From a virus, in IMG/VR virus record IMGVR_UViG_3300046313_000423, positions 1 through 50,272 of that record: a stretch of DNA of 50,272 nt. The stretch is one strand, 5' to 3'. Shown one piece after another: positions 1-50,272 of the stretch (its first letter is position 1; every line of letters starts with the position of its first letter). Below the pieces are notes generated by a model. The model saw only the letters and a program-made list of their open reading frames with translations. It was not told the origin of the DNA and searched no databases. Both the position numbers and the translations under genes were made by a program.

Positions 1-1
1 A

Positions 2-142
2 TTCAAGCAATTAGCACCATTAATGAAAATGGATTTAGCTGTAACTGGTCCAGCATTCAGATTTATGATGTTAATGTATGGTACTCCATTCTTATACGCA
101 CCTAAAAAGATGGTTAAATTCATCAACGTCGGGTCGTTGTAA
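2..142 (+). CDS. C-terminal fragment of a head protein (candidate major capsid protein)
   Basis: An open frame enters from the left edge and ends at a TAA at 140-142, giving the last 46 residues of a protein (ending FINVGSL). The fragment is rich in Met, Phe and Lys and has no recognisable motif. It is followed by a strong terminator and then by head-tail connector genes. In many tailed phages that position belongs to the highly expressed major capsid protein. That assignment rests on gene order alone; it could equally be another head gene. Confidence 0.6.
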   Translation, partial: FKQLAPLMKMDLAVTGPAFRFMMLMYGTPFLYAPKKMVKFINVGSL

Positions 143-168
143 TTAAATAAAACAGGTCAAATAATTAA

Positions 169-214
169 AAATGGTTGGATTAGGATATATTTCTATCCAA
201 CCATTTATTCTTTT
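169..214 (+). terminator. Rho-independent terminator after the head gene
   Basis: A perfect 12-bp stem (169-180 pairing with 195-206, core ATGGTTGGAT/ATCCAACCAT) encloses a 14-nt loop. A T-rich stretch follows at 205-214. It lies 27 bp after the stop codon of the partial head gene and before the next gene, which fits transcription stop or attenuation behind a highly expressed structural gene. Confidence 0.8.
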
Positions 215-239
215 AAAAAACAATTAAATCAAATAAATT

Positions 240-599
240 ATGTTATTAAGAACAAAAATCAGAACAATGTTTGGTAAAGCTATAATTTTACCAAAAATAG
301 GTGAAGTTGAGATCAGTGAACAAGGGACAATTGAAGTTGAAGATTCAATTGCTTCACTATTATTAGACGGTGATAATTGGGAGCAAATTGAGCAATCTGA
401 AGACGAAGACGAAGATGCTCCAGATGAAGATGGCGACGAGGATGAGGAGGCTGACAATGTAGAATTATCTTCCAAAATAGATTCAATGTCTTTAGAAGAT
501 ATGCTATTATTAGCAAAAGAAGCAAACTTAAAAGGATTTAATTTATTTTCTAAAGACGCAAGTAAAATGAGAATATTCTTGAAAAAGAAATTACAATAA
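240..599 (+). CDS. Small acidic protein of the head module
   Basis: This 119-residue protein has three parts. The N-terminus is basic (MLLRTKIRTMFGKAI). The centre, about residues 55-77, is almost entirely Glu and Asp. The C-terminal helical segment, about residues 82-119, reads like a small SAP/HeH or Rho-N type helix pair ending in a lysine cluster. No family is recognised with confidence. It sits first in the connector operon behind a terminator, so it is probably a head-associated or scaffolding-like protein. The first 15 residues resemble the start of the baseplate-module protein at 14758. The start codon is preceded by an A-rich leader with no Shine-Dalgarno sequence. Confidence 0.75.
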   Translation: MLLRTKIRTMFGKAIILPKIGEVEISEQGTIEVEDSIASLLLDGDNWEQIEQSEDEDEDAPDEDGDEDEEADNVELSSKIDSMSLEDMLLLAKEANLKGFNLFSKDASKMRIFLKKKLQ

Positions 600-627
600 C
601 AGGAATCCAAATAACACCCCGACCAAA

Positions 628-1443
628 ATGCCAGAAGTTGTTATAAATACACCGATGACTTGGAATAATTCTTTACAGGATGTATCCAAGTCATTAGTTT
701 TTTCAGTAAGTGAGTTCAAAGATCAATTTCTTTGGGGGATACCACTATGTAATCCAGTAACTGGACAAAAGATAAGTGATGATATGTTCAAGCAAAAGCT
801 ATTATCAGCCCAACACTTCATCGAAGAATATTTAGGTATAAAATTATTCAAGCAAATAATTCTAGAAAACAAAGATTTCATCAGAGACGAATATCTACAA
901 TGGGGATTTATAAAAACATCATTTCAAATAAATGAACCGTTAGAATTGACTGGGAATTTAAACAATCAAGAGCAAATAAAGTGGCCAAAAGAGTGGTTAT
1001 CAACCAAGCAATCATCTGATAATATGAGATTTCCTCAATTATACATAATGCCAAATGGTGAGAATAATTCTGTAACCACCTTTTTAGGGACTACAACCAA
1101 TCAATTTTTCAATACCCAACACGCAAGAATAATACCTAATTATTGGAAGATCAAATATTGTACTGGATTCGATAAGATTCCTGCTGATTTGATTGAAATA
1201 ATAGGTAAAATAGCTACTGTTTCCATACTTCCAGTAATAGAAATGTCAATAGGTGGAGTTGGTGGTGGGATGTTTGGATTAGCTTCTCAAAGTTTATCAT
1301 TAGATGGATTATCTCAAAGTATAAGCAAGTCTAATGGCGGAAATATATTCCAATCCAGATTGAAACAATATGGTGATGAATTATTAAAAGATTTAGCAAG
1401 ATTACGCTCAATATATGTTGGTATAAGATTTGATGTAATGTAA
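628..1443 (+). CDS. Head-tail adaptor (connector) protein, HK97 gp6-like
   Basis: This 271-residue protein probably sits under the portal ring as the first connector between capsid and tail. About residues 50-75 read AQHFIEEYLGIKLFKQ, the amphipathic helix with a YLGI turn that is characteristic of gp6/gp15-type adaptors. Later comes YWKIKYCTGFDKIPADL and a helix ending in a Gly-rich segment (about 205-215). The C-terminal third is long and Ser/Gly rich. It lies first in the run adaptor, stopper, neck protein and is followed one base later by the next start codon. The family assignment is from local sequence character and gene order, not a search. Confidence 0.65.
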   Translation: MPEVVINTPMTWNNSLQDVSKSLVFSVSEFKDQFLWGIPLCNPVTGQKISDDMFKQKLLSAQHFIEEYLGIKLFKQIILENKDFIRDEYLQWGFIKTSFQINEPLELTGNLNNQEQIKWPKEWLSTKQSSDNMRFPQLYIMPNGENNSVTTFLGTTTNQFFNTQHARIIPNYWKIKYCTGFDKIPADLIEIIGKIATVSILPVIEMSIGGVGGGMFGLASQSLSLDGLSQSISKSNGGNIFQSRLKQYGDELLKDLARLRSIYVGIRFDVM

Positions 1444-1444
1444 T

Positions 1445-2275
1445 ATGGAAAATGGACACAAAAAATCTATAATATCTAAGACTCCAGAAGATATAGGTAA
1501 TCCGCAAGCTAATTGGGATAGGAAGAAATTTGACGACTTGATATTTGACAAAGGTTATAAATGTCACATAGAGAGAGCATTGAAATGCCCTTGTGCTAAT
1601 GAAGCAAGTGGTCAAGCCGATTCAGATTGTTTAAATTGCTTAGGTAGTGGTTGGTTTTTTATAGATAAAACAGAAACAATGGTAGTCTGCACTTCTATGT
1701 CTAGTAGGAGTAAGTATGAAAATTGGTCAGAATCTAACTCAGGAACAGTAAGTATATCTAGCAGAGCGCAAGACAAACTTGGATTCATGGATAGAATAAC
1801 ATTAGTAGAATTAGAAAGTTGGTTCACCCAAACTTTAAGACTAAAAACAAGTTTAACAAAACAGGCAAAATTATTTTCATTTTTAGTATACAATCCGATT
1901 TCAATATTTGAAGTGTATTTATTTATAGATTCTCAAACTCCATTGAAACTATTGAGAACTTGCGATTATGTAATAGATGGTAATAAAATAATATTAGAGA
2001 AATCTATCATACAAAGTTACATAAACATTGAAAATCCCAAAATAACAATAAGATACACTCATAACCCAACATATCATATAATTGATGTCAATAGGGATCT
2101 GATTAAGCAAAAATCAAATATCAATTGCGATTCCAATCAAAATAATGCTATTAATTTTCCATTGAATTGCATAGGTAGAAGAGCACATTACATATTAGAT
2201 AATCCAAACTTCAATGGTGATGGGGCGTTTGATAACACAAATTATCAAAAGAAAGTGAATAATTACGACATATAA
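1445..2275 (+). CDS. Head-closure (stopper) protein with a zinc-binding-like Cys motif
   Basis: This 276-residue protein carries C48-P-C50 and C62-L-N-C65-L-G-S-G, a four-Cys arrangement resembling the CxxCxGxG element of DnaJ-type zinc sites. Head-closure proteins of many phages from low-GC hosts have a similar cluster. About residues 70-130 (MVVCTSMSSRSKYENWSE) look beta-rich. Position two in the connector series, directly after the adaptor with one base between, supports a stopper that seals the head after packaging. The zinc site is inferred from spacing; the stopper role comes mainly from gene order. Confidence 0.55.
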   Translation: MENGHKKSIISKTPEDIGNPQANWDRKKFDDLIFDKGYKCHIERALKCPCANEASGQADSDCLNCLGSGWFFIDKTETMVVCTSMSSRSKYENWSESNSGTVSISSRAQDKLGFMDRITLVELESWFTQTLRLKTSLTKQAKLFSFLVYNPISIFEVYLFIDSQTPLKLLRTCDYVIDGNKIILEKSIIQSYINIENPKITIRYTHNPTYHIIDVNRDLIKQKSNINCDSNQNNAINFPLNCIGRRAHYILDNPNFNGDGAFDNTNYQKKVNNYDI

Positions 2276-2287
2276 ATCAATTCAAAA

Positions 2288-3100
2288 ATGTCTCCAATTA
2301 ATATAAATTTCGATTTAAGCGATGTAATAAGTGAATTTAGTATGAATACTGATCAGGTTAATCAGATAAGTAATTCAGTATCTAAAGCATTGACATTGGA
2401 AATACATAGAAATTGGATTGAGGCTGCAAAAAGAGATTTAAAATCAACAAGAAACGGATACATAAGAGGGTTGATAATCGCAGAAGAAGGTATTCACGCT
2501 AATACAATAACATTGACAGGTAAGTTCAATAATATGCTTGAAAATGGAGTTGGAGCATTTGACATGAAGCAAGGTATGATGAAATCTGCTAAAGTTAAAT
2601 ATACAAAAACTGGAGGTTGGTATATGACAATACCGTTCAGATTTGCAACATCTGATGCTATTGGTGAAAATGAATCGTTCTCTAGTGTTATGCCACAAGA
2701 GATATACGATTTAGTTAAGAATTTCTCACCACAAAAAACACAAATAGGAGGTAATTCAAAATCAGCAGAATCATTAAAATCTGGAGATATACCTAATCAA
2801 TTCATTGCTCCAAAATCAAGAAATTCAGTTATAAACGAAACATTGAATAAGACATTTGATGCATATACTCATAAATCTAGTATTTATGAAGGTGTGCAAA
2901 AAAGTAGTAAAACTTATGAAGGTGGTCAAGGTTCATCTTACAATTCATTTAGAAGAGTTGGTGGCAATAGTGATCCAATGAGTTGGATACATAGTGGAAT
3001 ACAAAGATACAATTTATCGCAACAAGCAATAGAAAATACTGATGTTGATTTAATAATAGATAATACTGTTGATAAATTGTTGTCAGAAATGGGATTTTAA
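2288..3100 (+). CDS. Neck / tail-completion protein, HK97 gp10-like
   Basis: This 270-residue protein begins with helices, then has EIHRNWIEAAKRDLKSTRNGY and, after a short beta segment, LTGKFNNMLENGVGAFDMKQ. That layout (a helix carrying RNW, then a strand leading to an ENG.GAFDMK turn) is typical of the HK97 gp10/minor tail protein family, which joins the head-closure ring to the tail. The C-terminal half, from about residue 150, is Ser/Asn-rich and longer than usual for the family. It is the third connector gene and is followed after 19 bp by an AAA+ ATPase gene. Confidence 0.6.
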   Translation: MSPININFDLSDVISEFSMNTDQVNQISNSVSKALTLEIHRNWIEAAKRDLKSTRNGYIRGLIIAEEGIHANTITLTGKFNNMLENGVGAFDMKQGMMKSAKVKYTKTGGWYMTIPFRFATSDAIGENESFSSVMPQEIYDLVKNFSPQKTQIGGNSKSAESLKSGDIPNQFIAPKSRNSVINETLNKTFDAYTHKSSIYEGVQKSSKTYEGGQGSSYNSFRRVGGNSDPMSWIHSGIQRYNLSQQAIENTDVDLIIDNTVDKLLSEMGF

Positions 3101-3119
3101 TATTTAAAAATAATCAAAG

Positions 3120-4631
3120 ATGAATATAGGTGATAAAAAAGCGCAACAACTTGTAAATTGTTTTAAAGTTGGCGTTTCTCAGGAAGAATTGATGAAATCT
3201 TACGGGTATGATCTAGATGAAATTAATTCTGGTGTAATATTGAATGATGAGACAATCGATGGATTGATAAAAGGTAAACTAGACACCAGTCACCTTGTAT
3301 TGAAAGATGTTACAGTTAATGGTAGAGTTCAAAAAAGATGGGTTAATCCAAACAAAAACGATTCAGAACACGCCCAACATGGCTCTGAAGTTTCATTCAG
3401 TCATAGGGGTGAGAGCATGAAAGGTAAAATAGGTTCTGTAACCAAAACTGGAGAATACGCTATACGAGGAGAAGATGGAAAAACATACAATAAGCATGCT
3501 CACCAATTTGATTCACCGCATGAAGAGCAAAAAGCAAAAGATCACGCTTCATCTACAGACACTAAAAAATTACAAAATTTTGTCTCTAAGGATGGAACTG
3601 ATCCAAAGTTGAAGAAAGTTGCAGAGGAGGAATTAAAATCACGAGACGATCAAAATTCAGATAAAAAAACCAACAATAAAGAAGTCAAAGAGGGAAGCGA
3701 TAAAAAAATTCCTGAAAGTCAAGTTGAAAAATTAGATGAAGAAGCAGAAGACGATGATAATATCAATGCTAAATTCAAGACGTATGAGAAATTCGTTAGG
3801 ATGACAGCCAAAGGTATGACCAAGTCAACCATAGTATATGGAGGGGGTGGAGTTGGAAAGACGTATACAGCCATGAAGCAATTACAAAATATGAAAAATC
3901 CCGAAACTGGAAAACCTTTTGTGTTTTTCGATGAAGATAAGCATCAAGTTGGGAGTGATGATTACGATGTTATAAAAATAACAGGTAAGGCGACTACCGC
4001 TGGATTATATAAAAATCTTTTCCAACACAATGGTAAATTGGTGTTGTTTGACGATTGTGATGAAGTGTTAAAAGATGACAATTCAGTAAACATGTTTAAG
4101 GGAGCATTAGACAGCACTGGAGATGGAACCATTAGCAACTTATCAGGTAGGGCAATAAAGGGGGATGATGGTAATCCAATACCACAGAGATACAAATTTA
4201 CAGGGAGAGCAATCTTTATCAGTAATTTAAGCGCCAAAGAACTACCACAACCATTGAAATCAAGAAGTTTACGTGTTGATTTATCTATGGATGCAGATCA
4301 AACAATGGAAAGAATCAAAGAAATAGCATCTCATAAGGAAAGTGGTAAAATGACCAATATAAAGTTAGAAGATACTAATGGAAAGTCTGTAAAGTATGAT
4401 CATCAAGACATGGTTGATGCGATATCCTTCATGGATAAACACAAAAACAAAATGGGTGATTTGAATGTGAGAACTCTTGGAAGTATTGTGAAATTAATAC
4501 ATGATAGTAAAGAAGAGGGTGAAGATGACGATTGGCAAACATCAGCTAGACACATGGTATTCAGTAAGGGGTTTTTTCCATCACCTAATGAAATAAGTAA
4601 GGCATTCAACAACATAATTCAAAAAAGATAA
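3120..4631 (+). CDS. AAA+ ATPase encoded among neck genes
   Basis: This 503-residue protein has an N-terminal non-ATPase part and a C-terminal P-loop ATPase. About residues 55-130 contain DVTVNGRVQKRWVNP followed by a small SH3-like beta segment (SFSHRGESMKGKIGSV). Residues 130-215 form a charged linker. The ATPase has Walker A GGGGVGKT at 241-248, Walker B LVLFDDCDE at about 307-315, a sensor-1-like FISN ending at N369, and Arg residues near 383-386 in LKSRSLRVDL that could act as a finger. The layout is close to AAA+ domains of the AFG1/ClpX-like or helicase-loader type. Its place between a neck protein and the tail terminator is unusual and suggests a role in the virion, packaging or host takeover. 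The substrate is unknown. The stop overlaps the next start (TAATG). Confidence 0.85.
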   Translation: MNIGDKKAQQLVNCFKVGVSQEELMKSYGYDLDEINSGVILNDETIDGLIKGKLDTSHLVLKDVTVNGRVQKRWVNPNKNDSEHAQHGSEVSFSHRGESMKGKIGSVTKTGEYAIRGEDGKTYNKHAHQFDSPHEEQKAKDHASSTDTKKLQNFVSKDGTDPKLKKVAEEELKSRDDQNSDKKTNNKEVKEGSDKKIPESQVEKLDEEAEDDDNINAKFKTYEKFVRMTAKGMTKSTIVYGGGGVGKTYTAMKQLQNMKNPETGKPFVFFDEDKHQVGSDDYDVIKITGKATTAGLYKNLFQHNGKLVLFDDCDEVLKDDNSVNMFKGALDSTGDGTISNLSGRAIKGDDGNPIPQRYKFTGRAIFISNLSAKELPQPLKSRSLRVDLSMDADQTMERIKEIASHKESGKMTNIKLEDTNGKSVKYDHQDMVDAISFMDKHKNKMGDLNVRTLGSIVKLIHDSKEEGEDDDWQTSARHMVFSKGFFPSPNEISKAFNNIIQKR

Positions 4632-5329
4632 TGCTGATACCAGAAGTAATCATATACAATACATTGCAAACATTTCAAAGAATAATTTCTCAAGATTACG
4701 CAAGTAAAATATTGAAGGAAGAATCTATCATTGCATCTTTATTCAACAAAGACGACAATGATAATGAAATATTAATGCAAGATTACAACTATTATAAGCA
4801 AGCAATAGCTATATTGAATAGAAATGATGAAAATGTACGTAAACTAAATTTCAATATTGGTTATAATATGCAACGTATGGCAGTACCCACTATTCACATA
4901 TTAATGCCAAGTGATAATAAAGGTAGAACAGATTCAATAGGACATTCAGAGCGTGAATTCTTACAATCTGAAGATAAATTGTATATAGAAAAGACAAGAT
5001 CAAATTCATCAACTTATTATTTAATGATAACTTCAGATAATAGTAGTGAAGTTATGATAGTTTATTATTGGCTGAAAGCAATGTTTTTATTGTTTCACGA
5101 AGAACTTGAATTATTAGGTTTAAGAAATCTAAATCACAGTGGTCAAGATATAAATTTACAGCAAGACTTAGCGCCACCGAATATTTTTCACAGGAATTTA
5201 TCATTAGCGTTTGATTATGAATCTTCTGTAAAGATGAAGATTGATATGCAATTAATAAACAGTATAAAATTTGGTGTTTGTGAAGATTTTCAAAAAGATT
5301 ACATTGAATACCGATCAAACAATCAGTAA
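4631..5329 (+). CDS. Tail-terminator / tail-completion protein candidate
   Basis: This 232-residue protein has no obvious catalytic motif. It shows alternating helices and strands, with VPTIHILMPSDNKGR early and a stretch MIVYYWLKAMFLLFHEELE near residue 145. It sits after the connector genes and just before a small ORF and the tail sheath, where many contractile-tailed phages encode the terminator that caps the tail tube (T4 gp15 or lambda gpU position). The assignment is from gene order. Translation is coupled to the upstream ATPase through a one-base overlap. Confidence 0.5.
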   Translation: MLIPEVIIYNTLQTFQRIISQDYASKILKEESIIASLFNKDDNDNEILMQDYNYYKQAIAILNRNDENVRKLNFNIGYNMQRMAVPTIHILMPSDNKGRTDSIGHSEREFLQSEDKLYIEKTRSNSSTYYLMITSDNSSEVMIVYYWLKAMFLLFHEELELLGLRNLNHSGQDINLQQDLAPPNIFHRNLSLAFDYESSVKMKIDMQLINSIKFGVCEDFQKDYIEYRSNNQ

Positions 5330-5362
5330 TATTTCAGTTATTAACACTTAAAATCAAGCAAA

Positions 5363-5587
5363 ATGAGCAAGGTTGATATTAATTCTATGGATATTTCTAC
5401 TTTTTGTGATATACAAGGTGTTTCGCAAGCAGACAGATTTGTTTTGAATAAAAAATACATCAATGAAGGTGAAAAATCACACTCTGATTGGTACAATATT
5501 ATTTCGAAAGAATTTTCATTGCACCCTAAGAAAGAATTTTCTAAACCTTCAATTCAAAAATCAGACAAAAACAATTCAAAAATCTAA
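5363..5587 (+). CDS. Small protein of unknown function upstream of the tail sheath
   Basis: This 74-residue protein has no recognised motif. The first two thirds are mixed charged and hydrophobic (DISTFCDIQGVSQADRFVLN), while the tail is Lys and Ser rich and probably disordered. It starts at an ATG with an A-rich leader and lies 12 bp before the sheath gene. Its place in an unbroken structural operon supports that it is expressed. It may be a tail accessory protein; nothing in the sequence shows what it does. Confidence 0.6.
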   Translation: MSKVDINSMDISTFCDIQGVSQADRFVLNKKYINEGEKSHSDWYNIISKEFSLHPKKEFSKPSIQKSDKNNSKI

Positions 5588-5599
5588 AACAAATAGAAC

Positions 5600-7300
5600 A
5601 TGCCACAAATTGTAAACTTCAACAATAGACAAATAATAGAACCAGGAGCGTATTCTCAGATAAAATCAGGTATTCCAGTTCCATCAGCATTGGGAACTTA
5701 TGGGAATATTATGATAATAGACACTGGAATAGGTCAAGGATTCGGTTGGGGAAGTGGAGTGAATGGAGAATTAGCAAATGGAGCAAATTCAATATATTCA
5801 TTCGATTCTCAAACAGATATGAAAAAGGCTTTAAAAGGCGGTATTTTGTATGATTTAATGGATTATCTTTGGTCTCCAAGTAAAAGTGGAAATGGTCCAA
5901 GAAAAGTTTATTACTCAAGAGCTGCCACTACTGTAAGTGCATTAAAAACATTAAGTTTAGATACTACTAATGATTTAGTGTTGAAGTGTCTAACTGAGGG
6001 TACTGCTGGAAATGGAGTAACTTTATTTAATAATAGTGTTGATACGTTAGTGAATGGTTATGCACTGAAAATAAAAGCAGGAATAATCGATCCAACAAAA
6101 TTCATAATTGAATTTTATGAAGGTCAAAATAGAGGAGTTGATTCTTCTGGTAATGTATATGAAGCGTCAACTAGTGAATTGACAAATCATATGTTATGTA
6201 AAAGTTCTGAATTTAAAACAACAAATGAATTAAGAATTTGGATGCATAATGATTATACATTCAATCAATATTTCAAATTTAGTGAATCTTCTGTATTTAC
6301 TGACAATGTTATTAGTTCTTCTATATTAACAACGTATTCAGGAATAATTAAATTCGAAGGAGGTACTTGCGTATATAATCCAACAGATTTAGATGATTTA
6401 TTATCTAATATGGAAGATGTTGACAATTCATTATTTTTATGCTTAGATGGTGGCAAAACACCATTTCCAGCGTTAACATCTGGTGAGAAATTAGCTGGAA
6501 AAAATAAAGGAGCATTAAGCACTGAAAATTCAAAAATATTATCATATTGTGTAAATAATTCAACATTCACAGATAAAATATTATTTGTCGCTGGTGGCGA
6601 TAATGATAATGAATTCAACTCACCTTCATCTGGAGATGGTAGTTTGCAAATAGCTAGATATTACAACAGCTCGCAAGTTGTAACTGTTCATTCTGGAGTG
6701 AAGGTTCCAGGAAGTATATCTGGAATCGGCACTTCAAATAGAAATTTACCGTCAATATATCACACTGCTTTAGTTTGCGGAAGAGTTGCTGGATTGGAAC
6801 CTCAAGTTCCAGTAACTTACAAAGATTTAAGAATATCTGGACTTCAACATGAATTAAAGAAGTCTGAACGTGAATTGGCATTATTGACAGGTGTTTTACA
6901 CTCTAGATACCAAAGTCAACTTGGCTGGATTGTAAATCAAGGAGTGAACACATTACAATCTAATTCAAGTATAATCACAACAGATGGTAAGTCTCCAGAA
7001 ATACAAATAATGCGCATAATACATCAAATCAATAAAGAATTGGTTATCAATGGTACTGCAAGATTTGTAGGTGGTAATCTTAATACATCTTCTGCTGAAG
7101 AGGTTAAGACATTTGTCGAAGGATATTTAATACAAAGAACAGCCACAAGATTTGAAGATAACTTGATAATTTCATTTAAGCAAGTGAAAGTAGAGTTAAT
7201 TCAAGATTATTGGTCAGTTTCTTATTGTTTTGTTCCAAATAGTCCAATAAATAGAGTGTTTTTTACTGGATTCATTTTAGATCCAAAAATTCAATTTTAA
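5600..7300 (+). CDS. Contractile tail sheath protein
   Basis: This 566-residue protein starts with the sheath-like opening FNNRQIIEPGAYSQI. The Glu-Pro-Gly-Ala/Val-Tyr turn is common at the N-terminus of phage and contractile-injection-system sheath subunits. The central part (about residues 40-400) contains variable inserted domains. The C-terminal third has VDYK-like and RTATRFEDNLIISFKQV elements ending in a beta strand, as in the conserved sheath core that docks on the tube. Length is within the family range of about 350-700. It is followed after 21 bp by the tube gene, the usual sheath-tube order. This is one of the main reasons for calling the phage a myovirus. Confidence 0.9.
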   Translation: MPQIVNFNNRQIIEPGAYSQIKSGIPVPSALGTYGNIMIIDTGIGQGFGWGSGVNGELANGANSIYSFDSQTDMKKALKGGILYDLMDYLWSPSKSGNGPRKVYYSRAATTVSALKTLSLDTTNDLVLKCLTEGTAGNGVTLFNNSVDTLVNGYALKIKAGIIDPTKFIIEFYEGQNRGVDSSGNVYEASTSELTNHMLCKSSEFKTTNELRIWMHNDYTFNQYFKFSESSVFTDNVISSSILTTYSGIIKFEGGTCVYNPTDLDDLLSNMEDVDNSLFLCLDGGKTPFPALTSGEKLAGKNKGALSTENSKILSYCVNNSTFTDKILFVAGGDNDNEFNSPSSGDGSLQIARYYNSSQVVTVHSGVKVPGSISGIGTSNRNLPSIYHTALVCGRVAGLEPQVPVTYKDLRISGLQHELKKSERELALLTGVLHSRYQSQLGWIVNQGVNTLQSNSSIITTDGKSPEIQIMRIIHQINKELVINGTARFVGGNLNTSSAEEVKTFVEGYLIQRTATRFEDNLIISFKQVKVELIQDYWSVSYCFVPNSPINRVFFTGFILDPKIQF

Positions 7301-7321
7301 TAAAATTTAAAAAATATAGTT

Positions 7322-7801
7322 ATGGCTGGTGAAAAAGTTATGTCTGCCCCATTGGCAATAGTAAAAGTAGGAGGAGTCGCTGTTGGTAAAATGAAATCGA
7401 TACGTTGTACTGAAAATATTCGTAGAATTAAGGTTGTTGGACTCGGTTCATTGGTGGCTTCTGAATACGCACCAGTAGATTGGTCTGGGACTCTAAATTG
7501 TGGATTTTTTATGATTGACTTGAGAAAATCTGCAATACCAAATGCTTTATTGAGAGTAATGTCATCTGTACAAGAGTGGGAAGATACATTATTATTGTCA
7601 AATGAAGGTGTTCAAATAGATATTTTAAGAAAAGTGTATGATCATACAGAATCAGGAGGAGTTATTGTTCCAAGATTAGAAACATTTGCATCAATCAAAG
7701 GATGTTTTATGTCAAGAGAATCATTTGATATATCAGAAGGTCAAATATCTGGTCGTGATGTAGATTTTGAATATACAACACCTATATTATTCCCAGTGTA
7801 A
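7322..7801 (+). CDS. Tail tube protein
   Basis: This 159-residue protein is predicted to form the hexameric rings of the inner tail tube. The sequence begins with a beta hairpin (LAIVKVGGVAVGKMKSIRCTENIRR), followed by RIKVVGLGSLVASEYAPVDWSGTLNCGFF and a C-terminal strand ending in TPILFPV. These match the beta-sandwich tube fold of Mu gpM/T4 gp19-type proteins. Length is normal. It directly follows the sheath and is followed by a strong terminator at 7825, which fits a gene needed in many copies. Confidence 0.85.
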   Translation: MAGEKVMSAPLAIVKVGGVAVGKMKSIRCTENIRRIKVVGLGSLVASEYAPVDWSGTLNCGFFMIDLRKSAIPNALLRVMSSVQEWEDTLLLSNEGVQIDILRKVYDHTESGGVIVPRLETFASIKGCFMSRESFDISEGQISGRDVDFEYTTPILFPV

Positions 7802-7824
7802 TAAACAATCAATTCAATATTATC

Positions 7825-7855
7825 AAATCCCATATAAATTATGGGATTTTTTATT
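7825..7855 (+). terminator. Terminator after the tail tube gene
   Basis: A 9-bp perfect stem (AAATCCCAT at 7825-7833 with ATGGGATTT at 7841-7849) has a 7-nt loop and is followed by a T-run TTTTTTA to about 7853. It lies 24 bp past the tube stop codon and probably uncouples sheath and tube levels from the genes that follow. Confidence 0.85.
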
Positions 7856-7887
7856 TAATCAATTATTAATAAAAAATAAATAATCTT

Positions 7888-8568
7888 ATGAAAACACATT
7901 ATAAAACAATATTCGTAATTATATTATTGATAATTCTTACATTATTGATAGCTAAATCTTGCAATCAAAATAAAGAATTGAAATCTTATCAAGTTGAAAA
8001 TAGAATAGATTCTATAGAGATTAAAAGATGGAAAGATAAATCAAATCAAGAGCATATTTTAGTGAAATCTAATGAAATAAATTACGCTAATTTGATTAAT
8101 TCTAAGAATGTAGAAATAACTAAATTACGTAGTGAATTATCTAAAGATAAAACAATAATCGGAAAACAAATAATACAATCAACCACGAATCAATCGATAA
8201 AAACAATTATCAAAGATAGTATTTCTTATATATTTGAACCTAAATCAAAAGATACGGTAAAGACAAAAATTCAAATTATAAAATATGAAGATAAGTGGTT
8301 GAAATTAAGTGCAAATATTAAGAAAGATAGCCTTTATTTAACTTATTTGGTAGATAATAAATATAATATATCAACTAAGTATAAATCTACAAGTATATTC
8401 AAATCAAAGCAAATATACATTGAATTAGTTAGTGAAAATCCAAACACAACAAATAAGATTCAAGTATACACCATACAAAAAGAGCCAAAATCATTCTATG
8501 AAACAAAGTTATTTAGTTTTTTAACAGGTGCTGCGGCAACATTAGTAATTCAAAATCAATTAAAATAA
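7888..8568 (+). CDS. Membrane-anchored coiled-coil protein of unknown function
   Basis: This 226-residue protein has one N-terminal hydrophobic segment (residues 8-23, TIFVIILLIILTLLIA) followed by KSC, so it is probably membrane anchored. The Cys does not fit a standard lipobox well. Residues 30-100 are highly charged and likely coiled-coil. The rest is beta-prone and ends in a short apolar segment (FLTGAAATLVIQ). Shape and size resemble inner-membrane spanin or Rz-like proteins, or cell-surface proteins often found in Bacteroidetes prophages. It sits between the tube terminator and the tail chaperones and has no lysis gene next to it, so the spanin idea is only a suggestion. Confidence 0.65.
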   Translation: MKTHYKTIFVIILLIILTLLIAKSCNQNKELKSYQVENRIDSIEIKRWKDKSNQEHILVKSNEINYANLINSKNVEITKLRSELSKDKTIIGKQIIQSTTNQSIKTIIKDSISYIFEPKSKDTVKTKIQIIKYEDKWLKLSANIKKDSLYLTYLVDNKYNISTKYKSTSIFKSKQIYIELVSENPNTTNKIQVYTIQKEPKSFYETKLFSFLTGAAATLVIQNQLK

Positions 8569-8574
8569 ACTTAC

Positions 8575-8955
8575 ATGTTATCAATCCAAACCAAAACAAA
8601 AGTAAAAATAGGGAACAACGAGTATGAAATTTCATATCCTAATGTTGGCCAAACGCTAGAGATAGAGAATTTAAAAATGATTTTATCTGGCAATTCATAT
8701 GGGGATTTAGTAAAATCTTCTCATAAAACTGCTGTAGAATTATTAAATCTTATAGATGGGGTTGCGTATTTTTCAGTATTAGCAGAAGGATTCAAATCAG
8801 ATTTCAAAATTGAAGACTTCACTAAGATGGAAATAGAACAACAAAGACAAATATCTAAGGGGTTCATTCCTTTTTGGAAATTCTTAGTCAATATTGAAAA
8901 GGAAATAAATAATCTAGATTCAGAAGAGAATACAGATTCTAATATTGAAAAATAA
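8575..8955 (+). CDS. Tail assembly chaperone, first ORF
   Basis: This 126-residue protein lies between the tube and tape-measure genes, the position of tail assembly chaperones in most long-tailed phages. Residues 8-30 form a beta hairpin (VKIGNNEYEISYPNVGQTLEIE) like the start of several gpG-type chaperones; the rest is helical and ends in an acidic tail. It would bind the tape measure during tail assembly. The stop codon TAA (8953-8955) is followed immediately by the ATG of the next ORF in the same reading frame, so the usual frameshift fusion is not possible here. Confidence 0.6.
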   Translation: MLSIQTKTKVKIGNNEYEISYPNVGQTLEIENLKMILSGNSYGDLVKSSHKTAVELLNLIDGVAYFSVLAEGFKSDFKIEDFTKMEIEQQRQISKGFIPFWKFLVNIEKEINNLDSEENTDSNIEK

Positions 8956-9297
8956 ATGCTACTCAATGGAGAAGTGTATCTTGATGTCAAAAAATTCATC
9001 ATAGATTGGAACAATAAATATCCATATGACAGGTGGTGGAGAAAGAAATACAATATATCATTTGGAAGCGAAGATCACAAAAGAGCATCTTTTGTAAATA
9101 TGTCTATTGAATACAAAGAAGATATATATTTCAAAAAATTATCCGAAGAAGACGAAATAGATGACTTCGAAAGAGAAGTTGATAAAATGATTGGGTCAAA
9201 TAAAGAAGATCAAATAGGAGACAAAAAAGTTGTCAAAATGACAAAGAAGGAATTAGACAAAGAATTTGAAGATATTGATTTAGATGATTTCAACTAA
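8956..9297 (+). CDS. Tail assembly chaperone, second ORF
   Basis: This 113-residue protein starts directly at the base after the TAA of the preceding ORF, in the same frame. It contains a conserved-looking aromatic and basic block (FIIDWNNKYPYDRWWRKKYN) near residues 14-33, then an acidic lysine-rich tail. The tail ends DLDDFN. Size and position match the T part of gpG-gpGT chaperone systems. Expression probably depends on termination-reinitiation at TAAATG or on stop readthrough. The chaperone role comes from position only. Confidence 0.55.
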   Translation: MLLNGEVYLDVKKFIIDWNNKYPYDRWWRKKYNISFGSEDHKRASFVNMSIEYKEDIYFKKLSEEDEIDDFEREVDKMIGSNKEDQIGDKKVVKMTKKELDKEFEDIDLDDFN

Positions 9298-9308
9298 AGA
9301 CACTTAAA

Positions 9309-11099
9309 ATGGCAGATGAAAAAATAATACGTATTAGCGCTGACGCATCGGGATTCGGTTCTGAAATAAATAGAATTTCTGAAGGAGCAAAGAAAGCTTT
9401 TTCAGAGATTGGATTAGATGGATTATTTGATGAAGCAGATAGACAATTTGATAAATTTGAAGATAAGATAAAGTCTATATCTGATGAGTTGAAGAAAAAA
9501 CAGTCTGAAGCTAATGCTGATTTTGATTCAAGAAAAGAAAGCGGTGGTAATTCTTATCACCAACGTGCAATAGATTCAGAGCAGGGAGATTACAACAAAA
9601 GACATGATTCCGCAATAAAAGAATGGGAAAAATTTGTAGATAAATTAAGAAAAACTCTCGATAAAGAAGGTATAAATAACTCTTCAGACGCTTCTTCATC
9701 TACAGACAATAATAGAAAGGGAATAGAAGATGCTTTATCTAGAGGCTTAGGCAATGCAGGTGGGGATATAGGTCAATCTATTGGTAAAATGTTTCCTGGA
9801 AACATAGGTCAATCCATTGGTAAAAATCTTGGTAATTTACTTAACAAAGGTGGTCAATCTATCGGTAAATCTTTAGCTGGAAGCGGTGAGGCAGCAATAG
9901 GTGCAGAAGCGGTTGGCGCTGCAGAAGCAGGAGGAGCTGGCGCAGCAGGAGCAGCAGGAATGGGAGGTGCTTTAGCTGCTGCAGGAGTTGTTGCAGTAGT
10001 TGCAGCGGTTGCTATGGCTATAAAGCAACTCTATGGAATGGGTATGGATGATTGGAGAACTGAAAGTAAGATTAATTCAACATTTAATATAGATAGAGAT
10101 ACCTTTGGAAAAGGGGGTGATGATTTTGGAATGGATAATAAAGAATATAAAGAATTTTTCTTATCAGCGGCAAAATCAAGAGGCAGTGCGACAGATATAG
10201 AAAACATTGGTAGAAAGGAATTATCATTGATGCGTGGGTATGGCTTAGATCAAGGTCAAGTGCAATCTTTTGATAAATTCAACTTTCAAGATGTAACACA
10301 AAAGGACGGAACAGCTATAATAGTTGACATATTATCTAGATCAGAAAAACAAGGAATACTTGGCGTGTCAGGTGGAGATTTTTCAAGATTACCAGAAAAA
10401 CTCGAACAAGTTAGTAATATAATGGCATTTCAAAAAGCATCTGGAGAAAAAGTCAATAGTTTAGATGCCACTAATTTTATGTCAGCTGGTGGCCAAATTG
10501 GAGGTAGATTTGGAGACGACAGAGCATCAGAAGTTTACGGTAGGATGAATGAAAGCATCAAAAATCCAGGGAATGCTGGCATGAAAGCTTATGTCTTTGA
10601 GATGTTAAAAAAATCAAACCCCAACGCATCATTTACAGACTTACAAGGTATGATGGAGAATGGTGCATCTGGAGATAATTTGAAAGCTATTTTACCATCA
10701 ATAAGTAAGATGCCACAAGGTGAAATGCGTAGAATGGTGTTATATCAATTAACTAAAAATATGCAAGACGCTATAAGATTAGATAATGCAGGAAGTTTAC
10801 CAGCAATGATAAGTTCTATAGGTAATAAAGGAACTTCATCAAAGAATGCTTCAAATATTTACGATACAGCAATGAAAAGAACAGAAACAAATCTTGCCGC
10901 TATGGATCAATTAGGTAAGGTGATTGTGAATGGATTTACAGATGTTGGAGAAAAATACATAGCTAGACCAATTAATGATTTAGTCAGAGGTATGATGCAA
11001 AAAGATGATGGAAAAAACCCATATGGTCAAAATAACGGTAGATTTGATAGCAACACTGGTACCAAAAGAAATGCGGTGACTCCTAAATCAAGAAACTAA
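9309..11099 (+). CDS. Tape measure protein
   Basis: This 596-residue protein is predicted to fill the tail tube and set its length. The N-terminal 125 residues are charged and coiled-coil-like. Three GQSIGK repeats lie at 155-160, 167-172 and 182-187. An Ala/Gly-rich hydrophobic segment follows (about 190-245, with GVVAVVAAVAMAI), the probable membrane-insertion region. The C-terminal part is helical with a disordered Lys/Asn tail. At about 1.5 angstrom per residue the tail would be near 90 nm, similar to T4 gp29 (590 residues). It directly follows the chaperone pair, and its stop overlaps the hub gene start (TAATG). Confidence 0.85.
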   Translation: MADEKIIRISADASGFGSEINRISEGAKKAFSEIGLDGLFDEADRQFDKFEDKIKSISDELKKKQSEANADFDSRKESGGNSYHQRAIDSEQGDYNKRHDSAIKEWEKFVDKLRKTLDKEGINNSSDASSSTDNNRKGIEDALSRGLGNAGGDIGQSIGKMFPGNIGQSIGKNLGNLLNKGGQSIGKSLAGSGEAAIGAEAVGAAEAGGAGAAGAAGMGGALAAAGVVAVVAAVAMAIKQLYGMGMDDWRTESKINSTFNIDRDTFGKGGDDFGMDNKEYKEFFLSAAKSRGSATDIENIGRKELSLMRGYGLDQGQVQSFDKFNFQDVTQKDGTAIIVDILSRSEKQGILGVSGGDFSRLPEKLEQVSNIMAFQKASGEKVNSLDATNFMSAGGQIGGRFGDDRASEVYGRMNESIKNPGNAGMKAYVFEMLKKSNPNASFTDLQGMMENGASGDNLKAILPSISKMPQGEMRRMVLYQLTKNMQDAIRLDNAGSLPAMISSIGNKGTSSKNASNIYDTAMKRTETNLAAMDQLGKVIVNGFTDVGEKYIARPINDLVRGMMQKDDGKNPYGQNNGRFDSNTGTKRNAVTPKSRN

Positions 11100-13714
11100 T
11101 GTTTACAGAACAAAATGCATATGATGCTGTAATGAAGATAGCTAAAACAAAAGGTAATGTTAGAGCTGGCTTGATAGAGCGAATTTATAGACACGAAACA
11201 GGTCATTTTACATCAGGTCAATATGTAAAAACTGGATCAGCTGGTATGGAACGTGGAAGATGGCCAAAGATATCGAAAAATATTCCATACGTTACATTGA
11301 AAGATAATAAAACAAATAAGATTGTTGAATTTATCGTTTGGCAAGATACATATGATTTTTGTATATATTTATCTGATTACATAGATAGGCACGGTGGAAA
11401 TTGGGCACGGTGGAATAGTGCAAATTATTTAAGACAAAGAGACTATACAGGATTGGTTAATAATGTTAGAAATAAATGGATTAAGGGGGGTAATCCATAT
11501 TTGAATAATAATTATACTTCAAGCAATGGAACTTCTGGGAGTGACCCCCAAGTCTATTCGCCACCACCACCTATAGATAAAACGATAATTTGCAAAAAAG
11601 ACCAAACTATCCAAGAATTTATAGATGATAATAATATATTAATGTCAGTAAGTGAATTGACGCTTTATTTGACTAATTCATTGAGTATATATAAACATTA
11701 CAATCAACAACAGAAAGTAAAATATATAAAGGCAAGTGAAGAACTCATAACAACAGGGACTAAGATTTTAATACCTATGTATCAAATATCCGTGCCAAAG
11801 TCTATTTACAATATAAATCAAACAATAGTAGAAAACAGCAAATATAATGCATTTGTTGAAAAAGAAGTTAAAAAATTATTAAACAACGTAAATTACAAAA
11901 AAATAAATATATCTCAAGACGATTTAGATGGTTCAAAAGAATATGGAACATTACACAAAAAAGACAATAATGTATCAGTTTGGGTCTGGACTAAATCAAC
12001 AGATTATGATAAAGGTAGTCATTTAATAGATATAACTCCATTCATTATAGATATAACTACAAATGTTGGAGACAACGGTGGAAATTTTTCATTTTCATTG
12101 CCTCATATGACATTCGATGAATTAAAAAACGATTCAAATAGGCAATTCAATCTACCTTTAGATTGGATATTAGATGATAATTTTGAATCATTCGTAACAA
12201 AACAAACAATTCATAATGTAGTTGATTTTAATTCAAGTGATATTAAGTGCGATTTTAAAGATGACAATGATGAATTGAAATCAAATAGTCAAGTGTTACT
12301 TAGAAAGTCATCACTATTCAATTCAATATTACAAAAAAATGATGTTGTATTCATACGATTCGAAAGATTAATTGCTGATAAAGTATATTCAAATTTTACG
12401 TCAAATGAATTATTTAGAATTTCACCAAGTGATTTACCAAATAATGTTTATGATATGATTGGGTTAATAGATAATGTATCTATATCTTCACAATCAGATC
12501 AAAGTGAACAGATAGTATCTGTAGATGGTAGAGATTTAAGTAAATTATTGATTGATGATTCTATATACAATTTTATAGTTGGATTCGGAGTTCAATCCAA
12601 AGAGCAAATTCTTCAAAATTCAAATAAAAATAAATCGACTGGTAGAGTTGTCATGGAGGTTAATAAGCAAGAATTTAATGTTGGTGGTGGAATAGCTCAA
12701 GACAATGATTTTAATTTTTTTCAAACTCACTCCATAGATGAATGGATAGTATTCCTATTCAGTCAATTAACAAATACTTCAATAACTCCAGATAATTTAT
12801 TCAATTCCTATAAGGATAGGTCAATGATTACATCTAGACAAATTTCATCAAACTCTGGAGGTTTTGAATATAAGAAAACATTAGCTTCCGGAATATGGCA
12901 AATAGTGAAATTATGTTTTGATAGTGAAACTACAAAAAGAAGATTAGCAGACGATAGTTTATCGACTAACACGGGTAGTTTGATAAATATGGTTAGAAAA
13001 TATGCTCAAAAACCATTCGTAGAATTAAATATGGATACTTATGGAGATAAATATTATTTTACATTTAGAAAACCACCATTTACATATGAAAGTTTTAAAA
13101 CTAATCCTTGTATAAATATATTTGAAGGTGATGTTATTCAAGATAATTTAGACTTTGAAAGCGAATATTATTCTATGTATCAATTAGATGCGTTGGGATC
13201 ATTGATAGAATCCACAGATGGTCAAAATCTAATAGTATTGCAAGCAATATTGTTACCAGAATTTGTTGAGTTTTTCGGATTAAGGAATTTACATGTATCT
13301 TCTAATTATCTAGACTTTGATATGTCAGTGAGTAATCTCACAGAAGCTAATTTACAACATTTAATAGATCAGCACCAAGAAGATTTAGGATGGTTGATTG
13401 AGTCGAATTGCTACTTACCATTCACGAGAAAAGGCAGCATAACTATAAAGGGAGACAGAAGAATCAAAAGAGGCATGAATATAAGACACTTTGGCACTGG
13501 AGAAGTATATTATGTTGATAGTGTATCCAATACTGCTTCTTTTTCCAATACTTCAGATAGATCAACAACATTGCAAGTAAGTAGAGGAATGGTTGAAAAA
13601 GATATAGAAAAATACTTCAACATTACAAATAGAGAAAAAATTGGAGGTAAAATAAATTGGAATGTGAATAGAGATATTTTCAAATATTTAATGCAAAAAA
13701 GACAATTCAGATAA
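11099..13714 (+). CDS. Baseplate hub protein with N-terminal muralytic domain
   Basis: This 871-residue protein combines three parts. Residues 1-130 look like a lysozyme/glucosaminidase-type domain, with a catalytic-type Glu33 in IYRHETGHFTSG followed by SAGMERGRWPK. Residues about 165-230 resemble a LysM module (IICKKDQTIQEFIDDNN to ITTGTKILIPMYQ). From about residue 290 onward it reads as a beta-rich hub body (FIIDITTNVGDNGGNFSFSLP, then SVDGRDLSKLL) like gp27/gpD-type rings. It would join tube, spike and baseplate and open a local hole in peptidoglycan. It follows the tape measure and is followed by the spike, with one-base overlaps on both sides. Confidence 0.7.
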   Translation: MFTEQNAYDAVMKIAKTKGNVRAGLIERIYRHETGHFTSGQYVKTGSAGMERGRWPKISKNIPYVTLKDNKTNKIVEFIVWQDTYDFCIYLSDYIDRHGGNWARWNSANYLRQRDYTGLVNNVRNKWIKGGNPYLNNNYTSSNGTSGSDPQVYSPPPPIDKTIICKKDQTIQEFIDDNNILMSVSELTLYLTNSLSIYKHYNQQQKVKYIKASEELITTGTKILIPMYQISVPKSIYNINQTIVENSKYNAFVEKEVKKLLNNVNYKKINISQDDLDGSKEYGTLHKKDNNVSVWVWTKSTDYDKGSHLIDITPFIIDITTNVGDNGGNFSFSLPHMTFDELKNDSNRQFNLPLDWILDDNFESFVTKQTIHNVVDFNSSDIKCDFKDDNDELKSNSQVLLRKSSLFNSILQKNDVVFIRFERLIADKVYSNFTSNELFRISPSDLPNNVYDMIGLIDNVSISSQSDQSEQIVSVDGRDLSKLLIDDSIYNFIVGFGVQSKEQILQNSNKNKSTGRVVMEVNKQEFNVGGGIAQDNDFNFFQTHSIDEWIVFLFSQLTNTSITPDNLFNSYKDRSMITSRQISSNSGGFEYKKTLASGIWQIVKLCFDSETTKRRLADDSLSTNTGSLINMVRKYAQKPFVELNMDTYGDKYYFTFRKPPFTYESFKTNPCINIFEGDVIQDNLDFESEYYSMYQLDALGSLIESTDGQNLIVLQAILLPEFVEFFGLRNLHVSSNYLDFDMSVSNLTEANLQHLIDQHQEDLGWLIESNCYLPFTRKGSITIKGDRRIKRGMNIRHFGTGEVYYVDSVSNTASFSNTSDRSTTLQVSRGMVEKDIEKYFNITNREKIGGKINWNVNRDIFKYLMQKRQFR

Positions 13715-14754
13715 TGAAAGAAGATACAGCAGAAACAGGAGAAACAGTCAGACACCCAGCAATAAGAGATACAGCTGGCATTGGATACATTATTGTTCCA
13801 AATAATATAGATTATTATGATTATGTCACATCTTGCATGAGAAACTCAACAGTTTGTATAATAACTCAAGATGGAGAAATCATAAAGAATGTTATTGTTT
13901 CAAAAAACACATGGAATGATATAGATTTCCCAAGAACACCAGACAAAAAAGGAAGTGCTGTAGCTTGGTTGAATATATCGAATAAAAACAAACCAATAAT
14001 ACTTTGCGCTTTAAATAAGATAGATGAATTAAACAACAACAGGGAATTGAATTCATTTAATTTTTCAAGAGAAGATTTATACACATCTGTACACATAGAA
14101 GGAGATGGTAAAACTGGAACTTTGAATATATTTGTAGATGGTGAAACAAAAGGTGAATCTGTAATAAATTTCAAGATAACAAATTCAAATAACTTAGGTG
14201 AATTAAATATATATGTTCAAGGAGATATATTATTTGAATCTGAGAATGACTTCAATATAAAATTGAAAAATAAGCTTCACATTCAAATAATAGATGAAGA
14301 AGATAGTTCAAAACAAACAAATATCAGTTATGAATTGAGAACTGGATTCACATATATTGATGAATTTGAGAATAAAATAACTATAAGTGAAAAAGGTGTT
14401 GAAATTATCGATAAAAATAAAAATAACATAATAACTCATGAAGGAGGCATAGAAGCAATCGTAGATAGTGGTAAAATATCATTAAAAAGTGGGGTGGCTG
14501 GAATGTTATTTAAAGGTAAAGTAATAAAAATAGATGACAGTGGCATAATTATAGATTCAATGAATGGTGATATACAAATTAACGCTGGCGATAACGTTAT
14601 ACAAATGACTGACAGTGGAATAAATATAGATAGTGGCGATAAAAATGTTTCGATAAATGGATCAAATCAAGTCTTGTATTCCAAAATTCCAGGATCGACA
14701 GAAATAATCGATTTCAGCCAAATAGGCGTATCAAAAAAAGTGAAAATTGGATAA
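13714..14754 (+). CDS. Baseplate spike protein (gpV/gp5-type)
   Basis: In this 346-residue protein, residues 15-105 look like an OB-fold: YIIVPNNIDYYDYVTSCMRN, then IDFPRTPDKKGSAVAWLN and KPIILCALNKID. This is the usual head of tail spikes. From about residue 125 on it is built of short alternating strands with Gly/Asp turns, especially the C-terminal 100 residues (DSGIIIDSMNGDIQINAG and similar), as in the intertwined beta-helix of gp5C or gpV. There is no PAAR tip domain inside the protein. It would pierce the host outer membrane. It follows the hub gene in the same operon. Confidence 0.75.
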   Translation: MKEDTAETGETVRHPAIRDTAGIGYIIVPNNIDYYDYVTSCMRNSTVCIITQDGEIIKNVIVSKNTWNDIDFPRTPDKKGSAVAWLNISNKNKPIILCALNKIDELNNNRELNSFNFSREDLYTSVHIEGDGKTGTLNIFVDGETKGESVINFKITNSNNLGELNIYVQGDILFESENDFNIKLKNKLHIQIIDEEDSSKQTNISYELRTGFTYIDEFENKITISEKGVEIIDKNKNNIITHEGGIEAIVDSGKISLKSGVAGMLFKGKVIKIDDSGIIIDSMNGDIQINAGDNVIQMTDSGINIDSGDKNVSINGSNQVLYSKIPGSTEIIDFSQIGVSKKVKIG

Positions 14755-14757
14755 ATT

Positions 14758-15213
14758 ATGCTAAGAAGATGCAATATAAAGAAAGTTTTTGGAAAAACCA
14801 TACATAAAAATATGTCAGCCTCTGAGCTTAAATTTGTTTGGGATTCTATACCTAAAGAATTGAGAAAAGACTTTCCAGAATTATCTAATATGATTGGAGT
14901 CGCATTAACAGCCGAAAAATTGACTTCTGAAGCGGTTGCTAAATTTCAATCAGCTAAAAAAACCCTAGAAACTCAGAAAGAAATAGTATTAGCTGCGGCT
15001 GCAACTACTGCTGGTAATCCTTCTTATTCTATAGCTAAAATAGCAGAAGAAACAGCAAAAGCATCATTAAATAAAATTGGAGCAAGCGCAATACAAAAAA
15101 CAAAATCAGTCTCTGAAGCCTTGATGAATAAGATGATGGAAATTGGAGGTTGTAAGATTGTAGAAGAATCAAGCGAAAAATTGAAAATCAATTTAACAAA
15201 AGATGAATTATGA
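14758..15213 (+). CDS. Baseplate-module protein of unknown function
   Basis: This 151-residue, mostly helical, Ala/Lys-rich protein matches no family I recognise. Its first 15 residues (MLRRCNIKKVFGKTI) resemble those of the acidic protein at 240-599, with 8 of 15 identical including FGK. About residues 55-115 are Ala-rich with heptad-like spacing and could form a long helix or coiled coil. It lies between the spike and a baseplate gene and overlaps the next gene by 4 bp (ATGA), so it is probably a baseplate assembly or tail-tip protein. Confidence 0.6.
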   Translation: MLRRCNIKKVFGKTIHKNMSASELKFVWDSIPKELRKDFPELSNMIGVALTAEKLTSEAVAKFQSAKKTLETQKEIVLAAAATTAGNPSYSIAKIAEETAKASLNKIGASAIQKTKSVSEALMNKMMEIGGCKIVEESSEKLKINLTKDEL

Positions 15214-16145
15214 ATATAGAAGATTCTTTAACTAAACAAACAAAAGATGGCGAAAGATCATATTCTGAAATCGTCTTAGATAAACAAAAAGGTAGAGAGT
15301 GGTTAAATACTATATATCCTTCTGAATTTGAATATTACGCTTGCGCACTAGAGATAACTGATCAAGATGGAAACAGAATCGAATTTTTCAGTTTCCCTAT
15401 GATGCCAAATAGCATGTCTGAAAATAGAAATTCTATAACAAACATAAAAAAAACAATGGGTGGTGTTGTCGTTACTAGTAATTCAACATTCATACCATTT
15501 GATATTTCATTATCTGGAAATTTTGGAAGAAAATTTAGAAAAATATCGCACGTTGATAATGATCAAGTATCACATTCCAAAATTGCAGACAAACCCATAA
15601 ATAATTCAGATGGTGATGTAGGTATATACGATGGTGGAGAACTAAGTGGTATAAGGGTGAAGCCGATATTTTCAACAGATTATAAAACTGGTTATGGCTG
15701 CACTAAGATTTTGGAAAAAATATTCTTGAGAGCACAATCCACTGATTTAAATAGAAAGCCCCTGAGATTGTTTTTTTATAATTTGAGTTTAAATTCAAAT
15801 TACTTAGTAGAACCTATAAATCTATCAATAACGCAGAGCAAAGATCAAAATATGATCTGGAATTATAGTTTACAATTAAAGGCAATCGCACCAGCTAAAT
15901 TTATATTTTCAAATTATAAATCATCTTTAAAGGAATTAAGATCATATAATAAAAAATTTATCAAGATGTCAGCAGAGTCATCTTTAATAAATGAAATGTT
16001 GAAGGATGTAATAAATGGTCAAACTCCAGTTCAAAGCGCACTAAATCAATTTAAAAATTACAAGGCTTATGGGAATCAATCTGCTTTTAAGATATTAAAA
16101 CAAATAACAGATAATCCATTAGAATCTATAAATTCAATAAGATAA
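15210..16145 (+). CDS. Baseplate protein (hub/tube-initiator region)
   Basis: This 311-residue protein has a beta-rich central part with FFSFPMMPNSMSENRNS near residue 67 and GNFGRKFRKI near 107. The pattern of a proline-methionine loop, a beta hairpin and a fold centred on FPMMPN recalls tube-initiator/LysM-type baseplate proteins of contractile systems, but I cannot assign a family securely. The C-terminal 80 residues are helical and basic. It is encoded between the spike and the gp25-like wedge gene, and both junctions overlap (ATGA before, TAATG after). Confidence 0.55.
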   Translation: MNIEDSLTKQTKDGERSYSEIVLDKQKGREWLNTIYPSEFEYYACALEITDQDGNRIEFFSFPMMPNSMSENRNSITNIKKTMGGVVVTSNSTFIPFDISLSGNFGRKFRKISHVDNDQVSHSKIADKPINNSDGDVGIYDGGELSGIRVKPIFSTDYKTGYGCTKILEKIFLRAQSTDLNRKPLRLFFYNLSLNSNYLVEPINLSITQSKDQNMIWNYSLQLKAIAPAKFIFSNYKSSLKELRSYNKKFIKMSAESSLINEMLKDVINGQTPVQSALNQFKNYKAYGNQSAFKILKQITDNPLESINSIR

Positions 16146-17080
16146 TGAAATTTGACAAAGAAACAGTGCAATATTTTTCTGAATCGTTGAGATATAATAT
16201 TTCAACGTATATTGACCTATACTCCACTTTCATCTCAGAATATCAAAAGAAAATAGAGAATTATTTTAAATTTTCTGATGAAGATGCAGACGTAGAAGCG
16301 TTCGATTTCTTAGATTCTATGATTGAAGAAGCCACTAAAATTGACGATTTAATTAAAATTAATAAAAAGCGCTTCAATAAAATAAATCATTGGGAATTTG
16401 TTTGTTTTTTAGATGACATAAGAAATAATCTAAATACGATTCAAAACACTTCTAAATGGATTGGTTCTAACAAGTCAAAGAATAATTCTAGATCAATAAC
16501 TATACAGACTAATCACATTCTTTTGCAAAATGAAAGTCTTGAAAGCGTTGCTAAGGATAATTCAATGGTTGATTTTCAAAATGATTGGGTCAATATATCA
16601 TTACAAAACAACATATTAGAACAAGATTACGATACGAATGGTGGAAATAATTTAGAAATATCTAAAGATATATCATCAATCAAAAAATTCTCAATAAATT
16701 CAGTTGTAGATTCATTGATTGGGTATAGAATGTATGGTATGGATATTGACAAGAATATAACTTTTGAAAATGAAGATTTGAAAGTAAAATCTTTTACAGA
16801 AACAATAAAACAATCTGTCCTCATATTATCTGCATTACGCAAGGGTGATGTTCCTGAATTTCCATCATTTGGAATAGATGCTGATTTAAGCGTAGGTAAT
16901 ACCGTGGGTAAATTGATTTATTCTAGTATAATAAGGCAATTGATTACAGTTTTTTCATCTGATGACACTCTTTCTGATTTTAATGTCACAAGTATAGATT
17001 ATCAAAATTCTGATTTAATTATAGAATTTTCAATCAACACATTCAACAATAAAACATTAACAAACAAAATAACAATATAA
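16145..17080 (+). CDS. Baseplate wedge protein with C-terminal GPW/gp25 domain
   Basis: This 311-residue protein has an N-terminal helical half (about 1-170) with no match I recognise. Its C-terminal 100 residues look like the gp25/GPW fold: SFTETIKQSVLILSALRKGD, then EFPSFGID, a helix IRQLITVFS, and final strands FNVTSIDYQN and LIIEFSINTFN. gp25-family proteins nucleate sheath assembly on the baseplate. The usual family length is about 100-140, so this is a fusion with an extra N-terminal domain. Placement directly before the gpJ-like gene supports the call. Confidence 0.7.
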   Translation: MKFDKETVQYFSESLRYNISTYIDLYSTFISEYQKKIENYFKFSDEDADVEAFDFLDSMIEEATKIDDLIKINKKRFNKINHWEFVCFLDDIRNNLNTIQNTSKWIGSNKSKNNSRSITIQTNHILLQNESLESVAKDNSMVDFQNDWVNISLQNNILEQDYDTNGGNNLEISKDISSIKKFSINSVVDSLIGYRMYGMDIDKNITFENEDLKVKSFTETIKQSVLILSALRKGDVPEFPSFGIDADLSVGNTVGKLIYSSIIRQLITVFSSDDTLSDFNVTSIDYQNSDLIIEFSINTFNNKTLTNKITI

Positions 17081-18279
17081 TGTTTACAGAAATATCCACA
17101 ATAGAAGAATTAAAGGAAATGTTTGTTGAGATAATGCTTAATAAAACAGATAAGATATCAAAAATTTCAGATGGTTCCGTAAATAATGGTATTGCGTTTG
17201 GTAATGCTAAGATAGCGCAAAAGATCATGAAAGATGTCGCAGTGTTAGAAAGTCATTTGTTTCCAGATTCTTCATTTGGGGAATATCTTGATAATACAGC
17301 GAGATTAAAGGGTATATCTCAAAGATTTGGTCCAAGACAAAGTTCAACTTATTTGAGAATAGTTGGTGATCGCAATACAGTGTATGAACCGAACATCAAT
17401 GTTTTTTCATCTTCATCAGGAGTGAAGTTTGATTTAGAAAAACAAATAGTTATTCCAGAATTTGGATATTGTTATGCTAAAGTAAGAAGTCAAATAAAAG
17501 GATTAGAATCAAATGTAGATGCTCTCACAATAAATAAAGTATCTAATCAACCAAGTGGTCATAAGTATTGCATAAACGAATATTCTGCTCAATACGGTTC
17601 AGATTCTGAAAACGATGATACATTCAGAAAAAGGATTCAAGATGGTGTCAATATATTATCTAGAGGTACTGTATCTATGTTGGAGCAATCATTTATGAAA
17701 ATAAATGAAAATGTAATGAAAATTTACCACAATGGATTTGATTCTTTTGGGAGAACAATAATTTCTATATTGACGATTAATGGAGTAGATTTAACGGATT
17801 CTGAATTGAATGATATATTGATAAGATCAGAAAAATTTTTTAATATTTCTGAATTAAGACCAAATGGTGTGAATGGTTCTAACGTAGTGTTGCAAAATAT
17901 ACAATGGCAACCTGTAGATATTTCTACTAGAGTTGAAATAGAATCAAGCTACAATCCAGATGATATCAGAAGAGATATCCAAATAAGATTAAATAAATAC
18001 ATAGATTATAGACGTTGGAAATTAGGTCAAAAGATAGAATGGGATAATTTATTAGATATAGTTAAAAACACAAATGGAGTAAGATACATTAGTGATAACT
18101 TTTTCCACCCTCGCAATGATATAAGTGTAGATTTACGTAAATTACCAAGATTGAGAGGTTTTCAATTACTGAATTTAGATGGGTCAATAATTAAAGATAT
18201 ACAAGGTAATTTGAATCCTATATTTTACCCTAATGATGTAGATTTCAGTTATCAATCAACTGTCTTAAAAACAATATAA
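17080..18279 (+). CDS. Baseplate wedge protein J (gp6-like)
   Basis: This 399-residue protein matches the Baseplate J family layout. The N-terminus has SSFGEYLDNTARLKGISQRFG, the usual helix linking to a beta domain (about 60-160, with RIVGDRNTVYEPNINVFSS). Then come EYSAQYGSDSENDDTFRKRI and the alpha/beta core. The C-terminal region (WQPVDISTRVEIESSYN, RRDIQIRLNKYID) is typical of J-type wedges. It forms the iris around the hub together with gp25. It starts at the stop of the gp25-like gene (TAATG). Confidence 0.8.
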   Translation: MFTEISTIEELKEMFVEIMLNKTDKISKISDGSVNNGIAFGNAKIAQKIMKDVAVLESHLFPDSSFGEYLDNTARLKGISQRFGPRQSSTYLRIVGDRNTVYEPNINVFSSSSGVKFDLEKQIVIPEFGYCYAKVRSQIKGLESNVDALTINKVSNQPSGHKYCINEYSAQYGSDSENDDTFRKRIQDGVNILSRGTVSMLEQSFMKINENVMKIYHNGFDSFGRTIISILTINGVDLTDSELNDILIRSEKFFNISELRPNGVNGSNVVLQNIQWQPVDISTRVEIESSYNPDDIRRDIQIRLNKYIDYRRWKLGQKIEWDNLLDIVKNTNGVRYISDNFFHPRNDISVDLRKLPRLRGFQLLNLDGSIIKDIQGNLNPIFYPNDVDFSYQSTVLKTI

Positions 18280-18283
18280 AATC

Positions 18284-18616
18284 ATGTCAGAGCAAAAAAA
18301 TGTAAAATTTGATACTATTTATATAGGTAATTCAGATGAAAGAGGCGTGAATGGTGAAGTGCCTCTAATTTTAGAGAATATTCCAGAATCTGAAACCTCT
18401 GGGATAGTTAGAAGTATTGTGAATATAAATTCAAACAACAAAGTGATAAATAATAAGAGTGTTCTTGAAGGAGAATTATGTTTATTATCTAAAAATAATA
18501 ATAAAAACTACATAGATTTTGAAATAAATGACAATGGTGAGTTAATAATACATGGAGATAAAGCAAATAATTACCATATGAATGAAGATGGTGAATTAAT
18601 ATATAAAGATAGATAA
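18284..18616 (+). CDS. Small tail-fibre-associated protein
   Basis: This 110-residue protein is beta-rich and highly polar. Its C-terminal 35 residues hold two short similar blocks (INDNGELII and MNEDGELIY), a turn-strand repeat seen in fibre-associated proteins. It lies right after the J-type wedge gene and before a probable fibre protein, so a role in attaching fibres is likely. No named family is recognised. Confidence 0.55.
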   Translation: MSEQKNVKFDTIYIGNSDERGVNGEVPLILENIPESETSGIVRSIVNINSNNKVINNKSVLEGELCLLSKNNNKNYIDFEINDNGELIIHGDKANNYHMNEDGELIYKDR

Positions 18617-18622
18617 GATATT

Positions 18623-19135
18623 ATGGGAGGAAGCACAACAACTAGCAAAAATTTAGGATTAGTTTCTGCAATAAAGATGGGGTTGACCCCACCTTCAAAT
18701 AGAAATTTAATGTGGATAGATACGAACACAACTCCAGCTAAAAAGAAATTATTTGATTTTGTATCTCAACTATGGCTAGAGATAGTATTTTCAGCAGAAT
18801 CTAATACAGTCAATTCATCAAAAAAACAAATAATAAAAAAAACTGGATCTGTAGATGCTATCATAACATTGAGTAATGAAGATATATTCATTAAGACCAC
18901 AGAATTAGAATTAGATACTTTTGTAACACTGCCTACACCTTCTGCTTCCAATGAAGGTAAGATGTATGAGTGTGTTAATTTAACCGTGGGTCAATACAAA
19001 ATTATGTATGATAAACCGATATATTCAGTCAATGATGTTCAAGTTACAGAGCAATTAGAATTGAATTGGAGAATTGTTTGTACATTCTGGGAGCAAGCAA
19101 ATTCATATAAATGGATTTTAATAAATGGATTCTAA
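18623..19135 (+). CDS. Tail-fibre protein with GLTPPSN-type motif
   Basis: This 170-residue protein begins with AIKMGLTPPSNRNLMWIDT followed by KKLFDFVSQLWLEIV. The pattern of a Gly-x-TPPSN turn, then LW-x-DT and a final W, is common in phage fibre proteins that sit on the baseplate. The middle part (about 75-115, LSNEDIFIKTTELELDTFVTLP) is beta-rich and resembles trimer-forming fibre segments. Its role is probably structural; receptor specificity cannot be read from the sequence. It is followed without a gap by the next gene. Confidence 0.55.
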   Translation: MGGSTTTSKNLGLVSAIKMGLTPPSNRNLMWIDTNTTPAKKKLFDFVSQLWLEIVFSAESNTVNSSKKQIIKKTGSVDAIITLSNEDIFIKTTELELDTFVTLPTPSASNEGKMYECVNLTVGQYKIMYDKPIYSVNDVQVTEQLELNWRIVCTFWEQANSYKWILINGF

Positions 19136-20545
19136 ATGATATTAAATGATAATATATGTACTCAAATAGGTGATTCAATATTTTTTGAATCAACTCCTAT
19201 TTGGGGTAGCTTGAGGGAATTTTCGTCTTTTTCAGAAGAAATAGATGGAGAAACATCAGACAGATACTTCAAAAAAATATTCAGATACAGTTATGACGGT
19301 GGAATAATTTATTGCGATTGGTTAGAATTAAACCAAGATAATATTTCCAATATATTCAATGCTTGGTTATCAGAAAACAACAACAATTTATCTCCCAGAT
19401 TAGATGCGCAAAGCGAATTGAAATTTCAATTTAAATATGAAAGGGTGGGTACTGATAACACTGGTGAATTAACATTGAATAGCTTGTCTTTGAATGGTTC
19501 GTTTTTACCAAGAGAATTTGAATTCAAATCAATAAATAATTCAATATTTAGCGATATAATTAATGACAATATTGATTTATTTGATTTAACTATGAATTTA
19601 GTTAATAAAATGTATGAAGTCGGTATTGTTCCAAATTATATAGAAAGAAAAGAAGAAGATAAATCAAACTTACTTGAAGATAGAGATTACATTGATCTTT
19701 GGAAAACAACTTCGGAATTTTATGCAATGATATTTTTATATGCATTGAGATTTACAAACATATATTGGAAAAAAGATTTGATATGCGAATATCTTCAACA
19801 AAATGGAATATTTTTATGTGAATGTAGAGATATAATAGAAATGCAAAACATTTCCAGAAATTTTTACGATGAAATTAGATCAAGAGGAACTACAGAGATA
19901 TTCAAGCCAAAAGGATTTGAATATATGATTGGAGACAGATATATTTATGAGGCTCCAATAGATTGTGAAATAACACCATCAACTCCAGTAATTATAGATG
20001 GGGTTTCATATTCAGAAAGTCACGAACTACCATTTGGTTGGGTTTTTAAATATTCATCTACATCTAATTCACTTTTGTATTCTAATGATATGAATTATCA
20101 CGATATAACATTCATTGTAAAAAATATTTTAAATGAAAATATATTATATTCTCCAATATCTAAATACAAGGCTTTAAGCACATCAACTAGTGAGATATTT
20201 AAGCAATACAATGGAGAATATCTAAGGTTGATTTGCTACAGTAATAAATGCGATGAATTTATATATAATATTGTAAACATAAAGGATTTCGGTTGGAATA
20301 TTTACAACTCATCACCACTGTATAAAGGATTGGATGATCAATATGGAACAATAGTTAAGGCTTACGAATCTGTAAAGGATTTTACAGATTTAACAAAATA
20401 TCCTTGGTTCAGTGAAGTTTTAATATCAGAAGATATAATCAAGACCGATTATTGTATTCCAATAATGATAAGTAGTTCATTGGTTGTAGATGAAATATGT
20501 TATCCAATACAAATAATAAGTTCAACAGTTTACCCACTTCAATAA
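19136..20545 (+). CDS. Baseplate/fibre connector protein (gpI/gp7 position)
   Basis: In this 469-residue protein, residues 150-270 are helical with LWKTTSEFYAMIFLYALRF, WKKDLICEYLQQNGIFLCE and SRNFYDEIRSRGTTEIF. The flanks are beta-rich. It follows the J-type wedge and two small fibre proteins, the place where contractile phages encode gpI or gp7, which link the wedge to the fibres. No strong family motif is visible, so the role comes from context. A 48-bp gap with no hairpin separates it from the adhesin genes. Confidence 0.5.
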   Translation: MILNDNICTQIGDSIFFESTPIWGSLREFSSFSEEIDGETSDRYFKKIFRYSYDGGIIYCDWLELNQDNISNIFNAWLSENNNNLSPRLDAQSELKFQFKYERVGTDNTGELTLNSLSLNGSFLPREFEFKSINNSIFSDIINDNIDLFDLTMNLVNKMYEVGIVPNYIERKEEDKSNLLEDRDYIDLWKTTSEFYAMIFLYALRFTNIYWKKDLICEYLQQNGIFLCECRDIIEMQNISRNFYDEIRSRGTTEIFKPKGFEYMIGDRYIYEAPIDCEITPSTPVIIDGVSYSESHELPFGWVFKYSSTSNSLLYSNDMNYHDITFIVKNILNENILYSPISKYKALSTSTSEIFKQYNGEYLRLICYSNKCDEFIYNIVNIKDFGWNIYNSSPLYKGLDDQYGTIVKAYESVKDFTDLTKYPWFSEVLISEDIIKTDYCIPIMISSSLVVDEICYPIQIISSTVYPLQ

Positions 20546-20593
20546 TTACGGTAAAATCAAGCAGTTATAAAATATCAAGAAATCAATACAAAT

Positions 20594-21934
20594 ATGCCAA
20601 CATTACACATAGAATTCAACCCCACTGGCGGCACTTTATTTGAAGTGCGATATAAAGCATTGTCTGGAGCTAATTGGTTAACGACCCAAGTTACAAATAG
20701 TCCAATAGATATAAATGTCACAAATGATGAAGATCACGAATGGTGTATAAAAAAATTATGTGGAATCAACAATGATTCAATTGAGATATGCGGAGTGGCT
20801 TCTTTCATACCGACTTGCATGACACCTATATTTTCATTTAATTCCAAAGTTGGTAATGTATTTGAATTTAATTACACATTACAAGGTGTGCAACCTCAAT
20901 TTGACATAGAAATAACGCCACCAGCGAATGGTATAATTACAATATCTAGATATCAATCTAATAATGTCCAATCTCCATTTAATTTGACTATTCCAAATCT
21001 CATATCTGGAATTTACAGATTTAGAATGAGGGGAGTTTGTGGATTAAATTCAAATAGCCCAACATCGTTATGGACAGATTACGTTGATGTTAATGCATCT
21101 GTAATTAATTGTATTCCACCAAGTGGAATATTATTATTCAATGAAATAAGTATACAATTAATATCATATTTAAATGGGTGCTTAAATTTTTCAATAATTA
21201 ATGGATTGATAAGTGGGATTCAAGTGGAAAGCAGCATTGATAATGGTTCTACTTGGGTGAATAACACTGGCTCTTCTGTAAGTCCAAGATGCGGTTTTCA
21301 AATAACAACACCTACATTATTTAGATTAAGAAGTTCAGATGATTCTAATATTATTTCAAATACATTACAAGCGACTCCTCAAATATTATCAACACATTCA
21401 TTTTTCTACATATCTAATTGGTATGAAGGAGATACAATACACAATCCCTTAGTTAATTCTTGGGTGGATTACAAAGATGAATATGGAACTACTCAAAGAT
21501 ATCAACTTGGAGGAATAGAAAGCGGTTGCCAAGAAATAATAGCATCAAGTATAATTCACGTAAATGGTGGTCAAACTTGTCAATCTTCAACTGTAGAGCA
21601 AATCTCAATAATTCAAGGCTCTTGCAGTGGATATGTAGTTATGAAAGTAATTCCTAATGGAACAGTAAATATAGAAATAGAAGGTACATTTGCTTCAAAC
21701 GCTTCATATTTAGATAGTTTATCTTTGCCAAATATAGTAGATTGTTTAAAAATATATGCTAATTTTACAGACACTATATCAGAAGAAACAACATATACAT
21801 TTGGAATAGATGCTTACAAATCTGGAAGTAATCCATTTGTAAGTGAAATATTATTGTCTGTAAGGGATCAAAACACTGGGACTTTGATAACATCTGGCGG
21901 ATATTCAAGAACGCACACTAGCACAATGTGTTAA
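20594..21934 (+). CDS. Fibronectin-type-III-like adhesin / tail fibre protein
   Basis: This 446-residue, beta-rich protein carries many Cys, Asn and Ser residues. The N-terminus looks like an FN3 repeat (FEVRYKALSGANWLTT followed by DHEWCIKKLCG), and a second similar unit covers about 78-165 (IYRFRMRGVCGLNSNSPTSLW). Later parts are less clear, with further Cys residues (SGCQEI, GGQTCQ) that could form disulphides outside the cell. FN3-like modules are common on phages of flavobacteria and may bind cell-surface sugars. It starts a run of five probable host-recognition genes. Confidence 0.6.
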   Translation: MPTLHIEFNPTGGTLFEVRYKALSGANWLTTQVTNSPIDINVTNDEDHEWCIKKLCGINNDSIEICGVASFIPTCMTPIFSFNSKVGNVFEFNYTLQGVQPQFDIEITPPANGIITISRYQSNNVQSPFNLTIPNLISGIYRFRMRGVCGLNSNSPTSLWTDYVDVNASVINCIPPSGILLFNEISIQLISYLNGCLNFSIINGLISGIQVESSIDNGSTWVNNTGSSVSPRCGFQITTPTLFRLRSSDDSNIISNTLQATPQILSTHSFFYISNWYEGDTIHNPLVNSWVDYKDEYGTTQRYQLGGIESGCQEIIASSIIHVNGGQTCQSSTVEQISIIQGSCSGYVVMKVIPNGTVNIEIEGTFASNASYLDSLSLPNIVDCLKIYANFTDTISEETTYTFGIDAYKSGSNPFVSEILLSVRDQNTGTLITSGGYSRTHTSTMC

Positions 21935-21948
21935 AAAATAAATAAAAA

Positions 21949-22908
21949 ATGGTAACAAAGCAATTCTCAATACCTCAACCTATATTACCAAACGATCCAG
22001 ATGAATGGTTTGCAATAAAATATAGAAGAATACAACCTATTATTGGCTCTTGGTTAACTATACCTAATGTATTGACAAATACTTTTTCATTAGATTTAGA
22101 TTTCAATTCTGTGTATGAAATAGAAGCTCTACATCATTGTCCAGATGGTAGTGATAGTGTTTCAGTCTCTACAACATTCAATACAAGCACTAATAATCCA
22201 TTGATTTATGTTTGTATGATTGAGACTCCAGTTTCAGATACTTGCGCAAACACTTCTGGAAGTTGCAGAAATTGTTACATACAAAAATCTTACAAATTAA
22301 GATTTTTTTCAAATAGTAATGGGACAACTCCATATAATCTTGTAAATAATTTAATATTAAATTTCCAAGAATCTATAAATGGTGTCTTACAACCACCCAC
22401 TCAAATTACAGCTACAGCTGGAGATTCTGAAGTGAATTTATGGACTAAAACAACTTATCAAGAAACTTGTGTCAATGGCATTTCTCAATCTACAGTTACG
22501 ATAACATCATTATTAGATGGTCAATTTGAAGAATTTCCTTATAGGGTTATATCTTGCGTTAGTAATACACCAACAATAACACAAACAAGTAATGCTTCAA
22601 CTGGTCCTGGGGGCATAAGAACTCAAATATTTCAAATAGGAAGTGATATATTGCCAGGAAATAAATTTCAAGTTGGCGTATATAGTGTTGTAAAGACAGT
22701 GGTTGCTGTAGTTGGTGATACTCCAACTAGTATAGCAAGTAAGTTAGTTAATTTAATAAACTCCACAACCAGTAGCCAATGGAATGCTTTCAATTCAGCT
22801 CCAACTAATCAAGCTGGATTTCCACCACATGCGAGTTATAGTGGTAGTTTTTTAACTATAACTTTAAATCATCAAAATCAATTTGGAGCTAGTGCTTATG
22901 AAAATTAA
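21949..22908 (+). CDS. Fibre/adhesin protein with FN3-like N-terminus
   Basis: This 319-residue protein starts with a module related in layout to that of the preceding gene (WFAIKYRRIQPIIGSWLTI, then VYEIEALHHCPDG), suggesting the two are paralogs. A Cys-rich segment follows (CANTSGSCRNCYIQ). The last 110 residues are a separate domain (IFQIGSDILPGNKFQVGVYS, GDTPTSIASKLVNLIN, LTITLNHQNQFG), resembling repeat units of phage tail and sheath-surface proteins. It is probably on the tail surface and involved in adsorption; the receptor is unknown. Confidence 0.55.
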   Translation: MVTKQFSIPQPILPNDPDEWFAIKYRRIQPIIGSWLTIPNVLTNTFSLDLDFNSVYEIEALHHCPDGSDSVSVSTTFNTSTNNPLIYVCMIETPVSDTCANTSGSCRNCYIQKSYKLRFFSNSNGTTPYNLVNNLILNFQESINGVLQPPTQITATAGDSEVNLWTKTTYQETCVNGISQSTVTITSLLDGQFEEFPYRVISCVSNTPTITQTSNASTGPGGIRTQIFQIGSDILPGNKFQVGVYSVVKTVVAVVGDTPTSIASKLVNLINSTTSSQWNAFNSAPTNQAGFPPHASYSGSFLTITLNHQNQFGASAYEN

Positions 22909-22919
22909 AGGTAAAGAAT

Positions 22920-23558
22920 ATGGCAATTCAAAATAATCAATCTATAAAAATTGTAAGTTTATCAAATGGTCAAGGTTTTGGATTAGAATCAGATGAGGCA
23001 TTATCTATTAAGAAAAAATTCGCAATAAGAGTTTCAGATAAGATCGATTATTGTATATCTTTTTGGATTAAGCAAGAATCACTTGATCCTTCTTTAGAAT
23101 TAAGTCTATCGTCTTTTAACTGCGAATTTGATTTAAAATTAGTATCTAAAAATATACAAAATGGCTCACCAGAGTCTTTTTTTATAAAAAATTCAGATAA
23201 ACTAATAACAACAAACAAAAGATATTACTTTTGCAGATTTATATTATATTCTTCTAATCAAGACATTAATTCATCTCAACCATTGACTTCTATGTCTTCT
23301 GGTAGAAATTTAATAATGGCTCCAGAAACAACAAATATATTTATTAACTTAAAATGTATAAAAGATCATATAAATATATGGAATTTTAAAGTTAGACCAC
23401 TAAGAACACCTTACAGTACTGGATTTCTCACAACTAACAATTTATTGTCATTGTGGAGAAAAAATAACAAAAAACATTTAAGTAATGATGAAGTTGATAA
23501 TCTTGCGAAAGATTATTTATTACCATATAATTCAATTCAGGCAGTTATTAATTTGTAA
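22920..23558 (+). CDS. Beta-sandwich tail protein, possible carbohydrate-binding
   Basis: This 212-residue, beta-rich protein (residues 12-140) shows alternating short strands such as FAIRVSDKIDYCISFWIKQ and RYYFCRFILYSS. This jelly-roll pattern is seen in carbohydrate-binding modules and fibre tips. The C-terminal 50 residues are helical and basic (LWRKNNKKHLSNDEVDNLAK). It lies between two adhesin-like genes with 11-bp gaps. No specific family or ligand can be named. Confidence 0.5.
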   Translation: MAIQNNQSIKIVSLSNGQGFGLESDEALSIKKKFAIRVSDKIDYCISFWIKQESLDPSLELSLSSFNCEFDLKLVSKNIQNGSPESFFIKNSDKLITTNKRYYFCRFILYSSNQDINSSQPLTSMSSGRNLIMAPETTNIFINLKCIKDHINIWNFKVRPLRTPYSTGFLTTNNLLSLWRKNNKKHLSNDEVDNLAKDYLLPYNSIQAVINL

Positions 23559-23569
23559 ATTTTATCAAA

Positions 23570-25933
23570 ATGAGTAATTTAAAAATAGTAGATGATTTAT
23601 TTCTTGAAAAAGCTGAATTAAATAGGATGTTATCCTTCATAAAAGAAGGAGGATATGAAATGGATTTTTTGCACAACACTGAAAATTTTGGCGTTGTTAG
23701 AAATAAAAACTTAGACGCTGAAAACAAGTGGTTAAGATTAGAAACAAGTAATATATTAGGCACTTCTAAATTGAACGCTGGATTTGCTTATGACAAAGAT
23801 CACAATAGAATAACATTGCTTGAAAGCATAAATATACCAATACCGCAAGATGGTAAGTGGTATTGGTTGAGAATTGAACATAAATACACTTCTATAGAAG
23901 TTGGTAAGGTATCTATAGGTGGAACTAATAATGCGTTATTAACAGGAATTAATACAAAATTTACTGAAATTTTACGTGGACAACCTAATTTTCCAGCTAA
24001 AATTAGATTCACCAATAGCTCTAATTATAATCTTGAATATGAAATTCTAGAGGTTATAGACGACAACAACGCTTTAGTTCAAGGTGTCTTTGAAAATTTA
24101 GAATCTGATTTAAATTATGTGGTTATTGGTACATTCACTCCAGGATATTACCCTCCAATTAATGATAAAGAAATATTTCAATATGATCATATAATGTATT
24201 CTTTATTGGAGGAAGGTGATAATTCTGAGCAACCTACAACTATAAAAGATAAGCAATTCTTGATATCAAGAATTAGAAATAATTCTGGAGTATTAGAGAT
24301 ACAAGATAAGAGACATCTATGTCAACTTAAATCACGTTCTGAGATTCTTATAAATCAAATAACAAGAGAGGCTAATCCGTTGATAGCTATTGAATATATT
24401 AAGAAGTTGAATTTCAATAATGATGTGTTTTATGTGGTCGGATTAGATTGGAAATTTAATATAAACAATCAAAATCTAAACACCACAACAATTACAACCA
24501 CTATAACTTCTGGTAGTGGTGGAAAATTTAAATCAATTTCAGACTTCAAAGAAGGTGAATTTGATGGCTGGAGATATTATTATGAAAGTGGAGAATATAG
24601 TAATGTTCTTAATTCTTTAAAAAACAGCGATGACACCATAACATTGATACTTGATAATATTAAAATTGAAAGCGGTGTTGGTATAAGTATTTGTCCTAAT
24701 GCGGATGAAATAGGGATTATATTTAATTTTCAATCTTCTGCTAATAAGACATATGCCAATGATTTTAAATATTATCCAATAAATAAAGATACACCTACTG
24801 CTATATTCAATGAAAATCAATTGAGTGTATTAAATCAATTTTGCGATGTAAAATTTTTCTACAAATCAAGTCAACAGATATCTCAAGTTTTTGAATTCAA
24901 TGAAAATTCTTATTTAATAGAAAAAGCATTCAATGATATTGGTGAATTGATTGATTCTAGTAAGACTCTAACAAAGTCAGATTTATATTTCAATGGTGGT
25001 GTTGATCCTGGTAATATAGATGGTTGGAGACAATATTATCCAAATGAATTCGTATTATTATATGGTAATAATCAAAGAGTCATAGACGCTTCAACAGTAG
25101 CATCAAAATTGTTTTACAAATTTTTTGGATCAAACACTGTAAAAATACAAGGCAAAATAAATCTAACGTTAGTCAATGACCCTACAACAAATGCAGGATT
25201 AGCTCCAAATGGAGTTATGTTTAAAACTCCATTTAAATGGTTTGATGACACTGTTGGTAATAGATTTATACGATCATTTTCAGGAGGATTAAGATATAAA
25301 TCAGCAACTGAGGCTACTATTTTTGAAACAACAAGATTAGAATTATTTTATGAACCGTCAATAGACCCAAGTGGTGAAGATACCCCAACCGAAAAAATTG
25401 CCATAAGATACTTAAAAAATGGAAGAGGTATGTTAAACGATCCAGCCCCAACTGGCAATGTGACATATGATAATCCATTACCAACAGGGTCTTCTTTAGA
25501 ATTTGACATAGATTTAATGGTTTACTTTGACTCATTTAATAAAATTTATATAAATGGACCAGTTGGAACTGATAATACTAATCCTAATGTAGCTATCGGA
25601 GGATTACCAGAAATAAGTAATTATACAATAAATGCTCAAATAAATGGTGGTTCTAATGGTTTTAATATTCAAATAAATAGAAACACTCAAGAAACAAATT
25701 ATAGAGTAAAGATTGATTATTTGATAACATACAGATCAAGATCACAACAATCTTCTTCATCTAGTTTTCTTTGGTGGAAAAAGAATAACACGTGGTGGGT
25801 TTATTATGATAAGCAAGTAAGTGGTAGTCAAACATTTGAGATAGCAGACTTGACTAAAGCAACATCTGCTACTATAAATGATACAGCTTATGATATGAAG
25901 AGCGTAAAAATAACAGGAGTAACACTATCATAA
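23570..25933 (+). CDS. Large tail fibre / baseplate appendage protein
   Basis: This 787-residue protein is the largest in the fibre cluster. The N-terminal 80 residues contain LEKAELNRMLSFIKEGGYEM, a probable attachment helix, then several beta domains separated by Asn/Ser-rich loops. The last 150 residues are a beta-rich domain with SSSSSFLWWKKNNTWWVYYDKQV near residue 720, an aromatic cluster that could bind sugar. No intramolecular chaperone or lyase motif is seen. It probably forms the main appendage contacting the host; the role is inferred from position and composition. Confidence 0.55.
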   Translation: MSNLKIVDDLFLEKAELNRMLSFIKEGGYEMDFLHNTENFGVVRNKNLDAENKWLRLETSNILGTSKLNAGFAYDKDHNRITLLESINIPIPQDGKWYWLRIEHKYTSIEVGKVSIGGTNNALLTGINTKFTEILRGQPNFPAKIRFTNSSNYNLEYEILEVIDDNNALVQGVFENLESDLNYVVIGTFTPGYYPPINDKEIFQYDHIMYSLLEEGDNSEQPTTIKDKQFLISRIRNNSGVLEIQDKRHLCQLKSRSEILINQITREANPLIAIEYIKKLNFNNDVFYVVGLDWKFNINNQNLNTTTITTTITSGSGGKFKSISDFKEGEFDGWRYYYESGEYSNVLNSLKNSDDTITLILDNIKIESGVGISICPNADEIGIIFNFQSSANKTYANDFKYYPINKDTPTAIFNENQLSVLNQFCDVKFFYKSSQQISQVFEFNENSYLIEKAFNDIGELIDSSKTLTKSDLYFNGGVDPGNIDGWRQYYPNEFVLLYGNNQRVIDASTVASKLFYKFFGSNTVKIQGKINLTLVNDPTTNAGLAPNGVMFKTPFKWFDDTVGNRFIRSFSGGLRYKSATEATIFETTRLELFYEPSIDPSGEDTPTEKIAIRYLKNGRGMLNDPAPTGNVTYDNPLPTGSSLEFDIDLMVYFDSFNKIYINGPVGTDNTNPNVAIGGLPEISNYTINAQINGGSNGFNIQINRNTQETNYRVKIDYLITYRSRSQQSSSSSFLWWKKNNTWWVYYDKQVSGSQTFEIADLTKATSATINDTAYDMKSVKITGVTLS

Positions 25934-25934
25934 T

Positions 25935-26459
25935 ATGAGATTTTTATACACGGGGGCATCTGACTTCCTAAGAGAACAATCAGACCCAGAGCAAAGTATT
26001 GGAGGATATGTTTCTAAATCAACTATTCCAAATAGAATAAATAATCTATTTTCTGACATTAGTTATTTGTCTCAAAGTAATGAGTCTGAAGAATGTAAGG
26101 GTATAGTTATTGAGAATAATTCACAAACCCCAATATCAGAATTGTTTTTAGGATATAGTTATGATAAAAATCTATACAATATTCAAATAGCGTTGGTTGA
26201 ATTGACTAAAGATGGAAAGATGGAAAAATTAGGAAATTCAAAAGAATTACCATATTACGCCACATTTTTAGAGGCATTCATAGATGTAAATAATTCTATT
26301 GATGATAGCATATCAATTCAAAATTTTGAAGCTAATTCGAGATATGGTATTTGGATTAAGAGAAAAATAAAACAAAAACTACCAATAAAATGTTCTGAAT
26401 TGGAATCAATCAATTCTGAAACTGTAGATTTTAATTTTATTATTAGATATAATGAATAA
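25935..26459 (+). CDS. Last gene of the fibre cluster, unknown function
   Basis: This 174-residue protein has FLYTGASDFLREQSDPEQSIGGYVS at the N-terminus and a beta-rich core (ECKGIVIENNSQTPISELFLGY, then NSRYGIWIKRKI). It starts one base after the stop of the large fibre gene and is followed by the terminator at 26504. It could be a fibre-tip or attachment protein. I recognise no family. Confidence 0.5.
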   Translation: MRFLYTGASDFLREQSDPEQSIGGYVSKSTIPNRINNLFSDISYLSQSNESEECKGIVIENNSQTPISELFLGYSYDKNLYNIQIALVELTKDGKMEKLGNSKELPYYATFLEAFIDVNNSIDDSISIQNFEANSRYGIWIKRKIKQKLPIKCSELESINSETVDFNFIIRYNE

Positions 26460-26503
26460 TTCTATTTTAATATCTTTAGAATAAAGCAAAAATTTGATGT
26501 TTT

Positions 26504-26590
26504 AAGTGTTGAAATTAATTAATTTAACTATTTTAGCGATATTTATCTGTCTAATTTAATTTAATGATTAATTTCAACACTTTTTATTTT
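26504..26590 (+). terminator. Large inverted repeat, end-of-module terminator
   Basis: A 16-bp perfect inverted repeat (26504-26519 with 26567-26582; core AGTGTTGAAATTAAT/ATTAATTTCAACACT) is separated by a 47-nt A+T-rich loop and followed by TTTTTATTTTT. It lies 44 bp after the last structural gene and closes the virion module. The loop is longer than in a simple terminator, so it may also act in both directions or bind a protein. Confidence 0.75.
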
Positions 26591-26798
26591 TGCGTGATTT
26601 ATTTTTATGGTATATGTTTTGATTTTTTAAAATTTCATTTGATTCTATTTTGAAACAAAGTTTTTAAGGGTGTTGGGTGGGTTCATGAAAAGCTTATTAA
26701 TACTAATAGCTTTAATAAAGCCAACTACTGTTCTTTTAGAAAAAGAACCAAAACTAATAATAGCATTGTCGTGCATAAAATAAAAATCAACTTGAAAT
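26583..26798 (+). other. Non-coding junction before the replication module
   Basis: About 215 bp lie between the terminator and the first replication gene. Visible elements are a patch with three G-triplets (26668-26670, 26675-26677, 26679-26681), an inverted repeat AAAGCT/AGCTTT (26689-26694 and 26708-26713) overlapping GCTTT-AAT-AAAGC (26709-26721), and an 8-bp hairpin GTTCTTTT/AAAAGAAC (26730-26737 with 26741-26748, 3-nt loop). The overlapping hairpins could switch between forms. The region probably holds the promoter for the helicase-primase genes; I found no convincing match to the flavobacterial TTG/TAnnTTTG promoter. Confidence 0.55.
26685..26783 (+). CDS. Doubtful mini-ORF, possible leader peptide
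   Basis: A 32-codon frame starts at ATG 26685 and ends at TAA 26781. It encodes an apolar peptide (MKSLLILIALIKPTTVLLEK and so on). It ends 15 bp before the helicase gene and spans two hairpins. That arrangement could be a leader peptide or small membrane peptide, but an ORF this short may arise by chance in such sequence. Confidence 0.25.
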   Translation: MKSLLILIALIKPTTVLLEKEPKLIIALSCIK

Positions 26799-28373
26799 AT
26801 GGTCAAATTAACAAAAATAAGTTGGGAAATATTTTATGAATCTACAGATACTAAAGATATTGAAATTATAGAAAAGAGTTTAACTTTTTACAATGAAAAT
26901 TCCCGATTCAGCAATAACAATTATTGGGATGGATATATAAGGTATTTTGATAAAAAAAGAAAATGCTTCAACTTTGGACATTTATCACCAGTAATAGATA
27001 AGTTAATACAAAAAGATATACAATACACTATATCTGGAATCGATATTGAAGTATTCCAACCTACAGTATCTTATAATAAAGAATTAAGACCACATCAACT
27101 TGCTTCACTTTATAGTTTTTTTCAAACAAAATATGGAGTAATTAAAGTTCCAACAAGAGGGGGGAAAACATATATAGCTTCTGAAGCTATCAGATTAATT
27201 CAGTATAAAAATCCAGAATTCAAAGTGTTATTTGTAGTAGATAGTCAAATGTTATTTAATCAAGCATTGAATGATATTTCTTCATATTTAAAAATAAACA
27301 AAGAAGAAATTGGAATTATAAAAGATGGTAAATTTATAATAAAACAAATAAATATTACAACAATACAAACTCTACAGTCAATTCATGGAGGAGTAAAGAG
27401 AATCAAGAAAACAAAGGCTGTGAATAAAGTACTCATTAAAAAAACAAATCAAGAAATTAAAGGAGAAAAAAATATCAAGTTGACATTGAAGCAAAACTTA
27501 ATTGATTTTTTATCAGACATTAAATTTTTAATTGTTGATGAGTGTCATGAATACAGTTCAGATGACAGAATAAATATAATCAAACAAACAATAAATTCCG
27601 AATTTAATCTATTTTTATCAGCAACTCCATTCAAATCAGAAAACAGATTTGCCAATTTATCTTTAAGAGGGATTATTGGGGACATTCTTTATGAAATACC
27701 AGAGCAAGAATTGAAGAAAAGAGGTGTTTTAGCGCAAGATAAAGTAATTCTAATAAGAATTAGACATAAAGACAATAAGTACATTAATTTCAATGAATTA
27801 GACAATTATCAAGAATATGTTGATAAAGTTATAGTGAGCAATAAAGAACGTAATCAAATTGTAGTAAATGTGATAGAAACATGTAGAAAAATGAAATTAA
27901 AGACTTTAGTGTTATTTTCATTTAAGAAGCATGGATATAATATTTCAAAATTAACTTCAGATCCATTCATAACAGGAGACAATGGATTAGAAGATAGAGA
28001 ATTTGTAAAGGAAAAATTTCTCAAAGAAGGTGGTGGTGTATTATTGGCCAGCAATATATTCAATAAAGGTATTACATTACCTGAAGTGGAAATAATGGTG
28101 AATATTGGAGGTGGTAAAGAAAAATCAGGGTTAATACAAAAGAAAGGTCGTGTTTTAGGTACAACTAAAACTAAAAAAAAGGCTTTGATAATTGACTTTT
28201 TAGATGAGTCTGAATACTTTTCAGATCATAGTTTATCAAGATTAGAAGTTTATGAAGAATCCGTAGGTAGTGAGAATATAATTGTATTTGATTCTAATGA
28301 TGAAGATTTTTATGTTGAATTTAGAGAATTTGTAAAGCAATGGTTTGATGAAGATATACAAAATAATATGTGA
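26799..28373 (+). CDS. uvsW: UvsW-like SF2 DNA helicase
   Basis: This 524-residue SF2 helicase probably unwinds branched recombination and replication intermediates, as T4 UvsW does. An N-terminal domain (1-90) resembles the UvsW substrate-binding region (YWDGYIRYFDKK). LRPHQ at 97-101 is the Q-motif-like element. Walker A is PTRGGKT at 118-124, with an Arg where many have Ser or Gly. The DECH box is at 247-250, the SAT motif lies in LFLSATPF, and motif VI lies in LIQKKGRVLG. Length is close to T4 UvsW (503). It heads the replication operon and overlaps the next gene by 26 bp. Confidence 0.85.
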   Translation: MVKLTKISWEIFYESTDTKDIEIIEKSLTFYNENSRFSNNNYWDGYIRYFDKKRKCFNFGHLSPVIDKLIQKDIQYTISGIDIEVFQPTVSYNKELRPHQLASLYSFFQTKYGVIKVPTRGGKTYIASEAIRLIQYKNPEFKVLFVVDSQMLFNQALNDISSYLKINKEEIGIIKDGKFIIKQINITTIQTLQSIHGGVKRIKKTKAVNKVLIKKTNQEIKGEKNIKLTLKQNLIDFLSDIKFLIVDECHEYSSDDRINIIKQTINSEFNLFLSATPFKSENRFANLSLRGIIGDILYEIPEQELKKRGVLAQDKVILIRIRHKDNKYINFNELDNYQEYVDKVIVSNKERNQIVVNVIETCRKMKLKTLVLFSFKKHGYNISKLTSDPFITGDNGLEDREFVKEKFLKEGGGVLLASNIFNKGITLPEVEIMVNIGGGKEKSGLIQKKGRVLGTTKTKKKALIIDFLDESEYFSDHSLSRLEVYEESVGSENIIVFDSNDEDFYVEFREFVKQWFDEDIQNNM

Positions 28374-28953
28374 TTTATATACAGAATTTTATAGACAAGC
28401 GTCATTAAATACTAATTTTACATTCATACCTCATTCATCAGGTATGAAAAAAGATCAATTATTAATATGTAAATTCATAAAATACCTTGATCAAAATTAT
28501 AAAGAACAAGTAGACATAGTGTTTTTAATAGATTATTTCAAATTTCAATTCAGCCACTATGTTGGTATAAAAACTAAATATGGAACCAATGCTATAATGA
28601 TTCAATGGATAATTGGACCAAAAGCTATCGAAAGATGGAAAACAAGAGATGTGCGTAAAAAATGGATAGTGAGAGTGAAATTGAAGAATGAAGTTGAATT
28701 GAAATTTGTAAAAACATACAATAAGATATTAAAACAAAATTCTGAAAATAGATTTATACAACTTCACAAATATGAAGAAGATGACAAACAAAGATTCCAC
28801 AATACAGGTAATGGATTTCAATATTGTTTGTACAATACAACGTTATATAATCCACTAAGTAATTTGTGCTTATCGTGTTTAAATAACGATAAATGTAAAA
28901 AGATATTATCAATCAACCACCCTAATTTATATAAACAAAGAATAAATGAATGA
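28348..28953 (+). CDS. Protein of unknown function between two helicases, Cys-rich C-terminus
   Basis: This protein is 201 residues from the ATG at 28348; the codon before it is TTG and is less likely as a start. The N-terminal 120 residues are mixed alpha/beta with DIVFLIDYFKFQFSHYVG and a basic stretch WKTRDVRKKWIVRVK. The C-terminus has LCLSCLNNDKCKKIL followed by NHPNLYKQR, a short Cys motif that may bind metal. It overlaps the UvsW-like gene before it and the DnaB-like helicase after it, so its expression is coupled to both. A helicase-loader or accessory role would fit the position but is not shown by the sequence. Confidence 0.65.
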   Translation: MKIYKIICDLYTEFYRQASLNTNFTFIPHSSGMKKDQLLICKFIKYLDQNYKEQVDIVFLIDYFKFQFSHYVGIKTKYGTNAIMIQWIIGPKAIERWKTRDVRKKWIVRVKLKNEVELKFVKTYNKILKQNSENRFIQLHKYEEDDKQRFHNTGNGFQYCLYNTTLYNPLSNLCLSCLNNDKCKKILSINHPNLYKQRINE

Positions 28954-30280
28954 TAAATTAACAGGCGACTTCATATTACAATTATTCCACAGTTGCGTTA
29001 TAAATAGAACAATTTTTGAATTAGTTGTTGAAAATGTCAAAGAAAATTGGCTACCAGAAGAAAAACAAAGAAAATATCTATCAGAATTGCATAAATTGAA
29101 GGAAAAAGGTGCAAAGAAGATAATGTGGAGCGTATTTGAATTAGAATTCAGGAAAGAAAAAAATTTAAAAGATTACGCAAAACAAATACAAGATTATGAC
29201 TTAGAATACAATGAAGAGTTGATGATACAAACTCTTGAAGAATTCATAAAAAATTCAAAATTCATAGAATTGTATGATAAAACTTATGAAATATACAACA
29301 CTGGAGATAAATCAAAGGCATATAAGCTCTTAATAAGTAAGGCAGATGATTTGTCCAAATTTAGCTTGACAGGTGTCGATGATTTAATGTCTGTATTTGG
29401 AGATTTTAATAAGCGAAACACTGAAAGAATAATTGATAAGTCTATCAACACTATTGAAAAATTTCCATTTGGCATTGATGAATTAGATAGAATAACACAT
29501 GGTGGTTGCGAAAGAGGTGAATTCATTATGTTTGTCGGTGACGCAAAGTCTGGTAAATCTATATGTTTGATACATTGTGGTATAAATGCAGCTAGAAGAG
29601 GTGTTGGTGTATTACACTTCCAACTTGAAGGAACAAAAAAACAAGTTATGCAAAGATACGATTCAAGTTGGTCTGGGTCATTTTATTACGATGTCAAAGA
29701 AGCTCAAATGGCTGATAGTAAATTTGAAGATCACAAAAAGATTGTATCAAAACTTGGTAAGACAGATATTTGGATAGATTGCCCAGAAAAATTCTTAGCA
29801 AGATCAGTCGTAGACATAAGAAGAAAAATAATTGAAGTTAAGAAAACAAGAAAATTAGGAGTTGTAATAGTAGATTACTTGGATTTAGCAAATCCAGATG
29901 GTGAAAAATATTCATCTGGAGATGAAAGACATAGGCAACAAAAGGCATCAAGAATGTTAAAGGATTTAGCAGTAGAGCAAGACATTGCAATAATAACAGC
30001 AACTCAATCATCATCTATATCCAAAGAATTATTAGATGATCCTGACTTCGTCATAACAAGAGAACATTTAGCAGAAGATAAAGGTAAGGTCAGACCAGTA
30101 GATATGTTAATATCCATTAATAGAACACCAGATGAAAGAAAAACAAAAATAGCTAGATTATATTGCGATGCATTGAGAGAACACGATTCTGGTCAAGTTA
30201 TAAAAATAAAACAGAACCTTTCTAGAACTAGATTCTATGACAGAAAAGCAACATTGAATCTAATAATGGATGAAGAGTAA
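28946..30280 (+). CDS. dnaB: DnaB-like replicative helicase
   Basis: In this 444-residue protein the N-terminal domain (1-140) is helical, with a linker at about 140-175. The RecA-like core begins with FPFGIDELDRITHGGCERGE, Walker A GDAKSGKS at 198-205, a QLEGTKKQVMQRY segment, Walker B GVVIVDYLDLA, and the H-motif-like IAIITATQSS. The Arg finger region is near FVITREHLAEDKGKVRPVDM. It unwinds the fork in the 5'-3' direction together with the primase encoded next. Length matches T4 gp41 and DnaB (about 450-475). The stop overlaps the primase start (TAATG). Confidence 0.9.
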   Translation: MNDKLTGDFILQLFHSCVINRTIFELVVENVKENWLPEEKQRKYLSELHKLKEKGAKKIMWSVFELEFRKEKNLKDYAKQIQDYDLEYNEELMIQTLEEFIKNSKFIELYDKTYEIYNTGDKSKAYKLLISKADDLSKFSLTGVDDLMSVFGDFNKRNTERIIDKSINTIEKFPFGIDELDRITHGGCERGEFIMFVGDAKSGKSICLIHCGINAARRGVGVLHFQLEGTKKQVMQRYDSSWSGSFYYDVKEAQMADSKFEDHKKIVSKLGKTDIWIDCPEKFLARSVVDIRRKIIEVKKTRKLGVVIVDYLDLANPDGEKYSSGDERHRQQKASRMLKDLAVEQDIAIITATQSSSISKELLDDPDFVITREHLAEDKGKVRPVDMLISINRTPDERKTKIARLYCDALREHDSGQVIKIKQNLSRTRFYDRKATLNLIMDEE

Positions 30281-31245
30281 TGATATCTGAACAACAGCTC
30301 AAAGATTTATTAAATAAGCCTAAGAACGCTTCAAGGAAACATTTTGTTGCAACTTGTATATTTGATGAATGTCAAAAAGAAAATCATTTTTTCATAAATA
30401 AAGAAACAGGTCTTTGGGATTGTAAAAAGTGTGGCAAAGATGGTAATATTTTCACTTTCTTAGCAAAAGTTGGAGCATTACATTTATTACAAGGTAATAT
30501 AATAGATGACAGAGAAAGATTAACAAAATTTGATTTTCAACAATCGATTGATCAACAATCATATGAAGATTTTGCGATTGAAAATAAAAAATTACCAATC
30601 GGTTCAAAAGATTTTAAAAAAGATTCAAGCGAATACAAATACTTACTTTCCAGAAAATTCAATGAAATAGACTTTGAATTATATCAACCAAAATCAACCA
30701 AGATAAAAAAAGTATTTAAAGATTATGTAATATTACCTTTGATTCAAGACTTTGAAATAAAAGGTTATGTTGGCAGATATATAGGGAAAGACGATAACCA
30801 ACCAAGATATAGAAATTCAAAAGACACTGAATTTAGTAAATTATTAGGTGGATTTGATGAGATCAACAACAAAACAAACACCTTGATATTAGTTGAAGGA
30901 TACTTTGACAAAATATCAGTAACGTCAGAGTTAGAATTACATTATGTCGATGAATTGAAATGTTGTTGTACATTTGGTAAAAAAATTTCAGATTACCAAA
31001 TATGGTTGATTTTGAATAAAACAAATATCAAAAATATAATATTAATGTTTGATGCTAGAGATGCTGTAAATGATATGAAGAAATTCGCCTTTGAATTATT
31101 AAAATATTTCAATACACAAATAGCGGACACTGGTTACGACAATGATCCAGGTACGTTGTCTAAAAAAGAATTTGGAGAAATTTTACATAATTTACAAACC
31201 CCAAATCAATTTTGGTTAAATAAAATACAAAAGAAAAAATTTTAA
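30280..31245 (+). CDS. dnaG: DnaG-like DNA primase
   Basis: This 321-residue protein makes RNA primers for lagging-strand synthesis. The zinc-binding N-terminus has C26, C31, C48 and C51 within TCIFDECQ and WDCKKCGKDGNIFTFL. The TOPRIM core shows LILVEGYFDK with E206-G207 and the acidic FDARDAVND at about 257-265. Primases of this size (T4 gp61 342, T7 N-terminal half) lack the DnaG C-terminal helicase-binding domain, as here. It is coupled to the DnaB-like gene. The stop is followed by a 148-bp gap holding the first 78-bp repeat. Confidence 0.9.
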   Translation: MISEQQLKDLLNKPKNASRKHFVATCIFDECQKENHFFINKETGLWDCKKCGKDGNIFTFLAKVGALHLLQGNIIDDRERLTKFDFQQSIDQQSYEDFAIENKKLPIGSKDFKKDSSEYKYLLSRKFNEIDFELYQPKSTKIKKVFKDYVILPLIQDFEIKGYVGRYIGKDDNQPRYRNSKDTEFSKLLGGFDEINNKTNTLILVEGYFDKISVTSELELHYVDELKCCCTFGKKISDYQIWLILNKTNIKNIILMFDARDAVNDMKKFAFELLKYFNTQIADTGYDNDPGTLSKKEFGEILHNLQTPNQFWLNKIQKKKF

Positions 31246-31263
31246 TGATCTTATATATTGTGT

Positions 31264-31341
31264 AAATACAAGCATTTTAAAAATAATTTAAAATTTTATA
31301 CATAAAAATTTTTATTATACAAAAACAAATTAGATATTAGC
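31264..31341 (+). repeat. 78-bp A+T-rich intergenic repeat, copy 1
   Basis: This stretch matches 49585-49662 at 77 of 78 positions; the only difference is C31273 versus G49594. It contains an 8-bp inverted repeat ATTTTAAA/TTTAAAAT (31274-31281 and 31287-31294) and a 14-bp palindrome ATAAAAATTTTTAT (31302-31315). It ends 52 bp before the start of the winged-helix gene. Both copies stand upstream of a gene with the same orientation, so it is most likely a promoter with operator sites; an origin element is a second possibility. Confidence 0.9.
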
Positions 31342-31393
31342 GGTATAGAAACGGAACAATCCGTAAATGTTAAACAACTAAATTTAATGTAAA
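31316..31393 (+). promoter_or_regulatory. Probable promoter tail and 5' leader of the winged-helix gene
   Basis: The last bases of the repeat (TATACAAAAACAAATTAGATATTAGC, 31316-31341 region) lead into a 52-nt leader. The leader contains a small hairpin ACGGA-ACAA-TCCGT at 31351-31364. No host-type TTG/TAnnTTTG promoter is clear, so recognition by a phage factor is possible. The promoter call rests on repeat conservation and position. Confidence 0.45.
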
Positions 31394-32179
31394 ATGAAAA
31401 AATCAGTAAAAAAAGTAGAAGAAGTGAAAAACGAATTGCAAGTAGCAAATTTCACTCCAAAGGAAGAAAAGGTAATCATTAACTTGACACCAAAAGAAGA
31501 AATTGTTTTGAATGCTTTAATCGATTCATTAACTGCTGAAGCAGGATTTAGTGATATTGATTGTAATGATTTATCACAGTCTACAAAATTACCAGTAGCT
31601 ACTGTTAAAGCATTAGTTGGCTCATTGACCAAAAAAGAATTGGTTTTTACAGACAAAACTACAACTTCTGGAGCGAAACATTACGATTTGATATATTTAG
31701 CACCATTTGCTTGGATTTTACACCCAGAGTGGAAGGAAGAAGCAGAACATGCAATTGAGGTTAATGTGATTCAAGATTTAAGCGTTGATAAATTGGTAAA
31801 GGTTGATAAAATAAAAAAATCTGTGGTTAAGTCTATGAATGACTCTGATGATAAATCATTCGATAATTTTAAAGGCGAGGAATCTAAAGTAAATAAGCCA
31901 TATGGTGTATACGGTAAACACGGTGAGAATATAGAGATCGAGAACTTTAAAAGAGGAGATTTAATATCATTCACAGCTGGTGATAAGAATATGGTTGGGG
32001 AGTTTGTACACTTTCATGTAAATAATTGGTCTAAAAAGGGATACGCTGTGATCAAGTCTGAAGGTAAGATTTATGAAAGAGTTTTGGCAAATATTTCAAA
32101 ATTCAAAGAGGTTAAAAAGGCTTCAAAAAAGACCGTTGAGGTAAAAACAACTACTCTGAAGAAAAAATTGCAAAAATAA
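31394..32179 (+). CDS. Winged-helix DNA-binding protein with SH3-like C-terminus
   Basis: This 261-residue protein has a winged-helix/HTH segment at about residues 30-105 (LTPKEEIVLNALIDSLTA, then TKLPVATVKALVGSLTKKEL). It resembles MarR- or IclR-type regulators in layout. A second domain, about 180-240, is a small beta barrel (FKRGDLISFTAGDKNMVGEF, then KSEGKIYERVLANISKF). The C-terminus is lysine-rich. It lies alone between the 78-bp repeat and a strong terminator, so it is likely a separately expressed regulator or nucleoid-like protein. No family name can be given. Confidence 0.65.
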   Translation: MKKSVKKVEEVKNELQVANFTPKEEKVIINLTPKEEIVLNALIDSLTAEAGFSDIDCNDLSQSTKLPVATVKALVGSLTKKELVFTDKTTTSGAKHYDLIYLAPFAWILHPEWKEEAEHAIEVNVIQDLSVDKLVKVDKIKKSVVKSMNDSDDKSFDNFKGEESKVNKPYGVYGKHGENIEIENFKRGDLISFTAGDKNMVGEFVHFHVNNWSKKGYAVIKSEGKIYERVLANISKFKEVKKASKKTVEVKTTTLKKKLQK

Positions 32180-32192
32180 TCAAAAGTAGAAA

Positions 32193-32228
32193 AAAGACCT
32201 CCTTACTATGTTCAGGAGGTCTTTAATT
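32193..32228 (+). terminator. Terminator after the winged-helix gene
   Basis: An 11-bp perfect stem AAAGACCTCCT/AGGAGGTCTTT (32193-32203 with 32214-32224) has a 10-nt loop. It is A-flanked on the left and T-ended on the right, so it may work in both directions. It isolates the winged-helix gene from the sigma-like gene that follows. Confidence 0.9.
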
Positions 32229-32251
32229 ATAAACCAACCAACCAAACCTAA

Positions 32252-32863
32252 ATGAATATTAAACCAACTTCAGCAATACAAAAATTATATGACAAGTATG
32301 AATATATGTCTAAAAATTACGCAGAAAAAATCTTCAATTATCAAAGGTATGGATATGAAAAAGAAGATATAATACAAGAATTTCGCATAAAAATTTACAC
32401 ATCAATAATTACATATTCAGAAAAGTGGGCTGAATATAAAAACACTGGAAAATACAAACCAGTGCCGATAGAATTTTATCTAAAAACAGCCATGGTAAAT
32501 AAAGTTAAAGACTTTATTAAATTATTTAATATGGATTTAGTTGAAAATATTGACAAAATATCTATAGAAAATGATGGGTTTGACTACGGTGAAAGTAATA
32601 CAATCACTTCAGTAATGAGTTTATCAGATAATATTTGCGAAATAAATGGAGTTGATATCTTTCAAGGTTTAATCGGTAGAAAGAAAACAATATTCAGCGA
32701 TTATTTAAGTGGGTTCACAATAAGAGAATTGACTCAAAAATATCCAAGCATCAATATTGAAGCAGTGGTAAGCAATCAAATTGAAATATTGAATCAATAT
32801 AAAGATAGACTTTTAGATTATTCAAAATCAACATATTCATTAGTTGATCAATTTGAAGATTAA
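32252..32863 (+). CDS. Sigma-factor-like protein (first of two)
   Basis: This 203-residue protein resembles sigma-70 region 2: residues 15-95 hold YEYMSKNYAEKIFNYQRYGY, EKEDIIQEFRIKIYTSI (EDI..E is the core-binding signature) and FYLKTAMVNKVKDFIKLF. The C-terminal part has a possible region-4-like helix-turn-helix (about 155-185, SGFTIRELTQKYPSINIEAV). Phage sigma factors of this size, such as T4 gp55 (185 residues), direct RNA polymerase to late promoters. The gene is flanked by two terminators and an A-rich leader. A recombination or structural role cannot be excluded without a search. Confidence 0.6.
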   Translation: MNIKPTSAIQKLYDKYEYMSKNYAEKIFNYQRYGYEKEDIIQEFRIKIYTSIITYSEKWAEYKNTGKYKPVPIEFYLKTAMVNKVKDFIKLFNMDLVENIDKISIENDGFDYGESNTITSVMSLSDNICEINGVDIFQGLIGRKKTIFSDYLSGFTIRELTQKYPSINIEAVVSNQIEILNQYKDRLLDYSKSTYSLVDQFED

Positions 32864-32912
32864 TTAAAAACAAAGTTAACAAAAACAAAATCAAATTAAA
32901 AATTTATACAAA

Positions 32913-33923
32913 ATGGCTACAGAAAAATTATCACCAAAGCAAGTAAAAAAATTAGTTGAGATAGGAATCAAAGCTACAGATGAGAAAAAAGCAAAAGAAT
33001 TATTACTTGAATTTCTTGAAAAGAATGACATTGAAGGTGTTGAAGATTATGACATTGATCAATTGATAGAGATGGCTGAAGTGTTTTACGAACCTTCAGA
33101 TTCTGATGATGACGAAGAGGAAGAAGTTGAAGAGGAAGAAGAGGAGGATGAAGATGAAGAATCAGATGAGGATATTGACGATGAAGATGAAGAATTAGAA
33201 GAATTAGAAGAAGATGAAGAGGATGAAGAACCAACACCAAAGAAAGTAACCAAGTCAACACCAAAACCAGCTGTAAAACTGGTGGTTAAGTCTATCGCAA
33301 AAAAATCTAAAGTAGTTGAAGAAGATGAGGAGGAATTACTTGATGAAGTTGTTGAAGAAGTTAAGACTAAAAAAATAACAACCAAGCAAGCAAAACCTAT
33401 CCCACCGCCAGTTGTTAAGAAACAAAACACGACAGGAGCTGGAAGAAAAGTTGAATTATCTGGCGAGAAATGGGATGGTAGAAATGATAAAAAACATTTC
33501 AAAATGATTGAACCCTTTATTGAAGAATTCTTCGGTAAGGAAGAATTTCAAATTGACATTTTAAAGCAAGGATTCACCATTCGTTCATTGGGTAACAATG
33601 CTAAAACTACAGTATTCAATTTTGATGAGTTGAGAATACTTGATGGTGAATTAGTAGGTAATCTTTATTGTAATCGTTTCAAATCTGTAGATGATCTTTG
33701 TGAGTTATTACAAGATGATTTACAAGAACCAGAAAAAGTTATTGGAATGTTTAGAGGTGAATCGCACCCTTGTATTCGTAAAATAACCCAATCTGAAGTT
33801 TTTGAAGTATTCAATTCAGATGTTTTAAAAGAAGCTTTAAAAAGAGCTAATCACACTGATGTAAAAATGGGTAAAAACAGGGAAAAATTAGAAGAAAGTT
33901 TGACTAAGTCAAAGAAGAAATAA
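32913..33923 (+). CDS. Acidic low-complexity protein with a C-terminal globular domain
   Basis: This 336-residue protein starts with a helical segment (1-50, SPKQVKKLVEIGIKATDEKK) followed by about 60 residues that are mostly Glu and Asp. After a Lys/Pro-rich linker a folded domain lies at about 185-300 (EKWDGRNDKKHFKMIEPFIEEFF, RSLGNNAKTTVFNFDELRIL). No family is recognised. The acidic tract is encoded by a long run of G and A. It lies between two regulatory genes and ends before a strong terminator. A DNA-mimic or protein-binding role is possible but not shown. Confidence 0.7.
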   Translation: MATEKLSPKQVKKLVEIGIKATDEKKAKELLLEFLEKNDIEGVEDYDIDQLIEMAEVFYEPSDSDDDEEEEVEEEEEEDEDEESDEDIDDEDEELEELEEDEEDEEPTPKKVTKSTPKPAVKLVVKSIAKKSKVVEEDEEELLDEVVEEVKTKKITTKQAKPIPPPVVKKQNTTGAGRKVELSGEKWDGRNDKKHFKMIEPFIEEFFGKEEFQIDILKQGFTIRSLGNNAKTTVFNFDELRILDGELVGNLYCNRFKSVDDLCELLQDDLQEPEKVIGMFRGESHPCIRKITQSEVFEVFNSDVLKEALKRANHTDVKMGKNREKLEESLTKSKKK

Positions 33924-33951
33924 ACACAAAATAATAGATTACACAAACAAC

Positions 33952-33983
33952 AAAACGACACTGAAATATGTGTCGTTTTTTAT
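33952..33983 (+). terminator. Terminator after the acidic protein gene
   Basis: A 10-bp perfect stem AAAACGACAC/GTGTCGTTTT (33952-33961 with 33970-33979) has an 8-nt loop and is followed by TT-A-TT. It separates the acidic-protein gene from the nucleotide-metabolism and polymerase genes. Confidence 0.9.
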
Positions 33984-34014
33984 TCAAAGTTATAGTAAAT
34001 AAAAGAATTTAAAG

Positions 34015-35229
34015 ATGGAAAGAGAAGAATTAAATATTGAATTAAGCAATTCAACAATGATCGTAGATAAATTTAATGATGGATACTTTGATTTACATAA
34101 GCATCTTGTAAACAATGGTGAAAAAATATCAAGTAGAAATGGAAATACTATCGAAATTTTAAATTTCAAAACAGAAATTAAAAATCCATTATCAAGATGC
34201 ATAGGTGGTAAGAGTAGAAACGTGAATATTTTCTTTTTATTAGCAGAAGCGTTACACATATGGGCTGGAAGAAGAGATGTTAAATTTTTGAAGTTATTCA
34301 ATAGCCAAATAGCAGAATATTCCGATGATGGTGTTTATTTCCACGCCCCATACGGATTCAGATTAAGAAATTATGGTGTTCATCCAATGATTGTACCTTC
34401 TGATAGTAATAAACATTCATTGGGTGGAGGAATTGATCAAATACAAGAAATTATCTCCATTTTAACAAAATTTCCAGAAGATAGAAGAGCAGTTGCTCAA
34501 ATATGGAATCCTGAATTTGATTTAGGTGTATCTTCAAAAGATATACCGTGTAATGATATGTTGATGTTTAAAGTTAGAGATAACAAATTACACATCACAA
34601 TACAAAACAGATCAAATGATTTAGATTGGGGATTATGTACAAATGTATTTCAATTTAGCTTTATTCTTGAAATAATGGCTAGAATAATGAATTTTAAAGT
34701 TGGTACGCAAGTTCACAATTCACAATCATTACATATTTATGATTGGAATAAATTGACGCAAGATATAGAAAATGACAATTCTAGTCATAATCTATACGAC
34801 AATGCAAATACTCCAACTATAGATTTTGAATTTGGTGAGATCACTGACCCAATTCAAAAGCTAGAAATAGCTGATTTTTGGATCAAGTCGATGATATCTA
34901 ATTTACTTTTGAAAATAGATAATAAAGTCACAGAAGATGGAGATCATTTCAAAGACAATTTGTTCGTGTTTTCAGAATTCTTATACCTAACTTATTCAAT
35001 ATTAGAGATATATATAAGGTATAAGAATAAGGAATTATCTAGACATGAATCAATACAATCATTGTATAAATTACATATGATGAAAATTGCCTACAAAAGC
35101 GATTATTTGATTCTCGCTTTGAATTTCTTTGTCTTGAGGTATGAAAACAGCGATTCAAATAATCCAGAAACGAATGAATTGATATCTAAAATCAGAACAG
35201 AAGTAGATGCAAACATCGGTAAATATTAA
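34015..35229 (+). CDS. Thymidylate-synthase-family enzyme
   Basis: This 404-residue protein carries the thymidylate synthase signatures: PEDRRAVAQIWNP, the catalytic Cys179 in DIPCND, NRSNDLDWGL with Asn210 in GLCTN, and H240-I-Y242 in SQSLHIYD. Asn210 is the position that prefers dUMP; dCMP hydroxymethylases have Asp there. The final third (about 255-404) is helical and does not resemble the usual C-terminal folate-binding end. Typical ThyA is about 264 residues. It therefore makes dTMP or a modified pyrimidine such as hydroxymethyl-dUMP. It overlaps the polymerase gene by 23 bp. Confidence 0.8.
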   Translation: MEREELNIELSNSTMIVDKFNDGYFDLHKHLVNNGEKISSRNGNTIEILNFKTEIKNPLSRCIGGKSRNVNIFFLLAEALHIWAGRRDVKFLKLFNSQIAEYSDDGVYFHAPYGFRLRNYGVHPMIVPSDSNKHSLGGGIDQIQEIISILTKFPEDRRAVAQIWNPEFDLGVSSKDIPCNDMLMFKVRDNKLHITIQNRSNDLDWGLCTNVFQFSFILEIMARIMNFKVGTQVHNSQSLHIYDWNKLTQDIENDNSSHNLYDNANTPTIDFEFGEITDPIQKLEIADFWIKSMISNLLLKIDNKVTEDGDHFKDNLFVFSEFLYLTYSILEIYIRYKNKELSRHESIQSLYKLHMMKIAYKSDYLILALNFFVLRYENSDSNNPETNELISKIRTEVDANIGKY

Positions 35230-38200
35230 CTTTAAAAATTGGTGTGAAGATAACAATATTCACATTGATAAGGTTAATCATCAAATCCTCGTCATTGATG
35301 AAAAAAAATACTTCTTGAAGGAGTATTCAGACATTGTAATTGACGAGGATTGTTGTTTAATTTTAGATGATTCTGAAGTTGAATACATCAAAGAAAATTG
35401 TGACTTCATAATATTTGAATTTGGAAAAAGATTTTACTATACCAAATTAGAAGAATGGAAAGATGAATACAATGAAATCAAATATAAAGCAAATTTTGAC
35501 GATTTTAAATTTATATCAGAACCAATAGATAAATTATCGGAATCTTTTGAATTCATACACTTAGGTGTTCACACGGAATATGAATTATTAAATGGTAGTC
35601 ACAATAGTTCCCTTTGGATTAAAAAAGCTAAATTTTTATCGCATAAATCATTAGCTATATGTGATAAAAATACATTAGCAGGAACACTATCACATCAATT
35701 ATCTTGTCAAAAAGAAGGGTTGAAGTCAATATTAGGAATGACTGCCGTTGTTGCTTATAATTACGATGAAACTATCAAATTACCCACTACATATGAATGT
35801 AAGTTATATGTAATGAATGAAGTTGGTTGGCAAAACATTCTTCAGATCAATAAATGTATAAATGTTGACTTTGATGGATTTATACCAGAACAAGAGCTTG
35901 TAAAATTTGGAGACGGATTGATATTTGTATTTAGTAAGGAAAGTCTATTAAATAAGGTGAATACAATTAAAGATGGAATAAGACACATTAATTTAATTCA
36001 AAGATACTTCAAGCAAACATTCTATCAAATAGATAGTGTTGAATTTTACGATGATAAAGTTGACATCAAACACTTAAACAACATTAAGCAATATCTTAAT
36101 AATTTCAAGAGATATTTGAATCCAATATTGATAAATGATTCTTATTACATAGACAAAGAAATGTTCCAATTGAAGGAATATTTAAACAAAACAGATAAGA
36201 GAGTCTATGATTATAGTGAAGATGAATTTTACAAGACAGTAACGCAATCTTACCAATCATTACAACCATTATTTAAAGATGAAGAATATTTCATAGAATT
36301 ATTTTATGAGATGTGTAATAACACATTGAAATTAGATTCACATTGTAATTACAAAATACCTGTCGGTAATAGATACTTGCCAAAATACGAATTTCTTGAA
36401 GGTAAAACTAATGAAGAATTATTCTACCAAATAATAGAATCTGGCATTGAAAATAAATTGATGTGTCAGCAAAATATTGATTTGAGTGTTTACATTGAAA
36501 GGATAGAAACTGAATGTAAGGTTATTGTTGGCGCTGGTTTTGTTGATTACTTCTTAATTCTTTGGGATGTTGTAGCTTGGGCAAAGGGTCAAGGGATATT
36601 TGTTGGTCCTGGGAGGGGATCTGTAGGGGGTTGCGCAATAGCGTATCTTATGGATATAATTACAGTTGATCCAGTGGCTAATGATCTTTTATTTGAGAGA
36701 TTTATCAATGAAGCGAGAGTTATGCCGTATCATGAGATTGAATTGTTTTCATCAAATAATTCCATTCATAAATATATAGAAACAGACATTGTAAAACTAT
36801 CAAGATCAGAAAAATCTCCATTGGAGATTGTTGAAGGAGATAAATTAGCATCAGGTGAAGTTATTGAATCGATAAAGATTACCAAAGTCAATAGAAAAGA
36901 CTCTTTACCAGATATTGACTTGGACTTCGAAGCGGAACACAGAGGAGTAGTAAAAGAATACATAAAGCAAAGATTTGGAGAAATACACACTTGTTCAATT
37001 GGCAGTTACACTAGATTGAAAATAAAGGCTGGATTGAAAGACTTTGCCAGAGTCAGCGGAATAACATTCAATAGAGCAAATTACATATCTTCATTAGTTG
37101 ATGATCAATTAGAATACACTTGGAAAGATTTGATCAAATATGCGTTAAAAGAAAAAGATTTGAAGGAATTCATAAACGAATACCCAGACATAGCTCATTT
37201 GATCAAATTTTCATTGAATCAGTGTAGAAGTTCTTCAATACACGCTTCTGCTGTAATAATAGTTCCAAATAAATTAGATTCTGGTGAAGATGTCAATATA
37301 TTTAACTTTTTACCAATAAGGAATATAGATGGCAAATTAGTATCAGAATGGGAAGGTAAATATACAGATGTAGCGGGATTCTTGAAAGAAGATATACTTG
37401 GCTTGAATCAATTAGACAAATTTGGAAGAATGATTGATTTGATTGAAAAGAATCATGAAAAAAGAATAAAACTTGAAGATATAAAATTCAAAGATAAAAA
37501 AACTTATAAATTGTTTCACGATGGGGCAACTGAAGATGTTTTTCAATTTGGATCTGCTGGATTGAAAGTTTATTCTGTTAAATTAAAGCCAGACACAATA
37601 GAAGACTTGACTGCAGCGAGCGCATTATATCGTCCTGGACCAATGAGTAGTAATGCACATATGGATTTTGCTTTGATTAAGAATGGTAAGAAAAAAGCAA
37701 TATTTGATTATAAATTACAAGAAGTAACTAAAAACACTTATGGGTTATATATATATCAAGAGCAGATAATGCAATCTGTAGTTGCCTTAGGAGGATTCTC
37801 ATTAGTGGAAGCAGATCAGGTTAGGACAATCATTAAGAAATTTGATAAAGTTGGGATGTTGAAAGTTGAACAACAATTTATAGATGGGGCAATAAATAAA
37901 GGTTGTGATGAAGTTGTAGCAAAACAAATATGGGATAAGTTGGTTGCTTTTTCTGGATATGGATTTAACAAAAGTCACGCATTCGCTTACTCAGTAATGA
38001 CATATCAAAGTCAATGGATGAAGGCGAATTACCCATTAGAATTCTGGACAACTTCCCTCCAGTTTGCCGATGAAAAAGATATACCTAAGAGGATATCTGA
38101 ATTACGTAAATTAGATCAAGGTATATCAATAAAACCACCTTCTATAAATTATTCAGACATATTATTTGAATGTCAAAAAGATACATTAAGTATATATTGG

Positions 38201-38893
38201 AGTTTGTCTAAGATCAAGAGTGTCGGTGATGTTGCGGTGAAAAACATAATAGAGGAAAGAAATAAGAATGGATTATTTGGGAGTTATGACGATTTCGTCT
38301 CAAGAGTTCCTAAAAACAAAGTGAACAAAAGAGTGATAACGCATCTGATATTAGCTGGTGCTCTAGATGAAGTTGAAGATATACGTAGAAACACGGAAAG
38401 ATTAGCATTATTAATATATCACTTTTCAAAATACAAAGAACAATTACCAGAAGATTTTCAAGATGAAGAATTATTAAGTAAGACATATTTTTGGACATTA
38501 AAACAGCGAGATTTGACAGGATTTGGAAATATTGATTATAAATCATATTTAAGAAATTTAAAATCAAAAGAAGCAAAGAAATTATCTGAAATATACATCA
38601 ATAGTGAAAAATTCTTTGAATTGAAAGATTATTCAAGAGTATCCATCTGCGGTAAAATAATTCACAAAACAGAAAGAAAATCCAAACATGGTGAATTTCT
38701 TGTAGTTGGAGTTGTCTGTAATGATGACTTTTTATTGGTTAATGTTTGGAATGATTATTACGCTCCAAATAGTGAATTTTTTGCAGATTGTGTAGGTAAG
38801 ATGATATGTATAAGTGGCAAATCAAAATTTGACACTTGGAAACACCAAAACATATTAAACACTACAGATGAAACAATATTGATTGAACTTTAA
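35207..38893 (+). CDS. dnaE: DNA polymerase III alpha subunit (family C, DnaE-like)
   Basis: This 1228-residue protein is the replicative DNA polymerase of the phage. An N-terminal extension of about 115 residues precedes a PHP-type domain (about 116-320) that lacks several metal ligands. The palm has GRGSVGGCAIAYL before FERFINEAR (496-504) and the catalytic aspartates in PDIDLDF at 568-574. About 60 extra residues lie between these two. Further motifs are ASALYRPGPM, YIYQEQIMQSVV, and FSGYGFNKSHAFAYSVMTYQ. The C-terminus has HhH and OB-like segments. No beta-clamp or proofreading exonuclease gene is seen nearby. It begins inside the thymidylate-synthase-family gene. Confidence 0.95.
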   Translation: MQTSVNINFKNWCEDNNIHIDKVNHQILVIDEKKYFLKEYSDIVIDEDCCLILDDSEVEYIKENCDFIIFEFGKRFYYTKLEEWKDEYNEIKYKANFDDFKFISEPIDKLSESFEFIHLGVHTEYELLNGSHNSSLWIKKAKFLSHKSLAICDKNTLAGTLSHQLSCQKEGLKSILGMTAVVAYNYDETIKLPTTYECKLYVMNEVGWQNILQINKCINVDFDGFIPEQELVKFGDGLIFVFSKESLLNKVNTIKDGIRHINLIQRYFKQTFYQIDSVEFYDDKVDIKHLNNIKQYLNNFKRYLNPILINDSYYIDKEMFQLKEYLNKTDKRVYDYSEDEFYKTVTQSYQSLQPLFKDEEYFIELFYEMCNNTLKLDSHCNYKIPVGNRYLPKYEFLEGKTNEELFYQIIESGIENKLMCQQNIDLSVYIERIETECKVIVGAGFVDYFLILWDVVAWAKGQGIFVGPGRGSVGGCAIAYLMDIITVDPVANDLLFERFINEARVMPYHEIELFSSNNSIHKYIETDIVKLSRSEKSPLEIVEGDKLASGEVIESIKITKVNRKDSLPDIDLDFEAEHRGVVKEYIKQRFGEIHTCSIGSYTRLKIKAGLKDFARVSGITFNRANYISSLVDDQLEYTWKDLIKYALKEKDLKEFINEYPDIAHLIKFSLNQCRSSSIHASAVIIVPNKLDSGEDVNIFNFLPIRNIDGKLVSEWEGKYTDVAGFLKEDILGLNQLDKFGRMIDLIEKNHEKRIKLEDIKFKDKKTYKLFHDGATEDVFQFGSAGLKVYSVKLKPDTIEDLTAASALYRPGPMSSNAHMDFALIKNGKKKAIFDYKLQEVTKNTYGLYIYQEQIMQSVVALGGFSLVEADQVRTIIKKFDKVGMLKVEQQFIDGAINKGCDEVVAKQIWDKLVAFSGYGFNKSHAFAYSVMTYQSQWMKANYPLEFWTTSLQFADEKDIPKRISELRKLDQGISIKPPSINYSDILFECQKDTLSIYWSLSKIKSVGDVAVKNIIEERNKNGLFGSYDDFVSRVPKNKVNKRVITHLILAGALDEVEDIRRNTERLALLIYHFSKYKEQLPEDFQDEELLSKTYFWTLKQRDLTGFGNIDYKSYLRNLKSKEAKKLSEIYINSEKFFELKDYSRVSICGKIIHKTERKSKHGEFLVVGVVCNDDFLLVNVWNDYYAPNSEFFADCVGKMICISGKSKFDTWKHQNILNTTDETILIEL

Positions 38894-38909
38894 CAAAGTT
38901 ATATTAAGC

Positions 38910-39497
38910 ATGAGAAAATACGAAAACTTACTTTACAATGAACAATTTGATGAATTGAATAATATTGTCAGATGGGCTGGTATGAACAAGATAAAAGACG
39001 AAACAGTTGGTCAACACTCTTTCGTGGTTAGTTGGTTAGCAAGAATATTATCTGAAGAAATTTTTACAGATGATTCACCTAAATTGCTATCTATAACGTA
39101 TGCAACTTTTCATGATTTTAACGAATACATAACAGGCGATATGAATCACAATGTTAAATACAATGATTTCAATGGTCAAGATTTACGTAAAAGTTTAAAT
39201 GAATATATAACTCATGTAGTTGATTGCAATTTCCCCAAAACAGGAGACAATACTCAATCTATGTTGAATTATCTTTTAAAAGATGAAGTGCCTAATTGTA
39301 TAAAGAAATTAGTTAAGCTATGTGATTGGATGAGTATGGTTATGTATTTAAATAAAGAAATGAATCTTGGAAACACTAATGTTATATTGAAATTAGATTA
39401 TTGTGAAAAGAAAATGGCTACAGCAGCAGAAGAATGCATAATAGCATTGGAGAGTCAAATTAAATATAAAATTAATTGCGAAATATTAAAAACATGA
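38910..39497 (+). CDS. YfbR-like HD-domain 5'-deoxynucleotidase
   Basis: This protein is 195 residues from ATG 38910; an upstream TTG in frame is less likely. The key residues of the YfbR family are present: R21-W22 (substrate recognition), H36, H68-D69 with E72, TGD ending at D77, and D139 in LCDWM. YfbR removes phosphate from deoxyribonucleoside 5'-monophosphates. In a phage it could clear dCMP or dTMP from a host or modified pool and so support the neighbouring thymidylate-synthase-family enzyme. The end overlaps the next start (ATGA). Confidence 0.8.
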   Translation: MRKYENLLYNEQFDELNNIVRWAGMNKIKDETVGQHSFVVSWLARILSEEIFTDDSPKLLSITYATFHDFNEYITGDMNHNVKYNDFNGQDLRKSLNEYITHVVDCNFPKTGDNTQSMLNYLLKDEVPNCIKKLVKLCDWMSMVMYLNKEMNLGNTNVILKLDYCEKKMATAAEECIIALESQIKYKINCEILKT

Positions 39498-39766
39498 CAA
39501 ATGAGGAGTTAGAACAGAGCAATAGATCAAAATATGGAGATAAGCAATTTGATTTAATATCTCAAAATTACAGGATATCTAAAGAGCACGGTGATGCTTG
39601 GTGCGCTAATAATGTGTCTAGGTATCTAGACAGATTCAAAAGACCAAAAAGCAGTAAGTCAAATAATATTATTGATTTATACAAGTCAAGAGATTATTTA
39701 AATAGAATGATTGAAGAAAATGAAATGTGGATAAATTCAAATTCAGAAATAATAGAAAAACAATAA
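39494..39766 (+). CDS. Small DUF3310-like protein
   Basis: This protein is 90 residues from ATG 39494, which overlaps the previous stop as ATGA; the upstream TTG is not needed. It contains FDLISQNYRI, WCANNVSRYLDRFKRP and DLYKSRDYLNRMIE. The pattern matches the DUF3310 protein family of phages (a C/G-N-x-x-x-Y-x-x-R element, then D-x-x-K-x-x-x-Y-L), sometimes annotated as nucleotide kinase-like. Function is unknown. It is tied to the nucleotidase gene by coupled translation. Confidence 0.55.
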   Translation: MTNEELEQSNRSKYGDKQFDLISQNYRISKEHGDAWCANNVSRYLDRFKRPKSSKSNNIIDLYKSRDYLNRMIEENEMWINSNSEIIEKQ

Positions 39767-39769
39767 AAC

Positions 39770-40306
39770 ATGGCAAATAAAACAATAATAAAGTTGAAAA
39801 ATGGTAAAGAATTGAGAATATCATTCAAAGGATTACCAGAAGATTTAGATTCAGATAGAATATTAAGGATTGACTATGGTAATCTGGAAGCAGAGATTGC
39901 CACTATCCCAGTTTTAATGAATAATGTTGGTATGATACTTGCTGAATTAGATAATGATGTAAGATTGTCTGAACTCCAATTATCTAAAACAAAAGCAGAA
40001 TTGGCAGAACAAGGTAGAGAGGAAATAAAAGTAGAGAAAAACGGCAAGGCTGCTACTAATGATGAGACTAATGAATATGTTAGGAATCATGTGAAATACG
40101 ACTTGATGAGTCGTAAGGTCTCTAATATACAAATGAAGCGTGATGTGATTAATTCTATATATTGGAGCATTAAGGCAAAGCAAGAGATATTACAAAACAT
40201 TTCAAAATCAATGAATTATTCAGACTTTCAAGATGCTTTAGTAAATACAGCATTGAAGGAAATAAATTATGTTTCATTGTCAACAAGAGACCCGTTGATT
40301 AAATAA
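39770..40306 (+). CDS. Candidate UvsY-like recombination mediator
   Basis: This 178-residue protein is largely helical. About 50-90 form one long helix (IPVLMNNVGMILAELDNDVRLSE...). After a charged linker, 108-160 form further helices (VRNHVKYDLMSRKVSNIQMKRD and INSIYWSIKAKQEILQNIS). The order of helices, and especially the YW-x5-K/F-x2-I pattern near the C-terminus, resembles T4 UvsY (137 residues), which loads UvsX onto gp32-coated DNA. It is encoded just before the gp32-like gene and the uvsX gene. The identification is an inference from layout and context; residue identity is low. Confidence 0.45.
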   Translation: MANKTIIKLKNGKELRISFKGLPEDLDSDRILRIDYGNLEAEIATIPVLMNNVGMILAELDNDVRLSELQLSKTKAELAEQGREEIKVEKNGKAATNDETNEYVRNHVKYDLMSRKVSNIQMKRDVINSIYWSIKAKQEILQNISKSMNYSDFQDALVNTALKEINYVSLSTRDPLIK

Positions 40307-40343
40307 CAAAGTTAGTACAAATAAATCATAAATAATTATAAGT

Positions 40344-41552
40344 ATGTCATTAAGAGATCAATTCAAAGCAACACCTGTATCTGACTTGAAGAAAGTAGTC
40401 AAGGAAGAAGATTCAAAGATATCTTCAGGCGGTAAAAAAACAGATTTTTTGGAAATAAAAGATGGATTAAATAAATTCAGACTTTTTCCAAAACATCAAA
40501 CGGAAGAGTCATTCTATCACATAAGAGGAGTCCACTGGATGACCGTTGAAGATGACAAAGGCGAAGATAGAAGAACAACAGTCTTGAATTCAAGATTACA
40601 TGGCGGATTCTCAAAAGACATCATAGAAGAATACATGAGATTTGTCAAAGAAAGCCTTGGTTCAGGAGATTCAGAAGACACTGAAAAGATTAAAAAGATG
40701 GTATCTTGGCAAGATGGCATAACATTACAAACATCTTGGATATGTTACGCTAATAAAATGTCTAAAGATAAAGGAAATGAATTTGGCGTTTTAGAGTTCA
40801 AGAAAACAGTTCGTGATGGAATAAATGACGAATCTATTATAGAAGATGAAGATGAAGCGATTACGGTTGATCCATTCACTGATCCTGATGATGGTAAGCC
40901 ACTATTGATAACTTATAATAGTAAGGCAAAAAAAGCTGCCGATTATTATAAAGTTCAAGTTTCAAAAAGTGCTGTTATGTTGACAGATGATGAACTTGAA
41001 AAATTCTCCAAAACAACACCATTGTCAGAATTACCGATGTTGAAGTATTCCCCAGAAATGTTTGAATTAGCGTTAAATGGAATTCAACACTTTGATTCAG
41101 AAAATGAAGTAGATTTATTTGACACTGATGAATTCCAAGGTATAATTGAAGATTTGAGAGAGAATTTCAACAAAACTGATAAACCTAAAAAATCATCAAA
41201 ATCAACACCAGAACCTACATCAAAATCTTCTAATAAAGTAGAAAAAAAAGCAGTAGTTGTTGAAGAAGATGAAGAAGAGGAGGATGAAGACGATGAGACA
41301 GAAGGTGATGAATTTTCCAGTATGGATAGAAATACTTTGAAAAAACACATATTAAAGAATAAATTAGATTTAAAATTGAAAACCTCAATGTCAGATGAAG
41401 ACATTAGAAATCTAATCAGAGAGTATTCTGTCGAGGATGAAGCAGAAGATGAAGAAGAGGAGGATGAAGACACACCGCCACCTTCTGATAAAAAGAAGCC
41501 TAAAACATTGGAAGAAATCAAAGCTGAATTGCGTAAAAAACAAAGCAAATAA
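40344..41552 (+). CDS. gp32-like single-stranded DNA-binding protein
   Basis: This 402-residue protein has a central OB-fold-like region with FLEIKDGLNKFRLFPKH, SFYHIRGVHWM and, later, DDGKPLLITYNSKAKKAADYY, a layout found in phage SSBs of the gp32 type. The C-terminus has acidic tracts at about 305-330 and 370-385, with a small helical SAP/HeH-like segment (SMDRNTLKKHILKNKLDLKL) between them. The final Lys-rich end is unusual for an SSB. Acidic tails recruit helicase and polymerase in related proteins. The gene lies between the UvsY-like candidate and uvsX and ends before a terminator. Confidence 0.75.
   Translation: MSLRDQFKATPVSDLKKVVKEEDSKISSGGKKTDFLEIKDGLNKFRLFPKHQTEESFYHIRGVHWMTVEDDKGEDRRTTVLNSRLHGGFSKDIIEEYMRFVKESLGSGDSEDTEKIKKMVSWQDGITLQTSWICYANKMSKDKGNEFGVLEFKKTVRDGINDESIIEDEDEAITVDPFTDPDDGKPLLITYNSKAKKAADYYKVQVSKSAVMLTDDELEKFSKTTPLSELPMLKYSPEMFELALNGIQHFDSENEVDLFDTDEFQGIIEDLRENFNKTDKPKKSSKSTPEPTSKSSNKVEKKAVVVEEDEEEEDEDDETEGDEFSSMDRNTLKKHILKNKLDLKLKTSMSDEDIRNLIREYSVEDEAEDEEEEDEDTPPPSDKKKPKTLEEIKAELRKKQSK
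41264..41291 (+). repeat. 28-nt in-frame direct repeat in the SSB gene, copy 1
   Basis: The 28 nt at 41264-41291 recur without mismatch at 41444-41471, exactly 180 nt (60 codons) downstream. Both copies encode a run of Glu and Asp in the acidic tail. They probably arose by duplication and could recombine to shorten the tail by 60 residues. Confidence 0.85.
41444..41471 (+). repeat. 28-nt in-frame direct repeat in the SSB gene, copy 2
   Basis: Second copy of the acidic-tract repeat, identical to 41264-41291 and in the same reading frame. It encodes the last acidic block before the Pro/Lys-rich end of the SSB protein. Confidence 0.85.
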
Positions 41553-41569
41553 TTTCAAAAATAACACAA

Positions 41570-41620
41570 AGCAATACCCTTGTAGAGATTATTATTCTCA
41601 AATCAAGGGTATTGCTATTT
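41570..41620 (+). terminator. Terminator after the SSB gene
   Basis: A 13-bp perfect stem AGCAATACCCTTG/CAAGGGTATTGCT (41570-41582 with 41604-41616) has a 21-nt loop and is followed by ATTT. It probably limits read-through from the highly expressed SSB gene into uvsX. The T-tract is weak, so termination may be partial. Confidence 0.85.
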
Positions 41621-41633
41621 AAAATCAACAATA

Positions 41634-42731
41634 ATGAGTTTAACAGACAGATTATTAAAGGCAGTGAGTAATCCAGATTCTCAGAAATTATCAGACAGAA
41701 ATTATTTCAAAGATAAAGATAGAATCTGGGCACACTCAGGTTGTCCAGAACTAGAATCAAACTTAGGGGGTTTTGGATTTCCTATCGGTATCACAGAAGT
41801 TGCTGGTACGTCCAAGTCAGGAAAAACAACCATAGCGATGACTGGATTGAAAAATTTTCAAAAACAACACCCAGACGGATTCTGTATAATTCTATCATCA
41901 GAGGAGCGAGAAAATGATGAATACGCTAGAAGAATAGGTGTAGATACCGATAATGTAGTAGTCATACGTAGTAGATTTGTAGAAGATTTATTTTACAAAT
42001 TACAACATCACTTTGATGCTATAGAGCAAATATGGGTAGAGGATAAAATGAAAGGTAAGCCAGCGATATTCGTAATGTGGGATAGTGTTGGAGCGACAAA
42101 TTCTAGAGCAGAATTAGACACATTTAAAGTAAACGCTGATATTTCTAAAAAGAACATTGAAAAAGGAACAAAAGCAGAATTTAAACATGCTAAAATGGCA
42201 GATTTTGCAAAATCTGCTAAAATGTGTATGAAGGCGGTATTAGCTCAATTATATGAAAAACACATTATATTTGTAGCCATAAATCACTTGATGGATAATT
42301 TAAGTAGCCCAATGGGTGGTAAGACATCTACTGGTGGGAGTTGGTTGGAGTACTTACCAACATTGCGCTTAAAAATGGAAAGAGTTGGTTGGGAGCGTTT
42401 GGAGATTGACGGATTACAACAAGATGTTGCCCAAGTTACTAGAGTAAAGGTTGAAAAGAATGACTTCGGCTCACGTAGACAAACAGATATTGAAATATTA
42501 CTTGGATATGGTATAATATTATCCAAAGCGGATATTGGATATGGCGTTGAAAAAGGTATTATTAAGAAAGAAGGAGCAAAAAAGATGTCATATTTAGGTA
42601 AAATGACATGGTCAACGAGGAGAGATTTTTTTAAATTATATGAGGAAAATCACAAATTATTGCCATTGTTGCATAAAAAAATAGCTGATATGAGACATGA
42701 TGATATAATTGAATCTAAAGGATTAAGATAA
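41634..42731 (+). CDS. uvsX: UvsX/RecA-like recombinase
   Basis: This 365-residue protein has Walker A GTSKSGKT at 58-65, a Walker B region AIFVMWDSVGATNSRAEL, and the loop-2 region FVAINHLMDNLSSPMGGKTSTGG typical of UvsX. The C-terminal part contains a further basic stretch (KVEKNDFGSRRQTDIEILLGYG). Length matches T4 UvsX (391) and RecA (353). It catalyses strand exchange in recombination-dependent replication and repair, working with the SSB and gp46/47. It heads a tightly packed run uvsX, 47, 46, RuvC-like, with gaps of 1-2 bp. Confidence 0.9.
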   Translation: MSLTDRLLKAVSNPDSQKLSDRNYFKDKDRIWAHSGCPELESNLGGFGFPIGITEVAGTSKSGKTTIAMTGLKNFQKQHPDGFCIILSSEERENDEYARRIGVDTDNVVVIRSRFVEDLFYKLQHHFDAIEQIWVEDKMKGKPAIFVMWDSVGATNSRAELDTFKVNADISKKNIEKGTKAEFKHAKMADFAKSAKMCMKAVLAQLYEKHIIFVAINHLMDNLSSPMGGKTSTGGSWLEYLPTLRLKMERVGWERLEIDGLQQDVAQVTRVKVEKNDFGSRRQTDIEILLGYGIILSKADIGYGVEKGIIKKEGAKKMSYLGKMTWSTRRDFFKLYEENHKLLPLLHKKIADMRHDDIIESKGLR

Positions 42732-42732
42732 A

Positions 42733-43788
42733 ATGAGTAAGTCTTTGTATCCAATAATAACAGATACCCATCTTAAAAATGACAATATAGAAATTGTCAA
42801 AAGCGTATTCATTCAATTTATAGACTTGATAAAATCTAGAGGATTGAAGCAAGCTATACATATGGGTGATTTTTTTACATCTAGATCAAGTCAATCTTTG
42901 AATTGTTTGTTAGTAGCTAATCAGATACTTGACATGTTTGAGAAAGAAAAGATATTACTATATATAATTTCAGGGAACCACGACAAAGTGAATTTGATTG
43001 ATGAAAAATCATATTTGTCTGTAATATGTAATAATAGAGAATATGTTAATTTAATTGAAAAGGAGGAATCAATAATTGGATCAAATGGAATAATGTTACA
43101 TTTTGTTCCATATTTTAAGGAAGGTTCTGAATATCTTGGTAGATTGTCTAACTTATTAAATCACGAGTCTTTTCAGAATCCAATGAAGCATGTTTTATTC
43201 ACACATACAAGCATAAATGGAGTTAGAAACAATGACGGTAGCGTTGTAGAAGGCGATGTAGAGCAAGATTTTTTCAATGAATTTGATTTAGTTTTGAGCG
43301 GTCATTATCACCAAAGAAGCGAAGTTACAGATACGATAATATATATCGGTAGTGCATATCAAGCAAACTTTGGCGAAGATGAAGGTAAAGGATTTACAAT
43401 ATTACATAATGATTTAACTTTAGAATATATACAATCTAAATTTCCAATATACAAAAAAATAATCATTGACATCGAAGATGAAGAAAAAGCATCAAATATG
43501 TTAAAAGAATATGCCGACACTGATGACAATATTAGATTTGTATTCAAAGGAAGTCAACAACAAATAGAGCAAATAGATGCTAATAAATTCACTACAAGTG
43601 GTATAAGCGTACAATTTGAAAATATTGTAGATAGAGGTGTTTTATTTGAAGAAGTAGAAGAAGCTCAAATAATGTCTTTTGATAAAAAAACAGTATTGAA
43701 GAATTACATTATGTATTCTAAACAACAAGAGTTCAACAAAGATCAATTAAAGCAAGGAATGAATTTGTTGAATAACATACAATTTTAA
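42733..43788 (+). CDS. sbcD: gp47/SbcD-like (Mre11) nuclease subunit
   Basis: This 351-residue metallophosphoesterase has the motifs D11-T-H13, GD in HMGDFF (D46), GNHD with N82-H83-D84, THTS and SGHYHQ, all expected for the two-metal site. Mre11-type nucleases trim double-strand ends and supply 3' single strands for UvsX. The size matches T4 gp47 (339). It is followed by its partner ATPase after 2 bp, the usual gp47-gp46 order. Confidence 0.9.
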   Translation: MSKSLYPIITDTHLKNDNIEIVKSVFIQFIDLIKSRGLKQAIHMGDFFTSRSSQSLNCLLVANQILDMFEKEKILLYIISGNHDKVNLIDEKSYLSVICNNREYVNLIEKEESIIGSNGIMLHFVPYFKEGSEYLGRLSNLLNHESFQNPMKHVLFTHTSINGVRNNDGSVVEGDVEQDFFNEFDLVLSGHYHQRSEVTDTIIYIGSAYQANFGEDEGKGFTILHNDLTLEYIQSKFPIYKKIIIDIEDEEKASNMLKEYADTDDNIRFVFKGSQQQIEQIDANKFTTSGISVQFENIVDRGVLFEEVEEAQIMSFDKKTVLKNYIMYSKQQEFNKDQLKQGMNLLNNIQF

Positions 43789-43790
43789 TT

Positions 43791-45668
43791 ATGTGGTACC
43801 CAATCTCAATCAGATTTCAAAATTTATTTAGCCATTCAGATACAACATTTAAATTCATAAATAATGAAATGACTATGTTGTTAGGAGTTAATGAAGATGA
43901 CAATGGTTCAAATTCAAATGGTTCAGGGAAATCAACAATAATAGAAGCTATCACATTAGCAATAACAGGTGATGTATATAGAGGTGTTTCTAAAGAAGAT
44001 TACATAAGTTATGGTGAAGATTTTTGTTTTGTTGATTTCGAGTTAAGGAATGATATATTGAATCAAAGTCTTCAAATAAAGAGAAGAGTATATTCGAGTT
44101 CAAAATCTGCTAAATTAGAAATATACATTGATGGAGAATTTCCAAAAGAAATACCTACTTCTACTAATGGTGGAATAGATGTTAGGATTGGAAGTAAGCA
44201 AATATTTGAAATAATTGGTATTTCTAAAGAGGATTTTTTGAATTATTATGTAATAGGTCAAGGAAATAGGAATTCTTTCTTTACAGCTAATGACACAAAA
44301 CAGAAAGAAATAATTTCCAGATTCAGTAATTTTTTGGAAATAGATCAATTAATAGATCATTTATCCAAAGAAGATAAAAGATTTGATTCAGAATTACAGT
44401 CAGTTCATTCAAACATTAATTCCTGTGATGAATTAATAACTTATTTCAAGGAAGATATTTCAGAAATTAAGGGAAACTTCAAACAAACAAAAGAACAAGA
44501 AATAAGCAACAAAAAAATAGAAATCAAGGAAGTTAATGAAAAAACATTAAAAGTTGCGGAAAAGGTACGAGAAAATGAAAAGAAGATTGAAGATAAAAGA
44601 TTAGAGCTATCTAAAATAATACCTATAGATAATTCTAAAGTTGAATCTCAAATAAAGAAAATACGTAATCAAATATCAGACATTGATTTAGAATTGAGAG
44701 AATCAAACAAATTATTATCAGGATTGAATTCAAAGACAGGTGAAATCATAGAGTGCCCTAAATGTGATCATAAATTCATACCAGACGAAGAATTGTCAGT
44801 AGATGATATAAACGACAACATATCATCATTAGAGGAATTAATTCAATCTTCAGTAGATGAAAAAGACTTGAAAGAAAAAAGATTAAAGCAATATAAGCAA
44901 GAATTACTTAAATCAGATGAATTAAAATCTAAAAAATCAACATTAGACAATGAGATATACTCATATGTTGAAATAAAAGATAATCAACTTGATAATTTAG
45001 AAAATTACAAAAAGAGACTAAAAAGATTACTCAATGAATTAGTAGAAATAAATAAAAAAAGCCTAAAGGATCAAATTTGTGAAATAGAATCAAAGTTAAC
45101 TAAACAAGTAGAAAAAAAGGAATTATTTTTAGAATCTTACAATGAGATACAATTAAAAAAAGATGAAAATCAATTTCATTTATTCCATTTTGGCAAGAAA
45201 GGATTCAAAACTTATTTGGCTAATAAATCAATAAGAACAATACAAGATATTTGTAATTTTTATCTTCAAAAATTTGAAACCAATCTACAGGTTCAGATGT
45301 CAGGTTTCACTGTGCTAAAGTCTGGTGAGGTCAGAGATAAAATTGAAATTTCTGTATTGAAGAATGGATTGAATAAAGGATTATTTGATAAATATTCTGG
45401 TGGTGAAAAGTCAAGAGTAGATATAGCTGGGATAATAGCTATCAATAGATTGATAAATAATGGTTGCGGTGATAAAGGTTTGAATCTTTTAATACTTGAT
45501 GAAAACGTTTCATATCTAGACTCTTCAGGACAATCTGAAGTGATAAAAATATTATCCAAGTCAAAAATAACAACATTATTGGTTATGCATCAAGTTGATG
45601 ATATACCTTATAAAAATAAAGTTGTCATAAGAAAAGAAAATAATAATAGTGTAATTTTAAGTAAATGA
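43791..45668 (+). CDS. sbcC: gp46/SbcC-like (Rad50) ATPase subunit
   Basis: This 625-residue SMC-type ATPase has Walker A NSNGSGKST at 41-49, long coiled-coil arms on both sides of a zinc-hook motif C322-P-K-C325, the ABC signature YSGGEKSR at 535-542 and Walker B LLILDENVSYLD. It forms the ATP-driven partner of the gp47-like nuclease. Length is close to T4 gp46 (560). The stop overlaps the next start (ATGA). Confidence 0.92.
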   Translation: MWYPISIRFQNLFSHSDTTFKFINNEMTMLLGVNEDDNGSNSNGSGKSTIIEAITLAITGDVYRGVSKEDYISYGEDFCFVDFELRNDILNQSLQIKRRVYSSSKSAKLEIYIDGEFPKEIPTSTNGGIDVRIGSKQIFEIIGISKEDFLNYYVIGQGNRNSFFTANDTKQKEIISRFSNFLEIDQLIDHLSKEDKRFDSELQSVHSNINSCDELITYFKEDISEIKGNFKQTKEQEISNKKIEIKEVNEKTLKVAEKVRENEKKIEDKRLELSKIIPIDNSKVESQIKKIRNQISDIDLELRESNKLLSGLNSKTGEIIECPKCDHKFIPDEELSVDDINDNISSLEELIQSSVDEKDLKEKRLKQYKQELLKSDELKSKKSTLDNEIYSYVEIKDNQLDNLENYKKRLKRLLNELVEINKKSLKDQICEIESKLTKQVEKKELFLESYNEIQLKKDENQFHLFHFGKKGFKTYLANKSIRTIQDICNFYLQKFETNLQVQMSGFTVLKSGEVRDKIEISVLKNGLNKGLFDKYSGGEKSRVDIAGIIAINRLINNGCGDKGLNLLILDENVSYLDSSGQSEVIKILSKSKITTLLVMHQVDDIPYKNKVVIRKENNNSVILSK

Positions 45669-46111
45669 TAATAGGTATTGATCCAGGAAAAGAAGGTGGA
45701 ATAGCTGTAATAAATAATGGTATTTTAGTCATAAAAAAGATGCCATCAACTCCAAAAGAAATATTTGACACTTTGAAAATGTTCAAGATGTTAAGTAAAG
45801 GAGATATTTATTGTTACCTTGAAAAAGTCCAAGGATTACCGAAAATGTCAGGAGCTGGAATGTTTACATTCGGTCAAGGATTTGGTTGGTTACAGATGGC
45901 TCTATTATCATTAGAAATACCTACTGAACAAGTTACTCCACAAAAGTGGCAAAAAGAATTTCAACTTGGAACAAAAGGAGAACAAACAACATCAGTTTGG
46001 AAAAATAAGATGAAGAATAAAGCAGAACAATTATATCCAAAGAATAAGATGTTTCTTTGGGGTTCAGACGCTGTTCTAATTGCAGAATACGGGAGAAGAA
46101 ATAAAAAATAA
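45665..46111 (+). CDS. RuvC-like Holliday-junction resolvase
   Basis: This 148-residue RNase-H-fold nuclease has an N-terminal GIDPG with D6, a second acidic site E53 in YLEKVQG, and a C-terminal SDAVLIAEYG with D135 and E141. The spacing fits the RuvC acidic triad or tetrad, and the QxTPQKWQKEFQ segment resembles RuvC-like phage resolvases. It probably cleaves four-way junctions before packaging. It overlaps the gp46-like gene by 4 bp. Confidence 0.85.
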   Translation: MIIGIDPGKEGGIAVINNGILVIKKMPSTPKEIFDTLKMFKMLSKGDIYCYLEKVQGLPKMSGAGMFTFGQGFGWLQMALLSLEIPTEQVTPQKWQKEFQLGTKGEQTTSVWKNKMKNKAEQLYPKNKMFLWGSDAVLIAEYGRRNKK

Positions 46112-46117
46112 ACAATT

Positions 46118-46435
46118 ATGTCGATATTCCATAAATTTAGCGAAATATATGATGATATAATTTCTGAAGAAGATTTCAATTCATCAATATTCGCAGGTTG
46201 TGAAGAATTATTATCAATCCAATGGGATAAGTGTTTAATAGCATCTAATTACGATGAAGATACATTGAGTGAATTGTTCTATTTCATAGAAGGAGATTCT
46301 CAACACATAAAACATGAAAATAATTTTCTACTTTGTAAGTTGGATGATGTTGAATTAGTATTATTTGATGATTATGAAACAATGGCGATAATAATAAATA
46401 AAAAAGATGTAGAACAATTAGAAAGTTTCATATGA
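46118..46435 (+). CDS. Small acidic protein of unknown function
   Basis: This 105-residue acidic protein has helix at the N-terminus (FHKFSEIYDDIISEEDF) and alternating strands later (FLLCKLDDVELVLFDDYETMAIIIN). No motif or family is recognised. It lies between the RuvC-like gene and a zinc-ribbon-like gene, which it overlaps by 4 bp (ATGA), so it is co-expressed with the recombination operon. Confidence 0.6.
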   Translation: MSIFHKFSEIYDDIISEEDFNSSIFAGCEELLSIQWDKCLIASNYDEDTLSELFYFIEGDSQHIKHENNFLLCKLDDVELVLFDDYETMAIIINKKDVEQLESFI

Positions 46436-46749
46436 ATAATGAGTCGAATTTCAAGTGTTTGAATTGTGATAAAGAATACCACATTACAAATTTTATAATT
46501 AGTCAAGGTAATTCAAAAATCTCTTATAAGACAAAAAATCACAAAATTTTAACTTGTGAATGTGGAGAAGAATTAAAATCAATAGAAAAACCATTTTCAG
46601 GAATCCCCTTTTTTGGCAAGGTGTCTTCAATGTCTTTACAAGATAAGCAAAAAGAGTTGAAAAAAAGATCGAGTCAACACTTCAATAAAGAGATTAAAGA
46701 AAAGCAACATGAAATGCACAAAGAAACAATCAATTCAATGAAGAAATAA
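46432..46749 (+). CDS. Small protein with zinc-ribbon-like motif
   Basis: This 105-residue protein has two Cys pairs, KCLNCD near residues 8-13 and TCECGEE near 42-48, which form a plausible zinc ribbon. The C-terminal 45 residues are charged and helical. Such small ribbons often bind nucleic acid or act as adaptors, but no function is shown. It overlaps both neighbours (ATGA before, TAATG after). Confidence 0.6.
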   Translation: MNNESNFKCLNCDKEYHITNFIISQGNSKISYKTKNHKILTCECGEELKSIEKPFSGIPFFGKVSSMSLQDKQKELKKRSSQHFNKEIKEKQHEMHKETINSMKK

Positions 46750-47378
46750 TGAAGAATCTTTACCAAACAATACAGAAATGTTCAACAATTGAATTTGATA
46801 AAAAAACAGGTAGTCAAATCATATTAAAAATCAAACATTGCGATGATCAAAGAAAGATTCAACAGATGAAGTTTGATTTATTTAAAAAATCTTCAAAGAT
46901 AATAATAAAAGCAATAAATAATTTTCACAAACTCACTGAAAATTTTTCAAAAGAAAAAATCATCCACGAAGATGAAGATATAGCTTTAGAGTGTTGGGCT
47001 ATATTTGATACTTGCATCAAGAATATAAAGATAATAGATCATAAAAAATATATATTTTATTTGAATACTTCTCTCAATAGAGGAGTATATAGAATATTTG
47101 AAAGACATTATAAGAAACACTATGATGTTGTCTCATCTTCAAATTCTGAAAATATATCCATAGTCTCTTCCAGAGTTAATGACAATGTTGATCTTATAGA
47201 TTTAGACTTAAAAAACAATTTTTCGGAAGTTGAGATATCTATAATAGAATTCAAAGTCTCTGGCGAGAAATTGAATATTTTTCTCAAAAAATCTAATTTG
47301 TCAAGTAATCAATATAATGAATATCTAGATTCTATTAAGAATAGAATGTTAGAATTATACAAAAACACAACCAAATAA
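46749..47378 (+). CDS. Sigma-factor-like protein (second of two)
   Basis: This 209-residue protein shares the pattern of the sigma-like protein at 32252: EDEDIALECWAIFDTCIKN at about 75-92 followed by FYLNTSLNRGVYRIFERHYKKH at 103-124, matching the EDI..E and FYL.T elements of region 2. The C-terminus (about 160-205) is a helical segment that could be a region-4 remnant. Placement behind gp46/47 and the resolvase recalls T4, where late sigma gp55 lies near gp46/47. Promoter class is unknown. The first codon overlaps the previous stop (TAATG). Confidence 0.5.
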   Translation: MKNLYQTIQKCSTIEFDKKTGSQIILKIKHCDDQRKIQQMKFDLFKKSSKIIIKAINNFHKLTENFSKEKIIHEDEDIALECWAIFDTCIKNIKIIDHKKYIFYLNTSLNRGVYRIFERHYKKHYDVVSSSNSENISIVSSRVNDNVDLIDLDLKNNFSEVEISIIEFKVSGEKLNIFLKKSNLSSNQYNEYLDSIKNRMLELYKNTTK

Positions 47379-47384
47379 TATTTT

Positions 47385-47696
47385 ATGAAGACAATAACAA
47401 ATAATATATATGCTCAGGTATTTGCACTTTGTAAGATGGATGTAAATATAGCTATAATAGATGATCAATACTTCACTTATCTAAGGTTTGATGCGAGTAG
47501 TTCCGGAAATACCAGCAGCATTGATTTCAACACCTTATATGGAATTTGTATTACAGAATTTATCGAGCAAGAGAAGATTAATATGACAACACACCCAACG
47601 TTGTTCTATCAACAATTTGAAAAATTCATAATGAATCTAAATCCAGTGCTGATTAAATTCAACAAAACAATGCCTTATTTTTTATTTAGTAAATAA
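47385..47696 (+). CDS. Small protein of unknown function
   Basis: This 103-residue alpha/beta protein has NIAIIDDQYFTYLRFD at 20-35 and a helical C-terminal half (TLFYQQFEKFIMNLNP). No motif is recognised. It is separated by 6 bp from the sigma-like gene and by 1 bp from the next gene, so it belongs to the same transcript. Confidence 0.6.
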   Translation: MKTITNNIYAQVFALCKMDVNIAIIDDQYFTYLRFDASSSGNTSSIDFNTLYGICITEFIEQEKINMTTHPTLFYQQFEKFIMNLNPVLIKFNKTMPYFLFSK

Positions 47697-47697
47697 A

Positions 47698-48045
47698 ATG
47701 AATATAGTTGAATTCAAATTTCTTAAAAGCGTGTTGGAATTATTAAATGAGGAATTTCCATCAAAATTATCCATAAATCCTCTTAATGGAAAAACAACGA
47801 TATCAGAAGATAATTTTACTTGTTATGGTGAAAATAGTATTTGGAATATATGTTGCACAGATTATTGGATTTATGAATCTAAAGAATTCAAATATTTGAA
47901 AAACAAGCTATTGGTAATATTCAAACAAAATTCAATAAAAGTTAAATTCAGCCAAGTCTATATTGTAACTCAAATAATAAAGAAAAAAGATATTATTTCA
48001 AATAAAAATATATTCATAGGTAAGGTTAAATCTACGATCCAATAA
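47698..48045 (+). CDS. Small protein of unknown function
   Basis: This 115-residue alpha/beta protein starts with a helix (IVEFKFLKSVLELLNEEF) followed by strands and a Cys-containing segment (SIWNICCTDYWIYE), and a basic helix/strand end. No family is recognised. It is the last gene before a hairpin at 48051. Confidence 0.6.
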   Translation: MNIVEFKFLKSVLELLNEEFPSKLSINPLNGKTTISEDNFTCYGENSIWNICCTDYWIYESKEFKYLKNKLLVIFKQNSIKVKFSQVYIVTQIIKKKDIISNKNIFIGKVKSTIQ

Positions 48046-48050
48046 TAACA

Positions 48051-48080
48051 TAGTTATTTATTATATAAATAACTAATTTT
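48051..48080 (+). terminator. Hairpin before the UvrD-like helicase gene
   Basis: A 10-bp perfect stem TAGTTATTTA/TAAATAACTA (48051-48060 with 48066-48075) has a 5-nt loop and is followed by ATTTT just before the ATG at 48081. The stem is almost pure A+T, so it is a weak terminator or a translation control element for the helicase gene. Confidence 0.5.
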
Positions 48081-49571
48081 ATGTTCAAGCCAAGTAAGTA
48101 TCAACAAGCATTATTCGACGAAATAACCAATACAAACAACAACATATTAGTGTCAGCTGTTGCAGGAAGCGGTAAGACAACAAGTATAGTTGAGTCTTTA
48201 AAATTAATACCAAAGACAAAAGATGTTATATTTTTAGCATTTAATAAGTCAATAGTCAATGAATTGACAGAACGTGTACCAAAACACGTAGAAGTTTCAA
48301 CAATACACTCATTCGGTTGCAAAACATTATTCAGACATTACGGCAAAATATCAATAAGTGAAGATAAATTATATTCATTGGCTATAAAGATGTCTAAAGA
48401 TTGGAATATACCAAAGTCAGAAAATTTATTTGCTTATTGCTATAGAGTCAGACAATTATGCGATATAATGCGCCAAACGCTATGTACAGAAAATGAAGAT
48501 GAAATATTCCAATTATCTTTAAGATATAACATAGATGTAATGTATAATGAAATAGAACACGCAATTAAAGTTGTCGAAAAAAGTAATAAAAATCTAGAAT
48601 CAATAGATTTTGTGGACATGATATATCAATTAGCTAGAAAGAATTTAAAAACAAAAAGATATGATTATGTGTTCATAGATGAAGTGCAAGATTTGAATAG
48701 AGCACAACAACAAATAGTAAAAAAATTAATTAAACCTAATGGCAGATTCATTGGAGTTGGTGATCAATTCCAGAGTATATACGGATTTGCAGGCGCTGAC
48801 TTTGAATCATTCTATAGAATGAAACATCTTATGCCAAATACTGTAGAATTGCCATTGTCTGTTTGTTATAGGTGCGGCATTGATATCGTTAAAAAAGCTC
48901 AATCAATAATACCGCATATAGAATATAACCCACTCCAAAAACAAGGATTAGTCAAACTAGATGGTAAATTCTCAGATATTCAAGTTGGAGATTGGGTATT
49001 GTGTAGAAATACTAAGCCATTGATAATGGCATTTATTCAATTATTAAGAGATGGTAAAAAGGCAAATATAAAAGGTCGTGAAATAGGTAAGGGATTGGTT
49101 AATTTAATACAAAAAACCAACAAAAAAGACATAAAATCACTAATAAAGCAATTAAAGGTAGATAGAGTAAGGATAAAAGAAAAATTACTCAATAAAGGTG
49201 TTAAAAACGTCAATGAACATGAAAAAGTCATAATATTCACTGAAAAGATAGAAATAATATCTATTTTATCTGACACTGTTGGTGGAAGCGTTGATAAATT
49301 AATAAAATACATCAACACTATATTCTTAGATGATGATATGCCAGGAGTTGTATTATCAACCATACATAAATCAAAAGGTATGGAAGCTAAAAGGGTATTT
49401 ATAATTTGCGCAGAATTGCTTCCTAGTAAATACGCAAAGCAACCACATGAAATAGCTCAAGAAAAGAATTTAGAATATGTAATGATAACAAGAGCAAAAG
49501 AAGAATTAATATACATACCATCACATGAATTCAACCCAGATGATGTGCAGCGGGAGCAAATAGAAGATTGA
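48081..49571 (+). CDS. UvrD/PcrA-like SF1 DNA helicase
   Basis: This 496-residue SF1A helicase has Walker A in AVAGSGKTT (26-34), motif Ia FLAFNKSI, motif Ib-like STIHSFGCKTLF, the motif II box IDEVQD with D200-E201, motif III GVGDQFQSIYGFAGAD, and C-terminal motifs VVLSTIHKSKGMEAKRV and YVMITRAKEELI. The length is shorter than UvrD (about 720) and similar to phage Dda-type helicases. It probably strips proteins from DNA or restarts forks. Its start lies right after a hairpin, and its stop precedes the second 78-bp repeat. Confidence 0.9.
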   Translation: MFKPSKYQQALFDEITNTNNNILVSAVAGSGKTTSIVESLKLIPKTKDVIFLAFNKSIVNELTERVPKHVEVSTIHSFGCKTLFRHYGKISISEDKLYSLAIKMSKDWNIPKSENLFAYCYRVRQLCDIMRQTLCTENEDEIFQLSLRYNIDVMYNEIEHAIKVVEKSNKNLESIDFVDMIYQLARKNLKTKRYDYVFIDEVQDLNRAQQQIVKKLIKPNGRFIGVGDQFQSIYGFAGADFESFYRMKHLMPNTVELPLSVCYRCGIDIVKKAQSIIPHIEYNPLQKQGLVKLDGKFSDIQVGDWVLCRNTKPLIMAFIQLLRDGKKANIKGREIGKGLVNLIQKTNKKDIKSLIKQLKVDRVRIKEKLLNKGVKNVNEHEKVIIFTEKIEIISILSDTVGGSVDKLIKYINTIFLDDDMPGVVLSTIHKSKGMEAKRVFIICAELLPSKYAKQPHEIAQEKNLEYVMITRAKEELIYIPSHEFNPDDVQREQIED

Positions 49572-49584
49572 TCAAAGTTATACG

Positions 49585-49662
49585 AAATACAAGGATTTTA
49601 AAAATAATTTAAAATTTTATACATAAAAATTTTTATTATACAAAAACAAATTAGATATTAGC
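49585..49662 (+). repeat. 78-bp A+T-rich intergenic repeat, copy 2
   Basis: The second copy matches 31264-31341 at 77 of 78 positions. It keeps both the inverted repeat (49595-49602 with 49608-49615) and the 14-bp palindrome (49623-49636). It lies 40 bp before the start of the repeat-protein gene, so it likely carries that gene's promoter. The two copies stand 18.3 kb apart in the same orientation. Confidence 0.9.
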
Positions 49663-49702
49663 CATAATAAAATAGAAATATAAATGCTAAAAACACAAAA
49701 TC

Positions 49703-50272
49703 ATGAAAAATCTAACATTCTCAGGAGATTCAACATTAAAACAATCATTATTAGAAAATCTAAAGCAACACCAAGATTTAGATGCCTTTATTCAGGGAAC
49801 TTGGATCAGAAAAGATCAAATAATTGACGGTGGTCATTTCAAAGGTTGTTTTTACGGTTGTACTATGCAAACAACTGATGATCCAATATTAGCTTTTTCG
49901 CAAAAGTATAACATAGATTTATGGTATTGTCACTTGACTGAAAAGATATTTGAAGGTTTACCAGATGGCGAGTATCAAAAATTCCCATATGAATCCATAG
50001 ATATATTGCCAGTAAGTTTCGACTTTAATGTATTAAAATCATCGTTCAATAAATCTATTTTATTAAAACAATTAGATTGGATTAAAGACGATAATGTTAG
50101 AAAAATCCTAGAGCAAACCTCCGAGTTATTTGATGTTCCATTCGATAAAATTGATATACAAGAAGCAAGGTCAGCAGCGTGGTCAGCAGAGTCAGCAGCA
50201 AGGTCATCAGCGTGGTCAGCAGAGTCAGCAGAGTCAGCAGCAAGGTCAGCAGCAAGGTCATCAGCGTGGTCA
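49703..50272 (+). CDS. Protein with Ser-Ala-Ala-Trp/Arg repeats, cut by the window edge
   Basis: An open frame runs from ATG 49703 past the right edge (190 codons visible). The N-terminal 150 residues look globular, with AFIQGTWIRKDQIIDGG, HFKGCFYGCTMQ and YNIDLWYCHLTEKIFEGLP. From about residue 154 the sequence becomes short repeats of SAAR, SAAW, SSAW and SAE. This kind of protein, a small globular head and long SA-rich repeats, occurs in bacteria and phages but has no function known to me. It stands behind its own copy of the 78-bp repeat, so it may be expressed separately. The end is unknown. Confidence 0.85.
   Translation, partial: MKNLTFSGDSTLKQSLLENLKQHQDLDAFIQGTWIRKDQIIDGGHFKGCFYGCTMQTTDDPILAFSQKYNIDLWYCHLTEKIFEGLPDGEYQKFPYESIDILPVSFDFNVLKSSFNKSILLKQLDWIKDDNVRKILEQTSELFDVPFDKIDIQEARSAAWSAESAARSSAWSAESAESAARSAARSSAWS
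50164..50272 (+). repeat. Tandem 9- and 12-bp repeats encoding SAAW/SAAR/SAE units
   Basis: The last 109 bp are built from units such as TCAGCAGCGTGG, TCAGCAGCAAGG and TCAGCAGAG in irregular order. They are more G+C-rich than the rest of the window. All units keep the reading frame (SAAW, SAAR, SSAW or SAE). The tract continues past the window edge. Confidence 0.9.

Follow-up and report, generated by a model that had tools for sequence, protein, structure and literature searches.

Genomic context of the repeated element

The window, that is, the whole analysed stretch of 50,272 nucleotides, contains two copies of a 78-bp element, each located in a gap between genes (Table 1). The interval between the primase gene (30280-31245) and the sigma-like gene holds copy 1, and the first gene behind this copy encodes a 261-aa protein. 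The winged-helix-like domain of this protein has a homologue (E 4e-12) at 65080-65373 of the related genome G003, where a gene pair stands behind a promoter copy at 64773 and its second member carries the domain. The hairpin that follows gene 31394 is absent from the consensus terminator list. It is nevertheless strong, so the transcription unit of copy 1 may comprise this one gene, with read-through into the sigma-like gene. The product of the sigma-like gene is a weakly supported candidate sigma factor: 6 of 8 orthologues give weak matches to the Pfam family Sigma70_r2, the best with E 0.001, and no solid PDB match was obtained. At 50161-50272, gene 49703 carries a run of SAWSAES/SAARSS-type repeats within which the window ends, and it is at this repeat that the assembly probably stopped. 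Upstream of the replication module, a 339-bp gap (26460-26798) separates it from the tail module and contains an imperfect inverted repeat at 26504-26582; TAGCATTG is found close to the start of gene 26799.

Table 1. Features at and around the two copies of the element (positions in the window)
Feature	Position	Strand	Remarks
Copy 1 of the putative 78-bp promoter element	31264-31341	+	77/78 with copy 2; syntenic equivalents in 7 relatives
A/T-rich upstream tract, UP-element-like, copy 1	31264-31309	+	best-conserved part of the relatives' profile
-33 box position, copy 1: TTTT	31310-31313	+	mostly TTTG in relatives; ungapped register, 19-bp spacer
-7 box position, copy 1: GATATTAG	31333-31340	+	ungapped register; 4/6 of consensus TAnnTTTG
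Predicted transcription start A, copy 1	31345	+	from F. psychrophilum -7 spacing (PMC9723704)
261-aa gene behind copy 1, winged-helix-like N-terminal domain	31394-32179	+	homologous domain in G003
Terminator-like hairpin, 11 pairs, behind gene 31394	32193-32224	+	-16 kcal/mol, z -3.9
Sigma-like gene	32252-32863	+	orthologue directly behind promoter in G002, G003, G006, G007
Copy 2 of the putative 78-bp promoter element	49585-49662	+	77/78 with copy 1
-33 box position, copy 2: TTTT	49631-49634	+	like copy 1
-7 box position, copy 2: GATATTAG	49654-49661	+	ungapped register
Predicted transcription start A, copy 2	49666	+	from the same spacing
Gene behind copy 2, runs past window end	49703-50272	+	unique N-terminal part, then SAWSAES-type repeats

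Among named phages, the best relatives of the window are the Chryseobacterium phage MA9V-3 (103 kb) and Bacteroides phages, for example SJC03, and its replication and tail genes match families of T4-like and Bacteroidota phages. It belongs to a Bacteroidota-type myophage genome of ~100 kb. The relatives used for comparison are IMG/VR contigs reached through the UvrD-like helicase. The group with the same gene order comprises G003 (101 kb), G004 (94 kb) and G005 (97 kb), as well as the partial G002, G006, G007 and G008. Since the relatives with this gene order reach ~100 kb, the window corresponds to roughly half a genome, and it ends at the beginning of the early-type region. Just two copies of the element are in hand, because the remaining genome is missing from the record.

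A 4.7-kb contig from another sample (L003, IMGVR_UViG_3300046336_000046) is nearly 100% identical to the window at ~38.2-42.9 kb, so the same phage occurs elsewhere. It was the only near-identical relative recovered by single-protein patterns, and it does not reach the element. The exact 38-base core of the element is absent from IMG/VR and from 84,980 genomes, a relaxed pattern over its right half gave no match, and neither did blastn of the element against named phages. The very sequence of the element is therefore known solely from this record. Rfam returned no match in the window.

Anatomy of the two copies

The preliminary description reported two non-coding copies agreeing at 77 of 78 bases, and both coordinates and identity are exact; the sole mismatch is C31273/G49594. 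In a self-BLAST of the window, copy 1 matches copy 2 with E = 2e-33, far beyond chance, and neither this comparison nor a direct search finds a third copy in the 50,272-base record. The element is 88% A+T and lies in the gaps 31246-31393 and 49572-49702. On the + strand, 52 bp separate the end of copy 1 from ATG 31394 and 40 bp separate the end of copy 2 from ATG 49703, as described earlier. Outside the 78 bp, the flanks of the copies are unrelated, except for scattered A-rich similarity in the leaders.

A 14-bp palindrome (ATAAAAATTTTTAT) and an 8-bp inverted repeat, also noted earlier, are present in the element, but a shuffle test does not support their proposed role as operator parts. A palindrome at least as long occurs in 13.5% of dinucleotide shuffles (P = 0.135) and an inverted repeat at least as long in 68% (P = 0.68). 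Because both are at chance level for an A+T-rich sequence, the operator-like anatomy is unsupported. Significant inverted repeats common to the copies, as a palindromic operator needs, are absent, and the palindrome and the inverted repeat are not conserved in the relatives.

The primary sigma factor of Bacteroidota recognises two boxes, TTTG near -33 and TAnnTTTG at -12 to -5 (PMC9723704, PMC7366714); the latter is also the position of the -7 box in F. psychrophilum (PMC9723704). In both window copies TTTT stands at the exact place of the -33 box, ~19 bp upstream of the -7 box, and matches three of the four bases of TTTG. The -7 position, GATATTAG, departs from the consensus TAnnTTTG, which most relatives carry in the same register. 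The core boxes of the window are thus degenerate. Both copies have an adenine at the position predicted for the start, some 5 nt downstream of the -7 box. The earlier remark that no host-type promoter motif is obvious holds for motifs of the E. coli type, as a scan for sigma-70 promoters of that type gave hits no more numerous than in shuffles. As to the Bacteroidota type, the copies are in exact register with the -33/-7 promoters of the relatives, albeit with degenerate boxes.

Other motifs were noticed in the gaps between genes. The window contains the octamer CAAAGTTA 8 times on its + strand, and 4 of these sites (32871, 33985, 40307 and 49573) fall in the non-coding 3%, each in a gap before a gene, with 0.25 expected. 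Read on the minus strand, its complement TAACTTTG matches a -7 box perfectly, and the octamer is possibly a leader motif or a second promoter class. The same trend is seen in the whole G003 and G004 records (loci L094-L104), where minus-strand TAnnTTTG, which appears as CAAAnnTA along the coding strand, is more frequent outside genes than expected (21 vs 5.1 expected in G003, 14 vs 5.4 in G004).

Equivalents in related phages

The interval between the primase and sigma-like genes, where copy 1 is located, contains one promoter-like element in all seven relatives that span it. Aligned on their right ends without gaps, these elements consist of an A/T tract, TTTG at -33, 19 bp and a TAnnTTTG-type -7 box; the pattern TTTG-19-TAnnTTTG/A/C fits the Bacteroidota consensus (PMC7366714, PMC9723704). 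The distance from the -7 box to the ATG is 25-59 nt in every listed copy except one. BLAST with each relative's element returned at least two further copies per genome in 7 of 7, on the + strand, directly before genes and all beyond the UvrD helicase gene, and each relative has 3-6 copies. None of the syntenic relatives has an element straight after UvrD, where copy 2 lies, so the place of copy 2 is not conserved. The genes behind the relatives' copies include the sigma-like gene, a second UvrD-like helicase (G003 79262) and many small accessory genes.

These equivalents bear on the idea that the repeat arose by a recent duplication due to chance, or is an effect of assembly, and has no function. 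The record holds just two copies, and repeats can cause wrong contig joins. Assemblies can also break at promoter-copy elements: in G006 (L113-L115), a 119-bp copy at oriented positions 45692-45810 lies at the exact contig end and is 99% identical to 12503-12621. A chimeric join at the repeat is possible, yet a wrong join would mispair a copy with its upstream gene rather than create copies, and two copies before two genes would still stand. As seven relatives have an equivalent at the syntenic place plus copies of their own, and the same pattern recurs in 25 of 71 loci of a wider survey (below), a functionless origin is very improbable.

The relatives also allow the -7 box to be compared. In G004, the box is GAATTTAG in all four copies, and its two departures from TAnnTTTG are identical to those of GATATTAG in the window; GAnnTTAGC is moreover enriched outside genes in G004 (4 vs 0.7 expected). 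Since the sigma-like gene also adjoins the promoter in relatives, a phage-specific promoter class may be considered, in which a GAnnTTAG -7 box is read by RNA polymerase carrying the phage's own sigma-like protein (32252) or aided by the winged-helix protein (31394). This account is unlikely: G002, G003, G005, G006 and G008 keep a plain TAnnTTTG although they have the same sigma-like gene, the homology to sigma factors is weak, and placement in the early region suits the host sigma. The narrower version, in which the drifted box of the window phage and G004 marks a class read only with the sigma-like protein encoded at the same promoter site, appears a shade less likely still. If true, it would amount to a self-reinforcing early switch, with copies and reader co-evolving while sister phages keep the host-type box.

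Profile tests and wider survey

A profile was built from the relatives alone, without the window sequence. On the window, it gives the two copies the two highest scores of the + strand, and they come third and fourth among the 100,374 positions of both strands. The predicted register was the best of 61, and 0.4-0.5% of shuffles of the region attain the profile score. With the A/T tract part (columns 0-54), both copies rank first on the + strand; with the core only (columns 30-76), they rank merely 1252nd and 408th. The profile signal comes from the A/T tract, and support rests on this tract, the register and the position. In leave-one-out scans of G003, G004 and G005, 4-7 sites scored higher than the best site on the minus strand. 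Nearly all of them are non-coding and precede an ATG by 23-44 nt; although these profiles exclude the genome's own copies, they recover the same sites. A BLAST likeness of the element to an unrelated phage (L036) was first suggestive but proved weak, as 2.7% of shuffles equalled the direct match, and it was therefore not used as main evidence.

The survey covered 71 other non-redundant UvrD-bearing viral loci and considered dispersed, non-coding repeats of 30-150 bp. Such repeats were found in 25 loci, with 79 copies. On the + strand, 87% of these copies end at most 60 nt from a start, compared with 42% of non-coding places picked at random. A -7-like box is present in 77% of the copies, compared with 27% in the control. 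Pairs of copies were co-oriented in 104 cases and opposed in 1. Mean identity was 70% within a genome, a figure inflated because the copies were first found by mutual similarity, against 54% at the same syntenic place between genomes. Near-identical, co-oriented copies just before genes, as expected of a dispersed repeated promoter set, are found in the window, in the relatives and in the survey.

The second option of the preliminary description, an origin or recombination element, loses ground on these data. A recombination, packaging or replication-origin element lying between genes by chance could explain a near-perfect, A+T-rich repeat with copies 18 kb apart, in a phage that encodes a UvsX-like recombinase together with SbcC-like proteins. 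It does not account for the strict co-orientation with genes, the constant distance to the ATG, the end at the -7 box or the several copies per genome in relatives, and neither the palindrome nor the inverted repeat of the element exceeds chance. Such a role is highly doubtful.

A probable dispersed early-type promoter

The main proposal of the preliminary description, a shared promoter set that was recently duplicated or is under selection, is supported by the elements of the seven relatives, the profile test and the survey. Quite probably, the 78-bp repeats are copies of a dispersed early-type promoter cassette, set across a ~100-kb Bacteroidota phage and homogenised within the genome. The cassette would combine an A/T-rich upstream tract, a -33 box, a 19-bp spacer and a -7 box. 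The predicted transcription starts are near A31345 and A49666, so that gene 31394 would have a leader of ~49 nt and gene 49703 one of ~37 nt. The reader would most likely be RNA polymerase with the primary sigma factor of Bacteroidota. It is proposed that the A/T tract aids the polymerase, given the weakness of the core boxes.

The phage would carry a small set of near-identical, co-oriented copies, one at the junction of the primase and sigma-like genes and the others before genes of the early-type region. We infer early timing for the genes behind the copies from their location and kind. Duplication and recombination may keep the copies alike within each genome (concerted evolution), and copies kept alike would allow a set of takeover genes to be switched on together. 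The simplest account is that the host reads these early promoters, as host-type boxes are retained in five of the seven relatives; judging by sequence, the boxes of most relatives should be readable by host sigma-A. The element is best read as real and functional-looking, an ordinary kind of promoter whose sequence itself has no other record.

Significance and comparison with known systems

Bacteroidota phage promoters are poorly mapped, and the literature searched gave no description of early promoters in these phages. One conserved place in eight phages, with a sequence common within but not between phages, offers a comparative finder for early-type promoters in uncultured phages. The element may also serve as a natural example of a promoter set in concerted evolution, and its copies point to genes that are probably co-regulated: the sigma-like gene, the winged-helix gene, the second UvrD and small accessory genes.

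Compared with the Bacteroidota primary-sigma promoters of Bacteroides and Flavobacterium (-33 TTTG / -7 TAnnTTTG; PMC7366714, PMC9723704), the element has the same two-box spacing, in register. The relatives match the consensus, and both window copies have an A at the predicted start, whereas the window boxes (TTTT; GATATTAG) are degenerate and lie inside a long A/T tract repeated nearly verbatim. The cultured Chryseobacterium phage MA9V-3 (PV245944.1) is related and has the same gene order and a repeat family of its own, CTGTTGTCT ... TACCTTTAC, placed before genes of the region following the replication module and carrying TACCTTTA-type boxes. Its family differs from the element in sequence and has little A/T tract.

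Early promoters of T4-type phages are strong and similar to one another, and have spread as short cassettes before accessory genes. Arbiol et al. (2010; cited in PMC4177764) reportedly described 'mobile regulatory cassettes' in these phages. The present element belongs to another promoter class, has no stem-loop in the repeat and is only putatively mobile, but it resembles the T4-type early promoters in forming short, putative promoter cassettes before accessory genes.
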